Positions 1 to 64,000 of a stretch of 64,000 nt of DNA are shown here, piece after piece. Source of the DNA: Pseudochryseolinea flava (GTDB lineage Bacteria > Bacteroidota > Bacteroidia > Cytophagales > Cyclobacteriaceae). The notes beneath the pieces are model-generated. The model searched no databases. It worked only from the letters and a program-made list of their open reading frames with translations, and was not told where the DNA came from. The stretch covers positions 186,001-250,000 of the forward strand of contig NZ_QMFY01000001.1 of NCBI RefSeq assembly GCF_003286915.1. Reading direction: 5' to 3'. The stretch's first letter is position 1, and each line of letters starts with the position of its first letter. A program made the translations under genes and the position numbers.

Positions 1-1102
1 ACTCAATACAAAGTTTCCACGCTGTATCACTTGAAGGCGAATCGTTTATCACGATAGCATTCAACAAACCTTTTCCGCGCACGAGCGTGATCAAATCAGA
101 TTTCACAATCAACGACTGCATGCGTTCGCGGAAGATTCTTCCTAAGCGTGTTGCATTTTCTGCAAGGTGCTCGTCTTGCACAACTTGTAGCGCCTCCATA
201 CAGACCACGGCCGCCAATGGATTTCCGCCAAACGTAGAACCATGTTCTCCAGGTTTGATCACCAACATGATTTCATCATCGGCGAGCACACAAGATACCG
301 GCAGTACGCCGCCAGATAACGCCTTGCCTAAAATCAAAATATCTGCGCGAACATCTTCATGATCGGATGCCAACATTTCGCCAGTTCGTGCAATACCGGT
401 TTGTATTTCGTCCATCATGAGAAGGACGTTATGCTTGCGGCACAATTTCTCTGCTGCTTTCAGATAACCATCTGATGGAATGTAAACACCGGCCTCACCT
501 TGTATCGGCTCAATCCATAAGGCGCAGACGTCCGGATTCGCGAGCGCACGTTCCATCTCTGCAAGGTTATCGTATTCGATAATCTCAAAGCCGGGCATGA
601 ACGGACCAAATCCGTTACGTGAATCCTGATCTGTAGAAGCAGAAATTATCGTTGTGGTGCGACCGTGAAAGTTACGTGTTGCTGCGACAATAACAGCCTG
701 ATTATTCGGGATACCTTTTTTTGTATAGCCCCATTTGCGAGCAAGTTTGATAGCTGTCTCATTGGCTTCAGCACCGCTGTTCATAAACAACGATTTTTGA
801 TAGCCAAACATGTCGCAAATAAATTTCTCTGCTAGTCCAAGCTTGTCGTTATGAAATGCACGCGAAGTAAGCGTCAATTCTTTTGCTTGATCAATTAATG
901 CCTGAACGATTCGCGGATGACAGTGACCTTGGTTAACAGCGCTGTATGCCGATAGGAAGTCATAGTAGCGCTTTCCTTCAACGTCCCACAAGAAAACACC
1001 TTCGCCTTTGCTTAGGACGACGGGCAGCGGATGGTAATTATGCGCGCCATACTTGTCTTCCAATGCGATTGCCTCACGGCTCGATGTTATTGATTCTACC
1101 AT
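1..1102 (-). CDS. rocD: Ornithine--oxo-acid aminotransferase (partial, runs off the left end)
   Basis: PLP-dependent class III aminotransferase that interconverts ornithine and 2-oxoglutarate with glutamate-5-semialdehyde and glutamate, linking arginine and proline metabolism in the cytosol. My translation from the ATG at 1102 begins [20 protein letters not shown] and continues with typical family blocks: NYHPLPVV near the N-terminus, [11 protein letters not shown] for cofactor phosphate binding, [11 protein letters not shown], and ILGKALSGG containing the Schiff-base lysine (about Lys260). About 367 residues are visible; the family is usually 400-410 long, so some 35-40 C-terminal residues lie outside the window. 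A TAACTTTG -7 box lies about 30 nt upstream. The start is secure because the family N-terminus begins just there. Confidence 0.93.
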
Positions 1103-1133
1103 ACTGAGTGTATTTTTTTTCCAAAGCGAACTG

Positions 1134-1141
1134 CAAAGTTA
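1134..1141 (-). promoter_or_regulatory. Putative -7 promoter box of rocD
   Basis: TAACTTTG on the minus strand fits the Bacteroidota -7 consensus TAnnTTTG. It lies 31 nt before the rocD ATG. I see no good -33 TTG partner, so this rests on the -7 box alone. Confidence 0.45.
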
Positions 1142-1301
1142 ACCAAACATGCCGGAAAACCCTAGCTGTTTTCACCGGAACGAAGAAGGCAAACAAATTG
1201 TTTATTTAAACTTTAATTTCGAACCTTTTTGATGATGCTGTATTGATAGATTTTTAATTCGATGCGAATAAAATGAAAGATTGCTACGTTCAAGAAATGA
1301 A

Positions 1302-1309
1302 TACCTTTG
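1302..1309 (+). promoter_or_regulatory. Putative promoter of rmuC (leaderless geometry)
   Basis: TACCTTTG matches the Bacteroidota -7 box exactly, with a TTG at 1281-1283 as a -33 element 18 nt upstream. Only 4 nt separate the box from the rmuC ATG at 1314. If initiation is at the usual distance, the transcript would start at or next to the start codon. Confidence 0.55.
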
Positions 1310-1313
1310 CTTT

Positions 1314-2630
1314 ATGGAATTCATTTTTTTAGCGCTCGGGGTCGGCACCGGCCTATTGTTGGGATGGTTTATTGCGCGGGCCAAGTCTGCACGTGATGTT
1401 AATGCCACGCAAGCAGGGCTTTTGGTAGAGCAAGAAAAAACAAAAAGTCTTTCATTACAGATTGCCGATATCAAACAAGAGCTGCAGTCAGCGCGACATC
1501 AACTGCTTGAGTCTAATAACGCATTGGCGGCCACAGAAGCCGACTACCGTAATTTGCAGGAGAAGTTACTCGATCAAAAACGAGAGCTTGAGTCAACCCA
1601 CGAGAAGTTAGCACTGCAATTCAAGAATCTTGCAAATGAAATTTTTGAAGAGAAGAGCAAGAAGTTCACCGAGCAGAATAAGACACACATCTTCGATTTA
1701 CTAAAACCGCTCGGCGAAAAAATTATTGACTTCGAAAAGAAGGTTGAAGAGACGCACAAAGACTCGATCTCCAGAAATTCAGCCCTCAAAGAACAGCTGG
1801 AGAATTTGCAACGGCTGAACGTCCAAATGACGCGTGAAGCCGAGAATCTTACAAAGGCGCTCCGTGGTGATTCTCAAACACAAGGTGCATGGGGTGAATT
1901 TATTTTGGAAAGTATCCTCGAGAAATCAGGGTTGGAACGCGACCGCGAATTCTTCGTACAAGAATCTTTTACCACTGCAGAAGGAAGACTTAGACCAGAT
2001 GTTGTCATTCGTCTTCCGGAAAAGAAACACGTCATTATCGATTCGAAAGTAAGCTTAACAGCGTATAACAATTTCGTGAATGCTGTAACCGACGAAGACA
2101 AAATTGTATTTCTGAAAAGCCACTTGACTTCTGTTCGCCAGCACATGCGTTCTTTAGGCGACAAGAACTATCACAAGCATATCAGTGAAAGTAGTCTAGA
2201 TTTTGTGATCATGTTTATTCCGATCGAACCTGCTTACATACTTGCAATACAAACTGAAAAGACTTTGTATGAGGAGGCCCTTGAACGACGTATTGTATTT
2301 GTGAGTCCGTCGTTGCTCATTCCGTCGCTGCAATTGATTAAGAATACTTGGAAACAAGAATATCAAACACGACACGTACTTGACATTGCAAATAAAGCTG
2401 GCGACTTGTATGATAAGTTTGTTGGCTTCACCGAAGATCTGATTACGCTAGGAAGGCACCTTGACACCTCAAAGAAGATGTATGAAGAATCGATGAAGAA
2501 ACTTTCTATCGGCAGTGGAAATCTGGTACGTCGCGTAGAAGATCTTAAGAAACTCGGCGCAAAAGCGAGTAAGAGTATCGATCCGGGTTTACTGAAGCGA
2601 TCGGAGGATCAGGGTGATCTTTTTGGGTAG
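1314..2630 (+). CDS. rmuC: DNA recombination protein RmuC homologue
   Basis: RmuC-family protein of 438 residues, thought to act as a nuclease-like factor that limits DNA inversions and rearrangements. One N-terminal membrane helix (about residues 3-20, rich in Leu and Gly) is followed by a long coiled coil to about residue 190 and then the conserved RmuC domain. The segment RPDVVIRLPEKKHVIIDSK carries the D...DSK arrangement of the PD-(D/E)XK nuclease core. I chose the ATG at 1314 over an upstream in-frame TTG at 1281, because the hydrophobic anchor begins right after MEF and the TTG coincides with the likely -33 element. The stop is followed 2 nt later by a heptamer repeat array. Confidence 0.92.
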   Translation: MEFIFLALGVGTGLLLGWFIARAKSARDVNATQAGLLVEQEKTKSLSLQIADIKQELQSARHQLLESNNALAATEADYRNLQEKLLDQKRELESTHEKLALQFKNLANEIFEEKSKKFTEQNKTHIFDLLKPLGEKIIDFEKKVEETHKDSISRNSALKEQLENLQRLNVQMTREAENLTKALRGDSQTQGAWGEFILESILEKSGLERDREFFVQESFTTAEGRLRPDVVIRLPEKKHVIIDSKVSLTAYNNFVNAVTDEDKIVFLKSHLTSVRQHMRSLGDKNYHKHISESSLDFVIMFIPIEPAYILAIQTEKTLYEEALERRIVFVSPSLLIPSLQLIKNTWKQEYQTRHVLDIANKAGDLYDKFVGFTEDLITLGRHLDTSKKMYEESMKKLSIGSGNLVRRVEDLKKLGAKASKSIDPGLLKRSEDQGDLFG

Positions 2631-2632
2631 GG

Positions 2633-2667
2633 CGTTAATCGTTAATCGTTAATCGTTAATCGTTAAT
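2633..2667. repeat. Heptamer tandem array (CGTTAAT x5) after the rmuC stop
   Basis: Five perfect 7-bp units followed by a partial unit (CGTTTA), beginning 2 nt after the rmuC stop. The same heptamer recurs at 55431-55452. Each unit contains TTAA, which reads as TAA on both strands. Because the period is not a multiple of three, three or more units place stop codons in all six frames. Confidence 0.95.
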
Positions 2668-2681
2668 CGTTTAAAGTTTGC

Positions 2682-2844
2682 AGAATTCGGTTCGCCAAAA
2701 AGAGCACGAGGAACACAACGCGGTACTTCGGCATTCCATTGTGAACATTGTGTTCTTCGTGGCTAAACTTATACACGCTCAGTAGATACCAGAATTCATT
2801 TCGCAACGAAGAGCACGAGGAACACAAGGCGGAACTTCGGAATT
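2682..2844. repeat. Imperfect direct repeat pair with an inverted fragment between the copies
   Basis: Copies at about 2682-2735 and 2791-2844 both begin AGAATTC and share GAGCACGAGGAACACAA and the ACTTCGG segment. I judge them roughly 80 percent alike by eye. Between them (about 2745-2765) lies a related piece in inverted orientation, TTGTGTTCTTCGTGGCT. The repeat has a loose 9-bp rhythm (TTCGTG-like units). Confidence 0.75.
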
Positions 2845-2878
2845 TACTTGTCGACGAGGTCACAAGCTAACCCGTAGA

Positions 2879-2936
2879 CCTCGGACTGAAGTCCGAGGAA
2901 ACATGAGTGCGAAATCCTACGGACTAAAGTCCGAGG
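2879..2936. repeat. Two REP-like hairpins (CGGACT...AGTCCG)
   Basis: The first, 2879-2898, is a 9-bp perfect stem CCTCGGACT/AGTCCGAGG with a 2-nt loop. The second, about 2916-2936, has a CGGACT-AA-AGTCCG core. Both face the same way and are about 37 bp apart. Such CGGACT palindromes resemble REP elements mobilised by TnpA-REP (RAYT) transposases; no such gene is in the window. Confidence 0.7.
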
Positions 2937-2965
2937 CTATAGGGCTCAACAAGATTCTTTTTACG

Positions 2966-2997
2966 TCAACACCTCAACACATCAACACGTCCACAAT
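2966..2997. repeat. Octamer tandem array after the redoxin stop
   Basis: Read on the plus strand, four 8-bp units: TCAACACC, TCAACACA, TCAACACG and a degenerate TCCACAAT. On the coding (minus) strand the array starts 4 nt after the redoxin stop codon at 3002-3004. Confidence 0.8.
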
Positions 2998-3001
2998 CAA
3001 A

Positions 3002-4099
3002 TCAATATATCCTGCCAATATGTTCGACGATGATTTTTTTAAGTTCGAGCGCATCGATTAAACCGGGTTTGCCGTAGATGATCTTTCCGCCAGGGGCAAT
3101 AAACAGCGTATAGGGTAATGCGCCTTGCCAGTTCTTGTCAAGTGCTTCGATGAAGGCGTACTTGTTGCCGTTGAAAATGAAGTTTTTCATTGATGCTTGT
3201 TTCCGGGTAAGGAAATTCAATGCATTTGTTTTCTTTTCAAGATTATCCATACTGATCGTGATGAGTTCAAACTCGCGATTGCGATACATACGATTCATGT
3301 TCACGAATTCGGGAAACTCAGTAACACATGGTCCGCACCAGGTAGCCCACACGTTGATGAGCTTGTAATTTTGTCCCTCGTTTTTGAGTAAGGTGCTCAG
3401 TTGCTCAACCGTCAGTTCATCAAGCGCTACTTTTTCAGCGGCCCATTCATCTATTGCTTTGGCCGCATAGTCGCGTTTGTCAGGCCATTTGATAGAGCAT
3501 CCGAATGTTTTAGTTTTTTCTACTGTTACTGGTTTACCTGCTAGCATTGCATCGATCGCTGCTTTTGCATCGTGCGTTTTAGCAGACCCGGGCTTTTCGC
3601 CGTCGTCAATTCTGCCTGTATAACGTAGTGTACGATTCGCATCGAATATAAAAACATGGGGCGTGGCCTGTGGTCCATATTTGATAGATGCCTCCGAGTT
3701 TTCGCCATCATAGAGATAGGGAAAATTAAAAGCGTGATCCTTCGCCCGTATCTTCATTTCGTCGAAGCTGTCGCTCACGTCAGTATAACCAAGTTCGTCT
3801 AACCGCACACTCATGGGGTCATTGGGAGATATGGCAATTACAGAAACACCTTTAGATTTGTAGTCGATCACCATCTGCTTGATCCGCGCTTCATAAGCTT
3901 GCGCCGTTGGGCAGTGATTGCACGTAAACACGATGACGAGGATTTTAGCATCGGCGAAATCCTTCAACGTGTATGTTCTGCCGTCGACACCAGGCAAGGA
4001 AAAGTCTGGTGCTTTGGCACCGATCGCCAACGGTTGTGGATCGATGCAAAAAGCTAAGGAGGCGATGAACAGCGAAAAGATGGTGAGCATTGTTTTCAT
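3002..4099 (-). CDS. Exported two-domain redoxin (peroxiredoxin-like + TlpA-like)
   Basis: 365-residue thiol-disulfide protein with two thioredoxin-fold modules in one chain. Residues 1-18 are a signal peptide. The first module (about 25-190) resembles AhpC/TSA redoxins and carries Cys60-x-x-Cys63 in TCNHCP. The second (about 225-360) is TlpA/ResA-like, with the active site Trp254-Cys255-Gly-Pro-Cys258. Proteins of this kind reduce disulfides in the periplasm; the partner is not evident from the neighbours. The first module is close to the thioredoxin-family proteins common in Bacteroidota, where CxxC replaces the single peroxidatic Cys. The gene stands alone, divergent from the next unit. 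Confidence 0.85.
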   Translation of the reverse strand: MKTMLTIFSLFIASLAFCIDPQPLAIGAKAPDFSLPGVDGRTYTLKDFADAKILVIVFTCNHCPTAQAYEARIKQMVIDYKSKGVSVIAISPNDPMSVRLDELGYTDVSDSFDEMKIRAKDHAFNFPYLYDGENSEASIKYGPQATPHVFIFDANRTLRYTGRIDDGEKPGSAKTHDAKAAIDAMLAGKPVTVEKTKTFGCSIKWPDKRDYAAKAIDEWAAEKVALDELTVEQLSTLLKNEGQNYKLINVWATWCGPCVTEFPEFVNMNRMYRNREFELITISMDNLEKKTNALNFLTRKQASMKNFIFNGNKYAFIEALDKNWQGALPYTLFIAPGGKIIYGKPGLIDALELKKIIVEHIGRIY

Positions 4100-4272
4100 A
4101 GCGTGAACATTTGATTAACGACTGGTGAATTTAACGATAAAATCATCAACTATTTTTCGTCATTTTGTTAACGATATGAGGACACTTTTATTTAAGTTTA
4201 AAAATTGTTGACGAAATTTTCTCCGTTGAAACATTTGTCCGCAAAGGTCATATTATAAACAATCAACCCTCT

Positions 4273-5397
4273 ATGAACACCACTCCAATCTTTCATCGCA
4301 CGTTGTGGGGAAACTTGCAGTCGCGTATGGACAGTTCGTATTGGCCCACTGCCACCGATGCGTGGAAGGAAGGTCGATACCTCGATTCTTTTTTTGCCGT
4401 TCTTGATTACATCAATCCTACGCTACGGAAGACGCGTGGCAACACTACCCAAAGCGATTTCAGTATTCCGCATGGATCTGTCGTCGTGAATCTTTCTATT
4501 AAGAATGATTCCCTTTATGTACATACGCCGTTTGTCAGTACTGCCGGCGCGTTACGAGTGCCGTTGTTACGTCGCGTAGCGGAATTAAATTTTTATCCGC
4601 TCGGTCTATCGCAAATTAAGCTTGAGGGAGAAAATCTCAACTTCCATTATCAATGCACCTTGGATACGTGCGAGCCTTTTAAGATCTACTATGTGCTGAA
4701 GGAAATTTGTAAAACCGCAGACCAGTACGATGATGACTTCCGCGAGAAATTTAAGACTAAAAATTTAGTTGAGCCGAAAGTGACGCCGTGTACGCCTCAA
4801 GAAGCAGAACAAGCATGGAAGACTCTTCAAGATATTATTACAGACACGCTAAATTTTGCAAACTACTTCGACAGTCAGCGCTGGTACAATCAAACTTTTG
4901 ATATTCTGAACATCGGTTTAAAGCGGATTGATTTCGCTGTTCAGCCGCAGGGATTTCTGAAGAATGAAATCGAGCGTGTAAACGCAGAGATGGGAAATCA
5001 AAATGCAAACGTGATGGACCGCAATAAATATGCGCGTACGTTACTTGCGCAATTCCAACAACTCACGAAAGAAAAACTGGCAGAGAGTCTTTATAAGACA
5101 GAGGTCTTTGTTCCTGAAAAATGGAATTTGAATCTCGAAAGCACCCAGAAGAATTTAGAAGGGTTTGGCAACAATGCACGCAAGTATTTGAATGAGCAAA
5201 ATTATATCATGGCGGTGATGGAGTGTATGTACGCATTCTACAATTTGTACTACAGCAACTACGTCGAGAAACGCATCTCCGATGAAATCAACGCGGGCCT
5301 TGAGGCAGCATCAGGTAAATCGTGGCAAGAAGCTGCGCCTGCGCTTGTTGGTGCGCTGAATAATGTAATGAGCGGAATATTCACTGTTAAAGCCTGA
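4273..5397 (+). CDS. Uncharacterised protein, partner of the downstream protease
   Basis: I do not recognise this 374-residue protein. It has no signal peptide or membrane helix, so it should be cytosolic. Residues about 45-160 alternate predicted strands and helices (SVVVNLSIKNDSLYVHTPFV, then LLRRVAELNFYPLGLSQIKL) in a way that recalls the YbjN / type III chaperone-like fold; this is inference. The remainder is largely helical and rich in aromatic residues. The stop is 4 nt before the ATG of the trypsin-like protease at 5402, so the two are very probably co-transcribed and may act together. Confidence 0.7.
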   Translation: MNTTPIFHRTLWGNLQSRMDSSYWPTATDAWKEGRYLDSFFAVLDYINPTLRKTRGNTTQSDFSIPHGSVVVNLSIKNDSLYVHTPFVSTAGALRVPLLRRVAELNFYPLGLSQIKLEGENLNFHYQCTLDTCEPFKIYYVLKEICKTADQYDDDFREKFKTKNLVEPKVTPCTPQEAEQAWKTLQDIITDTLNFANYFDSQRWYNQTFDILNIGLKRIDFAVQPQGFLKNEIERVNAEMGNQNANVMDRNKYARTLLAQFQQLTKEKLAESLYKTEVFVPEKWNLNLESTQKNLEGFGNNARKYLNEQNYIMAVMECMYAFYNLYYSNYVEKRISDEINAGLEAASGKSWQEAAPALVGALNNVMSGIFTVKA

Positions 5398-5401
5398 TCA
5401 C

Positions 5402-6478
5402 ATGACACATAATTTTGAACCTTTTGTTTTCAAGGTAATCACTGCGTCCGGTTCAGGATCGAGCTTTTACCTGCGCGATAAAAAGATATTTGTAACCAAC
5501 TACCACGTTGTTGGACAGTTTAAGAATGTTTCTCTTCAAGATCCGACGGGATCACGTCACCTCGCGCAAGTGATCTTGGCTAACCCGTACGAGGACATTG
5601 CGTTCTTGAAAGTCGAGCAAGATTTTGAAGTACCGTCACTAAACCTGCAAATGAATCCGGTGGCGCGCGGTGAACAAGTTTACGTAGCAGGATTTCCATT
5701 TGGAATGCCCTTCACGGTTACTGAAGGTATTGTTTCTGCACCAAGTCAATTGATGAATGGAAAGAACTATGTGCAAACCGATGCTGCTGTAAATCCTGGC
5801 AACAGTGGTGGTCCTGTTTTCAATCAGCATGGCGACGTCATCGGTATCACGACATCGAAATTCACCAGTGCCGATAACATGGGTTTTGCTGTTCCAATTG
5901 CGTCACTCGTTGAAGAGTTCGATAGTCTGCCGCACCTCGTTAACAATACTTTTAATCTCGTATGTGAATCGTGCTCAGCATTGATTCAAGAGCGTTCTGC
6001 GTATTGTAACAATTGCGGACAAAACATCGACGAGAAATTATTCGATGAACCATCCTTGACCGATCTGGCGATCTTTTGTGAGCAAGCCCTTGTTGAACTC
6101 GGTGTGAATCCGGTGCTTGCACGCCAAGGTCATGAGTTCTGGGAGTTCTATCACGGTTCTTCGCTTGTGAGAATGTTCGTCTACAATCAAAGTTATTTGT
6201 ATGTAACCTCTCCGATCAATCAATTGCCAATGCAAAATATGCAAGCCTTGTTAGAGGAGATCACTTCGAAAGACGTTGAGCCTTATAAGCTAGGTATCTG
6301 GGAGAAAGAAGTGTATGTCTCGTATCGTATTCACATCACAGACATCTATGGACCACGCCATAACGAAGTGAAACAGAATATTGCTGGTCTCTATCGTAAA
6401 GCGAATGAGCTAGACGATTATCTGGCAGAGAAATTCGGCTGTAAGTTCTCCGTTCATTCTTTGAAGAATAGACAATAA
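5402..6478 (+). CDS. Cytosolic trypsin-like serine protease with zinc ribbon and C-terminal YbjN-like region
   Basis: 358 residues. An S1C (DegP-like) protease domain fills residues 1-180 with a complete triad: His35 in TNYHVVG, Asp65 in YEDIAFL and Ser135 in NPGNSGGPV. Unlike DegP/HtrA it lacks a signal peptide and a PDZ domain. It is followed by a four-cysteine zinc ribbon (Cys188, Cys191, Cys202, Cys205) and a C-terminal domain (about 220-345) whose strand-helix pattern resembles YbjN-like folds. The layout suggests an intracellular regulatory protease whose ribbon and C-terminal domain select substrates or bind the upstream partner. The protease call is firm; the role is unknown. Confidence 0.85.
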   Translation: MTHNFEPFVFKVITASGSGSSFYLRDKKIFVTNYHVVGQFKNVSLQDPTGSRHLAQVILANPYEDIAFLKVEQDFEVPSLNLQMNPVARGEQVYVAGFPFGMPFTVTEGIVSAPSQLMNGKNYVQTDAAVNPGNSGGPVFNQHGDVIGITTSKFTSADNMGFAVPIASLVEEFDSLPHLVNNTFNLVCESCSALIQERSAYCNNCGQNIDEKLFDEPSLTDLAIFCEQALVELGVNPVLARQGHEFWEFYHGSSLVRMFVYNQSYLYVTSPINQLPMQNMQALLEEITSKDVEPYKLGIWEKEVYVSYRIHITDIYGPRHNEVKQNIAGLYRKANELDDYLAEKFGCKFSVHSLKNRQ

Positions 6479-6502
6479 AAACAGACTTCCACAAAAAAAG
6501 AA

Positions 6503-6529
6503 AGCCTCCATACTACTGGAGGCTTTTTA
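6503..6529. terminator. Bidirectional intrinsic terminator
   Basis: 8-bp stem AGCCTCCA/TGGAGGCT (6503-6510 and 6517-6524) followed by a T run, and preceded by an A-rich tract that serves the opposite strand. It sits between the convergent protease and tricorn-like genes. Confidence 0.9.
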
Positions 6530-6549
6530 TTTATCGCGAATTATTTTGA

Positions 6550-9500
6550 TCAACGTACTTCGTATGCTGGCGTTTTTGGTGCCGTGAATTTTTTCGTTTT
6601 CAACAAGCTTTCTATTTCAACAATTGCGCGTTCAAGTTGCGCATCTTTTCCTGAAGCTGCTTGTGTTAAATCTTCTGGTACGGAAATATCAGGATCGACA
6701 CCATGACCTTCCTTGAACCATGTACCATCGAGGTTATACATTCTGAAAGTCGGAACGGTGATGCTGCCACCATCGATCAATTGAGGCACACCACTGATGC
6801 CGATCAAACCACCCCACGTGCGCGCGCCGATCAATGGCCCAAGTCCTGTTTTACGGAAGTAATCTGGGAAAGCATCACCCCCCGAGCCACTCCATCCGTT
6901 GATCAACATTACTTTCGGACCGAAATGTCCTGCTGGTGGCCACGGCCATGATTGCCCATCGCGCGTTGCCCAAAATACCAATGGCGGACGGTTCAACATT
7001 TCAATAAAGCGATCAGGAATTTGTCCACCACTATTAAAACGTTCATCCACGACAAGAGACTTTTTGTTTAGCTGCGCGTTTAACTGACGTATCAATTCAT
7101 TCTGCCCATCAATACCCGTACTTCGCACGTACACATACCCCGCATTACCGTTGGTAGCAACCTCAACGCGTTTACGATTTTGTTCGATCCACTCGAGGTG
7201 ACGCAGACGTGATTCATCTTTTAGTGTTTCAACCACCGCCGTTTTAGCGCCCACTAGCGATGCCGTTGTATTGTAAGTGATCTCAATTGTTTTTCCACTC
7301 AAACCCTGAAAGGCAGCGAACGGATCTGACGTTGTTGACAACTTGATTCCATTAATGGCTAGGATGTAGTTGCCTTCTTGAATATTGATACCTGGTGCAT
7401 CAAGCGGAGACCTAACTTCTGCATCCCACGGGGCGCCACGAACGATCCGTTTCACTTTATAAAACTCACCATCAGTTTGCCAATCAATACCCAGATATCC
7501 GACAGCAACAGACTTAGCAGATTCTTCACTTCCACCACCCTTATAGGTATGTGATGCATTCAATTCACCAATCATTTCACCCAAGATAAAATTCACCTCT
7601 TCACGCGTCAGTGCGCCTTTCAACATGGCAAGGTATTGCGTCTTTATCTTGTTCCAGTCTACACCATGCATAGTCGCATCATAGAAGTAATCACGTTGTA
7701 GTCTCCACGCGTCTGTCAAGATTTGCGTCCATTCCTCTTGTGGATCGACCAACAACTGCATTTCATCTGTGCGAATCTTCTTTTCTGTTTTTTGATTTTC
7801 TTCAGGTTTGATCACAAACAAGCCGCCTTCTTTATCGATCAGAAGTTTGTTACCGTCGGCAGAGAGTTGGTAGCCATCAACGTTTTCCATGATCGTTTTC
7901 TCTTCACGCTTCTTAAGATCAAAATACTTCAAGAAACGTTTACGATCGCTTGCACCCGTGTTCGCGAAATGATGATAGATAATTTTACCTTTCACCGCCG
8001 TAACGTTTCCATAATTGCCTGGCGATGGTGGCAATACAACAAGTCGTGACTCAAGACCATCAATATCAATATCAACAGGCGACACTTTCTTTGCAGGCGC
8101 TGCCTCTGATTTATCGTCCTTTCCTTTCTTATCTTTTTCTTTCGAAGGTTCTTCGGTTTTCTCTTCCTTTTCATTCACCTCATCATTCTGCGCGAACAAT
8201 GGCGATTGCGTAGTCTTCTTCAAAGCAATGGCAGCGAGCTTCGTTGAGTTTGTGTAGATAAAAGTATTATCAAAGTCGCTGTAAGAAGGTTCAAAGAAGT
8301 TGCTTGTGAGCAAGTAGAGATATTTTCCTTCTGGATCGAAGTACGGTTCGAAAGCATTATAGTATCCGCTTGTTACAGGGTACAGTTTTTTACTTTGGTA
8401 GTCATACAAAAATACACCTTGGTGGTAGTTGTCTACGTCGCGGTCGTACGTTAACCATCGGCTATCTGCGGACCAGCTTGCAGAAAATCCTTCCAAGCCA
8501 CCATGCATCATGCGCAGTCCTTGATCCACTTCTGTTGTTTGATTTGTTGCAAGGTCAAAGATTTTAATTTTCATGGCCTTGTCTATAAAAGCAATCTTTT
8601 TGCTATCGGGTGACCAGAACAAATGGTACCTGAAACCGGGGCCGTAAGAAGTTAGTTTCTTTTCAACGGAAATATTTTTGGTTTCGCGAAGGGTGAGTTC
8701 ATACTCACCACTTTTGTCGCTCCAGTAAGCGATGTGTTTTCCATCGGGCGAGTATGATGGATAGCGTTCAAATGCACCCGACGATTGCGTGATGTTTTTA
8801 ACAAAGCCATTTTCCGTAGGGAGTGTAAAAATTTCGCCATGCGCCTCGGCAAGTACACGATTTGCATCGCCGGCAATACCAACGTGAACGGGGGTACCAG
8901 CGGAAACCACCGATGGCTTCAAGCGCATACCATCTGTGACCACATCCACTTTTACTTCTTGGTATTTCGCATCTGCGATATTGTACAGGTATAGTTTTCC
9001 TCCGGCTTCGAATACAATTTCTCCTTGTCCAAGTGAAGGATAGTGTACGTCTACGTCAGCAAACTGCGTGATTTGTTTAAATGATTTATTGGTAGTACTG
9101 TATTCCCAAAGATTCATTCGCTTTTCGTTGCCGCGATCGGACAAAAAGAAAATACTCGTCCCTGACCACATCGGAAGTTCATCTGCCGTATTGCTGTTAA
9201 GGGAAATGTTTTCCGACGCATAGGTTTCCAAATTGAACGTATGAATTGCGGCGTTCCACCCACCGCGATAGCGCTTCCAGTTTCTAAATACTTGGGATCG
9301 GAACGTTAGCGCGATTTGTTTTCCATCGGGCGAGAAAGACGCAAATTCACCATAGGGAAGCGGAAGTTTTTCCGGTAGGCCACCCGTTGCTTTTGCTTTA
9401 AAAAATTGATTAAATCGTTCGCGGCCGCTTTCACGTGGGGACGCAAAGAGGATGTTTTTTCCATCAGGATACCAGTCAATCACGCGATCAGATTGTCCAT

Positions 9501-9810
9501 GATAGGTTACGCGGGTAGGCACACCACCAAGCATCGGCATGGTGTAGACGTCATCATTGCCATCGTAATTGCCGGTGAAGGCAATCGATTTTCCATCAGG
9601 AGAAAATTTTGGAAATGATTCTATACCCGCAGGTGAACTCAAGCGATAGGCAAGTCCTCCACTTTTTTGAACGATCCAAAGGTCGTTTCCATAAGTAAAT
9701 ACGATATGCGTCTGCGAGACATCCGGGTACCGAAATAATCCGGCATGGATCTGCGCATTGGCCGCATGAAATCCAAAACACAATAACCCAATTAATAAGA
9801 GTCGATTCAT
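6550..9810 (-). CDS. Tricorn-like protease (beta-propeller, PDZ and S41 peptidase)
   Basis: 1086-residue exported protease of the tricorn family, which trims oligopeptides. Signal peptide at residues 1-19 (ends NAANA). An N-terminal TolB/WD-like beta-propeller carries repeated FSPDGK motifs; a second propeller follows, then a Lys/Glu-rich low-complexity linker near residues 550-575, a PDZ-like segment around 770-860 and a C-terminal S41 domain. The likely nucleophile is Ser976 in GWSGSGGDAF, matching the GSxGD motif of tricorn. Length is close to archaeal tricorn (about 1070). The signal peptide points to a periplasmic or surface location. Single gene, with its own -7 box. Confidence 0.9.
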   Translation of the reverse strand: MNRLLLIGLLCFGFHAANAQIHAGLFRYPDVSQTHIVFTYGNDLWIVQKSGGLAYRLSSPAGIESFPKFSPDGKSIAFTGNYDGNDDVYTMPMLGGVPTRVTYHGQSDRVIDWYPDGKNILFASPRESGRERFNQFFKAKATGGLPEKLPLPYGEFASFSPDGKQIALTFRSQVFRNWKRYRGGWNAAIHTFNLETYASENISLNSNTADELPMWSGTSIFFLSDRGNEKRMNLWEYSTTNKSFKQITQFADVDVHYPSLGQGEIVFEAGGKLYLYNIADAKYQEVKVDVVTDGMRLKPSVVSAGTPVHVGIAGDANRVLAEAHGEIFTLPTENGFVKNITQSSGAFERYPSYSPDGKHIAYWSDKSGEYELTLRETKNISVEKKLTSYGPGFRYHLFWSPDSKKIAFIDKAMKIKIFDLATNQTTEVDQGLRMMHGGLEGFSASWSADSRWLTYDRDVDNYHQGVFLYDYQSKKLYPVTSGYYNAFEPYFDPEGKYLYLLTSNFFEPSYSDFDNTFIYTNSTKLAAIALKKTTQSPLFAQNDEVNEKEEKTEEPSKEKDKKGKDDKSEAAPAKKVSPVDIDIDGLESRLVVLPPSPGNYGNVTAVKGKIIYHHFANTGASDRKRFLKYFDLKKREEKTIMENVDGYQLSADGNKLLIDKEGGLFVIKPEENQKTEKKIRTDEMQLLVDPQEEWTQILTDAWRLQRDYFYDATMHGVDWNKIKTQYLAMLKGALTREEVNFILGEMIGELNASHTYKGGGSEESAKSVAVGYLGIDWQTDGEFYKVKRIVRGAPWDAEVRSPLDAPGINIQEGNYILAINGIKLSTTSDPFAAFQGLSGKTIEITYNTTASLVGAKTAVVETLKDESRLRHLEWIEQNRKRVEVATNGNAGYVYVRSTGIDGQNELIRQLNAQLNKKSLVVDERFNSGGQIPDRFIEMLNRPPLVFWATRDGQSWPWPPAGHFGPKVMLINGWSGSGGDAFPDYFRKTGLGPLIGARTWGGLIGISGVPQLIDGGSITVPTFRMYNLDGTWFKEGHGVDPDISVPEDLTQAASGKDAQLERAIVEIESLLKTKKFTAPKTPAYEVR

Positions 9811-9854
9811 AGCAAGCTAATTTTAGGGTGGGAAAGTAAAAGATACGATCTCGA

Positions 9855-9862
9855 CAAAAGTA
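9855..9862 (-). promoter_or_regulatory. Putative -7 box of the tricorn-like gene
   Basis: TACTTTTG on the minus strand matches TAnnTTTG and lies 44 nt before the ATG at 9810. Confidence 0.45.
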
Positions 9863-9921
9863 TGTTTCATTGAAAAACTTTTTATGCGACATTTGCCTTT
9901 CTCTATATAAATGGTGAAAGA

Positions 9922-10296
9922 ATGAAAATTACTGCCGATAATAAATTGAAAAAGTTGATTGTTGTGGGTGACAGGGTGTTGATCAAACCCACTCAGCAGA
10001 GCGAAAAAACCGCGAGTGGCCTCTATCTACCACCTGGGGTTCAAGAGAAAGAAAAGATTCAAAGCGGATATGTGATTAAAGTCGGCCCCGGATATCCACT
10101 ACCGCTACCGGCGGATGAAGATGATGTTTGGAAAGGTAAAGAAGAGCAGGTGAAGTATCTTCCTTTACAATCGCAAGAAGGCGACCTCGCGATATTCCTA
10201 CAAAAAGGCGCGATCGAAGTAATTTATGAAAACGAAAAGTATTTCATCGTTCCACAAGCGTCGATCTTGATGTTAGAACGTGAGGAGGATTTGTAA
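9922..10296 (+). CDS. GroES-like co-chaperone family protein
   Basis: 124-residue protein with a chaperonin-10 fold: VVGDRVLIKP, then EKTASGLYLPPG in the place of the GroES mobile loop, and GYVIKVGPG. It is longer than classical GroES (about 95) because of an insertion around residues 55-80 (PLPLPADEDDVWKGKEEQ). No groEL lies beside it, so it is probably not the main GroES but a divergent paralogue of the type seen in Bacteroidota. It is followed 41 nt later by a small conserved-looking gene on the same strand. A function in assisting GroEL is inferred from family only. Confidence 0.8.
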   Translation: MKITADNKLKKLIVVGDRVLIKPTQQSEKTASGLYLPPGVQEKEKIQSGYVIKVGPGYPLPLPADEDDVWKGKEEQVKYLPLQSQEGDLAIFLQKGAIEVIYENEKYFIVPQASILMLEREEDL

Positions 10297-10337
10297 TTGG
10301 CATTTTAATTTTACAGACACAAAAATTATCGGTGACT

Positions 10338-10541
10338 ATGGCAGGGCTATCACTAGATGTACTACGGGCAGGCAAGAAATATCGCTTGATCAACTTCGGC
10401 GAGCGACATGATTTTGAAATTGAAAACGTGCTTGCCGATGGCGATTTCGAAGTGAAAGACCTTGATACGCTTGAACGTTATAATCTTAAAGAGTTGATCA
10501 GCTACGGCAAAGGCAACGACTTTTTGCTTGAAGAGCTATAA
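10338..10541 (+). CDS. Small hypothetical protein (67 aa)
   Basis: Short soluble acidic protein beginning MAGLSLDVLRAGKKYRLINF. The pattern of short strands resembles a small beta-barrel, but I cannot assign a family. I prefer the ATG at 10338 to an upstream GTG at 10332. Codon use resembles its neighbours, and the same strand and short gap suggest co-transcription with the GroES-like gene. Confidence 0.65.
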   Translation: MAGLSLDVLRAGKKYRLINFGERHDFEIENVLADGDFEVKDLDTLERYNLKELISYGKGNDFLLEEL

Positions 10542-10937
10542 TTGTAGGCCATCGCTTTCGCATTACTAATCTCCGGAGAAAGGTTTTTCATCTCGGCCCA
10601 AAAGCCGGATCGCACTTTACTCTTATCAACGCTTTGAATCTTCTAAATGAATTGATCTGATTTGTTCATGCATCGTACGCTGGTTACTTTTCTTTTTTGC
10701 CTCCCAAATAGAAAAGTAACAAAAGAAAAAGGGGAAACTTATCCCGATAGCTATCGGGAGCTGCCCATCACACATGCAGCCCCCCGCGTTTAAGTTGGGC
10801 CACCGCGCACACGCTTATCAAAATGAGTTTTTCGAGACGCCCTCTTTTTTAAGAACTTCACAAAAGATCGATTGGAGATTTGAAGCGCGCATTATTTTCA
10901 ATACGAAAAATTCCCCGGACACCAGTACATTCGCCCC
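10542..10937. other. Non-coding gap with palindromic repeats
   Basis: 396 bp with no credible gene. The left part is featureless. The middle (10683-10815) holds an 11-bp inverted repeat, a 16-bp palindrome and a GC-rich tail. The right part is the upstream region of the AraC-type regulator. I could not place a promoter with confidence. Confidence 0.7.
10683..10758. repeat. Composite intergenic palindromic element
   Basis: GTTACTTTTCT (10683-10693) and its perfect complement AGAAAAGTAAC (10710-10720) form an 11-bp stem with a 16-nt loop. Twenty-two bases further on, CCCGATAGCTATCGGG (10743-10758) is a perfect 16-bp palindrome. The two together look like a dispersed genomic repeat unit rather than a terminator, since no T run follows and no gene ends nearby. 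Confidence 0.75.
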
Positions 10938-12089
10938 GTGAACATACTCTACACAGCCGCCACCCTACAAGGTATTATTCTCGCTGTCCTGCTTGCACGG
11001 ACAAAAGTCAATCAGCCTGCAAACAAGGTGCTTGCCGTTTTATTAATCCTGCTATCATTTCATTTGGTGCTGGTTGGCAATGATAACCGCTCTTTCTTTA
11101 TGTCATATCCACATCTCAGTCGTGTATCGTGGATAATTGGTTCGCTATATTGGCCCTTGATATTCTTATTTGTCCAAAGTGTAACCGAGAATGGCGAACG
11201 ACGCAACCGTTACGACACATTGTGGTTTTTCATCCCGTTTGTTGTCTTGCTTATTTTGATGCTACCGTACTATATGTTACCTGCTTCAGAAAAGCGTAGT
11301 CTGCTGAATGACTTCAACAAGGCATCGGAAGCGGACTTTGGCCTCATCAATCAGATTGTGTCGCTCCTTCATCTTTTTTTTCAGACGTTTAATTTGATCT
11401 ACTATTTAAGGCTTGAAAAGAAATGGCGCAATGAATATTCTGCCGTAGAATCTATCCGCATCGGTTGGCTAAAACAATTTCTCATGTTGACGTTAATCGC
11501 GACAATCTTAGCGGTGATGTCATTCTTTTTCCGAACGTGGAATATTCCCGTTTTTTCAAATCTTTATTCTTACCACTTCATCGGCATCGTCGCGATCTTC
11601 TACTGGATGTCGTACAAAGCGCTTAGCCATCCCGTTATTTTCGGATTAAGTCATGTTCCGAGCGTTTCCCCGGAACCCGTCACCATTACAGTTCAGGCAC
11701 AGGAGAAGTATGCTAAATCTGGTGTTGATGAGCATCGCTTGCAAGAAATTTTTGATGCCGTTCAGACCGTTTTACGCGACGAGAAAATTTATACGAAGAA
11801 AGATTTGACCTTGAGCGAACTGGCGGACAAGATCGGCATACAACGTCATCAAGTCTCGCAAGCCATCAATGCAATTTACGACGGCAATTTCTTTGACCTG
11901 ATTAACGCTTATCGTGTTGACGAATTTAAGCGTCTAGCGTCCGATCCTTCGAAAAAACATCTCACGCTATTGGGGATTTCGCAAGAATCTGGATTCAATT
12001 CGAAGGCTTCTTTTTATGCGATCTTCAAAAAGAAGACAGGGCTTACCCCTTCAGAATACATCGAAATGCAGTCTAATGAAGCAAAATAG
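10938..12089 (+). CDS. Membrane-anchored AraC-family transcriptional regulator
   Basis: 383 residues starting at GTG. The first ~235 residues contain six or seven hydrophobic helices; residues about 275-378 form an AraC-type double helix-turn-helix, with LSELADKIGIQRHQVSQAIN as the first HTH and a second around SQESGFNSKASFYAIFKKK followed by TGLTPSEYI. This 7TM-plus-AraC layout is common in Bacteroidota and suggests direct sensing of a membrane or periplasmic signal. It shares architecture with the regulator at 17420-18556. Downstream on the same strand lie an outer-membrane protein and an S41 peptidase, which may be its targets. Confidence 0.85.
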   Translation: MNILYTAATLQGIILAVLLARTKVNQPANKVLAVLLILLSFHLVLVGNDNRSFFMSYPHLSRVSWIIGSLYWPLIFLFVQSVTENGERRNRYDTLWFFIPFVVLLILMLPYYMLPASEKRSLLNDFNKASEADFGLINQIVSLLHLFFQTFNLIYYLRLEKKWRNEYSAVESIRIGWLKQFLMLTLIATILAVMSFFFRTWNIPVFSNLYSYHFIGIVAIFYWMSYKALSHPVIFGLSHVPSVSPEPVTITVQAQEKYAKSGVDEHRLQEIFDAVQTVLRDEKIYTKKDLTLSELADKIGIQRHQVSQAINAIYDGNFFDLINAYRVDEFKRLASDPSKKHLTLLGISQESGFNSKASFYAIFKKKTGLTPSEYIEMQSNEAK

Positions 12090-12178
12090 TCCAAACGGAT
12101 AGGATTGGACTCCTTTGCAATGCGGGCGGAGCAACTTTTCAGAGTGCGCGCGTTCATTAGCGCAAACAAATTTTTGAC

Positions 12179-13015
12179 ATGTTGAAATTCAAGATCACAC
12201 TACTTCTGCTTTGCCTCTTTTGGAAGGTATCAGCACAAGAAACCGCCCCACCGTGGATGCCGATGCAAAACTGTATCGGGTTGGCTATTGGACTCGGCAC
12301 GGTAAGCTGGCTCGACAAAAACAGCTCGCCCATCGATTACACCAGTAAACCCAAGCACGTGCGGCTTTTCTATAACCTCGAGGTGAAATCCATGTTGTTC
12401 ACTGTCGACTTCGATATTAAGCTGGGTGGCATGCGCGCTAAACACCTCGCACAAAGAATGGTCTATTTCCAAGAAGAAAACTACAAAGGCAAAAAAGAGG
12501 ACAAAAAATTTCCGGTTGGAGCATCCTTTCTTGCTGGGAAACTTTCTTTTGGTGCTTACTACAAAATGAAACAATCAGCTTCAGCTGAATTCAGGGTGGC
12601 CCCCGGCATTAAACTCTCAAATGAAATGTTCTATCCGCAAGGATGGGTATCGTCGGGATTGTTCAATGCGATCAGTTTCAGCCCTGCAGCGAATGTTCAG
12701 CATCGGATCGATGCAGAACATGATGTGACAGCAACTGTTAGCCTTCCCGTTGCGACTTACCTTGCAAGGTTAGCCTATCACAATACCGTATCGGCACCGA
12801 ACAAGAGTCTCATCGAAGGCTTTATAAGAAACTCGGCGTGGGCAGGGCTCGGAAGGTTCTTCTCCCCTGCTGCGGAGTTGCAATATCACTATCAATTTCA
12901 CAATCACATTGGAACCAGTTTAACATACGGATTCAATTATTATCTTATTGAGCAATCTCAACCGATGCGCGCTACAAGTCACACATTCCTTGCTGGTATT
13001 CACAATCAATTCTAA
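12179..13015 (+). CDS. Putative outer-membrane beta-barrel protein
   Basis: 278 residues with a signal peptide (residues 1-20, ending KVSAQ). The mature part alternates short amphipathic strands and ends in HNQF, a C-terminal aromatic residue typical of outer-membrane barrels; residues about 90-270 contain strand pairs such as GTSLTYGFNYYLI. I do not recognise the family. It ends 4 nt before the S41 peptidase start at 13020, so the two form an operon. Confidence 0.65.
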   Translation: MLKFKITLLLLCLFWKVSAQETAPPWMPMQNCIGLAIGLGTVSWLDKNSSPIDYTSKPKHVRLFYNLEVKSMLFTVDFDIKLGGMRAKHLAQRMVYFQEENYKGKKEDKKFPVGASFLAGKLSFGAYYKMKQSASAEFRVAPGIKLSNEMFYPQGWVSSGLFNAISFSPAANVQHRIDAEHDVTATVSLPVATYLARLAYHNTVSAPNKSLIEGFIRNSAWAGLGRFFSPAAELQYHYQFHNHIGTSLTYGFNYYLIEQSQPMRATSHTFLAGIHNQF

Positions 13016-13019
13016 AAGT

Positions 13020-14063
13020 ATGAACGCAATCAAAATATATTTTAAACGCACTACGATCATATTGATCTGTTGCACTGTGCTGATGGCAGCGCATCCGCCA
13101 AAACCGACACCAACAGAGAACTTCGAATATTTTTGGAAAACGTTCGATACACACTACGGACTTTTCGGTGTGAAGCACGTGAATTGGGTTGATGTATACA
13201 ACCAGTTCAAGCCGCGTGTTCACGATAGCATGACCGACGAAGCATTGTACGCTTTACTTTCAGAGATGATCACACTACTAAATGATAATCATTTAAATCT
13301 TTATCCGACCAATGGAGATCTGCCTGCTTTTCCTGGCGGTATTCTCCGATACGTAAACGGTAAACTCACTATCTTAAAAGCGCAGGAAGATTACGATCTA
13401 GACGTTGTTAAAAAATATCTTACGAACTATCACGAGGCCACTGGAAGCGTACGTTACGGGATTCTGCCTGACAACATTGGCTACATCACCATAACATCGC
13501 ATGGAGATTCGCGAAAAGACATTCAACAATCGATGACGACGATATTGGGAGCGCTGAAGGATACGCGAGGCATGATCATTGACGTTCGCGGTGACTATGG
13601 CGGGCACGACGCAATCGCCCAACTTATCGCAGGGTATTTTACGGCGGAAGAAAAGTTGTACATGATTACAAAGAAGAAAAATGGCCCGGCACATGATGAC
13701 TTCACACGGCCGGAGCATTGGACAATTGCTCCTAAAACAAAAACACCGTATCTAAAACCGACCATCGTACTCACGTCGCGTTTCACCCAAAGCGCTGGAG
13801 AAACATTTACACTTGCTTTGCGTGAGCTATCGCATGTAAAGATCATGGGCGATACAACGGCAGGATCATTCTCTGATAATCCAACCACAGAGATGCCCAA
13901 CGGTTGGATGTTCACCGTGTCTATTGGTGATTACCGCGATGCGCGTGGCAAAAGTTTTGAAGGCATAGGTATTGCGCCCGACGAATTCATTCGAACAACC
14001 AAAGAAGATTTACTGCAAGGAAAAGATGTGGCGCTAGAGGCAGCGCTCAAGAAATTTCAGTAG
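13020..14063 (+). CDS. Exported S41-family peptidase
   Basis: 347 residues. The N-terminus from the ATG at 13020 is a signal peptide (MNAIKIYFKRTTIILICC); an in-frame upstream start at 12948 would lie inside the previous gene and destroy the signal, so I rejected it. The C-terminal half is a tail-specific-protease (S41) domain with the nucleophile Ser258 in TQSAGETF, preceded by RGMIIDVRGDYGG and followed by GDTTAGSFSD. No PDZ domain is obvious. Probably cleaves periplasmic peptides; partner of the upstream barrel protein. Confidence 0.85.
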   Translation: MNAIKIYFKRTTIILICCTVLMAAHPPKPTPTENFEYFWKTFDTHYGLFGVKHVNWVDVYNQFKPRVHDSMTDEALYALLSEMITLLNDNHLNLYPTNGDLPAFPGGILRYVNGKLTILKAQEDYDLDVVKKYLTNYHEATGSVRYGILPDNIGYITITSHGDSRKDIQQSMTTILGALKDTRGMIIDVRGDYGGHDAIAQLIAGYFTAEEKLYMITKKKNGPAHDDFTRPEHWTIAPKTKTPYLKPTIVLTSRFTQSAGETFTLALRELSHVKIMGDTTAGSFSDNPTTEMPNGWMFTVSIGDYRDARGKSFEGIGIAPDEFIRTTKEDLLQGKDVALEAALKKFQ

Positions 14064-14069
14064 TGAAAA

Positions 14070-14099
14070 AGCGATGCGTTGTTAGTTTAACGCATCGCT
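14070..14099. terminator. Bidirectional intrinsic terminator
   Basis: 11-bp perfect stem AGCGATGCGTT/AACGCATCGCT with an 8-nt loop between convergent genes. It is preceded by an A run, giving a T tract on the minus strand. Confidence 0.85.
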
Positions 14100-14105
14100 A
14101 TTACA

Positions 14106-15308
14106 TTATTCCGCTGTTGCTACGGCACTCGCTGTTTGCGTTACCTCAACGGCTTTGCGATTTGGTTTCAGTCCAAAGAATAGTCTCATGATCGCGAAGG
14201 GTCTTATGCATGTCACATAAAACATAATGCAACTTATGCCAGCTAAGAGACTTATCGTCCAGAACTTCGCCGTTATACTCCAACTCCATTGACATACATA
14301 ATATCCGATGGCGATGATTGCTGTTTGATGCAAAATATAAAAAGGGTAAACACCTTCATTGGCTCGCGACAACCAAGGATGCGGTCGATTGAGATAGCGT
14401 TGACCAAATGCAACGATTGTAACTACCCAAAACCAGCTACCGATGTTAGCGGATACATGGAAGACTACCTCGATCGTTTCCGGCTTCCAGGGCAACGTAA
14501 TCGTCTTATAGAAATTAAAGAACATGAGATAGAAAGGGATCAGTACAATTACACTCGCGACCAAAAGGAACTTTCTATTTTTTTCAATGGAGCACCACAA
14601 GTTTTGATTTGAATAGAAGATCATTCCGAAGATGAAAAATGAGAGGTAGTAAACAAAGTAGGCCCAATCGTTAACCAACGCATGCGTTTCTTCTGGAAAG
14701 AATGGTCGCAGAAGTACTTGAGACATCACGATGATCGCGGCAGGTATGAGCAACATTCCCGCGGGACTTCCCATCGTTTTCCAAAGTTTATCACGAAATG
14801 ACTGTGACCGAGGAGATCTTAAATAGGAAAGCAACGGGAGTGCGATCAATGAATAAATCAACAAGTAAAGTATAAACCACAGGTGGTGCCAACTGAAGCT
14901 CCCGCCTTGAGGGTAAGGTTTGAATTCGAAAACAGTTTTATAGAAGTCGCCATAGTTTTGGAAGCGGCTGATGAATTCAAAGTAGATCTGTGGCGGTACG
15001 ACGACGAAGATTCCAAAAACGAGTGGGATAAAGAGTCGTCGAAAACGTTCCCCTGCAAATTGCGCCACTGTTCTTTTGCCGAGCGCCATATAGGTGCCTG
15101 CTCCCGAAATGAACAATAGTAGTTGCATACGCCATGCATGTGACCAAGCCATCCAGTAGCCGAAAGTGCTGCTGGTTTCGGCATTCTTAATATGAAAGTC
15201 CCATTTGTTGAAGATCATTCCTGTATGGAAAAAAAGGACGATGGCAATGGCGATTAGTCGGAGCCAATCCAAGTCGTACCGGCGTTCGGAAGCGTTGGTG
15301 ATGTGCAT
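14106..15308 (-). CDS. Acyltransferase 3 family membrane protein
   Basis: 400-residue integral membrane protein of the acyltransferase-3 / OpgC-like family, which O-acylates glycans or lipids. Ten or so hydrophobic helices are visible. The N-terminal motif YDLDWLRLIAIAIVLFFHTGM places the conserved Arg in helix 1 and the catalytic-type His in FFHTG. I chose the ATG at 15308; an in-frame TTG five codons upstream is less likely. Single gene; the acceptor cannot be told from context. Confidence 0.85.
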   Translation of the reverse strand: MHITNASERRYDLDWLRLIAIAIVLFFHTGMIFNKWDFHIKNAETSSTFGYWMAWSHAWRMQLLLFISGAGTYMALGKRTVAQFAGERFRRLFIPLVFGIFVVVPPQIYFEFISRFQNYGDFYKTVFEFKPYPQGGSFSWHHLWFILYLLIYSLIALPLLSYLRSPRSQSFRDKLWKTMGSPAGMLLIPAAIIVMSQVLLRPFFPEETHALVNDWAYFVYYLSFFIFGMIFYSNQNLWCSIEKNRKFLLVASVIVLIPFYLMFFNFYKTITLPWKPETIEVVFHVSANIGSWFWVVTIVAFGQRYLNRPHPWLSRANEGVYPFYILHQTAIIAIGYYVCQWSWSITAKFWTISLLAGISCIMFYVTCIRPFAIMRLFFGLKPNRKAVEVTQTASAVATAE

Positions 15309-15501
15309 ATTTTTTTCTTCCAAAAGACGCGCGGGAAAGAGCCTCGCAACGACTTTTCTTATAATGTGGACGTACGATCTTATAAAAAAGCACGTCTATG
15401 GCAGCAAAAATGCCATTCACCAATTTAAAACTGCCGGAAATAAAGTCGGGAGGATGACGCACGGAAAAAAATTGCGACTTTAGGGCATAACTCATTAAAC
15501 A

Positions 15502-16953
15502 ATGAAACGACTTCTAACCCTACTCCTGACGGCCATTATCTCGGTAACGTACGCACAGGTTGCTGAAAAACCACAAGATTTTCTTACCAAGGAATTTCAT
15601 AAAGATCGCCGGGCAAAGCTTCGTGAGAAACTACCTGCAAATTCGGTGGCGGTATTTTTTGCAAATGCTGTTCGCAATCGGTCGAATGACGTAGATTATG
15701 TCTACCATCAAGATCCTGATTTCTATTATTTCACTGGTTACAAAGAACCGAATGCCGTGTTGTTGATCTTCAAAGACAACCAAACTGCCGCTAACGGTAG
15801 TACTTACAACGATATCATTTTCGTACAGCCACGTGATATGCAGCGCGAGATGTGGAACGGAAAACGTCTTGGCACCAACGGCGTGAAGGATGAGCTCGGA
15901 CTCACCAATGCGTTCAACAACGATGAGTTCAAAAAATACAATGTAGATTTTTCGAAATTCGATCAGATACTCTTCACCGATTTCCAAAACGATGTTCGTG
16001 ATGAGCCATACGATTCAGCAGACCTTTATGATCTCATCGTTCAATTCAAAGGTAAGACAGGTTATCCATCGAAAGATAAGACGACATTGAACCTTGAGCC
16101 AAAAAAATCTAATCTCAACACGAACGACCTTGAAGGTATCATGAATGCTCTTCGTGGTATCAAAACAAAAGAAGAACTCGATCTTCTTCGCAAGGCTGTG
16201 AGCATTAGCTGTATTGGTCAACGCGAAGTAATGAAAGCGATCAAACCTGGTATGTCGGAGCGCGAGATTCAGGGTATTCATGAATTCGTATTTAAAAAGT
16301 ATCAAGCGGAAGATCTTGGCTACCCTTCAATTGTCGGTGCCGGCAACCACGGTTGTATCCTGCACTACATCGACAACTATACACCGATGGTTTCGCCAAA
16401 AGATTTGATCTTGATGGATCTCGGTGCTGAATATCGTGGCTATACTGCAGACATCACGAGAACTATTCCGATCTCAGGCAAATTCACAAAAGAACAAAAA
16501 GCGATCTATGATCTCGTGTACAAGGCACAAGAAGAAGCAATGAAAGTTTGTAAGGCTGGTGGTAGCTTCAAAGATCTTAATGTTGCTACACGCGTAACGA
16601 TCAACAAAGGACTGAAAGAGCTTGGCATCATCAAAACTGAAGATGAAAAGAATCAATATTACCCACATGGTTGCTGCCATCACATCGGTTTGGATGTACA
16701 CGACAGAGGTGCTTATAAATTACTAGAAGAGAACATGGTGATTACGATCGAACCTGGTATCTACATTCCCGAGAATTCACCATGTGATCCAAAGTGGTGG
16801 GGTATCGCTGTTCGTATCGAAGATGATTATTTGATCACGAAGACTGGTTACGAGCATCTTTCATCAGGCGCTCCCCGTAAGTCGGAAGAAATTGAAGCGC
16901 TTATGAAGCAATCAAGTGCACTGGATGATTTTAATCTTCCTGCATTGAAATAG
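15502..16953 (+). CDS. pepP: Exported Xaa-Pro aminopeptidase (M24B)
   Basis: 483-residue aminopeptidase that removes an N-terminal residue preceding proline. Signal peptide at residues 1-18 (ends TYAQ), so it acts outside the cytoplasm, unlike the classical enzyme. The N-terminal creatinase-like domain has the DVDYVYHQDPDFYYFTGY block. The metal ligands of the pita-bread fold are all present: Asp306, Asp317, His394, Glu417 and Glu440. Length is slightly above E. coli PepP (441) because of the leader. A strong terminator follows. Confidence 0.92.
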   Translation: MKRLLTLLLTAIISVTYAQVAEKPQDFLTKEFHKDRRAKLREKLPANSVAVFFANAVRNRSNDVDYVYHQDPDFYYFTGYKEPNAVLLIFKDNQTAANGSTYNDIIFVQPRDMQREMWNGKRLGTNGVKDELGLTNAFNNDEFKKYNVDFSKFDQILFTDFQNDVRDEPYDSADLYDLIVQFKGKTGYPSKDKTTLNLEPKKSNLNTNDLEGIMNALRGIKTKEELDLLRKAVSISCIGQREVMKAIKPGMSEREIQGIHEFVFKKYQAEDLGYPSIVGAGNHGCILHYIDNYTPMVSPKDLILMDLGAEYRGYTADITRTIPISGKFTKEQKAIYDLVYKAQEEAMKVCKAGGSFKDLNVATRVTINKGLKELGIIKTEDEKNQYYPHGCCHHIGLDVHDRGAYKLLEENMVITIEPGIYIPENSPCDPKWWGIAVRIEDDYLITKTGYEHLSSGAPRKSEEIEALMKQSSALDDFNLPALK

Positions 16954-16975
16954 TCGAAAGATAAAATGACAGTAA

Positions 16976-16999
16976 AAAAGCGGGCTAGGTCCCGCTTTT
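16976..16999. terminator. Bidirectional intrinsic terminator
   Basis: Stem AAAAGCGGG/CCCGCTTTT with a 6-nt loop and an 8-T run, between pepP and the convergent small membrane protein. Confidence 0.93.
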
Positions 17000-17036
17000 T
17001 TTTATGCACGGTGTTCGCGCGTTATCGCGATAATAT

Positions 17037-17354
17037 TTAGGCAAGTAGAAGGATCAGCAGGATAATCAGCAGCAATGCACCAACGCTGATGTAAACGCCA
17101 CCGCTTATTTGCGCCATTTCTTTTTTAATTGCGCGGACCTCTTTTCGAAGGGCTCTCTTTTCGGCAGCAGAAAGACTTTTGTGATCCATTGATTTAATCT
17201 CTTCCAAGCGATGCTCAAGGCGTGCAACTTGTTCGGCTGGTGTCTCTGTCGGCGTGGCAGGAACCACGGGCTTCGTATCGACTGCAAATGAAGGATTGAA
17301 AGTAGTCAAGAGGATGGCCACGATCATGAATTTTACAATGTTGTGCGTTTTCAT
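17037..17354 (-). CDS. Small exported protein with coiled coil and C-terminal membrane helix
   Basis: 105 residues from the ATG at 17354. Signal sequence (MKTHNIVKFMIVAILLTTF), a Pro/Thr-rich stretch, a charged coiled coil (about 40-80, LEHRLEEIKSMDHKSLSAAE) and a C-terminal membrane helix of Leu/Ile. Small proteins of this layout are frequent in Bacteroidota but have no known function. An ATG six codons upstream is possible. Lies 65 nt beyond the AraC regulator on the same strand, perhaps as the end of that transcript. Confidence 0.7.
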   Translation of the reverse strand: MKTHNIVKFMIVAILLTTFNPSFAVDTKPVVPATPTETPAEQVARLEHRLEEIKSMDHKSLSAAEKRALRKEVRAIKKEMAQISGGVYISVGALLLIILLILLLA

Positions 17355-17419
17355 ATAGAAATTTCTTTGCACACCATGACTAAAAAATTGGTGCCTTCGA
17401 TCGTCTCGACGACTGCTCT

Positions 17420-18556
17420 CTACTTGCTACGAAATTCCGACGGTGTGAGCCCTGTGATTTTCTTGAAAGCCGTGTTGAAAGAAGATTTCGACATGTAGCC
17501 TACTTGCTCCGCGATCTCCTCAACTTTGATATTGGGTTGTTCTTTTAATAATCGTTGCGCTTCTTGCACACGGTACTCAGCCGCCATCTCGAAAAAACTC
17601 TTCCCTAAACTTTCATTGATTACTTGTGAAAGAACATGAACCGATACACCTAATCGTTGCGCAAGATCTGGCAGCGAAAATGAAGGCTCCTTATATGGTT
17701 TATCATTCTCCATTAGCCGTTTCAGACGCTCTAATGTCGTGTCATTGATCTCGGGTTGGAGTACCGTTTTATATTTCTTTGTGGGTTCAGTAAGGGTTGG
17801 CTGCGTAAAGAAACCAGAATGTTTCATCACGTCGAAACTAGTAATATAAACCATAATCGACGAGTAGGCAGCAAAAAGATGATCACCGGTGTCGTGTGAC
17901 TTAATGAGTTTCACAATCAACACGAGTACAGACACACTGATACATTCAAACACACCCAATCGAAGGGCTCTCAGTACAGGATGCTTTGGTCGAAGCCACG
18001 ATTCTCTTCTCGCACGGAATGCTTTGATCACGGCAATCAATCCGAGTATCGCATATACCGCTAAGCTGATCAAGATTACTGTCGTCGCATGATTCGTCAC
18101 GCCATATCGGCCGTCCGTAATAAACACTTCTCTATACGGAAGTTCCGGATGATATGAGTAGATCCATGCATTGTATTTGGTATCTTCTCCGCGAAGCAGA
18201 AATTGAAGTTGCAGTATCAAATAAATGATAGGAACAATAAAATGCAACCATTGTCGACGATCCACCTTTCCATGGATTAAACTCATGGCCATGAGATAGA
18301 ATGCTGGACCGATAATCAACGCAACAGATTCGGAGAAGTCTACCAGGTAAAAACAATGGACGATGTAGCCAGTATACATCAAAAATATTTCGAGCATGCA
18401 CGCCGCCATCGACAGCAACATGATGCCATGAAAAACATTTGCTTGATTTTTTCTATTGGATGGAGAAAAGAAGAAAATAGATAAGAACACAGCCTGAACA
18501 ATGCCAAGAAAAATAAAGACTGCAAACAAGTCTATTCGATAAGATTGTTCAATCAT
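17420..18556 (-). CDS. Membrane-anchored AraC-family regulator, last gene of the pnuC operon
   Basis: 378 residues. About seven hydrophobic helices in the first ~230 residues; C-terminal AraC-type DNA-binding domain (about 275-376) with LPDLAQRLGVSVHVLSQVIN and EEIAEQVGYMSKSSFNTAF, ending GLTPSEFRSK. It starts 3 nt after the acylphosphatase stop, so it is translated as part of the pnuC-kinase-acylphosphatase operon and may regulate it. No operator was identified. Same domain layout as the regulator at 10938-12089. Confidence 0.85.
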   Translation of the reverse strand: MIEQSYRIDLFAVFIFLGIVQAVFLSIFFFSPSNRKNQANVFHGIMLLSMAACMLEIFLMYTGYIVHCFYLVDFSESVALIIGPAFYLMAMSLIHGKVDRRQWLHFIVPIIYLILQLQFLLRGEDTKYNAWIYSYHPELPYREVFITDGRYGVTNHATTVILISLAVYAILGLIAVIKAFRARRESWLRPKHPVLRALRLGVFECISVSVLVLIVKLIKSHDTGDHLFAAYSSIMVYITSFDVMKHSGFFTQPTLTEPTKKYKTVLQPEINDTTLERLKRLMENDKPYKEPSFSLPDLAQRLGVSVHVLSQVINESLGKSFFEMAAEYRVQEAQRLLKEQPNIKVEEIAEQVGYMSKSSFNTAFKKITGLTPSEFRSK

Positions 18557-18559
18557 ACG

Positions 18560-18832
18560 TTATCTTCTCACTTCGAAATTTTTAAATCCAGTTAGTGAAG
18601 CTTCGATTATATCGACAGCATTGACGTTGGCCATACGTGGACCTTGTTTACACCACGAAACAAACTGCTGCAATACGGCATCGTCACCCTCGACTTCGAT
18701 ATACACGCTGCCGTCATCTTCGTTTCTCACGAATCCTGTAAGCGCAAGTTGATCTGCAATTTCCTTGGTCGAAGCGCGGTAGAACACGCCTTGCACTTTT
18801 CCTGAGACTTTGATAATAAGATGTTTCTGCAT
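18560..18832 (-). CDS. acyP: Acylphosphatase
   Basis: 90-residue enzyme that hydrolyses acyl phosphates such as acetyl phosphate or 1,3-bisphosphoglycerate in the cytosol. All family signatures are visible: GKVQGVFYRAST with the phosphate-binding Arg19, and GFVRNEDDGSV with the catalytic Asn37. Length is typical. It is sandwiched in an operon, 2 nt after the riboside kinase and 3 nt before the AraC-type regulator. Confidence 0.95.
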   Translation of the reverse strand: MQKHLIIKVSGKVQGVFYRASTKEIADQLALTGFVRNEDDGSVYIEVEGDDAVLQQFVSWCKQGPRMANVNAVDIIEASLTGFKNFEVRR

Positions 18833-18834
18833 GG

Positions 18835-19359
18835 CTACCGTTTCGGATGGATGTTCAGATTTCGTTTGATCCAGTTTACGATTACGTCTTCACGTTCGCG
18901 AAAGTCACCCTGCAACAAGGTGTAAGCAATGTTTCGTTTTTCCAACGCCGATTTAAAGATAGCAAACATCTCCTCACGTTTATGCCCTAAGTCGCGCAGA
19001 CCATCGGCTACCCATGGAACATCGATGTCCATTAGAAAATAATGATCATACGACATTTCCGCTTCCAACTTGTAAAGGATTTCAGGAACGACCTGAAGAT
19101 AATATTGCGCGTAAATTTGTGTGGTGATCACATCTGTATCACAAAACAGTATTTCATTCGCTGAAGAAAGTTTATCATTGATTCTCTCCGCGTGCGCTAC
19201 GCCGATGTTGATAATATCTTGCTCAGAAAAATCGTTCGTGATCAGCATTTCTCTGGCTACTTCAGGAACGAAAGTGGTTTCAAAACGATGCGCAAGATTA
19301 ATTGCAAGTGTGGATTTACCTGTGCTCTCCGGGCCGTACAAACAGATTTTTTTTATCAT
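18835..19359 (-). CDS. Nicotinamide riboside kinase (NadR C-terminal-like ATPase)
   Basis: 174 residues. P-loop GPESTGKST (about residues 9-17) and the DVPWVADGLRDLG segment match the kinase domain of NadR, which phosphorylates nicotinamide riboside to NMN. The NMN adenylyltransferase and HTH domains of full NadR are absent, so this is a kinase-only version. It overlaps the end of pnuC by 4 nt (ATGA), a classic coupling, which supports the assignment: PnuC imports the riboside and the kinase traps it. Confidence 0.85.
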   Translation of the reverse strand: MIKKICLYGPESTGKSTLAINLAHRFETTFVPEVAREMLITNDFSEQDIINIGVAHAERINDKLSSANEILFCDTDVITTQIYAQYYLQVVPEILYKLEAEMSYDHYFLMDIDVPWVADGLRDLGHKREEMFAIFKSALEKRNIAYTLLQGDFREREDVIVNWIKRNLNIHPKR

Positions 19360-20021
19360 GCTCGCACTTTTTTATAGTCGTTGTGTTCTCGAATCCAATT
19401 GAGCAGTCCATACGATGCGAGGAAACAGAACACGAGGTATTCGAGCCCAAGGAATTTGACATCTTTAGAAAAGTATAATACCGTCGCAACAATATCAACG
19501 GCGATCCACATGATCCACGATTCAATTTTCTTTTGAATCATGAGAAAGGTGGCAAAAATACTCACGACCATCACGAAGGAGTCGGCGTATGGGAACGCGG
19601 TAGGTTCTTTGAAGATTTCAGGAAATAATCGATTGAGATTTTCGGCAAACATTCCGAGTACTACCGTGCCGATAGCCGATCCAATGGCGATCAACAATAG
19701 ATCGCGTTTATTCATGTAGCTTATTTTCAGTTCGTGTTTTTGATCTTCTTCCTCCGGTGCAGGATGTGCCCATCGCCACCATCCGATCACGTTGGTAATC
19801 AGGAAAAACACCTGAAGAAACATATCCGGATACAATTGTATTTGATAGAACAGGAAGAAAAGCAGAACGACATTAATGACACCGATAGCCCAATTCCAGA
19901 TGTTCGCGCGCGCCGACAACCATACGGCTACTGCTCCGGCGATGGTTCCAAAGAATTCGAGGTAGCTCATGGGATACCCCCAAACAGTAAAAAAGATGTG
20001 ATCGATGTCGAAGAAGCTCAT
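19356..20021 (-). CDS. pnuC: Nicotinamide riboside transporter PnuC
   Basis: 221-residue inner-membrane protein with about seven hydrophobic helices. Family motifs include WNWAIGVINV and NVIGWWRWAHP. PnuC proteins carry out facilitated diffusion of nicotinamide riboside, driven by phosphorylation inside the cell. First gene of the operon pnuC-kinase-acyP-araC. Cys or His motifs for other vitamins were not seen, and the downstream kinase supports nicotinamide riboside rather than thiamine or riboflavin. Confidence 0.9.
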   Translation of the reverse strand: MSFFDIDHIFFTVWGYPMSYLEFFGTIAGAVAVWLSARANIWNWAIGVINVVLLFFLFYQIQLYPDMFLQVFFLITNVIGWWRWAHPAPEEEDQKHELKISYMNKRDLLLIAIGSAIGTVVLGMFAENLNRLFPEIFKEPTAFPYADSFVMVVSIFATFLMIQKKIESWIMWIAVDIVATVLYFSKDVKFLGLEYLVFCFLASYGLLNWIREHNDYKKVRA

Positions 20022-20053
20022 AAAAACAGGTTATCAAAGATGAGCAAAATTTG

Positions 20054-20061
20054 TATTTTTG
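20054..20061 (+). promoter_or_regulatory. Putative -7 box
   Basis: TATTTTTG fits TAnnTTTG and lies 22 nt before the ATG at 20084 of the hypothetical exported protein. Confidence 0.45.
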
Positions 20062-20083
20062 AGGTCCCCATTTGACGACTTCT

Positions 20084-20854
20084 ATGAAATATCTCCTTGC
20101 AGCACTCCTGCTGACCAATTCGTTACTGCAAATAACCGTCACAATCTCGGTCGCGCAAAAGAACGAGCCTCTAGTACATATGGGCCTCAACGCTCCATGG
20201 CAAAAAGGTAAAATCACATTACTAAACGGCGATATTCTTTTGGGGAAGATCCGTTACAACGATAATCAGCAAATTGTTTCTTTCCGATCCATCGTTGATG
20301 GTGAAGAAATAATGCACTCTTTCCGGACCAAAGATGTGATCTCTATGGTTCTTCTGGACAGTGTAACGAAAGAGAACAGACATTTTTTATGCCTTCAATT
20401 TAATCCTCGTGATAAAGAGGAGTTCAATGGAAATTTTGACGCCAAAGTACTCGTATCGTTTTTTGAAGTTCATTATGAAGGAAAAAAATTCGCAGTAGTG
20501 TCTCACATCAACGCTATAGAAGCTCAGCAACGTTACAACACTACCTCTTACGGTCCTGGTACGGCGCCGACAATAACTAACTCCTACATGCTAATAGAAC
20601 AGCAAGAGTACATTTTCTTCGTCGATGAAGATGGCATCTTCGATCGCTATGTATCGATTAAAAAGCGTTCGATTGATGACAGAAAAGCAAAAACGAAAAG
20701 CTATGCACGCGAATTTAATATACTCGAAAAATATCTCGGAAACGATTGGCCGGTACTGAAAGAAATGGCCAAACAAAATGACCAAAATTTAAAAACATTG
20801 GAAAGTCTGAAGTGGCTCCTAGCGGAATACGATAAGATCTTACAAAGTCGCTAA
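20084..20854 (+). CDS. Hypothetical exported protein (256 aa)
   Basis: Not recognised. Signal peptide (MKYLLAALLLTNSLLQ, ending near VAQK), then a beta-rich segment with GKITLLNGDILLGKIRY, a pattern seen in small SH3-like barrels, and a charged helical C-terminus. I use the ATG at 20084 rather than an in-frame TTG at 20072, because the signal peptide starts there. Its stop codon overlaps that of the convergent aldehyde dehydrogenase by 4 bp (20851-20854). Confidence 0.7.
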   Translation: MKYLLAALLLTNSLLQITVTISVAQKNEPLVHMGLNAPWQKGKITLLNGDILLGKIRYNDNQQIVSFRSIVDGEEIMHSFRTKDVISMVLLDSVTKENRHFLCLQFNPRDKEEFNGNFDAKVLVSFFEVHYEGKKFAVVSHINAIEAQQRYNTTSYGPGTAPTITNSYMLIEQQEYIFFVDEDGIFDRYVSIKKRSIDDRKAKTKSYAREFNILEKYLGNDWPVLKEMAKQNDQNLKTLESLKWLLAEYDKILQSR

Positions 20855-22293
20855 AGCTTAATACAAACGTTCTTCGTGTCTGTAAAAAATTTCAGAGCGT
20901 CCCATCCACCTTCCCTTCCAACACCCGATTGTTTCATACCACCGAAAGGCGTACGCAGGTCACGGAAGAGCCAACAATTTACCCAGATGATTCCACTCTT
21001 CACCTTTGAAGAGATTCGGTGCGCGCGTTTTAAATTCTCTGTCCAAATTGTTGCCGATAGCCCATACGTTGTACTGTTTGCATACTGTAACACTTCATCT
21101 TCTGTGTCAAATGGCATAATGGTAACCACAGGACCGAAAATCTCTTCCTGATTTGTTCGGCAGTCATGTTTCAACCCAACGATTACAGTGGGCTCTACAA
21201 AAAATCCATCCGCACATCGCCCTCCAACGTGAACTTGGTTTCCGCCCGTCAAAATTTTTCCACCTTCTGTTGTCGCAAGATTTACATACGAGAGAACTTT
21301 CTTCATGTGTACTTCTGAAACAAGTGCACCAAGCTTTGTCATTTCATCCAACGGATCGCCAACCGTGAGCATTTTTGTTCGTTTCACAAATTCATCAACA
21401 AACTTTTCGTATAACGGCCGCTCCACAAAAATGCGCGAGCCACACAAACAAATTTCGCCCTGATTAGAAAAAGATGATTGCAACGAAACCGCAATGGCGT
21501 TTTCAAAGTCACAATCCGCGAAGATGATATTCGGATTCTTCCCGCCGAGTTCTAATGAAAGCTTCTTGAACATCGGCGCAGCGGTCGCGGCAATTTTCTT
21601 TCCTGTAACCGTTCCCCCTGTAAATGATATTGCATTCACGTCGGGATGCTCAACAATAGCTTGCCCGGCTTTTGCACCTAGACCATGAATTATATTCAGC
21701 ACGCCTGCAGGCAACCCTGCTTCCATGCACAACGAAGAAAACAAAAACGCTGTCATGGGCGTGAGCTCAGAAGGTTTCGCTACAACGGTACATCCAGACG
21801 CCAATGCTGGCGCAATTTTCCACGTAAACAAATACAGTGGAAGATTCCACGGTGAAATGCAACCTGCAACACCCACCGGTGTGCGCGTTGTATAGTTGAT
21901 AGCATCTTCATCGGTAATGTGCGCTTCGCTTGCAAAATGAATAGATGCTGTGGCGAAGAATCGCATGTTTGCAGAGGCGCGTGGAATATCAACAACCTTC
22001 GCCAGCTTCACGGGCTTACCGTTGTCAATACTTTCCGCAAGTGCGAGCTTTTGATGATCGCGATCGATGAGGTCTGCAATTTTGTTCAGGATTAAACTTC
22101 GTTTTTCCACGGGCATAGTAGACCACGACACGAACGCCTTCTTTGCAGCAGTAACAGCACGATCTACATCTTGCGCCTCCGAATCTGGAATCTGAGCATA
22201 CACTTCTCCGGTAGCGGGATTAATGTTATCAAAATACTTTTCCGATACAGGGGGATGAAGAGCGCCCGCGATATAGTTTTGAATTTTAATCAA
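20851..22293 (-). CDS. Aldehyde dehydrogenase, probably 2-aminomuconate 6-semialdehyde dehydrogenase
   Basis: 480 residues, NAD-dependent ALDH superfamily. General base Glu248 (LSLELGG), oxyanion Asn150 (SPWNLP) and nucleophile Cys282 (QGEICLCGSR). The CLC motif and the NCWLFRDLRTPFGG signature near the C-terminus are typical of the hydroxymuconic / aminomuconic semialdehyde dehydrogenase branch (ALDH8-like). With kynureninase, KMO and 3-hydroxyanthranilate dioxygenase close by, oxidation of 2-aminomuconate semialdehyde in tryptophan catabolism is the best reading. The decarboxylase that would supply this substrate is not in the window. Substrate is inferred; ALDH is certain. Confidence 0.88.
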   Translation of the reverse strand: MIKIQNYIAGALHPPVSEKYFDNINPATGEVYAQIPDSEAQDVDRAVTAAKKAFVSWSTMPVEKRSLILNKIADLIDRDHQKLALAESIDNGKPVKLAKVVDIPRASANMRFFATASIHFASEAHITDEDAINYTTRTPVGVAGCISPWNLPLYLFTWKIAPALASGCTVVAKPSELTPMTAFLFSSLCMEAGLPAGVLNIIHGLGAKAGQAIVEHPDVNAISFTGGTVTGKKIAATAAPMFKKLSLELGGKNPNIIFADCDFENAIAVSLQSSFSNQGEICLCGSRIFVERPLYEKFVDEFVKRTKMLTVGDPLDEMTKLGALVSEVHMKKVLSYVNLATTEGGKILTGGNQVHVGGRCADGFFVEPTVIVGLKHDCRTNQEEIFGPVVTIMPFDTEDEVLQYANSTTYGLSATIWTENLKRAHRISSKVKSGIIWVNCWLFRDLRTPFGGMKQSGVGREGGWDALKFFTDTKNVCIKL

Positions 22294-22323
22294 AGGAATT
22301 GTTTTTACATTTTGACTAGCACG

Positions 22324-23109
22324 CTACAAAGTTCCGGTTCTTCCGCCATCGACAGGAACATTTATGCCGTTGATATATCCCGCTGCCGGCGTCGCAAGAA
22401 ATGCTACCGCTGCAGCAACTTCATAGGCATCCGAAATTCTCCCCGCAGGTATTTCACGAACCATTTCTTCCTTCACTTCATCGTATGACTTTCCTGATTG
22501 CTCAGCTTTGTTTCTGATAATGGCTTCTAAGCGCGATGTCATCGTAGCTCCAGGCAATACATTATTTACGGTAATGCCATAGGGCGCGAGTTCTACCGAC
22601 AGCGTCTTCGACCAATTTGCAACCGCGCCGCGTATTGTGTTCGAAACGCCGAGGCCGCGAATAGGAATTTTCACTGAAGTAGAAATAATATTAATGATCC
22701 GCCCGTAGCGTTCGTTCTTCATTCCAGGTGTAAAGGTTTGCGCTAAAATTTGATTGCATAATAAATGACTCGCAAACGCTTTGATAAAATCCTCAGGATG
22801 TGCATCGATGGCTAAGCCGCCAGGAGGACCTCCGGTATTATTCACCAAAATATTCACTGGCCATTTCGCCGCATAAGCAGCCGACACCTTCTTAAGTTGT
22901 TCGGGCTCGCTAAAGTCAGCCACGAAATAATCATGCTTTTGTCCTGAATATACTTGCAGCTCTTTTACGGCAGCTTTCAATTTTTCTTCATTACGCGCAA
23001 CGAGCGTAACGTGCGCACCGAGCAGCGCCAATTCTATTGCGGAAGCTTTTCCAATACCTTGTGTGCTTCCACAAACGACGGCGCGCTTACCATTCAAATC
23101 AAGATTCAT
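22324..23109 (-). CDS. Atypical short-chain dehydrogenase/reductase in the kynurenine cluster
   Basis: 261 residues. Rossmann fold with the cofactor motif GSTQGIGKA (about 14-22) and NNTGGPPGG (about 90-98). The usual catalytic Ser-Tyr-Lys triad is incomplete: Ser143 is present, but position 156 is Ser instead of Tyr and position 160 is Arg instead of Lys (GVSNTIRGAV). It may therefore bind cofactor without classical SDR chemistry, or use other residues. Start is the ATG at 23109; a TTG four codons upstream was rejected. It precedes the aldehyde dehydrogenase by 30 nt and is probably co-transcribed with it. The substrate is unknown. Confidence 0.85.
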   Translation of the reverse strand: MNLDLNGKRAVVCGSTQGIGKASAIELALLGAHVTLVARNEEKLKAAVKELQVYSGQKHDYFVADFSEPEQLKKVSAAYAAKWPVNILVNNTGGPPGGLAIDAHPEDFIKAFASHLLCNQILAQTFTPGMKNERYGRIINIISTSVKIPIRGLGVSNTIRGAVANWSKTLSVELAPYGITVNNVLPGATMTSRLEAIIRNKAEQSGKSYDEVKEEMVREIPAGRISDAYEVAAAVAFLATPAAGYINGINVPVDGGRTGTL

Positions 23110-23114
23110 ATTCC

Positions 23115-23156
23115 GATCCAATAAATTCTTTAGTAATTTTAATGAATTATTGGATC
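23115..23156. promoter_or_regulatory. Inverted repeat in the divergent kynurenine promoter region (putative operator)
   Basis: GATCCAATAAATTC (23115-23128) and GAATTATTGGATC (23144-23156) are complementary but for one extra A, with a 15-nt AT-rich spacer. It lies in the 92-bp gap between the divergent SDR and dioxygenase genes, where a shared regulator of both arms would bind. No T run follows, and it is next to starts rather than stops, so a terminator is unlikely. Confidence 0.6.
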
Positions 23157-23201
23157 AATCAATAGCGTGATGGTACGCTGTTCACTTAACAAATTAAAGC
23201 C

Positions 23202-23732
23202 ATGCCTGTAAGAAGACCTTTCAATCTTAAGCAGTGGATCCAGGATAATCGCGATCTGCTGAAACCTCCCGTTGGCAATAAGAATCTCTATGCCGATGCT
23301 GGAGATTATATTGTCATGATCGTTGGCGGGCCAAATGCGCGAAAGGATTTTCACTTCAATGAGACAGAAGAACTGTTCTTCCAGCTAGAAGGTGACATCA
23401 ATGTAAGGATACAAGAAGACGGCAAACCTGTTGATATTCCGATTCGCGAAGGTGAAATGTTCTTACTCCCGGCGCGCGTGCCTCATCGTCCAGAGCGACC
23501 AGCAAACACGGTTGGTTTGGTGATTGAAACAAAACGCCCAGAACAAGATGTTGAAGATGGATTAATTTGGTATTGTGAAAACTGTAATCACAAACTTCAT
23601 GAATACCGGTTCCACCTTGATAATATTGAAAAAGACTTCTTGCCAAGGTTCCGCGAATTTTATGGCTCCAAGGAATTTCGGACCTGCAAGCAGTGCGGCA
23701 CGGTGATGGAAGCTGACCCTCGCTTCATTTAG
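23202..23732 (+). CDS. nbaC: 3-hydroxyanthranilate 3,4-dioxygenase
   Basis: 176-residue cupin enzyme that opens 3-hydroxyanthranilate to 2-amino-3-carboxymuconate semialdehyde, the branch point between quinolinate/NAD synthesis and complete oxidation. Fe(II) ligands His51, Glu57 and His95 and substrate-binding Arg47 and Arg99 are all present. A C-terminal rubredoxin-like metal site Cys125/Cys128/Cys162/Cys165 marks the bacterial homodimeric type. It is the first gene of the plus-strand arm and is followed after 3 nt by the methyltransferase gene. Confidence 0.95.
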   Translation: MPVRRPFNLKQWIQDNRDLLKPPVGNKNLYADAGDYIVMIVGGPNARKDFHFNETEELFFQLEGDINVRIQEDGKPVDIPIREGEMFLLPARVPHRPERPANTVGLVIETKRPEQDVEDGLIWYCENCNHKLHEYRFHLDNIEKDFLPRFREFYGSKEFRTCKQCGTVMEADPRFI

Positions 23733-23735
23733 ATT

Positions 23736-24227
23736 ATGAGCATGCATCACCAAGGCATTGGTTATTATGAATCGCCGGTTGGAACGTTGCTGATCGAATC
23801 GCAAGACGACGCCATTACCACCGTTAACTTTTTAAAAGATATTCGACGACAACCGATTGTAACACCCGTTATAACACAGTGTATTGAAGAGCTCGATGAA
23901 TACTTTTATAAAGGGAGAAAATTCTTTACGGTGGAGATCCAACTTAACGGCACCGATTTTCAGAAACGTGTATGGAATGAACTAACGACAATACCATTTG
24001 GTACGACAACTTCCTATGAGGATATCGCGCTTCGCATTGGCGATATTAAATCTATTCGTGCGGTAGGGGTAGCGAATGGTCAAAATCCTATTGCAATAAT
24101 TGTTCCCTGCCATCGCGTGATTGGAAAAAATGGCGATCTTGTTGGCTACGGCGGTGGGATGGATAACAAAGAATGGTTGCTTCACCACGAAGGCTCACTG
24201 CTTAAACAACTTAGCCTATTTGATTGA
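23736..24227 (+). CDS. ogt: Methylated-DNA--protein-cysteine methyltransferase
   Basis: 163-residue suicidal DNA repair protein that transfers alkyl groups from O6-alkylguanine to Cys125 in the motif PCHRVIG. The wing/recognition part IPFGTTTSYEDIA and the C-terminal GYGGGMDNKEWLLHHEG are typical. Length fits Ogt/MGMT. Oddly, it lies inside the kynurenine operon: 3 nt after the dioxygenase and overlapping kynU by one base (TGATG). Nothing in the sequence suggests loss of repair activity. Confidence 0.93.
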   Translation: MSMHHQGIGYYESPVGTLLIESQDDAITTVNFLKDIRRQPIVTPVITQCIEELDEYFYKGRKFFTVEIQLNGTDFQKRVWNELTTIPFGTTTSYEDIALRIGDIKSIRAVGVANGQNPIAIIVPCHRVIGKNGDLVGYGGGMDNKEWLLHHEGSLLKQLSLFD

Positions 24228-25495
24228 TGAAATTTGAGAACGCACTACGTTTTGCAAAGTCCTTAGATCAACAAGATCCACTTCAAAAATTCCGTTCACA
24301 ATTTTTACTACCAAAAGTAAACGGTAAGACTGCAATCTATATGATCGGCAATTCATTGGGATTGCAACCGAAAGGAACGAAAAGATTCATAACAGAGGAG
24401 CTTGAAGACTGGAAGAATCTTGGCGGCGAAGGTCATCTACATGCACGAAGACCCTGGCTCTACTACCATAAATTTTCGAAGAAGGTCTTGGCTAAACTCG
24501 TGGGTGCGAAACCGACTGAAGTCGTCGCGATGAATCAGCTGACAGTTAACCTGCATTTAATGATGGTTTCGTTTTACAGACCAATTGCGTCACGGTACAA
24601 AATCATTTCTGAAGCTGGGGCTTTTTCTTCAGACCAATATGCATTCGAAACACAGATACGTTTTCATGGATTCCATCCTGATGATGCGCTTATTGAATTG
24701 CATCCGCGCGAGCATGAGGTCACACTTCGCACAGAAGACATCCTCGCTACCATATGTGAGCACGGTGATAGTGTCGCACTTGTTATACTCGGTGGTGTGC
24801 AATATTATACAGGCCAATTCTTCGATCTGAAAACCATCACGAAAGCAGCGCATGATGTTGGTGCAATCGCCGGATTTGATCTCGCTCATGCCATTGGAAA
24901 TGTGCCTTTATCACTTCATCAAGATGATGTCGACTTTGCTGTTTGGTGTAGCTACAAATATCTTAATGCTGGTCCAGGCGCGATTGCGGGTGCATTTGTC
25001 CACGAGCGCCACGCAAAAAGCAACCGTCAACGTTTTGCCGGATGGTGGGGACACAACGAAAACGAACGTTTTCAAATGCAGAAAGGATTTCACCCGATAG
25101 AAGGCGTGGATGGATGGCAAGTATCGAATGTTCCTATTTTACAAAGTGCAGCACTACTTGCCTCGCTGGATGTTTTTCAACAAACCAATATGACAGCACT
25201 CCGAAAGAAAAGCGTTCTACTAACGTCGTATTTGGAATTTCTTCTGCACGACATTGATCCTGATCATAAACAGTTTCACATTCTCACGCCAGCTGACCAT
25301 AAAGCTCGAGGATGCCAACTGTCAATTTTCATGAAACAAAATGGGAAGAAAGTTTTTAATGCATTAACAAAAGCAGGCATCATTGTCGATTGGCGAGAGC
25401 CCAACGTAATACGCGTGGCGCCTGTGCCGCTTTATAATACGTTTGTTGAAGTTTACGCATTTGCAGAAACATTGAGGAAAAGCTTGAAAGCTTAA
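24227..25495 (+). CDS. kynU: Kynureninase
   Basis: 422-residue PLP enzyme that cleaves kynurenine or 3-hydroxykynurenine to (3-hydroxy)anthranilate and alanine. Motifs: IYMIGNSLGLQPKG, GHLHARRPWL, GFDLAHAIGN with the cofactor-binding Asp, and the Schiff-base Lys244 in CSYKYLNAGPG. Start ATG overlaps the ogt stop by one base, implying translational coupling. The last codons and the stop lie within a heptamer repeat array that continues 40 bp downstream, so the C-terminal SLKA is repeat-encoded. Confidence 0.95.
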   Translation: MKFENALRFAKSLDQQDPLQKFRSQFLLPKVNGKTAIYMIGNSLGLQPKGTKRFITEELEDWKNLGGEGHLHARRPWLYYHKFSKKVLAKLVGAKPTEVVAMNQLTVNLHLMMVSFYRPIASRYKIISEAGAFSSDQYAFETQIRFHGFHPDDALIELHPREHEVTLRTEDILATICEHGDSVALVILGGVQYYTGQFFDLKTITKAAHDVGAIAGFDLAHAIGNVPLSLHQDDVDFAVWCSYKYLNAGPGAIAGAFVHERHAKSNRQRFAGWWGHNENERFQMQKGFHPIEGVDGWQVSNVPILQSAALLASLDVFQQTNMTALRKKSVLLTSYLEFLLHDIDPDHKQFHILTPADHKARGCQLSIFMKQNGKKVFNALTKAGIIVDWREPNVIRVAPVPLYNTFVEVYAFAETLRKSLKA

Positions 25496-25536
25496 AGCAG
25501 AAAGCTTAAAGCTTAAAGTTGAAAGTTGAAAGTTGA
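25481..25536. repeat. Heptamer tandem array spanning the kynU stop
   Basis: Eight consecutive 7-bp units: AGCTTGA, AAGCTTA, AAGCAGA, AAGCTTA twice, then AAGTTGA three times. The TAA stop of kynU spans the end of unit 2 and the start of unit 3, so the array begins inside the coding region. The unit differs from that at rmuC and queG but has the same period. Confidence 0.92.
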
Positions 25537-25600
25537 TGGGCGGAAAGTATAAACAATAAAAATCACATTTAACCACCTCATTCATTAACCCGTTCACATT

Positions 25601-26935
25601 ATGAAGAAACGAATCGCTATTGTTGGGGGAGGTCTTGTGGGTTCGTTGTTGGCCATCTATCTCGTGAAGCGTGGCTATGTGGTAAATGTATTCGAGCGCC
25701 GTCATGATCCTCGTAAAACTGATCTCTATGCAGGGAGATCAATTAATCTTGCGCTCAGTACACGTGGATTGAAGTCACTCGAAGAAGTGGGACTCGCTGC
25801 GAAAATTCGGCAAGAAGCGATTCCGATGCACGGGCGGATGATGCACAATATAAAAGGTGAACTGAGCTTTCTTCCATACGGGAAAGAAGGTCAATTTATC
25901 AATTCAATTTCTCGTGCCAGCTTGAACGTGATGCTGATTAATGAAGCTGAAAATCTCGGCGCCCAATATACATTCAACCATCGCTGCACACATGTCGATC
26001 TCGATAAGACTACGCTAACATTTCAAGACGAAGATCACCACATCACGCAGAAGCAGTTTCATCAAATTGTCGGTGCCGATGGTGCCTTCTCAGCAGTAAG
26101 GGGTGCAATGCAATTCACCGATCGTTTTGATTTTAGTCAAGACTACATCGATCATGGATACAAAGAGTTAACAATACCGGCTGGTCATTACGGAAGTTTT
26201 CAGCTCGAAAAAAATGCGCTCCATATATGGCCTCGCGAAAGCTTTATGATGATCGCATTGCCTAACCCGGATGGTAGTTTTACGTGCACACTCTTCTTTC
26301 CGTTTGAAGGAAAAAAATCTTTTGACGCACTGAAAGACTTATCCAACGTAGAAAAATTCTTTCAAGATCAATTCCCCGATGCTGTCAAGCTGATGCCCGA
26401 TCTGTTGAAAGATTTCCAAGAGAACCCGACATCCTCGCTCGTAACCATGCAATGTTATCCGTGGTGCAAAAACAATACGTTGCTCATTGGCGATGCTGCA
26501 CATGCGATCGTACCATTCTATGGTCAAGGTATGAATGCTGGCTTTGAAGATTGCCGCATTCTCAATAAACTGTTAAATGAAACGCACGATGATTGGTCCG
26601 CCGCTGCTGCAAAATTTCAAACACAGCGCAAACCAAACGCCGATGCAATCGCCAAGCTGGCGTTGGATAATTTCGTCGAGATGCGTGATCTGGTTGGAGA
26701 TCCTGAATTTCTACTACGAAAAAAGATAGAATCACATCTGCACACCTTGTTCCCGACACAATGGATTCCGTTGTATTCCATGGTGACTTTTAATGAAAAT
26801 ATTGCCTACGCAGATGCATACGCGATTGGTCAGAAGCAAAAGAAAATCATGGATGAAGTAATGCGTGATCCGAACATTACCACTACCTGGCAGTCACTAC
26901 CGTTTCAACAGATAGTTGATCAACTGAATCTCTGA
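25601..26935 (+). CDS. kmo: Kynurenine 3-monooxygenase
   Basis: 444-residue flavoprotein hydroxylase converting kynurenine to 3-hydroxykynurenine with NADPH and O2. FAD-binding GGGLVGSLLAIYL at the N-terminus, ARG-type segment AGRSINLALSTRG, and the second FAD motif LIGDAAHAIVPFYGQGMNAG. Gene order with kynU and the dioxygenase supports the assignment. Its 3' end overlaps the convergent lytic transglycosylase gene by 53 bp. Confidence 0.94.
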   Translation: MKKRIAIVGGGLVGSLLAIYLVKRGYVVNVFERRHDPRKTDLYAGRSINLALSTRGLKSLEEVGLAAKIRQEAIPMHGRMMHNIKGELSFLPYGKEGQFINSISRASLNVMLINEAENLGAQYTFNHRCTHVDLDKTTLTFQDEDHHITQKQFHQIVGADGAFSAVRGAMQFTDRFDFSQDYIDHGYKELTIPAGHYGSFQLEKNALHIWPRESFMMIALPNPDGSFTCTLFFPFEGKKSFDALKDLSNVEKFFQDQFPDAVKLMPDLLKDFQENPTSSLVTMQCYPWCKNNTLLIGDAAHAIVPFYGQGMNAGFEDCRILNKLLNETHDDWSAAAAKFQTQRKPNADAIAKLALDNFVEMRDLVGDPEFLLRKKIESHLHTLFPTQWIPLYSMVTFNENIAYADAYAIGQKQKKIMDEVMRDPNITTTWQSLPFQQIVDQLNL

Positions 26936-28361
26936 TGTGAACTTTGTACTCATCGTACCGGCTCAACACATGACGCACATAATTCACAGGTTCCTCACAT
27001 TTGCAATAACCTGTCTTCGCCAGAGGATCACGGTAGTATTGTGGATCGGATTTCTTCAATAAGTAGTACTCTACATTACCATTCCAACGCGTCGAATCCT
27101 TTCCATACTTCGCGGCGAGCTTCTTTGCGTCGATAATATGTGACAAGCCAACGTTGTACGAAGCAAGAATAAACTTCAAGCGCTCATTGGGATCAGCAAC
27201 AGATTTCGACCAGAATTTATCCAAATACTTAAGATACTTTACACCGGCTTTAATATTTTGAACAGGATCGTGAATATCCTTCACGCCATACTGACGCGCT
27301 GTTTCGGGCATCAACTGCATCAATCCTTTTGCACCTGCCCATGATTCATCGTCGGGAACAAATTTAGATTCTTGATACACCACCGATGCAAGTAATCGCC
27401 AATCCCAATTGAGCTGTGCCGCGCCGTCACGAATGAGATCATCATAAGGAGAAAGTTTATTTCCACCCAATGAAGAGTAATCACTATTCATGCGCATCAC
27501 CGATGTGCGGGGGCTTTTAAAGTAGCGATTATAAATTACCATGAACGTTGGCTGCTTCTTCACTCTTGTTAACCACGTGTTGGTTGCCTTTAGTAACAGC
27601 GGCGAATTTTTGCGTACTGCCCATGCTATTTGTTGTGCAACACTGAGCACTGTACTCACATCAATGTTCGGATAGTATGAAGCATTTACACGCGCGATGG
27701 TATGATCAGAAACCGTGTACTCAATATCACCCATGGCCACACGACGAATAAGCGACTCACTCTCTGCGTTAAGAGTATCGAGCTCAATGTCGATGTCACC
27801 ACCAATTTCCTCAGAAAGATTTCGAAGACGTTGTTCGTAGCTCGTTCCAGTAATCACACTCACTTTTTTTCCAACCAAGTCGACAGGGTTTCGAATCAAG
27901 CCTTCATTGATTTGATCTTCATTCATTTTTCGCCAGCCATCAGGTTTGCGTTGTACAAGAACTTGAAATGAGTTGTAGTGTGGCTTCGTGAAAGAGACAA
28001 AGTCTGTTCTATTTTTTGTTACTGTTAAAGGGAAAGCGAGTAAGTCGCCCTCACCACGATTAAGTTGATCGATCGCGTGCTCTACACCTGAAGTAACCTT
28101 TATGCGAAGTTCAACGTCGAGCTCATCAGCAAGCAAAGTGAGTAATTCGTACTCATAGCCCATCGGTTGTCCTTTGTAGATGAAATAACTAATAGAATTA
28201 TTATCAACAAGCACATTGATGAAGCCGCGTTTCTGAATTGCATCAAGGTCCAATTCTACTCGTGGATTGGAGACGAAGGTTTTATTCTGCGAGGGATTGC
28301 AAGAAAAACCAAACAGTAGCAAGACAGCGACTAGAGATAAATTGCGCGATAAAGCAACCAT
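26883..28361 (-). CDS. mltF: MltF-like lytic transglycosylase with solute-binding domain
   Basis: 492 residues. After a signal/lipoprotein-like leader (ending GFSC, a poor lipobox) comes a periplasmic solute-binding (SBP_bac_3) domain, about 40-270, and then an SLT lysozyme-like domain from about 310 with catalytic Glu331 in VVYQESKF and the GLMQLMPETA and ASYNVG motifs. MltF cleaves peptidoglycan to 1,6-anhydro products. Start is the ATG at 28361; an upstream frame to 28427 lacks a signal peptide. The C-terminal ~18 residues (from about HIRDSVDQ) are encoded antisense to the 3' end of kmo. Confidence 0.9.
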   Translation of the reverse strand: MVALSRNLSLVAVLLLFGFSCNPSQNKTFVSNPRVELDLDAIQKRGFINVLVDNNSISYFIYKGQPMGYEYELLTLLADELDVELRIKVTSGVEHAIDQLNRGEGDLLAFPLTVTKNRTDFVSFTKPHYNSFQVLVQRKPDGWRKMNEDQINEGLIRNPVDLVGKKVSVITGTSYEQRLRNLSEEIGGDIDIELDTLNAESESLIRRVAMGDIEYTVSDHTIARVNASYYPNIDVSTVLSVAQQIAWAVRKNSPLLLKATNTWLTRVKKQPTFMVIYNRYFKSPRTSVMRMNSDYSSLGGNKLSPYDDLIRDGAAQLNWDWRLLASVVYQESKFVPDDESWAGAKGLMQLMPETARQYGVKDIHDPVQNIKAGVKYLKYLDKFWSKSVADPNERLKFILASYNVGLSHIIDAKKLAAKYGKDSTRWNGNVEYYLLKKSDPQYYRDPLAKTGYCKCEEPVNYVRHVLSRYDEYKVHIRDSVDQLSVETVVTAR

Positions 28362-28542
28362 AGCAACCCCAAAATTATTTATTTCTATGTTGAAACAAAA
28401 AGATGCCAAGGGCACACGGCATCGCAAATCGCTTACTACAATTTGTTAGGGGCGATTAAACGCCGTCTGCTAAGATTTCGAGACGTTGCGGTGGAAAAAA
28501 TATTCTCAAAAAAAATTTCATGCCAGGGCTAAAAATAAAAAA

Positions 28543-28566
28543 AGAGGCTTCGGAAGGGAAGCCTCT
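28543..28566 (-). terminator. Intrinsic terminator of the DUF4397 gene
   Basis: 9-bp stem AGAGGCTTC/GAAGCCTCT with a 6-nt loop. On the minus strand it is followed by a T-rich run, 22 nt past the stop at 28588. Confidence 0.9.
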
Positions 28567-28587
28567 TTTTATCAACCAAAATTATTA

Positions 28588-29313
28588 TTAGTGTTTGAAC
28601 ACGCCATACGAAACAGCGAGATCAACAGTTCCATCAATAATTCCTTTCGCATAAAGCGTATAGATGCCTTTTGAATCAAGTTTCAAATTGTTGACAACAA
28701 AGATCACCTCATCATTTGCGTTTCGTGCTTCGAAATTATATGTGCCAGCGGGTATTGTGGTAAACCTTGCAAAGTCTGCTTTTGCATCATTAAATTTTCG
28801 TATTGAAAATGTAGTCGTTCCATCAGCTGTATTAACGATTTTCAAATCTGCAACACCATTCGCAAAATGGAAAAATCTCAATTTCGCCATACCAGGATCA
28901 GGCAATACTAAATCGTCAGCAACGCGTGTGACTACAGTTTTGTCACCATTAAGAACAATGAATGATGTGTTATTCGTTGCTGCTGTAGCGGCATAACGAT
29001 CTGTCACGATATATGCATCGCCCGTATATTCAGTAACGGCAATATTTCTGTTTGGACCTGCTGGCACTGCGAGCGTAATTGTATTGTACAACTTACCATC
29101 AGGAGCTTTCACAAAACGGACCGTATCTTTTGCAGTAAAACGATTATCAACTCTGATTTTAAATCGTTTGTCCGTTGGATGCACATCGATGATCGTGAGC
29201 TTCGATGACAGCGTTGTTACTGACGGTGTTGGCTCTGGATAATCTGGTTCGCCGCAGCCTACCATTACGAACGCAAGCGAAAAAATTGAAATAATGTATA
29301 TGAAATTTTTCAT
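28588..29313 (-). CDS. DUF4397 domain lipoprotein
   Basis: 241 residues. Lipoprotein signal with lipobox VMVGC (Cys20). The mature protein has two beta-sandwich-like repeats; the second (from about residue 140, AKLRFFHFANGVADLKIV) matches the DUF4397 pattern. Such proteins are surface-exposed in Bacteroidota with unknown function. It lies 27 nt downstream of the Oar-like receptor and shares its transcript and terminator, which suggests it is an accessory lipoprotein of that receptor. Confidence 0.8.
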   Translation of the reverse strand: MKNFIYIISIFSLAFVMVGCGEPDYPEPTPSVTTLSSKLTIIDVHPTDKRFKIRVDNRFTAKDTVRFVKAPDGKLYNTITLAVPAGPNRNIAVTEYTGDAYIVTDRYAATAATNNTSFIVLNGDKTVVTRVADDLVLPDPGMAKLRFFHFANGVADLKIVNTADGTTTFSIRKFNDAKADFARFTTIPAGTYNFEARNANDEVIFVVNNLKLDSKGIYTLYAKGIIDGTVDLAVSYGVFKH

Positions 29314-29340
29314 GTTATTGCTTTATACGTTGAGCGTTGA

Positions 29341-32300
29341 TTAAAATATATATCGCAAGCCAAACTGCATTCTCCAAATAGATCCTACATTCGACACTTG
29401 ATATGCTTCTGTCTTAGAATTATCGAAGCTATACACCGGACGTCCAGTGTTTCCTGGCCCTTCATAACCTTGAAGTGCTAGCAAATTGTAGCTATTGTTC
29501 AATACAAAATAATCGCGGCCATAATCCTGGTCTATAAGATTACCAACATTCTCAATATCTGCAGTGAGTTGAAGTGTGTGCTTATACTTTCCAAACTTCG
29601 CAAAGAACTCCATCATAAATCGCAAGTCAAATTTGCTTTCCCAAGGTGTTCTGGCCGCATTACGTGCCGCAATTTGTCCACGGTGGCTGTTTAGATAATC
29701 ATCGTTCGCAATGAAGGCGTTAAGCTGTGACCATATCTCATCCGGAGTGCGAAGATCCGATGCAGACATTGGTGCTAGAAGAATTTCGTTCTTGTGACGC
29801 GGGATGTAAACCAAATCATTGCCAAATGCGCCATCACCGTTCAAATCACCATTGATCGTATACGAAAAAGGTTCACCAGATTGCCCATTGTAAAACACCG
29901 ATACCGTAGCGGCCATAAAGCCCAGGAACTCTTTGCGATAGGAAATATTACCCACCACGCGATGTCTTAAGTCCCAAACAGAATAACTCAAGAATTGATC
30001 GTTGCTGTAACCTGGTGTTGGATTAAATTCCCATCCTGATAACGCTGTTGTATTGGTACCGCTATTCACATCACGAGACTGTCCATAATTGTACGCGATA
30101 GAGGCAAAAAGACCTTTATCCCAAGACTTCTGAAGTGATCCCGTCAAACTGTATTGATATCCTTTATTGGTGTTGTTGATCAACAACAAGTTCTGGAATT
30201 TAGAGTTCGCCAACGCAGCTGTATGACGTGGCCTTCCATCGCCCACAACTTTTTCGGTTGGATAAGTAAGGTTGACGTTCTCGTAATTTATTTCATTGAT
30301 TGTTTTCGAATATATCGCCTCGAGTGTTGCTGTAATTCCCAATGGAAGTTTAACATCATAGGCGACGTTTGCACGGAACACTTGTGGGAGACGGAAATTA
30401 CGATCCATCAAGTTCACTTCGGATGTCGGAATATTTTTCAATTCACTTTCAATTTTCGTGCGCACGGCGGGGTCATTCACATCAACGCCGAGTTGATCAG
30501 CCCAATAGTATTCGAGTATGCGATTGCCATCCGCATAAAGTGGCATAGCGCCATTGTTGCGATTAGCACGAATATCCAATGTTGCGAGCGTAGCACCAGA
30601 ATTCGTGTATTGGTTTGCGACCCACACAAAAGGAATACGGCCAGTAAAAATTCCTACACCACCACGAATTTGGTGCTTACCTGATTCATTAACGTCATAG
30701 TTAAAGCCAAATCTTGGCGACCACAGGAGTTGACCTGATGGTACATCACGTGTATCTAGGCCGTATTCATCCATGAGTCCTTGATTAGCATTTGGTTTAT
30801 CAATGAACACCGGAATATCAACACGTAATCCTGCTGTTAGACGAAGGCCTTTGCCTGCATCGAATTCATCCTGTGCATAGAATCCTGTTTGAAGAAAACG
30901 TAGTGTAACAGCCTTGAAGCGGTCATTAAAGTAATCGAGAGAATAAGACAAGCGAAAACGCCCCGTAGATGTAGTGCTTCCAAGTAAGTCGTTCTCAAAA
31001 TCATTCAAGGTGGCATATTCGTAATGACCGTTGTAGCGATTTACGAACGAGTTGAAAATTTTATAATACTCGTTGTGTGTTCCAATGGTAATGGTATGCT
31101 TGTTCTTAAACCAAGTAAAGTTGTCGGTAATTTGGAGAATATCTTGGCTCTTTAAATTTCCTTGTGAGCTACGCTGACCACCAGCGCGAATAATTCTATT
31201 GCTCCCTAAGTTAATATCAAGGTGTGGAAATAATCCGTTCTTATTTTGTGATGACACGTCGCGATTGTCATCTACTGTTGTCCATCCTGCGATAAAACGA
31301 TTTGAAGTTGTCGGCGAGAATCTGCTGTTTAGCTCGAGAATTGTCGAGTTGTTTTCATAATCAATAACAAATCCATGGCCCGAAAATTCTAACACAACCT
31401 GTGATCGCGCCAAATCATCTTGCTCTGCCTTTACGTAATTGTGTCGCAAAGTAAGCTGATGTTTGTCGCTGATGTTCCAATCTAAACGAGCGAATATCTT
31501 GTTATTTTCTGACGCTGGTGTAAATTTTCCATACGTACCTGGATCGTAACTGTAATTATCGATGAGATGCTTCCGAACGCGTTCTGCTTCTTCTTCCGAA
31601 ATGAGCGATACGTTTGCTGGCAAACCATTCTTTTGAAGTTCTGTGAGCTCTGCTTGTTTCACCAGGTTTACCGCAAATGGTGTTTCTGCTTTCTGCTGCT
31701 CGAAACTTCCAAAAAAGAAAAGTTTGTTCTTAATGATGGGACCACCGATGCGGGCACCTGTTTGCCTATTGAAAAACTCGTTTTGACGCTGCCTGGTTTC
31801 ACCCAACGTTTTTCCTGAAGTCTTCTCATTTCTAAAAAAATGGTAAACAGATCCTTCAAACTCATTTGTACCGCTCCGTGTTACGGCATTGATACCGCCC
31901 CCCGAAAATGATCCTTGGGTTACATCATAAGGAGATACAACGATCGAAACTTCTTTGATCGCGTCGAGACTCACGATTTCCGTACCTGCATTACTTCCTG
32001 GTTGACCACTTGAATTGAGACCGAAAGCGTCATTGTTCACAGCCCCATCGATTGTCACATTATTGTAACGACTATTTTTTCCTGCAATAGAAGTACCTCC
32101 ATTACCAAGGCCTGATGCGGCTTGTGGCGTAAGTCTGGTGAAATCGCTTAGCGACCTAGAGATCGATGGATTTCTTTCAATAGTAGCTGAACTAATATTA
32201 GTTGCTGCTCCCGTACGACCTGAGTTGATCACATCATTCGGATTTGCCGTCACGACGATCTCGGTAAGTGTATTGCTTGCTTCTGATACCGTGATCGAAA

Positions 32301-32610
32301 GATTTCTATTTTCCCCAAGCGCCAGGGTAAACTCTGGTTCTTCGTAATCGGTATAACCAACGAACGTAACTTTCACACTATATGGACCGCCAACACGCAC
32401 GTTGGGAAAATAAAATTTCCCGACTTCGTTTGTAACGACACCATATTGCGTTCCTGTTGGTTTGTGAACGGCCACTACCGATGCACCTGGCAAGGCACCT
32501 CCATTCTGATCTTTTACAACACCATTGATGGCTGATGTTGTAATACCTTGTGCCCACGCCGCGCTGGAAGCCGTGATCACAAAGAAAATTAACAGTAGAA
32601 TTCTCTTCAT
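29341..32610 (-). CDS. Oar-like TonB-dependent outer-membrane receptor
   Basis: 1089 residues. Signal peptide (ends AWAQ), a carboxypeptidase-regulatory-like Ig domain (about 24-115, NGVVKDQNGGALPGASV), a plug domain with VNNDAFGLNSSG and GGGINAVTRSGTNEFEGSVY, and a long C-terminal barrel ending in Phe (GLRYIF). The blocks GGINAVTRSGTN and FFFGSFE are typical of the Oar branch. The imported or exported ligand is unknown. A TATTTTTG -7 box lies upstream, and the DUF4397 lipoprotein follows. Confidence 0.92.
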   Translation of the reverse strand: MKRILLLIFFVITASSAAWAQGITTSAINGVVKDQNGGALPGASVVAVHKPTGTQYGVVTNEVGKFYFPNVRVGGPYSVKVTFVGYTDYEEPEFTLALGENRNLSITVSEASNTLTEIVVTANPNDVINSGRTGAATNISSATIERNPSISRSLSDFTRLTPQAASGLGNGGTSIAGKNSRYNNVTIDGAVNNDAFGLNSSGQPGSNAGTEIVSLDAIKEVSIVVSPYDVTQGSFSGGGINAVTRSGTNEFEGSVYHFFRNEKTSGKTLGETRQRQNEFFNRQTGARIGGPIIKNKLFFFGSFEQQKAETPFAVNLVKQAELTELQKNGLPANVSLISEEEAERVRKHLIDNYSYDPGTYGKFTPASENNKIFARLDWNISDKHQLTLRHNYVKAEQDDLARSQVVLEFSGHGFVIDYENNSTILELNSRFSPTTSNRFIAGWTTVDDNRDVSSQNKNGLFPHLDINLGSNRIIRAGGQRSSQGNLKSQDILQITDNFTWFKNKHTITIGTHNEYYKIFNSFVNRYNGHYEYATLNDFENDLLGSTTSTGRFRLSYSLDYFNDRFKAVTLRFLQTGFYAQDEFDAGKGLRLTAGLRVDIPVFIDKPNANQGLMDEYGLDTRDVPSGQLLWSPRFGFNYDVNESGKHQIRGGVGIFTGRIPFVWVANQYTNSGATLATLDIRANRNNGAMPLYADGNRILEYYWADQLGVDVNDPAVRTKIESELKNIPTSEVNLMDRNFRLPQVFRANVAYDVKLPLGITATLEAIYSKTINEINYENVNLTYPTEKVVGDGRPRHTAALANSKFQNLLLINNTNKGYQYSLTGSLQKSWDKGLFASIAYNYGQSRDVNSGTNTTALSGWEFNPTPGYSNDQFLSYSVWDLRHRVVGNISYRKEFLGFMAATVSVFYNGQSGEPFSYTINGDLNGDGAFGNDLVYIPRHKNEILLAPMSASDLRTPDEIWSQLNAFIANDDYLNSHRGQIAARNAARTPWESKFDLRFMMEFFAKFGKYKHTLQLTADIENVGNLIDQDYGRDYFVLNNSYNLLALQGYEGPGNTGRPVYSFDNSKTEAYQVSNVGSIWRMQFGLRYIF

Positions 32611-32645
32611 AAGATGGGTTTAGATTAAAGGGTTATTGAGTCGGG

Positions 32646-32653
32646 CAAAAATA
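32646..32653 (-). promoter_or_regulatory. Putative -7 box of the Oar-like receptor gene
   Basis: TATTTTTG on the minus strand, 35 nt before the ATG at 32610; fits TAnnTTTG. Confidence 0.5.
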
Positions 32654-32817
32654 CCGGAAGCAGAACAAAAATGCTTTACTGCTCCTTTAATTCTTTCCAC
32701 AAAATGTTTACAATAAGTTAACAGGATTTGCGATGGATTTGACAAATTATGTACTGTTGTGTTAAACCAAAACCAACATTTTTTCGCTATTTGACCTTTC
32801 TAACGATTGCACTCATG

Positions 32818-35391
32818 ATGACAAGAATTTTTGCACTGCTATTTTTTTTATCGGCGATCACCTTTCATTCACACGCGCAGCCTGCACTCGGTTATTATTT
32901 ACCAGAAAATATTTCTTACAATCCACAAATTCCAACGCCCAAATCCATCGTCGGACATGAAATCGGCGCGTGGCACTTGTCACACGACAAGCTCATTCAA
33001 TATCTCAAAGCCCTCGACGAATCTTCCGACCGAATTTCAATGAACGTTACTGGCGCTTCTCACGAAATGCGTCCACTCATTAATCTCATCATTACTTCTC
33101 CACAGAATCATCAAAATCTTGAAGATTTACGACAACAGCATGTCGCCCTTACAGATACAAAACTTTCCACCAACTTAGACACGCGAAAAATGCCGGCCGT
33201 TTTCTATATGGGCTTTAGCGTTCACGGCGATGAAGCGAGTGGAACAAATGCCGCCGCACTTACGGCTTACTACCTCGCAGCGGCCCAAGGAAAAGAAATT
33301 GACTCGCAGTTACAGAACGTCATCATCATTCTCGATCCATGTCTCAATCCCGATGGCATGCAACGTTTTAGTAGTTGGGTAAATGTACGAAAAAGTATCA
33401 CACCTTCCGCAGATCCAAATGACATCGAGCATCGCGAAGCATGGCCCGGTGGACGATTTAATCATTATTGGTTCGATCTCAATCGCGATTGGCTGGTCGC
33501 GCAGCATCCAGAGTCGCAAGCACGCGTCAAAGTTTTTCATCTTTGGAAACCAAACGTACTAACAGACCACCATGAGATGGGCACGAACGCGACGTTCTTC
33601 TTTCAACCCGGTGTGCCATCGCGAAACCATCCGCTTACACCTTCAAAGAATTATGAACTTACCAAACGCATGGCATCCTTTCACGCGCGTGCGTTAGATG
33701 ACATTGGCTCGCTGTATTACACGCAAGAAGACTTCGATGATTTCTATTATGGAAAAGGATCAACTTTCCCCGATGTACAAGGTGCTGTTGGAATTTTGTT
33801 TGAACAAGGCAGCGCTCGCGGACATGCGCAAGAAAGTGTGAATGGCATCGTGCGTTTTGAGTTTGCTATCCGCAATCAGTTTGTTACCTCGCTGAGTTCT
33901 TTGCGTGCCGTACATAATCTTCGTGAAGAACTCTTGAACTACCAACGTCAATTTTACAAAGATGCAACAAGCGAAGCCTTGAAAGATCCAATCAAGGCAA
34001 TTGTTTTCGGCGCAAATGACGATAAAGTTCGCGCATTACACTTTGCTGAAATTTTACACCGCCAACAGATCGATGTGTACCCGCTTACTGCATCACAATC
34101 GATCAATGGAAAAAATTTTACGAACGAATCGAGCTACGTCGTTCCACTTCAACAAGCACAGTACAAACTCATCAAAAGCATGTTCGAGAAAAGGACGTCT
34201 TTTCAAGACAGCATTTTTTACGACATATCCGGTTGGACATTGCCGCTAGCATTCGGCCTTGATTATGAAGAACTCAAAACGGTGCCACAACACAATAACA
34301 AAACACCGACGTTTTCAATTCCTGCAGGAAAACGTATCGGTGATAAAACAGACTATGCCTACGCCATTGAAACCAAAGGCTTCTACACACCACGATCACT
34401 TTTCAAATTACTTGCGCATGGCGTGCGTGTTAAAATTTCAACCGCGCCTTTTAATCACGAGACAGGGAAAAAGTTTTCGAATGGTACCATCCTCATACCG
34501 CTGGACAACCAAGACCGCGTCAATGCAAACCAAATTGAATACCTCCTCGACGACATTGCAACGCAGGATGGAGTCGACGTATATGCATGTCGCTCGGGAT
34601 TAGATCTTGAGGGAACGAGTTTAGGCAGCAACAGTTTTCAGGCGTTACGCAAACCAGAGATCGCATTGATTGTAGGCGAGGGTGTGACGGCTACAGATGC
34701 TGGTGAAATTTGGCATTTGCTTGACACGCGTTACCGTATACCCGTAACGTTGCTTTCTACTGATGTATTAAACCGCGCAAATCTTAGTCGATACAACACG
34801 ATTATTCTTCCCTCCTACAGCGGAACTTCCATCAACGAGATTGGGCGCGAGAAATTAAAGGCTTGGGTTCAAAATGGCGGTGTATTAATCGGTTTTGAAA
34901 ATGCTGTATCGTGGATCAACAACAATGGTTTGGGGAGATTTGAAATGAAAAAAGACGAAGTCGTTGCCGAAAAGAAAAATGACGTATTGCTCCGACCGTA
35001 TGCGTCCATTGCGCGTTACACCGATGCACAAGCTACGAGCGGGGCTATTTTCGAAGCGCAAGCGGATCTAACGCACCCGCTACTGTACGGATATGACCAC
35101 CTGACAATTTCGGTGTTTAAGTCGAACAACATCTTCATGGAAAAGTCAAAGAATCCCTACGCCAACCCGCTTGTGCTCACTGGCGCACCGCTCCAAAGTG
35201 GCTACATCTCCAAAACAAATTACCCAAAAGTGAAGGACACAGCCGTCGTGGGCGTTACCGGCATTGGACAAGGGCAAGTGATAGGCTTCACGAACAATGT
35301 TTGCTTTCGCGCTTTTTGGTTCGGCACGCACAAGCTTTTAACGAACGCGATCTTCTATGGGCCAATCATCAGCAGCAAGTCATCGCGGTGA
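32818..35391 (+). CDS. Exported M14 zinc carboxypeptidase with C-terminal amidotransferase-like domain
   Basis: About 857 residues. Signal peptide MTRIFALLFFLSAITFHSHA. The M14 domain spans about 40-360: His136 and Glu139 in VHGDEASG and the third zinc ligand among His251/His252 in TDHHEMG, with WFDLNRDW for substrate carboxylate binding and Glu in GILFEQGS as catalytic base. A second region (about 610-720, IALIVGEGVTAT...NTIILPSYSG...WVQNGGVLIGF) resembles a class I amidotransferase-like flavodoxin fold. The start could be the adjacent ATG at 32815; further upstream starts would spoil the signal. Single gene. Confidence 0.87.
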   Translation: MTRIFALLFFLSAITFHSHAQPALGYYLPENISYNPQIPTPKSIVGHEIGAWHLSHDKLIQYLKALDESSDRISMNVTGASHEMRPLINLIITSPQNHQNLEDLRQQHVALTDTKLSTNLDTRKMPAVFYMGFSVHGDEASGTNAAALTAYYLAAAQGKEIDSQLQNVIIILDPCLNPDGMQRFSSWVNVRKSITPSADPNDIEHREAWPGGRFNHYWFDLNRDWLVAQHPESQARVKVFHLWKPNVLTDHHEMGTNATFFFQPGVPSRNHPLTPSKNYELTKRMASFHARALDDIGSLYYTQEDFDDFYYGKGSTFPDVQGAVGILFEQGSARGHAQESVNGIVRFEFAIRNQFVTSLSSLRAVHNLREELLNYQRQFYKDATSEALKDPIKAIVFGANDDKVRALHFAEILHRQQIDVYPLTASQSINGKNFTNESSYVVPLQQAQYKLIKSMFEKRTSFQDSIFYDISGWTLPLAFGLDYEELKTVPQHNNKTPTFSIPAGKRIGDKTDYAYAIETKGFYTPRSLFKLLAHGVRVKISTAPFNHETGKKFSNGTILIPLDNQDRVNANQIEYLLDDIATQDGVDVYACRSGLDLEGTSLGSNSFQALRKPEIALIVGEGVTATDAGEIWHLLDTRYRIPVTLLSTDVLNRANLSRYNTIILPSYSGTSINEIGREKLKAWVQNGGVLIGFENAVSWINNNGLGRFEMKKDEVVAEKKNDVLLRPYASIARYTDAQATSGAIFEAQADLTHPLLYGYDHLTISVFKSNNIFMEKSKNPYANPLVLTGAPLQSGYISKTNYPKVKDTAVVGVTGIGQGQVIGFTNNVCFRAFWFGTHKLLTNAIFYGPIISSKSSR

Positions 35392-35507
35392 TCGGGGTTA
35401 GTATGATGAGAAAAATGTGAAGAGCCAAAAAAAGGTGCATTTCCCTGATAGCGAATCACGGATAAGCGATAAATTTTTCAAATCTTTGCACCGCAAAAAA
35501 ACGATCC

Positions 35508-36101
35508 ATGATTGCATTTTTAAAAGGTAGATTGGTGCATCTCGACCCAACGCATGTTGTAATCGACGTGAATGGTGTTGGCTATCACGCAAACATTTCG
35601 TTACAGACCTACTCGGACATAAAAGAGCAGGAAAATATTAGCCTGTTTACACACTTATCGATTCGAGAAGATGCGCATGTTCTCTTTGGTTTCAGCGGTG
35701 AAGCTGAGAAAAAGTTATTCCAGCAATTGGTATCGGTGAGTGGTGTTGGGCCAAGTACGGCGATCGTGATGCTGTCGTACATGAACAGCAACGAATTGAA
35801 GACTGCGATTGTGCGTGAGGATGCTGCAGCGCTCCAATCGATAAAAGGTATTGGTGGCAAAACCGCACAGCGTGTGATCATCGAATTGAAAGACAAACTG
35901 AAGAAAGAAACGTGGGAAGATTCACAGCCCGTTATTTCTGTGGGGCCTCACAATACATTACGCAAGGAAGCGTTATCAGCTTTGCTTACATTGGGTCTAC
36001 CGAAAGCTGCGGCTGAGAAAAGTGTTGATGCTGTTCTGAAAAAATCAGGAAATACCATTACCTTAGAAGATTTAGTGAAGCAGTCTTTAAAAAATGCTTA
36101 A
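35508..36101 (+). CDS. ruvA: Holliday junction branch migration protein RuvA
   Basis: 197 residues, typical RuvA length. N-terminal OB fold (MIAFLKGRLVHLDPTHVVID), two helix-hairpin-helix motifs (VSGVGPSTAIVML and IKGIGGKTAQRVIIELKDKL) that contact the junction backbone, and a C-terminal domain III (from about 140) that contacts RuvB. Works with RuvB and RuvC in recombination. The neighbour downstream is sprA, an order seen in many Bacteroidota. Confidence 0.96.
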   Translation: MIAFLKGRLVHLDPTHVVIDVNGVGYHANISLQTYSDIKEQENISLFTHLSIREDAHVLFGFSGEAEKKLFQQLVSVSGVGPSTAIVMLSYMNSNELKTAIVREDAAALQSIKGIGGKTAQRVIIELKDKLKKETWEDSQPVISVGPHNTLRKEALSALLTLGLPKAAAEKSVDAVLKKSGNTITLEDLVKQSLKNA

Positions 36102-36217
36102 TCAATTACCTAACCTGAAGTGCCATGTTGCTTGTGGCGTTGGTCTGCACATTCCGGCGGGTGGATATTGTTTGATTAACGACACAATTTAGTAACAACC
36201 TAAAACTACGGGTACGT

Positions 36218-39200
36218 TTGGCGCGCTCTATACTGAAGAATCAGATTTTGCTAACATGCAGACAGCTATTAGCATTTTGCTTGTTGTTCCTATGCCTTTC
36301 CATTCAAGTCGCGGCGCAGCAACGCCAAGACTCCACACGAAATGCGCAGGACACAACGAAGAATAAACCCTATCAGCCCAGTAAGAGGCCAACTTTCCGC
36401 CCTAACGATCGCTATGGCGATCCATTCTCCAATACACAAACTGAGTCGCCGCTTTTTCTGAAAGATCCCAATCAGATGAAGCTCGATGTTGAGATCGATA
36501 CTGCCCTCAACTACACGATCTATGAAAAAATTGGCGACCTCAACTATCGCCCTACCTCGAGCATGTCGTTCGAAGAGTTTAAGCAATATCAAGACCGTCA
36601 AATACTAAAAGATTATTGGCAGAGCCGCGCGCGTGCTCAGGATGGCGAAAGCGCAGTAGCAAGCCGTGGTCTTATTCCGAAAATTTTCATTAGCCCTATA
36701 CTCGACCGCATTTTTGGTGGCAGCTATGTGGAACTCGTACCCCGTGGATTTGTGACGTTGGATTTCGGCGTCTCTTCACAGCGTGTGAACGCCCCAGGTA
36801 TGACGATACGTCAACAACGCAACACTGGTTTTGAGTTCGATCAACAAATCAACATGAGCGTGGTAGGTAAAGTCGGCGAAAAACTACAAGTCACCGCCAA
36901 CTTCGACAACAACAACTCTTTCGACTTTCAAAACAACATGAAGGTTGAATACACCGGATACAAAGAAGACATTCTGCAAAAACTTGAAATCGGTAACGTC
37001 AGTCTTCCATTGAACAATACCCTCATTCAAGGCGCACAAAATCTATTCGGTATTAAAGCAAAACTACAATTCGGTAAACTCGACGTTACAGCAATCGCAA
37101 CAACACAACGCGGAAAGACATCCTCCATCGACATCGGTGGTGGTGGCCCCGGTGGTGGTGGACAAGGAAGACCATTTGAAATCATTGCATCAAACTACGA
37201 TGACAACCGCCACTTCTTCCTCGGGCATTTCTTCCGGGATCATTACGAGCAATGGCTCAGAAATCTGCCTCAGATTTATTCGCAAGTAATCATCAATCGT
37301 GTTGAAGTATATGTGCTCAACAGAACAACTGATACACAAACGTTAAGAAACATCGTCGCTTTCACCGACCTTGGGGAATATCGTCGATTGTTCAACAACG
37401 CCATTATTGCGCAGGGACCGAAAGGAACCGGCTCATTCGCATCGAACGACAACGAATCGAATTCACTGTGGAATCTCATCAAAGATTTAGATCGCACGAA
37501 TATCGAAGCTGGTCTGCAAGGTTTGGGAATCAACATGCAAAACGAGTTCGACTATGAGAAGATTAATGGGGCACGTAAACTGTCACCGACAGAATTTACA
37601 TTCCATCCACAACTCGGTTACATAACACTGTCACGTAAACTCCAAAACGACGAAGTGCTTGCCGTCGCATACGAATACACCTACAACGGACAAGTGAGAA
37701 CAGTTGGTCAGCTTTCAGATCAGTATGGAAAACTAGACGACGAGCAGTCTATCTTCTTAAAACTTCTTCGTCCGCGCAGGCCAGCTATTCGCGACAACCA
37801 ATCACGCATCTTTCCAACTTGGGATTTGATGATGAAAAACGTGTACAGTTTGAATGTAACACAACTTTCGCGTGAAGGCTTCCAACTGAGACTTATCTAT
37901 CGCGACGATCGCACCGGTATTGACAACCCGCAGTTTCAAGATGGACCAACATCCGTACGAGAAAAGCAGTTGATAGAAATATTTGGACTCGATCGACTTA
38001 ATCCATTAAATGATCCGGGGCGCGATGGCAACTTTGACTTTGTTGAGGGCGTAACTGTTAACACGGCGACAGGCCAAATCATCTTCCCTTACCTTCATCC
38101 TTTCGGAAGTCAGAAAGATGGGCCACTGCATCGTGCTTTCTCCACTACACCAGCATTACTTCAGAAATATTCTTACGACACACTTTACAGAACCACCAAA
38201 GCGGATGCTGAATTATTTGCAACGAAAAATAAATTTTGGTTGAAGGGACTCTACAATGCAGGATCTGCTAAAGAGATTCTCGTTCCTGGATTTGGATTAT
38301 CACAAGGGTCCGTAAAACTTTTTGCTGGTGGAATTCCATTAGTCGAAGGCTCCGATTACACGGTAGATTACACCTTCGGAAAAGTTACGATCCTCAATGA
38401 GTCTATTCTCAGCTCAGGACAAAACATAGAAGTGCAATACGAACAATCAGATCCCTTTGCTTTCCAAACACGAAGCTTATTGGGAACACGCCTCGATTAC
38501 CACTTGAACGAAGATGTCAATCTCGGATCGACGTTCTTGTACTACAACGAAAGGCCGATTATTAGTCGCAACCAAATTGGAACAGAACCTGCGCGCAACA
38601 TGCAGTATGGCTTTGATTTTAACATCAACAAAAAAAGCAGATTACTCACGCGGATTGTCGACGCGATTCCGATCATTCAAACCAAAGAAGAATCCAGTGT
38701 TAACCTCACGGGTGAATTTGCGCAGCTCATCCCAGGTACATCCAACAAAGTAGATGGAGAGGGTACTGCATACATTGACGATTTCGAAACATCAGCCACG
38801 CCTTATTCTTTGATGAATCCGTCAACCTGGAAACTTTCGTCTATTCCGAAAGATTCGAAGTATGATCCATACAATGGCGCCGTTGACAATAACTTGTCTG
38901 GTGCATGGCGTGCAAAAATGGCGTGGTATCAAGTCGACAATCAATTCTATCGTGGTACAGGGCGCTTCAAGCCAGACAACATCACGGATGAAGACACGAA
39001 AAACCACTACGTGCGTGGAATCGGGCCAAAAGAAATATTTAAAGAACGTCAGCTTCCTCCGGCAGTGTACTTCGAGAATATTTTTGACATTGCGTACTAC
39101 CCAGATTTACGCGGCCCCTACAATTACGATCCACAATTTAAAACAACCGGCGCTGCCGATCTGCGATCGCATTGGGCAGGGATCACAACAGCGGTAAACA

Positions 39201-42200
39201 CCGAGGTCGACTTCGATAAAGCAAACATCGAGTACATTGAATTTTGGATGCTTAACCCATTCTTACCAGGTAAATACGGAAGAGTAATTACAGAAGGAAG
39301 AGACGTTGGGAAAAACAACGAAACCGGTGGAAAGCTTGTACTTCACTTGGGTAACGTATCAGAAGATGTTACGCGCGATGGACGACATGCATTCGAAAAT
39401 GGACTACCTCCGTCTGGTGATACCAATCAAGCTGTTCAAACACAATGGGGATATACGCCAGGCACAAGCTATCTCAATAATGCGTTTGATAACAATGCTT
39501 CGAATCGACCTAATCAAGATGTTGGCTTGGATGGTATGTCTGATGGCATTGAAAAATCTGCTTCGAGTCCTATTCCAACAGAACTGAAAAACCTTGAAGA
39601 TCCTTCAAGCGACAACTTCCGATATTTCTTAGACTCTTACTACGATGGGCGGAATGCACAAATCCTCGAACGCTATCGTGACTTTAACGGACATGATGGA
39701 AATACCCCAGTAATTACCGGAAGCGATCTTTTTACGCCTGCCGGAAGCACGATTCCAGACAACGAAGATTTAAACGCCGACAACACTTTAAGCACCTCTG
39801 AAGGGTACTATCAATACACCGTCAACTTAAAACCTGCCGACATGGTTGTAGGTCGTGGATACATTGTAGACAAAGCAGATCATACCGATGAGGCCACTGG
39901 CGAAACAGTGCGCTGGTTCTTATTCCGAATTCCGGTTCGTACACCTCCGTATGAGACCGTTGGAAATATCGAAGGCTTCAAATCCATTAAGTATTTACGA
40001 ATGATCGCGACTGAATTTAGTGATCCAGTCGTTATGCGTATGGCGAACTTCCGGATGGTAGGAAGTCGCTGGAGAAAATATACAGGAACGTTACGTGAAG
40101 ACGGTGTATCGAACACAACCGACTTTAGCAACATTACCGTTTCTGTGGTGAGCTTGGAAGAGAACGTTGCAGGCAGCGAAACAAAATCTCCTTATCGTGT
40201 TCCGCCAGGCATCAACCGTGATCGTGATCAAACGGCAGCGAACTCAAGACTGCTGAACGAGCAATCGATTCAAGCATGCGTTGAAGATCTTGAAGACGGC
40301 GATGCACGTGCTATCTACAAAAACCTTTCCGTGGATCTTTTCAACTATGGTCGTGTTAAGATGTTCTTGCATGCCCACAGTCAAAATACTGAAGACGGCG
40401 AGGTCAGCGCATTCTTAAGAATGGGGACGGACTTTGATCAGAACTACTACGAAATTGAGATCCCTTTGAAAGTCACAAGTCCTGCTTCATTCGAAGGCAT
40501 GACCGACCGCGATGTTTGGCCAGAAGAAAACGAAATAGATTTAGCATTGAGCGAACTTTATCAACTCAAAGCCGAACGTGATAAAAATAACTTCACACTT
40601 TCAGAACCTTACCCAGCCGGTGGACGCGTGATCGGCAAACACAAAATACGCATCTTCGGTAGACCTGATCTTACGAGTGTTCAAGTGTTAATGATCGGGA
40701 TCCGTAACCTTGAATCAAGCGATAAGAAATCACACTCCCTCTGTATTTGGGCAAACGAATTACGCGCAACTGATTTTAACAGAACCGCTGGATGGGCCGT
40801 AAGTTCTACGTTAAGTGCTAAACTTGCCGACTTCGCTACGGTTAACGGCGCAATCAGACATACATCATTTGGATTTGGTGGTGTAAGCTCGAAAATTTTT
40901 GAGCGCACACGTTTCGAAACTACCGCTTATGATGTTTCTGCCACGGTTAATCTTGATAAACTTATTCCTGGAAATACAGGAATTAAAGTACCGATGTTCT
41001 TGGGATACCAACGCGAAACCATCACGCCACTTTACGACCCTGCCAATCCTGACATGAAATTAAGTGATGCGCTGGAAGGTTTTGACTCGGAGGCCAAGCG
41101 TGAGAACTATTTGAAAATCGTGCGAGATCAACTTACAACGCGAAGTATAAACTTTGTGAATGTTCGAAAAGTCAAATTAAATCCAGAATCAAAAGTTCGT
41201 CTTTGGGATATCGAAAACTGGGCTTTCAGTTATTCTTACAGCGATCGCATTCGAACAAACTTCAATACGGCAGAAGATTTTCAACAATCGCACAAAGGTT
41301 CTGTTGCCTATACGTTCAGTCCGAAAGAGACAGGCATCGAACCATTCAAAGATTCTAAATCACTTTCTTCTCCATGGATAAAAGTGATTAAGGATTTTAA
41401 CGTAAGCTTTTTACCGAGCAACATTTCGGTCCGTTACGATCTCGATCGTTCATTTGGACGACTTGTGTATCGAAATTCTTCTGGTGACGGAACCTTCGTG
41501 ACATCGGCACCAAACTTCTTAAAGTATTTTACTTTCAATCGCACGTATAGCTTGCGTTGGAATCTTTCCAAAAATTTATCCTTCGAATACAGCTCACGCG
41601 CGAATGCCGTTATTGACGAACCTGACGGTGAACTTGACTCCCAAGAAAAGCGAGACAGCGTAATGCATAACCTTAAAAAGTTTGGTCGTATGAAAAATTT
41701 CGACCAGAGCGTTACCGTGAACTACACACTGCCGCTGGATAAAATACCCGTAACGGACTGGGTAGGCGCAGACTATCGTTATCAAGTAAATTACAATTGG
41801 AAAGCAGGGCCGGTAAATAAGCCAGACAGTCCAAACAAAGATCCATTCGACCTTGAACTCAATGATGCGTACGACTTCAAGAATACCATTCAGAACAGTC
41901 GCGAGCAGAGCTATACGGGGAAACTCGACATGGTTAAGCTTTACAACAAGATAAAATTCTTAAAGGACATCAATACACCGAAGAAGCAAAAGGCACCAAC
42001 AAGGCCAACCACACAACGAACGCAACCTGTCAGGGCACAACAGCCGGATACACTGAAGACTAACACCACACGAGAAACGCCACCGTTGGCAAGAGGTTTT
42101 TTCAGAACGCTAATGTCATTGAGATCGATCAATGGAACCTATACGTTGAATGAAGGAACTATACTTCCTGGGTTTACGGAGACGCCCAAGTTCATGGGAA

Positions 42201-43477
42201 TGGACGGCAACTGGTCATCGCCAGGGTGGAGCTTTGTATTGGGAAGTCAAAATCCGAACATCAGAAAAGAAGCTGGAGAGAAAGGTTGGCTCACCACCAA
42301 CAGTAACCTTACGATTCCATTCCAGCAAGTAAAAAACCAAGTGATTAATATTCGCGCGAATGTAGAGCCATCGGCAGATTTCAAAATCCAAGTAGATTTC
42401 AGAAAAGAAAAAGCAGCGATGTATCAGGAAATTTACCGCAACATCGATACCACAGGCGCCGTTAATTTCGAGTCTCAAAATCCAGGGCGAAGTGGAAGCT
42501 ATAAAATATCTGTACTGACAATTAACACGGCTTTCAATTCGTCTAATGGGAAAGTTGACTCTGATGTCTTCCGGGAATTTGAGCAAAACCTCACCGTTAT
42601 TCAACGCCGGTTTTTAACAAACATTTACACGGGATCAAATGAAGAAGAAGTTTCAACCACATCACAAGATGTTTTGATTCCGGCTTTCATTGCCGCCTAT
42701 ACGGGCAAAGATGCAAATAAGGTATCACTCTCTCCGTTCCCAAACATGCCCATGCCAAATTGGCGAATTGATTACACGGGCTTAAACAAAGCAGCATTCT
42801 TCAAAGATATGTTTCAGTCGATCACGTTGTCGAATGGATATCAAAGCACGTATAGCGTAATGAATTATTCAAATTCACTTACAACCCAAGCTCCAGTAGA
42901 AAATCTTGAGCTTGATCGATCCATTGAAAGTTATAACTCAACCTACTTTGGAAATGTTGTTGATGGTAACTTGCAAGCAGCTTACGTCATTAGTCAAGTT
43001 GTTATTTCTGAACAATTCTCGCCGCTGATCGGTATTAACATCCGTACGAAAGGACGGTTATCAGCAAACTTCCAATACAAAACGAAACGTGATCTGGCGT
43101 TGAATATTTCCAATGCTCAAATCACGGAACTCTCGAACAAAGATGTTGTCCTTGAGCTTGGGTACACGAAGAATAATATGCGTCTACCATTCAAGTCGCA
43201 GGGGCGCACGATCGTGTTGAAGAACGACGTCACTTTCAGAATGAACTTTACGATTTCTGACAGCAAGACCATTCAACGTAGAATCAACGAGCTGGCTGTT
43301 ATCACAAATGGAAACATCAATATTCAGCTTCGACCAAACATTACTTACGTGGTGAACCAAAAATTAAATGTGCAGGCATATTTCGAACGAAATGTAAATG
43401 AACCGCAAATATCGAGTTCACCTAGACGGGCCAATACCCGATTCGGTATACAAATCCGATTTAGTCTCGCACAGTAG
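36218..43477 (+). CDS. sprA: Type IX secretion / gliding motility protein SprA
   Basis: 2419 residues, the size expected for SprA, the very large outer-membrane beta-barrel that forms the translocon of the type IX secretion system and is needed for gliding. Signal peptide in the first ~34 residues (ends QVAAQQ). SprA features: an N-terminal region with LVPRGFVTLDFGVSSQRVNAPG, a Gly-rich loop near residue 310 (GGGGPGGGG), and repeated strand patterns to the C-terminus (FGIQIRFSLAQ). No in-frame ATG exists between the upstream stop (36173) and the signal peptide core, so initiation must be at TTG (36218, or a later TTG near 36248). Flanked by ruvA and gcvH. Confidence 0.95.
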   Translation: MARSILKNQILLTCRQLLAFCLLFLCLSIQVAAQQRQDSTRNAQDTTKNKPYQPSKRPTFRPNDRYGDPFSNTQTESPLFLKDPNQMKLDVEIDTALNYTIYEKIGDLNYRPTSSMSFEEFKQYQDRQILKDYWQSRARAQDGESAVASRGLIPKIFISPILDRIFGGSYVELVPRGFVTLDFGVSSQRVNAPGMTIRQQRNTGFEFDQQINMSVVGKVGEKLQVTANFDNNNSFDFQNNMKVEYTGYKEDILQKLEIGNVSLPLNNTLIQGAQNLFGIKAKLQFGKLDVTAIATTQRGKTSSIDIGGGGPGGGGQGRPFEIIASNYDDNRHFFLGHFFRDHYEQWLRNLPQIYSQVIINRVEVYVLNRTTDTQTLRNIVAFTDLGEYRRLFNNAIIAQGPKGTGSFASNDNESNSLWNLIKDLDRTNIEAGLQGLGINMQNEFDYEKINGARKLSPTEFTFHPQLGYITLSRKLQNDEVLAVAYEYTYNGQVRTVGQLSDQYGKLDDEQSIFLKLLRPRRPAIRDNQSRIFPTWDLMMKNVYSLNVTQLSREGFQLRLIYRDDRTGIDNPQFQDGPTSVREKQLIEIFGLDRLNPLNDPGRDGNFDFVEGVTVNTATGQIIFPYLHPFGSQKDGPLHRAFSTTPALLQKYSYDTLYRTTKADAELFATKNKFWLKGLYNAGSAKEILVPGFGLSQGSVKLFAGGIPLVEGSDYTVDYTFGKVTILNESILSSGQNIEVQYEQSDPFAFQTRSLLGTRLDYHLNEDVNLGSTFLYYNERPIISRNQIGTEPARNMQYGFDFNINKKSRLLTRIVDAIPIIQTKEESSVNLTGEFAQLIPGTSNKVDGEGTAYIDDFETSATPYSLMNPSTWKLSSIPKDSKYDPYNGAVDNNLSGAWRAKMAWYQVDNQFYRGTGRFKPDNITDEDTKNHYVRGIGPKEIFKERQLPPAVYFENIFDIAYYPDLRGPYNYDPQFKTTGAADLRSHWAGITTAVNTEVDFDKANIEYIEFWMLNPFLPGKYGRVITEGRDVGKNNETGGKLVLHLGNVSEDVTRDGRHAFENGLPPSGDTNQAVQTQWGYTPGTSYLNNAFDNNASNRPNQDVGLDGMSDGIEKSASSPIPTELKNLEDPSSDNFRYFLDSYYDGRNAQILERYRDFNGHDGNTPVITGSDLFTPAGSTIPDNEDLNADNTLSTSEGYYQYTVNLKPADMVVGRGYIVDKADHTDEATGETVRWFLFRIPVRTPPYETVGNIEGFKSIKYLRMIATEFSDPVVMRMANFRMVGSRWRKYTGTLREDGVSNTTDFSNITVSVVSLEENVAGSETKSPYRVPPGINRDRDQTAANSRLLNEQSIQACVEDLEDGDARAIYKNLSVDLFNYGRVKMFLHAHSQNTEDGEVSAFLRMGTDFDQNYYEIEIPLKVTSPASFEGMTDRDVWPEENEIDLALSELYQLKAERDKNNFTLSEPYPAGGRVIGKHKIRIFGRPDLTSVQVLMIGIRNLESSDKKSHSLCIWANELRATDFNRTAGWAVSSTLSAKLADFATVNGAIRHTSFGFGGVSSKIFERTRFETTAYDVSATVNLDKLIPGNTGIKVPMFLGYQRETITPLYDPANPDMKLSDALEGFDSEAKRENYLKIVRDQLTTRSINFVNVRKVKLNPESKVRLWDIENWAFSYSYSDRIRTNFNTAEDFQQSHKGSVAYTFSPKETGIEPFKDSKSLSSPWIKVIKDFNVSFLPSNISVRYDLDRSFGRLVYRNSSGDGTFVTSAPNFLKYFTFNRTYSLRWNLSKNLSFEYSSRANAVIDEPDGELDSQEKRDSVMHNLKKFGRMKNFDQSVTVNYTLPLDKIPVTDWVGADYRYQVNYNWKAGPVNKPDSPNKDPFDLELNDAYDFKNTIQNSREQSYTGKLDMVKLYNKIKFLKDINTPKKQKAPTRPTTQRTQPVRAQQPDTLKTNTTRETPPLARGFFRTLMSLRSINGTYTLNEGTILPGFTETPKFMGMDGNWSSPGWSFVLGSQNPNIRKEAGEKGWLTTNSNLTIPFQQVKNQVINIRANVEPSADFKIQVDFRKEKAAMYQEIYRNIDTTGAVNFESQNPGRSGSYKISVLTINTAFNSSNGKVDSDVFREFEQNLTVIQRRFLTNIYTGSNEEEVSTTSQDVLIPAFIAAYTGKDANKVSLSPFPNMPMPNWRIDYTGLNKAAFFKDMFQSITLSNGYQSTYSVMNYSNSLTTQAPVENLELDRSIESYNSTYFGNVVDGNLQAAYVISQVVISEQFSPLIGINIRTKGRLSANFQYKTKRDLALNISNAQITELSNKDVVLELGYTKNNMRLPFKSQGRTIVLKNDVTFRMNFTISDSKTIQRRINELAVITNGNINIQLRPNITYVVNQKLNVQAYFERNVNEPQISSSPRRANTRFGIQIRFSLAQ

Positions 43478-43493
43478 ATATCTACAGCCATCG

Positions 43494-43520
43494 AGAAGTC
43501 AGGTCAACCGCCTGACTTCT
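43494..43520 (+). terminator. Probable terminator of sprA
   Basis: 10-bp perfect stem AGAAGTCAGG/CCTGACTTCT with a 7-nt loop, 17 nt after the sprA stop. The following T tract is weak (TCGTTTA). Confidence 0.7.
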
Positions 43521-43563
43521 TCGTTTATAAGCGTGTACATTTTCAATGTCTTTAATCTTTCGT

Positions 43564-43571
43564 TATTTTTG
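43564..43571 (+). promoter_or_regulatory. Putative -7 box of gcvH
   Basis: TATTTTTG, 27 nt before the gcvH ATG at 43599; fits TAnnTTTG. Together with the preceding terminator it supports an independent gcvH transcript. Confidence 0.5.
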
Positions 43572-43598
43572 CCGCTTACAAAACATAACTCATTGATC

Positions 43599-43973
43599 AT
43601 GAACATTCCTGAAACACTTCAGTATACCAAAGACCACGAGTGGGTAAAGGTTGACGGCAATATTGCAACCGTTGGTATCACAGAATTTGCACAAAGCGAG
43701 TTAGGAGATATCGTCTACGTGGATATTGCTACAAAAGGCCAAGATCTTAAAGCACATGATATTTTTGGAACAGTTGAAGCGGTAAAAACAGTGTCTGATC
43801 TTTACATGCCACTTACAGGTAAAGTGGTGGAATTGAACGCGATTCTCGAGAAGAACCCAGAAAAAGTTAACGAAGATCCATACGGAGACGGCTGGATGAT
43901 CAAGATCGAATTGAATGGCGCAGCATCAGGATTGCTTAGCGCAAGCCAATACAAGGAACTAATCGGCAAATAA
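43599..43973 (+). CDS. gcvH: Glycine cleavage system H protein
   Basis: 124 residues, typical. The lipoyl-carrier protein shuttles the aminomethyl group between P, T and L proteins. The lipoylated residue is Lys63 in GTVEAVKTVSDLYMP. The frame is open upstream to 43398, but that part overlaps the end of sprA and a terminator; the family N-terminus begins at the ATG at 43599 (MNIPETLQYTKDHEW). It is followed 48 nt later by lipA, which makes its cofactor; gcvP lies 2.8 kb downstream. Confidence 0.96.
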   Translation: MNIPETLQYTKDHEWVKVDGNIATVGITEFAQSELGDIVYVDIATKGQDLKAHDIFGTVEAVKTVSDLYMPLTGKVVELNAILEKNPEKVNEDPYGDGWMIKIELNGAASGLLSASQYKELIGK

Positions 43974-44021
43974 TTAGTTTATATTCCAGACCAACGCTGG
44001 TCTTGAAGTAAATCGACAACC

Positions 44022-44906
44022 ATGATAGAGCTTCCTGTTATTTCTCCCGATGAAACCCGGAAACGCAAACCCGATTGGCTTAGAGTAAAACTCCCTGTTG
44101 GTCCGGAATATGCAAAAGTGCGTCGCCTGGTAGATAATTATAAGCTTCACACGATTTGTGAAAGCGGCAATTGCCCGAACATGGGCGAATGTTGGGGTGC
44201 AGGCACAGCTACATTCATGATCCTCGGCAATGTTTGTACACGAAGTTGCACCTTCTGCGCAGTAGCCACCGGAAGACCAACAGAGTACGACATGGATGAA
44301 CCTAAGCGTGTTGCTGAGGCGATTAAATTGATGGGCGTAAAACACGCCGTCATTACCTCCGTCAATCGCGACGAGTTAAAAGATCGCGGTGCTGAAGTAT
44401 GGTATCAGACTGTTATTGAAACAAAAAAATCAAGTCCGGAAACAACCATTGAGACACTCATCCCCGACACGAAAGGGAATTGGGATGCCTTGTATCGCAT
44501 GATCGAAGGCAAACAAGAAGTTGTATCACACAATATGGAAACTGTTGGCAGACTTTACCGCATGGTTCGTCCGCAAGCGAAATATGAGCGAAGCCTTGAA
44601 CAGATCCGAAGAATTCGTGAAGCGGGTATGCGTACCAAAACCGGTATCATGCTTGGCATTGGCGAAACAAAGGAAGAAGTTTTCAAAGCAATGGATGATC
44701 TTGCCGCTAACGGCTTAATGATCCTCACGCTGGGGCAATATCTGCAGCCAACAAAAATGCACCTCGAAGTCGCCGAATTCATTCATCCAGATACATTCGA
44801 GATGTATAAAGAAGAAGGCCTTAAACGTGGACTCAAATATGTGGAGTCAGGACCGTTGGTACGCTCAAGCTATCACGCGGAAAGACACGTGAATGTACCC
44901 CTTTAA
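44022..44906 (+). CDS. lipA: Lipoyl synthase
   Basis: 294-residue radical SAM enzyme that inserts two sulfurs into octanoyl groups bound to H protein or E2 subunits. Both [4Fe-4S] clusters are accounted for: auxiliary cluster Cys46, Cys51 and Cys57 ([12 protein letters not shown]) and the SAM cluster Cys72, Cys76, Cys79 (CTRSCTFC). The C-terminal RSSYHAE motif is present. Directly after gcvH, its substrate protein. The stop codon is followed 4 nt later by an octamer repeat array. Confidence 0.97.
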
Positions 44907-44910
44907 GGGA

Positions 44911-44950
44911 GTGTTCAAGTTGCAAAGTGTTCAAGTGTTCAAGCGTAAAG
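44911..44950. repeat. Octamer tandem array after lipA
   Basis: Five 8-bp units: GTGTTCAA, GTTGCAAA, GTGTTCAA, GTGTTCAA and GCGTAAAG. Begins 4 nt after the lipA stop. It mirrors the array at 45006-45045. Confidence 0.9.
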
Positions 44951-44973
44951 CACACTAGCATTTATTAAAAAAA

Positions 44974-44996
44974 AAGGCGGAAGTAAATTCCGCCTT
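44974..44996. terminator. Bidirectional intrinsic terminator between lipA and the M28 peptidase
   Basis: 9-bp stem AAGGCGGAA/TTCCGCCTT with a 5-nt loop, flanked by a run of A on the left and T on the right, so it can serve both convergent genes. It sits between two mirrored octamer arrays. Confidence 0.93.
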
Positions 44997-45005
44997 TTTT
45001 AGTTT

Positions 45006-45045
45006 ATTTCAACTTGAGCACTTTAACACTCGAAAACTTGAACAC
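45006..45045. repeat. Octamer tandem array after the M28 peptidase (mirror of the lipA array)
   Basis: Read on the minus strand: GTGTTCAA, GTTTTCGA, GTGTTAAA, GTGCTCAA, GTTGAAAT. It starts directly after the TAA stop of the peptidase (45046-45048), with no spacer. Unit by unit it matches the lipA array at 8/8, 5/8, 7/8 and 7/8, with a poor fifth unit. Confidence 0.88.
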
Positions 45046-46551
45046 TTATTTCTTATCTACCGCCAATCTCGCATCTCTGTTTGCAACTTCCCATGCTGTA
45101 TAGAATACGGCTTGAGCGCGTTTTGACAAAAGATCGAATTCGATTTTAGAAACTTCATCCGAAGGCTTGTGATAATCTTCGTGAATTCCATCGAAGTAGA
45201 ATACGATCGGAATGTTGTTCTTGGCGAAGTTCCAATGATCAGAACGATAGTACAATCTCTCCGGGTGATTTTGATCGTTGTAGGTGTAATCAAAAATCAA
45301 GTTCGTGTAAGTCTTGTTCTGATTCTCGTTGATATTATGAAGCTCAGTAGAAAGCTTATCTGATCCAATCACATACACATAGGGAGCAGAATCTTTGTGC
45401 TGAGGGTCTCTTCTACCAACCATGTCGATGTTTAAATCAACAACCGTATTGGCCAATGGAAATACAGGATGTTGGGTATAGTAGTCTGATCCTAGCAAAC
45501 CTTTTTCTTCACCTGTTACAGTCATGAAAAGAATGCTGCGGCGTGGACCTTTACCATCTTTCTTCGCGGCTGCAAAAACCTTCGCAAGTTGAAGTACCGA
45601 TACTGTTCCTGATCCATCATCATCAGCACCGTTGTTGATCAAGTCACCTTCTCCAGATGGCTTTTTGCCGATGTGATCGTAGTGCGCAGTGATTACAACG
45701 AGTTCATCTTTCTTGTCTGTTCCTTCCATGTAACCAAGTACGTTATCAGACTTCAATACTTTCACGTCAAGTGCAGTCTTGTAGCTGATCGTTGCAGGTT
45801 TGAACTTCTTCAATCCGTTTTTAGCAGCATCTTCAGCAGCGAGTGCTGTTAGTTTTTCAATTTTTGTATTGAAGATTTTTGCTGTTGCATCCGGTGAAAG
45901 GAAAAATACACCAGCGCTTTTTGCCGCACCAGGTTCCGGCTTGTTTACCGACATTGTACCGCCGCTGAGATACTCTTTAAATTGTCCGAGCAATTCATCG
46001 AACTCTTGACGATTCGGATTATAGAAAAACGCAATTTTAGCTTTACGCTCGCGTGCAATTTCAAGTGGCTTGCGGAAATTTTCATCGCTGGCGATTTGAA
46101 TCACCACTGCTTTTCCTTCAACATTCAACTGATCGAAATCCTCTTTACGGCCACGGCCAGCAAATACAATTGGAAGCGTTTGTTCTCCACCACTGTCGGC
46201 ATTTCCGTAATAAACTACTTCACTAAAGTTTGCCCATTTGTTTTGGCCAGCTTTGATATAAATATCTCCGGGGATACTGGTGTAAAGTTCAACTGGCTGA
46301 TAGTAGCTGCCATCAACAGGTCCAGTCAATCCGAGTTCTTCGAAATGCGCGCGAATGAAAGCGGCAGCCATCTTCTGGCCACGTTTTCCGGTCTCACGAC
46401 CTTCTAGCGCATCAGACGCCAAAATGGACAGATTTGCTTTTAGATCTTCGGGGGTAATCTGGTCACCGTACTTTTTGGCAACCGGGTCCTGTGCCTGGAG
46501 CGCAAAACTCGTTAGCGTTCCTGCCAGCACCATCATCTTGAATTTATTCAT
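45046..46551 (-). CDS. Exported M28-family metallopeptidase
   Basis: 501 residues. Signal peptide (ends ALQAQ). The M28 zinc aminopeptidase core is interrupted by a PA-like insert (about 110-260, with GKAVVIQIASDENF). Likely zinc ligands and catalytic residues: His in ITAHYDHIG, Asp in NGADDDGSGT, Glu-Glu in TGEEKGLLGSDYY, Asp in LNIDMVGR and His in YRSDHWNF. Such enzymes release N-terminal residues in the periplasm or outside the cell. Single gene; its stop abuts the octamer array. Confidence 0.9.
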   Translation of the reverse strand: MNKFKMMVLAGTLTSFALQAQDPVAKKYGDQITPEDLKANLSILASDALEGRETGKRGQKMAAAFIRAHFEELGLTGPVDGSYYQPVELYTSIPGDIYIKAGQNKWANFSEVVYYGNADSGGEQTLPIVFAGRGRKEDFDQLNVEGKAVVIQIASDENFRKPLEIARERKAKIAFFYNPNRQEFDELLGQFKEYLSGGTMSVNKPEPGAAKSAGVFFLSPDATAKIFNTKIEKLTALAAEDAAKNGLKKFKPATISYKTALDVKVLKSDNVLGYMEGTDKKDELVVITAHYDHIGKKPSGEGDLINNGADDDGSGTVSVLQLAKVFAAAKKDGKGPRRSILFMTVTGEEKGLLGSDYYTQHPVFPLANTVVDLNIDMVGRRDPQHKDSAPYVYVIGSDKLSTELHNINENQNKTYTNLIFDYTYNDQNHPERLYYRSDHWNFAKNNIPIVFYFDGIHEDYHKPSDEVSKIEFDLLSKRAQAVFYTAWEVANRDARLAVDKK

Positions 46552-46714
46552 CGATTAATGAGTTAAATGTTAACGGCGAATATGTGGAGGATTTTTCAAT
46601 TTTGTAACACCCTCCACACGGCACTTTTGCTTTTTTATAATGGCGGTCATTCAATTGTTTTGCGTAAGCGAGACTTTTCTATGGGCGGTCGACGGATAGC
46701 ATTCAACTATATAT

Positions 46715-46746
46715 TACCTTTGTGCCCTTACAGCCGTTTGGGGCTG
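46715..46746 (+). promoter_or_regulatory. Putative gcvP promoter box and leader hairpin
   Basis: TACCTTTG (46715-46722) fits TAnnTTTG, 62 nt before the gcvP ATG. In the predicted leader, CAGCC (46731-46735) and GGCTG (46742-46746) form a small hairpin. I do not see the conserved core of a glycine riboswitch. Confidence 0.45.
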
Positions 46747-46784
46747 GAGGTAACATATAAACATTTGATAATCACAATTATAAG

Positions 46785-49667
46785 ATGAATATTGATTCAC
46801 AGTACACCGAAAAATTTGAAAGTCGTCACATCGGACCGGATGCGCAACAGACAGCAGAAATGTTATCTGTAATCAAAGCCAATTCAGTGGATGAACTAAT
46901 CGCGCAAACTGTACCTGCCAACATCCGTTTGAAAAAGGCACTACAACTCCCTGCCGCAAAATCTGAATTCCAATTCCTCCAAGACTTCAAAAAAACGGCT
47001 TCTAAAAATAAAATCTACAAGTCTTTTATCGGTACTGGATACTATAACACAATCACACCGGGCGTAATTCTCCGTAATATTTTAGAGAATCCAGGATGGT
47101 ACACAGCATACACGCCATACCAAGCAGAAATTGCCCAAGGACGACTTGAGGCATTGATCAACTATCAAACATTAATCATCGACCTTACCGGCATGCAAAT
47201 CGCCAATGCGTCCCTCCTCGACGAGGCTACCGCTGCCGCAGAGTCTTTGCATCTTCTCTACGCTTCTAAAAAATCTTCTAAGAAAGACGCCCATAAATTC
47301 TTCGTCGATCAAAATACATTCCCACAAACCATCGATGTATTAAGAACACGCTCTACGCCTATTGGTGTTGAGCTGGTGGTTGGTGATTTAAAATCATTAG
47401 ATCTCGCTGATGCAAACTTGTTCGGTGTATTTGTTCAGAACCCGGATAACAACGGCGCGATCCACGACCATACAAACTTGATTGCTGCAGCACATGAGAA
47501 AGATATTTTTGTAGTCGTCGCTGCAGACATCATGAGCATGGTGTTGGTTAAATCTCCAGGAGAGATGGGCGCCGATGTTGTTGTCGGATCGTCACAACGT
47601 TTTGGTGTTCCAATGGGCTTCGGTGGTCCTCACGCAGCCTTCTTTGCAACAAAAGATGAGTTCAAGCGTCAAATGCCAGGACGAATCATTGGTGCGTCGA
47701 TCGATGCCTCAGGAAATCCAGGCTACCGCATGGCACTCCAAACACGTGAACAACACATCCGTCGTGAAAAAGCGACGTCGAATATTTGTACTGCCCAAGT
47801 GCTCCTCTCCGTTATGGCAGGTATGTACGCGGTGTATCACGGCGCTGATGGCCTCAAAAAGATCGCAGGACGAATTCATGGCCTCGCCCATACACTCGAT
47901 GCTGGTTTGAAAACCCTTGGCATCAAACAAGTAAATGAGTTCTTCTTCGATACACTCAAGGTTGACGTTGCTGATACGAAGGCTGTGCTCGCAGAAGCTG
48001 CAAAACAGCAAGTGAACTTCCGTGCATTCGACGACAACCATATCGGAATCTCCATCGATGAAACAACCACGGCAGATGACATTAACATCGTGCTGGCGAT
48101 CATTGCCAATGCTTCCGGTAAAAAAGCGGCTGCCGTTTCTGCTAATGGAAAACAATTGAACTGGCCTGCATCGCTCATTCGCAAGTCGACTTTCTTAACA
48201 CATCCAGTATTTAACACGCATCATTCAGAGCACGAAATGCTGCGTTACATTAAGCGTCTCGAGAACAAAGATCTTTCAATGGTACATTCCATGATTTCTT
48301 TGGGATCGTGTACGATGAAGCTCAACGCAACAGCAGAGATGATTCCTGTTACGTGGCCGGAACTCGGTGGCATTCACCCGTTCGCGCCAGTAGACCAAAC
48401 GTTAGGTTACCAGGAAATGATCACGCAGCTAGAAGATTGGTTAAAAGAAATCACAGGCTTCACAGGTGTATCGCTTCAACCAAACAGTGGTGCTCAAGGC
48501 GAATATGCCGGCTTGATGGTTATTCGCGCATATCACCAAGATCGCGGCGATGATCATAGAACGATATCGCTTATTCCTGCATCTGCGCACGGCACAAATC
48601 CAGCAAGTGCAGTAATGGCTGGTATGGATGTCGTTGTCGTGAAATCTGATGAAGAAGGTAAAATTGACGTTGCCGATCTCAAAGCCAAGGCAGAACAATA
48701 CAAAGACAAGCTTTCTTGTTTGATGGTAACCTATCCATCGACACACGGCGTATTCGAAGAATCAATCGTAGAAATTTGTGAGATCATTCATCAGAATGGT
48801 GGATTGGTTTATATGGACGGCGCCAATATGAATGCGCAAGTCGGATTAACATCACCAGCAAACATTGGTGCTGACGTTTGTCACTTAAATCTTCATAAAA
48901 CATTTTGTATTCCGCACGGTGGTGGTGGTCCTGGTATGGGCCCAATCTGTTGCAACGACAAATTGAAACCATACTTACCAGGACATGCTGTTGTAAAAAC
49001 CGGTGGTGATAAATTCATCCACGCAGTTTCTGCAGCACCATGGGGTAGCGCAAGTATTCTAGCGATCTCTTATGCTTACATTGCTATGATGGGCGGCGAT
49101 GGATTAACAAACGCGACCAAGTATGCGATCTTGAATGCAAACTACATCAAAGAGAAACTAGCGGGACATTACAAGATCCTTTATACCGGATCAAAAGGTC
49201 GTTGCGCACACGAGATGATTGTGGATTGCCGCGACTTTAAGAAAGCCGGAATTGAAGTTGAAGATATCGCAAAACGTTTAATGGACTATGGCTTCCATGC
49301 ACCAACTGTATCATTTCCAGTAGCCGGTACGTTGATGATCGAGCCGACAGAAAGCGAACCAAAAGAAGAACTCGATCGCTTCATTGAAGCACTGATTGAA
49401 ATCAGAAATGAGATCCGTGAAGTAGAAGAAGGTAAGGCTGATAAAGCAATTAACGTATTGAAGAATGCGCCACACACAGCGGCTGTCATTACAGCCGACG
49501 AATGGACTCTTCCTTATACAAGGTCAAAGGCTGCGTATCCACTTCCATTTGTGAAAGAAGCGAAATTCTGGCCAAGCGTGAGTCGCGTCGACAATGCGTA
49601 TGGTGACAGAAATCTGGTTTGCAGTTGTCTCCCACTTGACGTCTACGAAAAGGAGCTTACCGCTTAA
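46785..49667 (+). CDS. gcvP: Glycine dehydrogenase (decarboxylating), P protein
   Basis: 960-residue single-chain P protein of the glycine cleavage system. It decarboxylates glycine and passes the aminomethyl group to lipoyl-GcvH. The N-terminal half is the catalytically inactive homologous domain; the C-terminal half carries the PLP lysine Lys705 in [20 protein letters not shown]. Other blocks: [30 protein letters not shown] and [10 protein letters not shown]. Length is typical. gcvH and lipA are nearby; gcvT (aminomethyltransferase) is not in the window. The C-terminus coincides with a terminator. Confidence 0.97.
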
Positions 49668-49678
49668 ACAATATCAGA

Positions 49679-49706
49679 ATGAGCAGCATCCCTGCTCATT
49701 CTTTTT
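49679..49706 (+). terminator. Intrinsic terminator of gcvP
   Basis: 8-bp stem ATGAGCAG/CTGCTCAT (49679-49686, 49692-49699), then a run of seven T. It lies inside the upstream extension of the next reading frame, which argues for that gene starting at 49751. Confidence 0.9.
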
Positions 49707-49750
49707 TTAAGGCACTATGTTTGTTTGATCATTCAAGAAATCGATTTGTG

Positions 49751-50209
49751 ATGAAAACTTTGAGGATACTTATTTTGATTTTATTTCCGATTGTAGGATT
49801 TGCGCAGAAAAGCACATACAAAGGATTCCCTTCACTGATTTGGCCCAAGCTTTACGACATCACCTTCGTGAAAGCGACGGATGATCTTGGTGAATTTGAC
49901 AAACCTGTTTTCACCGACAAAGTGAAGGCATTAAATGGAAAGTTAATCACACTTCCGGGATATATGGTTCCATTTGAGAATGGCATCAAAGGCGCGCATT
50001 TTATGTTTTCATCGATGCCGCTAAATGCATGTTTCTTTTGCGGCGTAGGCGGTCCTGAAACTGTTGTCGAAGTATTCAGTAAGGAAGTCGTTACCTATAC
50101 CGAAAAACCGATTGAGATAAAAGGTATTCTTCGACTGAATGAAAAGGATCCTGAAAAGATGATTTACGTGATTGAAGGCGCGGAAATCATGGGAGAAGCA
50201 GGCTTTTAA
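49751..50209 (+). CDS. Small exported protein with CxxC motif (DUF3299-like)
   Basis: 152 residues from the ATG at 49751 (signal peptide MKTLRILILILFPIVGFAQ). An earlier in-frame ATG at 49679 is part of the gcvP terminator and was rejected. The mature protein has GYMVPFENGIKGAHFMF followed by ACFFCGVGGPETVVEVF, a pattern I associate with DUF3299-type periplasmic proteins. CFFC could bind metal or form a disulfide. Function unknown. Confidence 0.7.
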   Translation: MKTLRILILILFPIVGFAQKSTYKGFPSLIWPKLYDITFVKATDDLGEFDKPVFTDKVKALNGKLITLPGYMVPFENGIKGAHFMFSSMPLNACFFCGVGGPETVVEVFSKEVVTYTEKPIEIKGILRLNEKDPEKMIYVIEGAEIMGEAGF

Positions 50210-50227
50210 TAAGCACGAGTGCCGCTG

Positions 50228-50235
50228 TAATTTTG
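50228..50235 (+). promoter_or_regulatory. Putative -7 box
   Basis: TAATTTTG fits TAnnTTTG, 36 nt before the ATG at 50272. Confidence 0.4.
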
Positions 50236-50271
50236 ATGCGTTTTTTTCTACCAATTCGCAAATTCAGGCAC

Positions 50272-51102
50272 ATGAAAAATCTAATCTCTACCGCATTACT
50301 CCTGGGCTTGGTGGTGCTGGTTCGCGCGCAAGAATTCGAAGACAAAAACCTTCAGTCACTCGTCGAAACAGAGATTGATTTCGCGACACTCGCAAAAAAG
50401 AAAAACAATCGAGAGGCTTTCCTAGCCAACGTCGATCAGCAGTCAATCACGCTAAGTGAAAAAATTCAATCAACAAAAAGCAATTGGGAGAATACACCTG
50501 TAGATTCAATGTGGTTGAATTGGTATCCCTCGTTCGCCGATATTTCGATCCGGGGCGACATGGGATACACGTATGGTCCTTGGAGCGGGCATCCTTCAAA
50601 AACATCCGCTGCGCAGTTCGGCGGGCACTATGTAACCATCTGGAAAAAACAATCTGACGGTGCATGGAAAATAGCGATCGATGCCGGTATCAATTACGAA
50701 ACATTTGCGCTAGTATCAACACATCCAGTAAAGACCACGAACTTAGAATCAAAATCACGCGCGAAAACAGTTAACGCAAAAAAGGAACTTCTCGAAACGG
50801 ATATCGCATTACAAAAATCTCTCAAGCGAGATGGAGCTAAAGCATATCAATCTGTGATTTCTACCGAGATCAAATTTTTCCGACAAAATCACGCGCCGTT
50901 CACAGTTATAGACGTAGAGAAAATTGGCACTATCGGAACTGTAGGCCAACACGCGTGTGACGTATCTAGCGCTGGCGATTTTGGCTACACGTATGGCTTG
51001 CACGAAATACAAACCGGCCCTACTAACGCTCGAACATTCCTTCGCATTTGGAAAAAACAAGATGGCAAAACTTGGAAGCTTGTCTTCGATGCGGCATTCT
51101 AA
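50272..51102 (+). CDS. Exported protein with duplicated NTF2/SnoaL-like domain
   Basis: 276 residues. Signal peptide to about residue 20 (ends VRAQ). The mature part contains two copies of a cone-like module: the first ends GYTYGPW...YVTIWKKQSDGAWKIAIDAG and the second DFGYTYGLHE...FLRIWKKQDGKTWKLVFDAAF. The motif YTYG...WKKQ.G.WK is kept in both. This is the DUF4440 / SnoaL-like fold, which includes enzymes and ligand-binding proteins; no catalytic residues can be pinned down. I chose the ATG at 50272 because the signal peptide begins there and the -7 box lies just upstream. Confidence 0.72.
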   Translation: MKNLISTALLLGLVVLVRAQEFEDKNLQSLVETEIDFATLAKKKNNREAFLANVDQQSITLSEKIQSTKSNWENTPVDSMWLNWYPSFADISIRGDMGYTYGPWSGHPSKTSAAQFGGHYVTIWKKQSDGAWKIAIDAGINYETFALVSTHPVKTTNLESKSRAKTVNAKKELLETDIALQKSLKRDGAKAYQSVISTEIKFFRQNHAPFTVIDVEKIGTIGTVGQHACDVSSAGDFGYTYGLHEIQTGPTNARTFLRIWKKQDGKTWKLVFDAAF

Positions 51103-51180
51103 ATTCGTGACAGTTCCCTGCAATTATTCCCTGTGAACTATCCACTAATTTTCCGACCTTAGGGCAATAACGCATTAACC

Positions 51181-52092
51181 ATGGCATTCCTTTTCGAATC
51201 ATTTGAAGGGTGGAAAGAGTATTGTATTAAGCATCAACGAACACTTGAGCAAGTTGTTCTCGAATACGAGCAGCAACAAAAGGGACGAACACCCGAGGAA
51301 ACACTTTCAGGATTACAAAAAGCTTGGGATGTTATGAAGGATGCTGTTCATACAGGACTTGAGGAAGATATGACGTCGCGTTCCGGAATGATTAACAACG
51401 GCGCTAAGAAAGTTTACCGCTATCCAAAACCTGTACTTTCAAAAGAATTTCAACAGCTCATCTCGCGTGCGTTAGCGGCAAAAGAAGTGAACTCATGTAT
51501 GGGCCGCGTAGTGGCCGCGCCAACGGCTGGCGCAAGTGGTATTATGCCGGGTGTACTCTACACGCTGCAAGAAATACATCACCTCGGTGATAAAAAAATA
51601 ATAGATGCGATGTTAGTGGCCGCTGGCATTGCGTTGATCATGGAACAGAAGGCTTCTATTTCCGGCGCCGTAGGAGGATGCCAAGCGGAGACAGGAACTG
51701 CCGCTGCCATGGGCGCAGGCGCGATTGTGTTTTGCTTAGACGGAAATATTGATCAAGTTTTTAATGCTGTAGCCATTACCGTTCAATGTATGCTTGGACT
51801 CGTCTGCGACCCGGTTGCAGGGCTTGTTGAAGTACCTTGTGTGGTACGCAATGCAAGTGCCGCTGCTATTGCTAATAGCTCTGCACAAATAGCGTTAGCC
51901 GATGTCAGCAGCGTTATCCCCGTGGATGAAGTAATTGAAGCAATGGGCGAAATTGGGGCGAGCATGGAGACGCGCTATAAAGAGACAGCACTCGGCGGAC
52001 TCGCAGCAACCAAGACAGGGAAAGCAATCGCAAAAAAGGTTTTAATTCATGATATCGAAATCTTACCCAACGAAGAAAATACATCCGCTTAA
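51181..52092 (+). CDS. sdaAA: L-serine ammonia-lyase, iron-sulfur dependent, alpha subunit
   Basis: 303 residues, the alpha (catalytic) chain of the two-subunit [4Fe-4S] serine dehydratase that converts serine to pyruvate and ammonia. Signature blocks: SSCMG-like NSCMGRVVAAPTAGASG, GAVGGCQAETGTAAAMGAG and CDPVAGLVEVPCVVRNA, supplying the cluster cysteines. The beta subunit is not next to it and must be elsewhere. Its position after gcvP fits glycine/serine catabolism. Confidence 0.9.
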   Translation: MAFLFESFEGWKEYCIKHQRTLEQVVLEYEQQQKGRTPEETLSGLQKAWDVMKDAVHTGLEEDMTSRSGMINNGAKKVYRYPKPVLSKEFQQLISRALAAKEVNSCMGRVVAAPTAGASGIMPGVLYTLQEIHHLGDKKIIDAMLVAAGIALIMEQKASISGAVGGCQAETGTAAAMGAGAIVFCLDGNIDQVFNAVAITVQCMLGLVCDPVAGLVEVPCVVRNASAAAIANSSAQIALADVSSVIPVDEVIEAMGEIGASMETRYKETALGGLAATKTGKAIAKKVLIHDIEILPNEENTSA

Positions 52093-52115
52093 ATAACAGT
52101 TGTCACAAGTCGACC

Positions 52116-54482
52116 ATGCTCCAAAACTTTATCAAAATCGCGATGCGCATTTTTTTGCGCCAAAAATTTTATTCATTTATCAATACCTTCGGTCTCGCCA
52201 CAGGGTTGGTTTGCACGCTGTTTATCTCACTCTGGATCTACGATGAATATCGAAAAAACAAATTCCATGACGATGTTGACAATATTTATCAGATCGTTAG
52301 CAATGTAAAGTTAGATGGCCGCATCGTAACATGGGGCACGACACCTGGGCCGCTCGCCGATGAAATCCGTCTCAATATTCCTGGTATTGATCATGCCGCA
52401 CGGACAGCAAACTATGGACAGTTGCTCATTCAATCGGAAGAGAAAGATTTTTTAGAAAACGGATTATTTGCCGATCCCGAATTCCTGGAGATCATGAGCT
52501 TTTCGTTGGTACAAGGCGACGATAAAAATCCACTTCCCAATCAGAATGCCATTGTTATCAGCACGCGTCTAGCAAAAAAACTTTTTGGTGATGAATCCGC
52601 CTTGGGTAAAGTGATCCGTGTCAATCAACAGTTCGATCAAAAAATCACTGCCGTTGTAGACGACCATGCCAACGAATCATCAATTTCATTCGACTTCCTC
52701 ATGCACGTTGATCTATACAAAAAATTTAGAAATCCGGATTGGGGTAATTTCGAATATGATCTCTTTCTAAAACTGGCACCCAAAACTGACCATCGCGCAG
52801 TGATCGATAAAATTAACGCCCATGTCGCGCATGTTGCTGGAAAAGATGAAGACGATTATAAATCGGGAGATATTTCATTCTACATGCAACCATTCAACAA
52901 CCGGTACCTATATGGAACTTTTGAGAATGGCATGCCTACCGGTGGAAGAATCGACTACATCAAGATTTTTGCATTCGTTGCAATCTTCATTCTCCTTATT
53001 GCGAGCATTAACTTCACGAACATGGCAACGGCACGCGCTGCTAATCGAAGTAAAGAAGTAGGCATTAGAAAAACAGCAGGCGCCGTGCGTTTCGGACTCA
53101 TCTCGCAATTCATTTTAGAGTCGATACTCATCAGCGCTATCGCATTAATATTTGCATTGATTGTTGTTCAACTACTGTTGCCGATGTTCAACATGTTGGT
53201 CTCCAAAAATATTGTACTCCCATTTGATAGCGTTGCGTTCGTACTATCGCTGATTGCAGTTGTGATCGCCACAGGGGTATTAGCCGGAAGTTATCCTGCA
53301 TTCTTTCTATCTGCATTCAGTGCAGCTCGCGTGCTGAAAGGAAATACAACGGCTAACCTAAGTGGCAGCAGACTACGCAAGTGGCTCGTAATTTTGCAAT
53401 TCAGTCTAACGGTTATTCTCATTGCGAGCGCCCTGGTAATCTCTTCTCAAGTCGAATTCATTTACAATAGAAATCTTGGCTACAGCCGAGAATCTATTCT
53501 CGCATTTGATGGCCGGGCCATTGATCGTGACTTTGAAGCGTTCAAAAACGAAGCGTTAAAAAATCCAAATATCAAAACCGTCACCCGCGCAAGCGAAGTG
53601 CTGGTGCAAGTAAATAATCAAAACGGAAGTGTTCGCTGGCCCGGCAAACCGGAAAACACCCGCCAACTTTTCCGAACGGTGGTGGCTGACTATGATTTTA
53701 TCGAAACGATGGGATTGCAAATAAAGGAAGGGCGATCGTTCTCAAAACAATACCACGATACCGCCAGTTTTATCCTTACACAAACCGCGGTTGACGTGAT
53801 GGGGCTTCAACATCCAATCGGCACACAACTATCGCAATGGGGCACACAAGGAACGGTTGTTGGTGTGATTGAAGATTTTCACAGTCGATCGGTGCTTGAG
53901 GAAATTGATCCCATCATTATCATGAGCAAACACCGCGAAGTCAGCGTCGAAATAATCCATGTCGCATTCAATCCTGGCGCTTCCGAAAATGTTCTTCAAA
54001 CGTTGGAATCCCTTTATAAAAAAGCGAATCCAGCATATCCATTTGATTACTCATTTTTGGATGATCGATTCGATAAACTTTATCAAAACGAAAAAGTAAC
54101 ATCATCGCTAGCGCTCGCCTTTACATTCATGGCCATTATCATCTCTGGGCTTGGCATGTTGGGGCTCGCTGCATACACGGCCGAACGCAAGCGGAAAGAA
54201 ATTTCTATTCGTAAATCACTGGGAGCATCGGTGACTGGTATCGTCTCTTCAATGTCGATTGACTTTGTAAAGCTTAGTTTCGTTGCCACACTGATAGGAT
54301 GTCCGATTGCCTACTTTTTGATGCAACATTTCTTGGCGGGATATGCCTATAGTACACCACTGAAGTGGACCGTCTTTTTGTATACCGCGATTTTTACCAT
54401 GATTATCACAGTGCTGACAGTTGTATTTCAAGTCACAAAAGCGGCTTTGATAAATCCGGTAGAAGCCCTGCGGAGCGAGTGA
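52116..54482 (+). CDS. FtsX/MacB-type ABC transporter permease
   Basis: 788-residue permease with two FtsX units. Residues about 1-40 form the first membrane helix and about 40-250 the periplasmic MacB-like domain; helices follow at about 285-305, 340-365 and 375-400. A second copy runs from about 425, with terminal helices at about 675-780, and ends NPVEALRSE. No ATP-binding subunit lies beside it, as is often so for this family in Bacteroidota. It lacks MacB cytosolic motifs. Probably a mechanotransmitter for export or lipoprotein processes; substrate unknown. Confidence 0.85.
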
Positions 54483-54492
54483 GATAAAGCAA

Positions 54493-54500
54493 TACCTTTG
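54493..54500 (+). promoter_or_regulatory. Putative -7 box of queG (leaderless geometry)
   Basis: TACCTTTG, identical to the rmuC box, and again exactly 4 nt before the start codon (ATG at 54505). I see no clear -33 partner. Confidence 0.45.
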
Positions 54501-54504
54501 TCAT

Positions 54505-55434
54505 ATGCATCTTGCTGCACGAACACAATTTATTAAGGAAACGGCAAAGTCGTTGGGCTTTAGTTTCTGCGGCATCTCAAAAGCAGAATTCCTGGACGAA
54601 GAAGCGCCCTTACTCGAACAATGGCTGCGCAAACAATACCAAGGAAAAATGCTGTATCTCGAAAATCATTTCGACAAGAGACTTGATCCTACATTGCTAG
54701 TGCCTGGTGCAAAATCCGTGGTGAGTCTGCTTTACAACTATGCGCCTGAAAAAGATATTGCTGCAGAAGGAGACTTTAAAATCGCCAAGTACGCGTACGG
54801 AGAAGATTATCATTTCGTCATCAAAGACAAACTGAAACATTTTCTCCATCTGCTCGAAGAAAAAATCGGTCATGTTGAAGGGAGAGCGTTTGTTGATTCG
54901 GCGCCGGTCATGGAACGCGCATGGGCCAAACGAAGTGGACTCGGATGGATTGGAAAAAACAGTTTGCTTCTCAATCGCGGCATGGGCAGTTTCTTTTTCA
55001 TCGCCGAACTCATCATCGACCTGGAACTTGACTACGATGGACCGATAAAAGATTATTGTGGTACCTGTACCGCATGCATGGATGCTTGTCCTACAGACGC
55101 CATTCCTCAACCTTATGTAGTCGATGGAAGCAAATGCATTTCCTATTTCACGATTGAACTTAAAGAAGAAATTCCTGCAGACGTCAAAGGAAAATTCGAA
55201 AACTGGATCTTCGGATGTGACATCTGTCAGGATGTATGCCCTTGGAATAGTTTCGCCAAGCCTCATCAGGAACAAAGATTTCAACCTTCCTCAACATTAC
55301 GAGAAATGAGTCCAGGAGATTGGCGAGAAATAACCGAAGAAGTTTTCAAGACACTTTTCAAGAATTCCCCGATTCAGCGAACGAAACTGACTGGTTTGAA
55401 ACGGAATATCAAGTTTGTGTCGGAATCAGGTTAA
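54505..55434 (+). CDS. queG: Epoxyqueuosine reductase
   Basis: 309-residue cobalamin and [4Fe-4S] enzyme that performs the last step of queuosine synthesis in tRNA. The N-terminal region has [13 protein letters not shown] and RRDP-like segments; two clusters of ferredoxin type follow: [16 protein letters not shown] and [15 protein letters not shown]-like tail is short, so the protein is at the short end of the family (about 310-380). The stop codon is part of a heptamer repeat shared with the convergent gene. Confidence 0.93.
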
Positions 55435-55452
55435 TCGTTAATCGTTAATCGT
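55431..55452. repeat. Heptamer tandem array (TTAATCG x3) shared by two convergent stops
   Basis: Three units of TTAATCG. The queG stop TAA (55432-55434) lies in the first unit, and on the other strand the stop of the convergent hypothetical gene (55453-55455) directly abuts the last. Same unit as the array after rmuC, 53 kb away. Confidence 0.93.
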
Positions 55453-55986
55453 TTAATTTTTGATTTTTTCTTTGTTATCCGGCTGCAGATAGAGTTGTGC
55501 TAATGGTTCTCCTCTTCTTTCGAAAGCAAGCAGAAAATTTTTTGTATCTCCGTTCATGACGAGTACATATTGTTTTTGGGGGTCGACGTAAACTTCATCT
55601 CTGGTTGCGCTTTGTAGTCGCGTTAAATTCTTTTCTCGAATAAATTGCTCAAGCGCTGCACTATCGAATTGTGAAGTAACCGACGATGCGTGTACAATAT
55701 TTACACCACCTCGTGTGGCAAATCCAATGGCGTTGCAGTTCGCGCGATACTCCCACAGAATCTGTTTACCATACGCGTCGCGCCATCCTTCGCGGGTATA
55801 CAGCATACTACTTTTTACTGAACCATCAGCTTTCACTTCTAGCGCTGTCCATCCTTTATTCTGCAGCAACAGCGGTGCAACTGTAGCGGAGCTATTAAAT
55901 ACTTCGAACACCTCATCTATGGATTGAGCGGCCAATGTATAAGAGAACAACAACTGCAATAGCAACAGAGGGATTTGTGTTCGCAT
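55453..55986 (-). CDS. Hypothetical exported protein (177 aa)
   Basis: Not recognised. Signal peptide MRTQIPLLLLQLLFSYTLAAQ, then a mixed alpha/beta mature part with several short strands and few charged clusters. No catalytic motif or Cys pair. It faces queG tail to tail, and the space between the two stops is filled by the heptamer array. Gene identity is supported by the signal peptide and an uninterrupted frame with codon use like its neighbours. Confidence 0.65.
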   Translation of the reverse strand: MRTQIPLLLLQLLFSYTLAAQSIDEVFEVFNSSATVAPLLLQNKGWTALEVKADGSVKSSMLYTREGWRDAYGKQILWEYRANCNAIGFATRGGVNIVHASSVTSQFDSAALEQFIREKNLTRLQSATRDEVYVDPQKQYVLVMNGDTKNFLLAFERRGEPLAQLYLQPDNKEKIKN

Positions 55987-56055
55987 GATGAATTAACATT
56001 CTTAATCTTCCTCTACGGATGATGGTCGATGATTATAAGTTTCAATAAAAAGTCA

Positions 56056-56079
56056 AAGCCTCCCTTGTGAGGAGGCCTT
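56056..56079 (-). terminator. Intrinsic terminator for the 61-aa gene
   Basis: Stem AAGCCTCC/GGAGGCCTT with a 7-nt loop. On the minus strand it is followed by TTTGACTTTTTATT. Three CTAAAC-like hexamer units (about 56093-56105) lie between it and the stop. Confidence 0.8.
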
Positions 56080-56109
56080 GTAGGTTTAGGTTTAGGTAAG
56101 TCAATTTGT

Positions 56110-56295
56110 TTAAGCAACCACGAAGCATCGATTCAATATCGCCTCATGTTCCATCCCAAATCTGGCATAGCACCAGTTTTTGAGTTCATTTACTTCATCG
56201 GCTATCAGCGCTCTGATCGCCTTTTTAAGCTCTTTCTCGAAAAGAAGAGCGTCAAAACTCACTTTAGTGAGCACAGTTTTGACATAGTTGAGCAT
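56110..56295 (-). CDS. Small hypothetical protein (61 aa)
   Basis: MLNYVKTVLTKVSFDALLFE at the start, then a helical charged segment (KELKKAIRALIADEVNELKN) and a Cys/Phe tail. No signal peptide. The strong terminator just downstream on the same strand supports a real gene. Similar short proteins are common in Cytophagales, but I know no function. Confidence 0.6.
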   Translation of the reverse strand: MLNYVKTVLTKVSFDALLFEKELKKAIRALIADEVNELKNWCYARFGMEHEAILNRCFVVA

Positions 56296-56513
56296 GGCAA
56301 AAGTTAGATAGTTAAAAAAATCAAAGTCCTAACGAGCGTTAAGGTATAAAATTCTGTAGACATCCAAAAGAAGAATTTAAACTTTCGATCACAATCCTTA
56401 GCGGGTGCCATTTTATTTGGCAGTGTTCTACCTCCGATTAGGCCGCAAATTTGACCGTCAGGTATCTATTTTGTGCATCATTCCGCGGTAAAAACATATT
56501 TTTACAACCTTCG

Positions 56514-56521
56514 TATTTTTG
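56514..56521 (+). promoter_or_regulatory. Putative -7 box of batD
   Basis: TATTTTTG ends 9 nt before the ATG at 56531 and overlaps an upstream in-frame TTG. This rules out the TTG as the start if the box is used. Confidence 0.5.
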
Positions 56522-56530
56522 AAAAAATTT

Positions 56531-57985
56531 ATGCGCTTAAGGCTCTTCTCGATCATCTTTTTCTGTCTTCTGGCTGGCAACGCCCTAAAACTTAATGCCC
56601 AACAAATAAGTATTGTGTTGGGCCCCGACGAGATTGGCGAAAACCAATCCTGGACAATTACGATTACCGTACAAAATGAGCGTATTAAAAGCTATGACAA
56701 TTTTCCTGAGATCGACGGCTTTAGAAAAAGAGGTACATCAAGCCAGCAAAGTGTGTCGATCATCAATGGACAAGTTTCAAATTCGCAAAGTCTAACGATG
56801 ACGTATCTGCCAACGAAACAAGGCAAGTATACCATACCCGATTTTACGATGAAGGTGAATGATAAACCGATTCGCGTCGCGGGTAAAAAAGTAAAAGTTG
56901 GTCCACCACAGCAACGACAAGCTGATCCTTTTCAAGATTTTTTTGGACGACCTGATGACTTCGGCGGAAGAAATGAAACAGAGTTCGTCGACGTTAAAGA
57001 CGAAGCATTCTTAGCCGTGCGATCAAACAAAGACGAAGTGTATGCGGGTGAAGGTGTCAATGTTACATTGGCATTTTATGTTCCGCGTTTCAACGAAGCA
57101 CCACTTGCATTTTATGAACTCCCTCGACAACTCGGAGAGATTCTTAAAAAAATTCGCCCCGTGAATTGTTGGGAAGAAAAATTTGAAATCGAAAGCATCG
57201 AAGGCGAAAACGTTACCATCAACGGAAAGGATTACATGCAGTATAAAATCTATCAAGCAACGTTGTACCCGCTGAATTCCGAACCCATTCGTTTCCCGAC
57301 CGTTGGACTTGAAATGATCAAATATAAGGTGGCGAAGAACCCGAGCTATTTCGGACAAAATCGTAAGGAAGATTTCAAAACATTTTATTCGAAGCCGAAA
57401 ACGATCAAGGTAAAAGAGCTTCCACCACATCCACTCCGCGATGTTGTTTCCGTGGGCGATTACCATCTGCAAGAAGCATTGGGTAGCACTGATCTTGAAA
57501 CTGGAAAAAGTACGCCCTACAGCTTCAACATTTATGGCGAAGGAAACATTGCATCGATTGAAAAGCCGACGGTACGTACGTCAAGCGCGTTTGAATTTTA
57601 TGAACCCAATGTGCGCCAGGATATTAATCATGCAAACAATCGCGTAACGGGCACCAAGTCGTTCAACTACTTCATCATCCCGAAAGAACCAGGGCAATAT
57701 AAAGTTGGTGATTATTTTCAGTGGGTATTTTTTAATACAAGTAAAAAACGATACGACACATTACGTTCAAACCTTACGGTATTTGTGAAGGGAGAAAGCA
57801 AGAAAAATCTGGCGATTGAATCGAATGATGCCGGTAGTTTTTACGATCGGATCAATGGTACCGAAAACACAATTCATCACATCCGGGATGATCGCTGGAT
57901 GCGCTGGACCTTCAATGGATTTATTGTGCTTACGCTCGGCGCATCAATCTTTTTGCTTACACGTAAGCGCCAACGTAATTCATAA
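56531..57985 (+). CDS. batD: BatD family protein
   Basis: 484 residues. Signal peptide (ends LNAQ), a large extracytoplasmic region of beta-sandwich repeats (GPDEIGENQSWTITITVQNE; FTMKVNDKPIRVAGKKV; VRSNKDEVYAGEGVNVTLAFYV), and one C-terminal membrane helix (about 455-478) followed by a basic tail. BatD belongs to the Bacteroides aerotolerance locus; batA, batB, batC and batE are not here, so this is a detached copy. The physiological role remains unclear. Confidence 0.88.
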   Translation: MRLRLFSIIFFCLLAGNALKLNAQQISIVLGPDEIGENQSWTITITVQNERIKSYDNFPEIDGFRKRGTSSQQSVSIINGQVSNSQSLTMTYLPTKQGKYTIPDFTMKVNDKPIRVAGKKVKVGPPQQRQADPFQDFFGRPDDFGGRNETEFVDVKDEAFLAVRSNKDEVYAGEGVNVTLAFYVPRFNEAPLAFYELPRQLGEILKKIRPVNCWEEKFEIESIEGENVTINGKDYMQYKIYQATLYPLNSEPIRFPTVGLEMIKYKVAKNPSYFGQNRKEDFKTFYSKPKTIKVKELPPHPLRDVVSVGDYHLQEALGSTDLETGKSTPYSFNIYGEGNIASIEKPTVRTSSAFEFYEPNVRQDINHANNRVTGTKSFNYFIIPKEPGQYKVGDYFQWVFFNTSKKRYDTLRSNLTVFVKGESKKNLAIESNDAGSFYDRINGTENTIHHIRDDRWMRWTFNGFIVLTLGASIFLLTRKRQRNS

Positions 57986-58071
57986 AACACAACCGGGATT
58001 TTGAAATTATTTGAATTTGTCTGCGCTCATTTGGAGCGACTATCGCAGCATCCTTATCTTCAAGGCTTGAT

Positions 58072-59145
58072 ATGAGTAACACGTTCGGAAAAATTTTCAA
58101 GATTACAACTTTTGGCGAGTCACATGGTGTTGCCATAGGCGTAACAATCGATGGATGTCCTGCTGGCCTCGATATAGATGAAGTTTTCATTCAGTCGGAA
58201 TTGGATCGCCGCAAACCGGGGCAATCAAAGATCACCACACAGCGAAAAGAAGCCGATACCGTTAAGATATTAAGTGGCGTTTTTGAAGGGAAATCAACCG
58301 GAACACCTATTGCTATGGTCATCGAAAATGAAGACCAGCGCAGCAAAGACTATAGTCACATCGCAGAAACATTCCGACCATCACATGCCGATTATACATA
58401 CGACGCAAAATACGGTGTCAGAGATTACCGTGGTGGTGGAAGAAGCTCAGCAAGAGAGACTGCTGCGCGTGTTGCTGCAGGCGCCATCGCGAAATTGTTC
58501 TTGAAAAAAGTCGGCATCGAGATCAACGCATTTGTATCTCAGGTTGGTGACATCAAAGCGCCGCATTACACCACATTAGACCTGTCTAAAACAGAAGATA
58601 ACATCGTTCGCTGCCCTGACGCAAAAACAGCAGAGGCGATGATTGCCCTTATAGATGAAGTGCGTCAAGATCGCGATACCATCGGTGGGCTTGTAACCTG
58701 CGTAATCAAAAATACGCCTGTAGGTTTAGGAGAACCCGTATTTGATAAACTGCATGCTGAACTTGGCAAAGCGATGTTGAGCATCAATGCAGTGAAAGGT
58801 TTCGAATATGGCAGCGGCTTTGAAGGAATTCGTTTAAGAGGATCTCAACACAATGACGAATTTTATAACGACGCCGGAAAGATCAAGACGAAAACAAATC
58901 ACTCTGGAGGTATTCAAGGTGGCATCTCTAACGGTGAGGACATTTATTTTAATGTTGCCTTTAAACCCGTTGCTACCATTATGCAAGATCAGCAAACCAT
59001 CAATAAAGCTGGAGAAGAGGCCACAGTAAGCGGTAAAGGAAGACATGATCCCTGTGTCGTTCCTCGTGCGGTTCCTATTGTTGAAGCGATGGCTGCGTTG
59101 GTGTTACTTGACTTTCACCTCCGTAACAAGTCCTCTAAAATTTAA
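58072..59145 (+). CDS. aroC: Chorismate synthase
   Basis: 357 residues, usual length. Converts EPSP to chorismate using reduced FMN, the last step of the common aromatic pathway. Signatures: [53 protein letters not shown] and [18 protein letters not shown]. Single gene between batD and a small membrane protein. Confidence 0.97.
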
Positions 59146-59272
59146 TCGCCATTCTTCCTTAACAGGGGTAAATCTGTGGAAGATGTACCCCGTAATCGCC
59201 GTTCGCTCATGCATGGCACACGTGCTGCCATAGGGCACACACTTTTCTGCACGATCAGAAAAGATTACAACT

Positions 59273-59482
59273 ATGAAAACAATTGGAATTGTACTCATCG
59301 TCCTCGGCGGAATCATGACCGTATTCACAGGCTTTAACATCATCACAAAAAAGGAAGTGGCAGATATTGGTCCGATCGAAATCAACAAAGAAGAAAAAAC
59401 ACCGATCTATTGGTCACCCATCACAGGCGCAATCCTGCTCGTCGCGGGGATCATAGTAGTGTTGAGTGCTCGGAAAAAATAG
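59273..59482 (+). CDS. Small two-helix membrane protein (69 aa)
   Basis: MKTIGIVLIVLGGIMTVFTG forms the first membrane helix and ITGAILLVAGIIVVLSARKK the second, joined by a short charged loop (KKEVADIGPIEINKEEK). The basic end suggests the C-terminus is cytosolic. A common kind of small protein in Bacteroidota, function unknown. Confidence 0.75.
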   Translation: MKTIGIVLIVLGGIMTVFTGFNIITKKEVADIGPIEINKEEKTPIYWSPITGAILLVAGIIVVLSARKK

Positions 59483-59524
59483 CGTCGACCATGAAGCTCC
59501 GAGTTTTATCCTCGGTCCTACTCT

Positions 59525-59552
59525 TGTAGCTCGAAGCCAGTAACTCGAAGCC
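59525..59552. repeat. Heptamer tandem array after the dicarboxylate symporter
   Basis: On the minus strand four 7-bp units, GGCTTCG, AGTTACT, GGCTTCG and AGCTACA, start immediately after the TAA stop (59553-59555). Alternate units are closest, giving an apparent 14-bp period. Confidence 0.82.
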
Positions 59553-60920
59553 TTACTCCGCAGAATCAGGAAACTCCCCTTCCCATCTGGCAACTACTGC
59601 AGTAGCTAGACAGTTACCAATCACATTGACAGATGTTCTTCCCATGTCCATGATAGCATCGACGGCAAGAATGGCAAATGCTTTGAAGGGATCTAGGCCC
59701 AGTTGCTCAACAGTACTGATGAGAATCAAGAACGATGCACCGCGTACACCGGCAACGCCTTTACTCGTCAGCATGAGTATGAGCACCATTTGGATTTGTT
59801 GCCCGATCGTGAGTTCCACACCGGAAGCTTGAGCGATAAACACAGATGCAAGGGAAAGGTATAATGTACTTCCATCGAGATTGAAACTATATCCCGTGGG
59901 TAACACGAACGCTACGATCTTCCGTGGTATGCCAAACTTCTCCAGATTCTCCATGGCTTTTGGCAAGGCCGCTTCACTCGTTGAGGTAGCAAACGCAATG
60001 GATACAGGCTCACTTATCGCAGCAATAAATCGTTTGAAAGGAAGTCGAATGATAAACCCTACGGGTACCAGCACCAATAGGATGAATGCGATCAGTGCCA
60101 TATACAATGTGCCGACCAACATGAAAAGATTTTTGAGCACGCCGAATCCCATCGAGGCGACCGCGTAGGCCAACGCACCGCCTACTGCAAATGGTGCGAC
60201 GTACATCACTAAATCTGTAAATTTGAACATCACCTCTGCCAAGCTCTCGGTGAAGTGCAGCACAGGTTTCTTTTTTTCTTCTGTGAGTTTCGCTAGCGCG
60301 ACACCAAAAAGAACGCTGAATACAACGACTTGTAGCACACGATTCTCGCCGATTGCCTTCGCTAGATTTTCAGGAAAGATCTCAAGGATAAAATCGTGCG
60401 ATTCTTTTCCTTTCTTCAAGCTCTCGGCCTTTTCAACCTGAGCTTGTTCTACTTTCATTTCAGCGCCTTCACCAGCGCGGGTAAGGTTGATCGCGACCAA
60501 CCCCACAACCAAGGCAATGGTAGTGACAATTTCAAAATAGAGAATTGCCTTCAATCCCATGCGACCAACTTGTTTTAGGTTGGAATGTGCGGCAATACCA
60601 ACTACCAACGTCGCGAAAATGAGCGGCGCAATGATCGTTTTTATCAAGCGAAGAAAAATTCCGCTGAGGACATTCAGTTTCAAAGAAATTTCCGGAAAAG
60701 AATATCCGAGTTCACACCCGAGAAACATACTCACCACGATCCAGGTTGTAAGTGATCGTTTTTGCACGGCAAAGGCAATAAAAGATAGCCAAGTGATCCA
60801 CCGTGCGCCGGTGAGAATTTGGTCAGCGACACCTAAATTAAAATAGTATTGGGCGAGATGGAGAGCGGTTGCAATCGTGAAAAGGATAGCCGCGGAAAAC
60901 ACAATATGCTTCTGTTTCAA
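59553..60920 (-). CDS. Dicarboxylate/amino acid:cation symporter (DAACS, GltP/DctA-like)
   Basis: 455-residue inner-membrane transporter with about eight helices and two re-entrant hairpins. Family motifs: IAFATSTSEAALPKAMENLEKFG (serine-rich hairpin HP1), NLDGSTLYLSLASVFIAQA (unwound TM7) and ASFLILISTVEQLGLDP near HP2. Couples uptake of glutamate, aspartate or C4-dicarboxylates to protons or sodium; which of these cannot be told. The stop abuts a heptamer array. Confidence 0.9.
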   Translation of the reverse strand: MKQKHIVFSAAILFTIATALHLAQYYFNLGVADQILTGARWITWLSFIAFAVQKRSLTTWIVVSMFLGCELGYSFPEISLKLNVLSGIFLRLIKTIIAPLIFATLVVGIAAHSNLKQVGRMGLKAILYFEIVTTIALVVGLVAINLTRAGEGAEMKVEQAQVEKAESLKKGKESHDFILEIFPENLAKAIGENRVLQVVVFSVLFGVALAKLTEEKKKPVLHFTESLAEVMFKFTDLVMYVAPFAVGGALAYAVASMGFGVLKNLFMLVGTLYMALIAFILLVLVPVGFIIRLPFKRFIAAISEPVSIAFATSTSEAALPKAMENLEKFGIPRKIVAFVLPTGYSFNLDGSTLYLSLASVFIAQASGVELTIGQQIQMVLILMLTSKGVAGVRGASFLILISTVEQLGLDPFKAFAILAVDAIMDMGRTSVNVIGNCLATAVVARWEGEFPDSAE

Positions 60921-61093
60921 TGGTCTTCGGTTTAGCAGTGAACAACTGTTAGGTCGCGAATATAGTGCTTAAAAGCAGAAAGTCGAAGACGGTGCGTTTC
61001 GCGATGCTAAAGCTTACAGCAGAAAGCGCGTTTCATGTTTATCCCGACAAAGATGGACGGTTGATAATACTTTAGTTACGAACTTTAATTCCG

Positions 61094-61101
61094 TAATTTT
61101 G
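61094..61101 (+). promoter_or_regulatory. Putative -7 box of the nfu gene
   Basis: TAATTTTG, 22 nt before the ATG at 61124; fits TAnnTTTG. Confidence 0.5.
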
Positions 61102-61123
61102 TTCGCAGTATAAATCTGACATT

Positions 61124-61696
61124 ATGTTACAGGCAGCTCCTAAAAACGTCCATATTTATTTGGAATCAAATCCCAATCCAAATTCATTAAAATTTGTGGT
61201 TAACGAAATGTTGGTTCCAGAAGCCATGAGCTTTGATTTTCCAGATGCGGAAAGCACGGGAATCTCTCCGCTCGCGAAGGAACTGTTTACCTTTCCCTTT
61301 GTGGACCGTGTATTTTTTGCTAGCAACTTCATCACGGTTACAAAAAAAGAGGACGTTGAATGGCTTGAAATTCAGAACACGTTAAAAGATCATATCAAAA
61401 AATATCTGGAGGCGGGTAAATTCATCATTGAAGTAAAAGAAGAAGAGGCGCCTTTAGAAGAAGAGACCGAAACGATCAAGAAGATCAAAACGATTCTCGA
61501 TGAATATATCCGCCCTGCAGTGGAGCAAGATGGTGGTGCGATCACTTACCATTCGTTCCAAGAGGGTATTGTAAAAGTAAAACTTCAAGGTTCTTGCAGC
61601 GGTTGTCCGTCGTCGATGGTTACGTTGAAAGCTGGAATCGAGAATCTGTTTACACGCATGATGCCTGGCGAAATTAAGGCTGTGGAAGCGCTGTAA
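61124..61696 (+). CDS. NifU/Nfu-family iron-sulfur carrier protein
   Basis: 190 residues with two domains: the Nfu N-terminal domain (about 8-95, ESNPNPNSLKFVVNEMLVP) and the NifU-like C-terminal domain (about 118-187) with Cys158-x-x-Cys161 in GSCSGCPSS, which binds a [4Fe-4S] cluster at a dimer interface. It delivers clusters to targets such as LipA in other organisms; lipA is 16 kb away here. Starts MLQAAPKNVHIYLE. Stop is followed 1 nt later by a heptamer array, then a terminator. Confidence 0.92.
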   Translation: MLQAAPKNVHIYLESNPNPNSLKFVVNEMLVPEAMSFDFPDAESTGISPLAKELFTFPFVDRVFFASNFITVTKKEDVEWLEIQNTLKDHIKKYLEAGKFIIEVKEEEAPLEEETETIKKIKTILDEYIRPAVEQDGGAITYHSFQEGIVKVKLQGSCSGCPSSMVTLKAGIENLFTRMMPGEIKAVEAL

Positions 61697-61697
61697 G

Positions 61698-61732
61698 AAG
61701 CTGCGAGCTTTGAGCTGCGAGCCACGAGTTTC
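61698..61732. repeat. Heptamer tandem array after the nfu stop
   Basis: Five 7-bp units: AAGCTGC, GAGCTTT, GAGCTGC, GAGCCAC, GAGTTTC. Begins 1 nt after the stop. Confidence 0.85.
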
Positions 61733-61756
61733 TTTTAGAAAAGTTTTAAACAAAGT

Positions 61757-61778
61757 GCCCACACGCGTGGGCTTTTTT
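61757..61778 (+). terminator. Intrinsic terminator of nfu
   Basis: Stem GCCCAC/GTGGGC with loop ACGC and a six-T run. Confidence 0.93.
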
Positions 61779-61902
61779 ATTGGTGTGGATAAAGTCTGAA
61801 CATGGGGCGTTTCATTGCCTGCAGCGGTCAAGCTGTCTCGCCGTCTTAGAAAGATCCGATAAACCAATACTGGATTTTGATTCGGTCAGAATCTCAACTT
61901 TA

Positions 61903-61944
61903 CTAATGGCTTGTAACTTACGGCTTGCAACTTGAAGCCTTAAC
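61903..61944. repeat. Heptamer tandem array between two terminators
   Basis: Six degenerate 7-bp units (CTAATGG, CTTGTAA, CTTACGG, CTTGCAA, CTTGAAG, CCTTAAC). Not directly attached to a stop; it lies in the 315-bp gap between nfu and rpmA, beside the rpmA terminator. The rest of this gap (about 61779-61902) shows nothing I can name. Confidence 0.72.
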
Positions 61945-61960
61945 CCGTCTAAAAAGAAAA

Positions 61961-61986
61961 AGCACTCCGAACCTAATCGAAGTGCT
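61961..61986 (-). terminator. Intrinsic terminator of rplU-rpmA
   Basis: AGCACTCCGA pairs with TCGAAGTGCT (one mismatch). On the minus strand it is followed by TTTTCTTTTT, 26 nt beyond the rpmA stop. Confidence 0.85.
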
Positions 61987-62011
61987 CTTTATAATAATGT
62001 ATTCTTACAAA

Positions 62012-62269
62012 TTAAGCTTCTGCTACAACAGAAACGTAAGATTTGTCAGCTTTACCTTTTTTGAAAGTAACGATACCGTTAGTCAAAGCGAATAACGTGT
62101 GATCTTTACCGATACCAACGCCAGCGCCGGGGTGGTGTTTAGTACCACGTTGACGAACGATGATATTACCAGCGATAGCTTTTTGGCCACCGTAGATTTT
62201 AATGCCGAGGCGTTTGCTTTCCGATTCGCGGCCGTTCTTTACTTTACCTTCACCTTTTTTGTGTGCCAT
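62012..62269 (-). CDS. rpmA: 50S ribosomal protein L27
   Basis: 85 residues, typical. [20 protein letters not shown] start, then [29 protein letters not shown], the L27 signature. The N-terminal tail reaches toward the peptidyl transferase centre. No cleavable N-terminal extension of the Firmicutes type is present. Encoded 43 nt after rplU in the usual order. Confidence 0.97.
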
Positions 62270-62312
62270 GGTATTGTGTCGTTAAGTCGTTAATGATAAT
62301 GGAGGCTGCGGA

Positions 62313-62621
62313 TTATCCGATGCTCTCGATCTGTACTTTTGTGAATTGCTGACGGTGACCGTTTCTCACGGCATAACCTTTTCTGCGTTTCTTTTTGAAG
62401 ACAATAACTTTATTGCCTTTTACATGTTCCAGTATTTTACCAGAAACTGCGAAGCCACTAACAGTAGGGGCGCCAATAGTGATCGAACCACCATCATCAA
62501 CGAGAAGAACTTTGTCGAACTTTACAGTTGCGCCAGCTTCTCCATCCATTTTGGGGGCATAGATATATTGATCTTTAGCCACTTTGAACTGTTTGCCTGC
62601 GATGTCTACGATTGCGTACAT
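62313..62621 (-). CDS. rplU: 50S ribosomal protein L21
   Basis: 102 residues, typical. MYAIVDIAGKQFKVAKDQYI at the start and the conserved KVIVFKKKRRKGYAVRNGHRQQFTKVQI at the end, which binds 23S rRNA. First gene of the rplU-rpmA operon, with a TACCTTTG -7 box 22 nt upstream. Confidence 0.97.
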   Translation of the reverse strand: MYAIVDIAGKQFKVAKDQYIYAPKMDGEAGATVKFDKVLLVDDGGSITIGAPTVSGFAVSGKILEHVKGNKVIVFKKKRRKGYAVRNGHRQQFTKVQIESIG

Positions 62622-62643
62622 AGCTTTTTGAAAAATTGGACTG

Positions 62644-62651
62644 CAAAGGTA
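62644..62651 (-). promoter_or_regulatory. Putative -7 box of rplU-rpmA
   Basis: TACCTTTG on the minus strand ending 22 nt before the rplU ATG; exact match to TAnnTTTG. Confidence 0.55.
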
Positions 62652-62808
62652 GCAAAAGAAACCAGATACACCTTATAGGGTTGAAATATTTTAGCAATCC
62701 TAAGGGGGAAAAATCCGTGAAAAAAAAGTTTAAAAATTTTAACCCGATATTTCAGGGATTTTAGGTGGTAACCGAGATGATTTAAGCAGCTATTTTACAG
62801 GAACTTAT

Positions 62809-62839
62809 CTATCCACAAACCATCAACAAGTTATCCACA
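62809..62839 (+). promoter_or_regulatory. Two DnaA boxes upstream of nrdB
   Basis: TTATCCACA at 62831-62839 is a perfect DnaA box. CTATCCACA at 62809-62817 differs in one base and has the same orientation, 22 bp upstream (two helical turns). They lie in the 422-bp gap between divergent rplU and nrdB, after an A+T-rich stretch (62680-62760). A small inverted repeat, ATGCA-GTTT-TGCAT, follows at 62861-62874. The rest of this gap shows no gene and I found no -7 box for nrdB. Confidence 0.6.
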
Positions 62840-63043
62840 ATCGTTGAAATCAAATCAAAAATGCAGTTTTGCATAATTAGCGGCGATCCCTTTCATTTGT
62901 ACACTTGTCGCTGAGCAGGGCGATTTTCTAACTGCTCAACCAAGCAATCAAAGATTTTATTAAGAACTAAATACGGGTGTTGGCCTGCCTAACGTCCGAA
63001 TTGATATTTTATTGGTTAGTACCCTTAAAAACCCATTTGTCGC

Positions 63044-64000
63044 ATGAGCCAACTTGAAGAACCTATCCTCAAAGAGAACAAAGATCGCTTCGTTCTCTTT
63101 CCTATCCGACAACATGAAATCTGGAAGTTCTACAAGCAGGCGGAAGCAAGCTTTTGGACTGCCGAAGAAATCGACTTAAGTCAGGACCTCACGGATTGGG
63201 CTAACCTCAATGATGGCGAAAGACATTTCATCACACACGTGCTCGCTTTCTTTGCTGCAAGCGACGGTATTGTAAACGAAAACCTCGCCGAGCATTTTGT
63301 TTCAGAAGTACAGTATACAGAAGCGAAGTTCTTCTATGGTTTTCAGATTGCAATCGAAAACATTCACTCAGAAACCTATTCGCTCCTCATCGACACTTAC
63401 GTTAAGGATCCAAAAGAAAAAGATAAGTTGTTCCACGGTATCGATACCATGGAATGCGTACGCAAAAAAGCAGATTGGGCACTCCGTTGGATCAGCCAGG
63501 GATCATTCCAAGAAAGACTTATCGCTTTCGCGGCCGTTGAAGGAATTTTCTTCTCAGGATCTTTCTGTTCGATCTTTTGGTTGAAGAAACGCGGACTCAT
63601 GCCGGGTCTCACTTTCTCAAACGAGTTGATCTCTCGTGACGAAGGACTTCATTGTGATTTCGCTTGTCACCTTTACACTTCGCACGTAGTGAACAAGTTG
63701 CCAGAACAGACCGTTATCGACATCATTAAAGATGCCGTTGAAATCGAAAAAGAATTTGTTACCGACGCGTTGCCTGTTAACCTCATTGGTATGAATGCAG
63801 CACAAATGCGTCAATACATTGAATTCGTTGCTGATCGTTTATTGAATGAACTCATTGGCAAGAAAGTTTACAACGCTACTAATCCATTCGACTTTATGGA
63901 CATGATTTCTTTGAGAGGTAAAACCAACTTCTTCGAGAAACGTGTAGCGGAATATCAGAAGGCAGGTATCATGAACAGTACAGAAAAAGATTCTGCACCT
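63044..64000 (+). CDS. nrdB: Ribonucleotide reductase class Ia beta subunit (3' end outside the window)
   Basis: 319 residues visible from the ATG at 63044 ([20 protein letters not shown]); probably only a few C-terminal residues, including the tail that binds the alpha subunit, are missing. Di-iron ligands Asp74, Glu105, His108, Glu166, Glu200 and His203 are all present, and Tyr112 is in place for the tyrosyl radical (ENIHSETYS), as in the eukaryote-like branch. Reduces ribonucleotides with NrdA, which is expected just to the right. Confidence 0.95.

Follow-up and report, generated by a model that had tools for sequence, protein, structure and literature searches.

What does a trypsin-like protease do when it has no signal peptide by hydropathy, no match to a PDZ domain, and a partner protein encoded directly upstream? 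Such a gene pair lies in the genome of Pseudochryseolinea flava, within a 64,000-nucleotide stretch of contig NZ_QMFY01000001.1 (hereafter, the window). An earlier note, made from the sequence alone, had read the two genes as a dedicated unit, a candidate for an undescribed system, that might act as a proteolytic switch, stress sensor, or defense module. We examined the two proteins, their inheritance, and their surroundings.

An HtrA-type protease and its upstream neighbor

The two ORFs are arranged as the earlier note had drawn them, on the same strand with A 5′ of B and a gap of 4 nt. ORF A (4273–5397, + strand), defined by the ORF list, its homologs upstream of other B genes, and an AlphaFold2 model, encodes a 374-residue partner protein with an N-terminal chaperone-like domain and a C-terminal all-helical domain. 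ORF B (5402–6478, + strand), defined by Pfam and an AlphaFold2 model, encodes a 358-residue trypsin-like protease with a four-cysteine ribbon and a chaperone-like C-terminal domain. A terminator-like hairpin, a consensus match only with no strand assigned (6501–6526), lies between B and the convergent downstream gene. Its 10-pair stem was found on the − strand, a T-rich tail also stands on the + strand by reading of the sequence, and five such sites were found against 2.7 expected in shuffles. The neighbors of the pair in the window look ordinary. By reading of the translations, the pair is flanked by a thioredoxin-like gene and, on the opposite side, by a gene for a large tricorn-like peptidase; a gene of the RmuC family (1281–2630, Pfam) is also near the pair.

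B is an HtrA/Deg-type protease of the trypsin fold with an intact catalytic triad. Pfam Trypsin_2 matched the window protein at E 1.2e-28 (101 bits; cut-off, 27.6). In the AlphaFold2 model (pLDDT 91.3, pTM 0.88), the protease domain occupies residues 1–174 (5402–5923, + strand), as judged from triad conservation and comparison with Deg9; the model aligned with Deg9 (5il9) at Z 24.9 and an rmsd of 2.0 over 182 residues, and DegP, DegS, and HtrA1 matched as well. The solved chains nearest to B are HtrA and DegP-like. NCBIfam HtrA models also matched B, all below their cut-offs (best, TIGR02037, with 133.5 bits against 416.2). The triad, His35 (codon 5504–5506), Asp65 (5594–5596), and Ser135 (5804–5806), all on the + strand, was complete in the window protein, and across 27 B sequences, from 25 genomes and two named records, His35 and Asp65 were present in every one and Ser135 in 26.

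Residues 188–205 (5963–6016, + strand) form the four-cysteine ribbon (CX2C-X10-CX2C), delimited by cysteine conservation. Cys188, Cys191, Cys202, and Cys205 were found in all 27 sequences, and in the first 13 aligned sequences, including that of the window, the three triad residues and the four cysteines were all invariant. Zinc-ribbon Pfam models matched the window protein below cut-off, and the ribbon would bind a metal, presumably zinc. The note's further observations on B also stood: none of the 15 Pfam families matching the window protein at E up to 1 was a PDZ family, and hydropathy gave no signal peptide (within the first 45 residues, the Kyte-Doolittle mean over 19 residues peaked at 0.63). 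B looks cytosolic.

The exception to triad conservation is the B protein of genome G496 (L256, 5675–6775, − strand), whose catalytic Ser is replaced by Gly within an altered motif. It keeps the ribbon and the four invariant residues of the chaperone-like domain, and the A gene of this genome lies on another contig. A second B protein, from G142, retains the Ser within a changed motif and likewise keeps the ribbon and the four residues; it, too, is unlinked from its A. The Ser-less protein indicates that one lineage, at the least, can do without cutting, and this one sequence suggests that an A-B complex may have a use without cutting.

A chaperone-like domain common to both proteins

A carries the fold of type III secretion (T3SS) chaperones and YbjN proteins (TY-chaperone fold) at residues 34–163 (4372–4761, + strand), as found by structure comparison and profile matches. 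The AlphaFold2 model of A had pLDDT 88.9 and pTM 0.82, and the fold comparison found in it the TY-superfamily succession of a helix, three strands, a second helix, two strands, and a long helix. VIA-align placed residues 34–163 at Z 12.1 to each of three solved proteins, namely ExsC (3kxy; rmsd 3.7, 124 aligned), SpcU (4akx; rmsd 2.7, 117 aligned), and Tll0839 (2plg; rmsd 3.4, 130 aligned), and at Z 9 to 10 to YbjN and AmyR. The best Foldseek E-value for A was 1.2e-3, so that the Foldseek score taken alone gives modest support for the fold. A likeness to Arp2/3 belonged to a weaker tier (Z about 6; 6.2) and was set aside.

In the family libraries, the A protein of the window had no Pfam match above cut-off and no NCBIfam match, and no NCBIfam family was common to more than one of 26 A proteins. 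Its TY-Chap1 (PF22551) match, at E 0.05, reached 13.7 bits for the whole protein and 16.5 bits for the domain against a gathering cut-off of 27. Among A domains, 18 of 25 matched TY-Chap1 at E up to 5 (best, 2.7e-7).

The earlier note had seen a YbjN-like domain at the C-terminus of B and a segment of similar strand-helix pattern in A, and profile comparison bore out this likeness. In hhalign, B 211–358 matched A 22–165 with a probability of 98.35% (E 1.1e-14), whereas the control comparison of the B C-terminal domain with the helical part of A gave 0.4%; alignments of the whole proteins matched at 96.1% (E 3.4e-9). Both domain profiles independently picked Tll0839 (2plg; E 2.2e-6 for B and 6.4e-6 for A). 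Of 25 B domains, 6 reached Pfam YbjN at E up to 5, the strongest at 2.8e-4, and the B domain of the window was not among them. In the full-length model, the C-terminal domain of B has the TY-chaperone element order, in agreement with the profile matches. A and B thus carry sister copies of a TY-chaperone domain, that of B being assigned by profile and model element order. The copy in B (residues 213–346; 6038–6439, + strand) is paralogous to that in A and, by hhalign, profile match, and model, stands in the place of a PDZ domain.

In YbjN proteins, conservation falls mainly on core residues and on the dimer interface, formed by helix 2 and the loop after it, which is the most conserved region (PMC5398634). 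In the A domain, helix 3, at 2.93 bits, and helix 2, at 2.79, clearly exceeded the domain mean of 2.30, which puts helix 2 among its most conserved elements. Helix 2 was the most conserved element in the B domain by a small margin (2.72 bits; mean, 2.46), and since conservation in B is spread over the whole domain, a helix-2 dimer face can be proposed there only weakly. Glu227, Arg241, Trp247, and Pro276 in this part of B were present in all 27 sequences. The conservation pattern is consistent with dimerization through helix 2, more clearly in A than in B.

The rest of A, residues 175–372 (4795–5388, + strand), is an all-helical domain according to the secondary structure of the full-length model. 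A profile search of this domain against solved structures (profile A8) returned no clear match, the sole PDB hit at E up to 1 standing at 0.49. Fold matches of this part, such as 6bfi at Z 5.7, were rejected because a helical bundle calls for stronger scores. The mean column identity of the helical part (36%) was the lowest of the three aligned parts, the other two having 44 and 48%.

Co-inheritance and distribution of the pair

The earlier note had called the pair dedicated, and the genome surveys upheld this as more than coincidence: the pair recurs across Bacteroidota. The class survey gave 13 B relatives with a match reaching into the C-terminal domain (L003–L015), and in 12 of them an A homolog immediately precedes B; the exception, L015, belongs to G142, which has its A on another contig. 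The surveys of class, phylum, and relatives together found A in 25 different genomes, and B was present in all 25. The two genes are adjacent in 22 of these; they lie about 18 kb apart in G347 and on different contigs in G496 and G142. Counted as adjacent are G321, whose A is divided between the ends of two contigs, and G590, whose A is truncated where its contig stops. The genes are also neighbors in two named records, one from Aquimarina megaterium (L035) and one a Saprospiraceae metagenome-assembled genome (L036). In all 24 adjacent pairs A precedes B on one strand. The gap, computed with start codons taken mechanically, is at most 21 nt in 20 of the 24, overlaps included, and 49, 65, 66, and 326 nt in the others. 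By the comparisons above, the partner matches no well-known unrelated family, and the two genes are conserved as neighbors; neither finding that the note had named as refuting its reading was made.

Co-occurrence was complete among 295 genomes of the class, in which the genomes with B, those with a trypsin-fused chaperone domain, and those with A were the same 14 (Fisher's exact test, P = 3e-24, assuming independent genomes, which genomes are not). The A and B trees agree as well, with a distance correlation of r = 0.90 over 26 pairs, three unlinked ones included, against 0.59 for the best of 2000 shuffles, in a comparison made without a species-tree control. The genome searches scored a limited number of candidates per genome, and an A or B may have been missed. 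The A of L011 was missed by phmmer at E 0.01 and found by blastp at 5.6e-7. A contig scan with a generic trypsin motif is no census, and its matches are a lower bound.

Used alone as a query, the chaperone-like domain of B matched 37 of the 295 class genomes and was fused to trypsin in 14. The other 23, which have no A, showed YbjN-like domain matches only in short open frames of 134–223 aa (for example, G044:C25:49586-50008 and G158:C9:283101-283505). These frames are possibly stand-alone relatives of the fused domain.

The survey for A covered Bacteroidota, within which the distribution is patchy. The class survey turned up A in 14 of 295 genomes and the survey of relatives in 3 of 59 (the window's own genome included); among the latter, six other genomes of the same genus gave no A. 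In the phylum survey 18 of 395 genomes matched, and A was clearly present in 14; weak partial matches in G400, G624, G628, and G560 were left uncounted. The nearest relatives of the window pair belong to another family. The pair clusters with L003, L035, L239, and L240 in a long-branched group, and the A proteins of this group do not have the last part of the longer A type. The patchy distribution, with A found in none of the six same-genus genomes, suggests horizontal spread and makes transfer likely. The GC content of A (44.0%) and B (43.7%) equals that of the window (43.7%), which neither supports nor excludes a recent transfer.

A mobile-element or phage origin was considered and dropped, as tblastn with A found no match in 50,697 phage records or in 72,556 plasmid records. 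When viral contigs were compared with the B alignment, none of the best 80 of 170 matches ran past residue 218, and none of these therefore covers the chaperone-like domain. We also looked for a clean empty site in the same-genus genomes. The downstream peptidase gene is kept in all six, at 70–74% identity. The window genes on the other side of the pair were not found in the six stretches, so no insertion boundary can be drawn, and the empty site was likewise given up.

Across 34 stretches, and counting ORF families present in at least three loci, no third gene accompanies the pair generally; outside A and B, the most widespread family occurs at four loci. The neighborhood survey that the note had proposed thus showed the pair to be conserved, with nothing else generally traveling along. 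Smaller recurrences were seen. Related divergent genes lie directly upstream of A in L033 (6295–7410), L231 (7101–8216), and L235 (7125–8576); another three-locus family counts among its members the gene lying divergently upstream in L029 and L234; and a 451-aa ORF, oriented like A, immediately precedes it in L030 (11025–12380) and L031 (11539–12894), from two genomes of one genus (G235 and G048).

Possible roles and relation to known systems

Client binding and the control of activity fall to PDZ domains in canonical HtrA enzymes. The HtrA/Deg proteases (DegP, DegS, Deg9, HtrA1) share with B the protease fold and the His-Asp-Ser triad and carry one or more PDZ domains at the C-terminus, where B has the chaperone-like domain instead. 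B further differs in its hydropathy, which predicts no signal peptide, its sub-cut-off scores against the NCBIfam HtrA models, its ribbon, and its co-inherited partner. The chaperone fold in the place of PDZ, the sister domain in A, and the helix-2 conservation together favor an A-B heterodimer. We give about even chances to a reading in which A and B form a cytosolic protease and the two chaperone domains, as a heterodimer, bind its clients and perhaps gate its activity. A and B would be two subunits of one regulated enzyme. In B, the PDZ recognition domain would be replaced by a metal-binding ribbon and a peptide-binding domain of the T3SS-chaperone/YbjN type, and A would contribute the paralogous copy of the chaperone domain together with the all-helical part. 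The chaperone domains would most likely pair via the helix-2 face, as YbjN dimers do, and form a composite groove capturing an extended or misfolded client. The captured client might then be brought to the protease of B or unlock it, and the helical domain of A may set the choice of client or the location. The gene pair, its co-inheritance, the domain assignments, and the conserved triad and ribbon are observations, from which the complex, the heterodimer, the delivery of clients, the zinc, and the cytosolic location are inferred. A bolder version sees here a PDZ-free cytosolic class of HtrA-like enzymes that recognize clients through an obligate T3SS-chaperone-like heterodimer, spread horizontally among Bacteroidota, turned at least once into a protease-dead chaperone complex, and possibly serve as a phage- or damage-triggered switch; taken whole, it is on the doubtful side.

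Co-occurrence and the A-before-B order would suit a relationship in which A is an inhibitor or substrate of B, locking the protease until a signal arrives or being cut to free a helical effector. The paralogous domains could make a pseudo-homodimer lock, and the helical part of A is the least conserved of the three parts aligned. A matches no effector family, which is compatible with this account, but the window protein has no membrane segment by hydropathy (best 19-residue mean, 1.35), and the genome with the Ser-less B keeps its A, unexpected under cut-to-activate. We consider this account unlikely. Ordinary neighbors, and the intact ribbon and chaperone residues of the Ser-less B, would fit a quality-control protease for one cytosolic client family, with A as a client-loading chaperone that is active also without proteolysis; the patchy presence of the pair argues against a core function, and we hold this to be the least probable of the readings.

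An anti-phage role, with recognition of a phage protein by A (or by the chaperone pair) releasing B to attack proteins of the host or the phage, would suit the patchy distribution and the nearest relatives in another family. Trypsin-like proteases and TY-chaperones also both occur in predicted conflict systems, according to PMC7159879 and PMC9503650, respectively. Among 139 flanking proteins, 12 PADLOC 2.0.0 families matched at E 1e-10 or better, including AbiU and PD-T4-2_B, whereas 41 further proteins of the window gave none. For the flanking set, at most three ORFs per side were taken, and L034, L230, L241–L245, ORFs under 90 aa, and one L024 ORF overlapping B were left out; the control, small and from one genome, omits A, B, three flanking proteins, and a 2,419-aa ORF, and two of its proteins (9922 and 10938) are also in the flanking set. 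Eleven of the 12 families matched one protein each and one matched two; one of them is the window's own RmuC, the others being tallied irrespective of locus. The commonest Pfam families among the flanking proteins (the first 25 listed of 220) are ordinary, and no effector gene recurs generally beside the pair. Four A proteins tried gave no PADLOC match, and three B proteins matched mainly via the trypsin part (best for the window B, RT-Protease_XI at 5.7e-20); no PADLOC 2.0.0 system had models matching A and B over their full length. With A also unmatched in phage and plasmid records, a defense role appears quite unlikely. What stands of the earlier interpretation is a dedicated pair, a cytosolic-looking S1 protease, and a common chaperone-like fold, while the switch, the stress sensor, and the defense module found no backing in ordinary flanking families, few and nearly all single PADLOC matches, and an A without phage or plasmid matches.

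Each half of the pair has clear precedent. The YbjN and T3SS class I chaperones (AmyR, DR1245, Tll0839, ExsC, SpcU, SycN-YscB) have the fold found in A 34–163 and, by profile, in B 213–346, and SycN-YscB (1xkp) is a precedent for a heterodimeric chaperone. Among the matches listed, the solved chaperone chains are single-domain proteins of about 106–154 residues without a protease fusion, unlike B. For AmyR, the authors of PMC5398634 infer that it acts through protein-protein interaction and not as an enzyme. PMC9503650 describes TY-Chap proteins in ARG-centric conflict systems; TY-Chap1/2/3 of these systems belong to the same superfamily as the domain of A, which in the window protein falls below the TY-Chap1 cut-off. 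A word search of that paper's main text found no "trypsin" or "protease" and a single "peptidase," in a phage passage of no bearing here. The Trypco1/Trypco2 systems likewise join a trypsin-like peptidase to a co-occurring neighbor protein, and trypsin-Trypco pairs occur in MoxR-vWA systems (both PMC7159879). A had no Trypco match in Pfam at E up to 1. The Pfam library used here presumably holds the Trypco1 and Trypco2 models. The MoxR-vWA systems may differ in that no general third gene accompanies A-B in the 34 stretches, with 25 of 220 neighbor Pfam families listed. Among the matches listed, the literature searched contained no description of the A-B pair or of its domain combination, and the scanned libraries gave no match naming the pair, in line with the note's view of it as a candidate for an undescribed system.

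If the heterodimer-guided protease is the true reading, secretion-chaperone folds can take over from PDZ domains in directing the HtrA protease module, and the YbjN/TY-chaperone superfamily, whose functions are mostly unclear, gains a concrete, testable job, that of feeding a protease or gating it. Being small and well predicted, the pair lends itself directly to such tests.

Some other genes of the window deserve mention. The RmuC gene carries the PADLOC label RTasRmuC of a DRT system. A Cpn10 (GroES-like) gene of 124 aa (9922–10296) lies next to the conserved 1086-aa peptidase gene, with no GroEL-like ORF noticed directly beside it, and this arrangement recurs in all three same-genus stretches long enough to include it (L267, L270, and L271). 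The 2,419-aa ORF is at 36218–43477.
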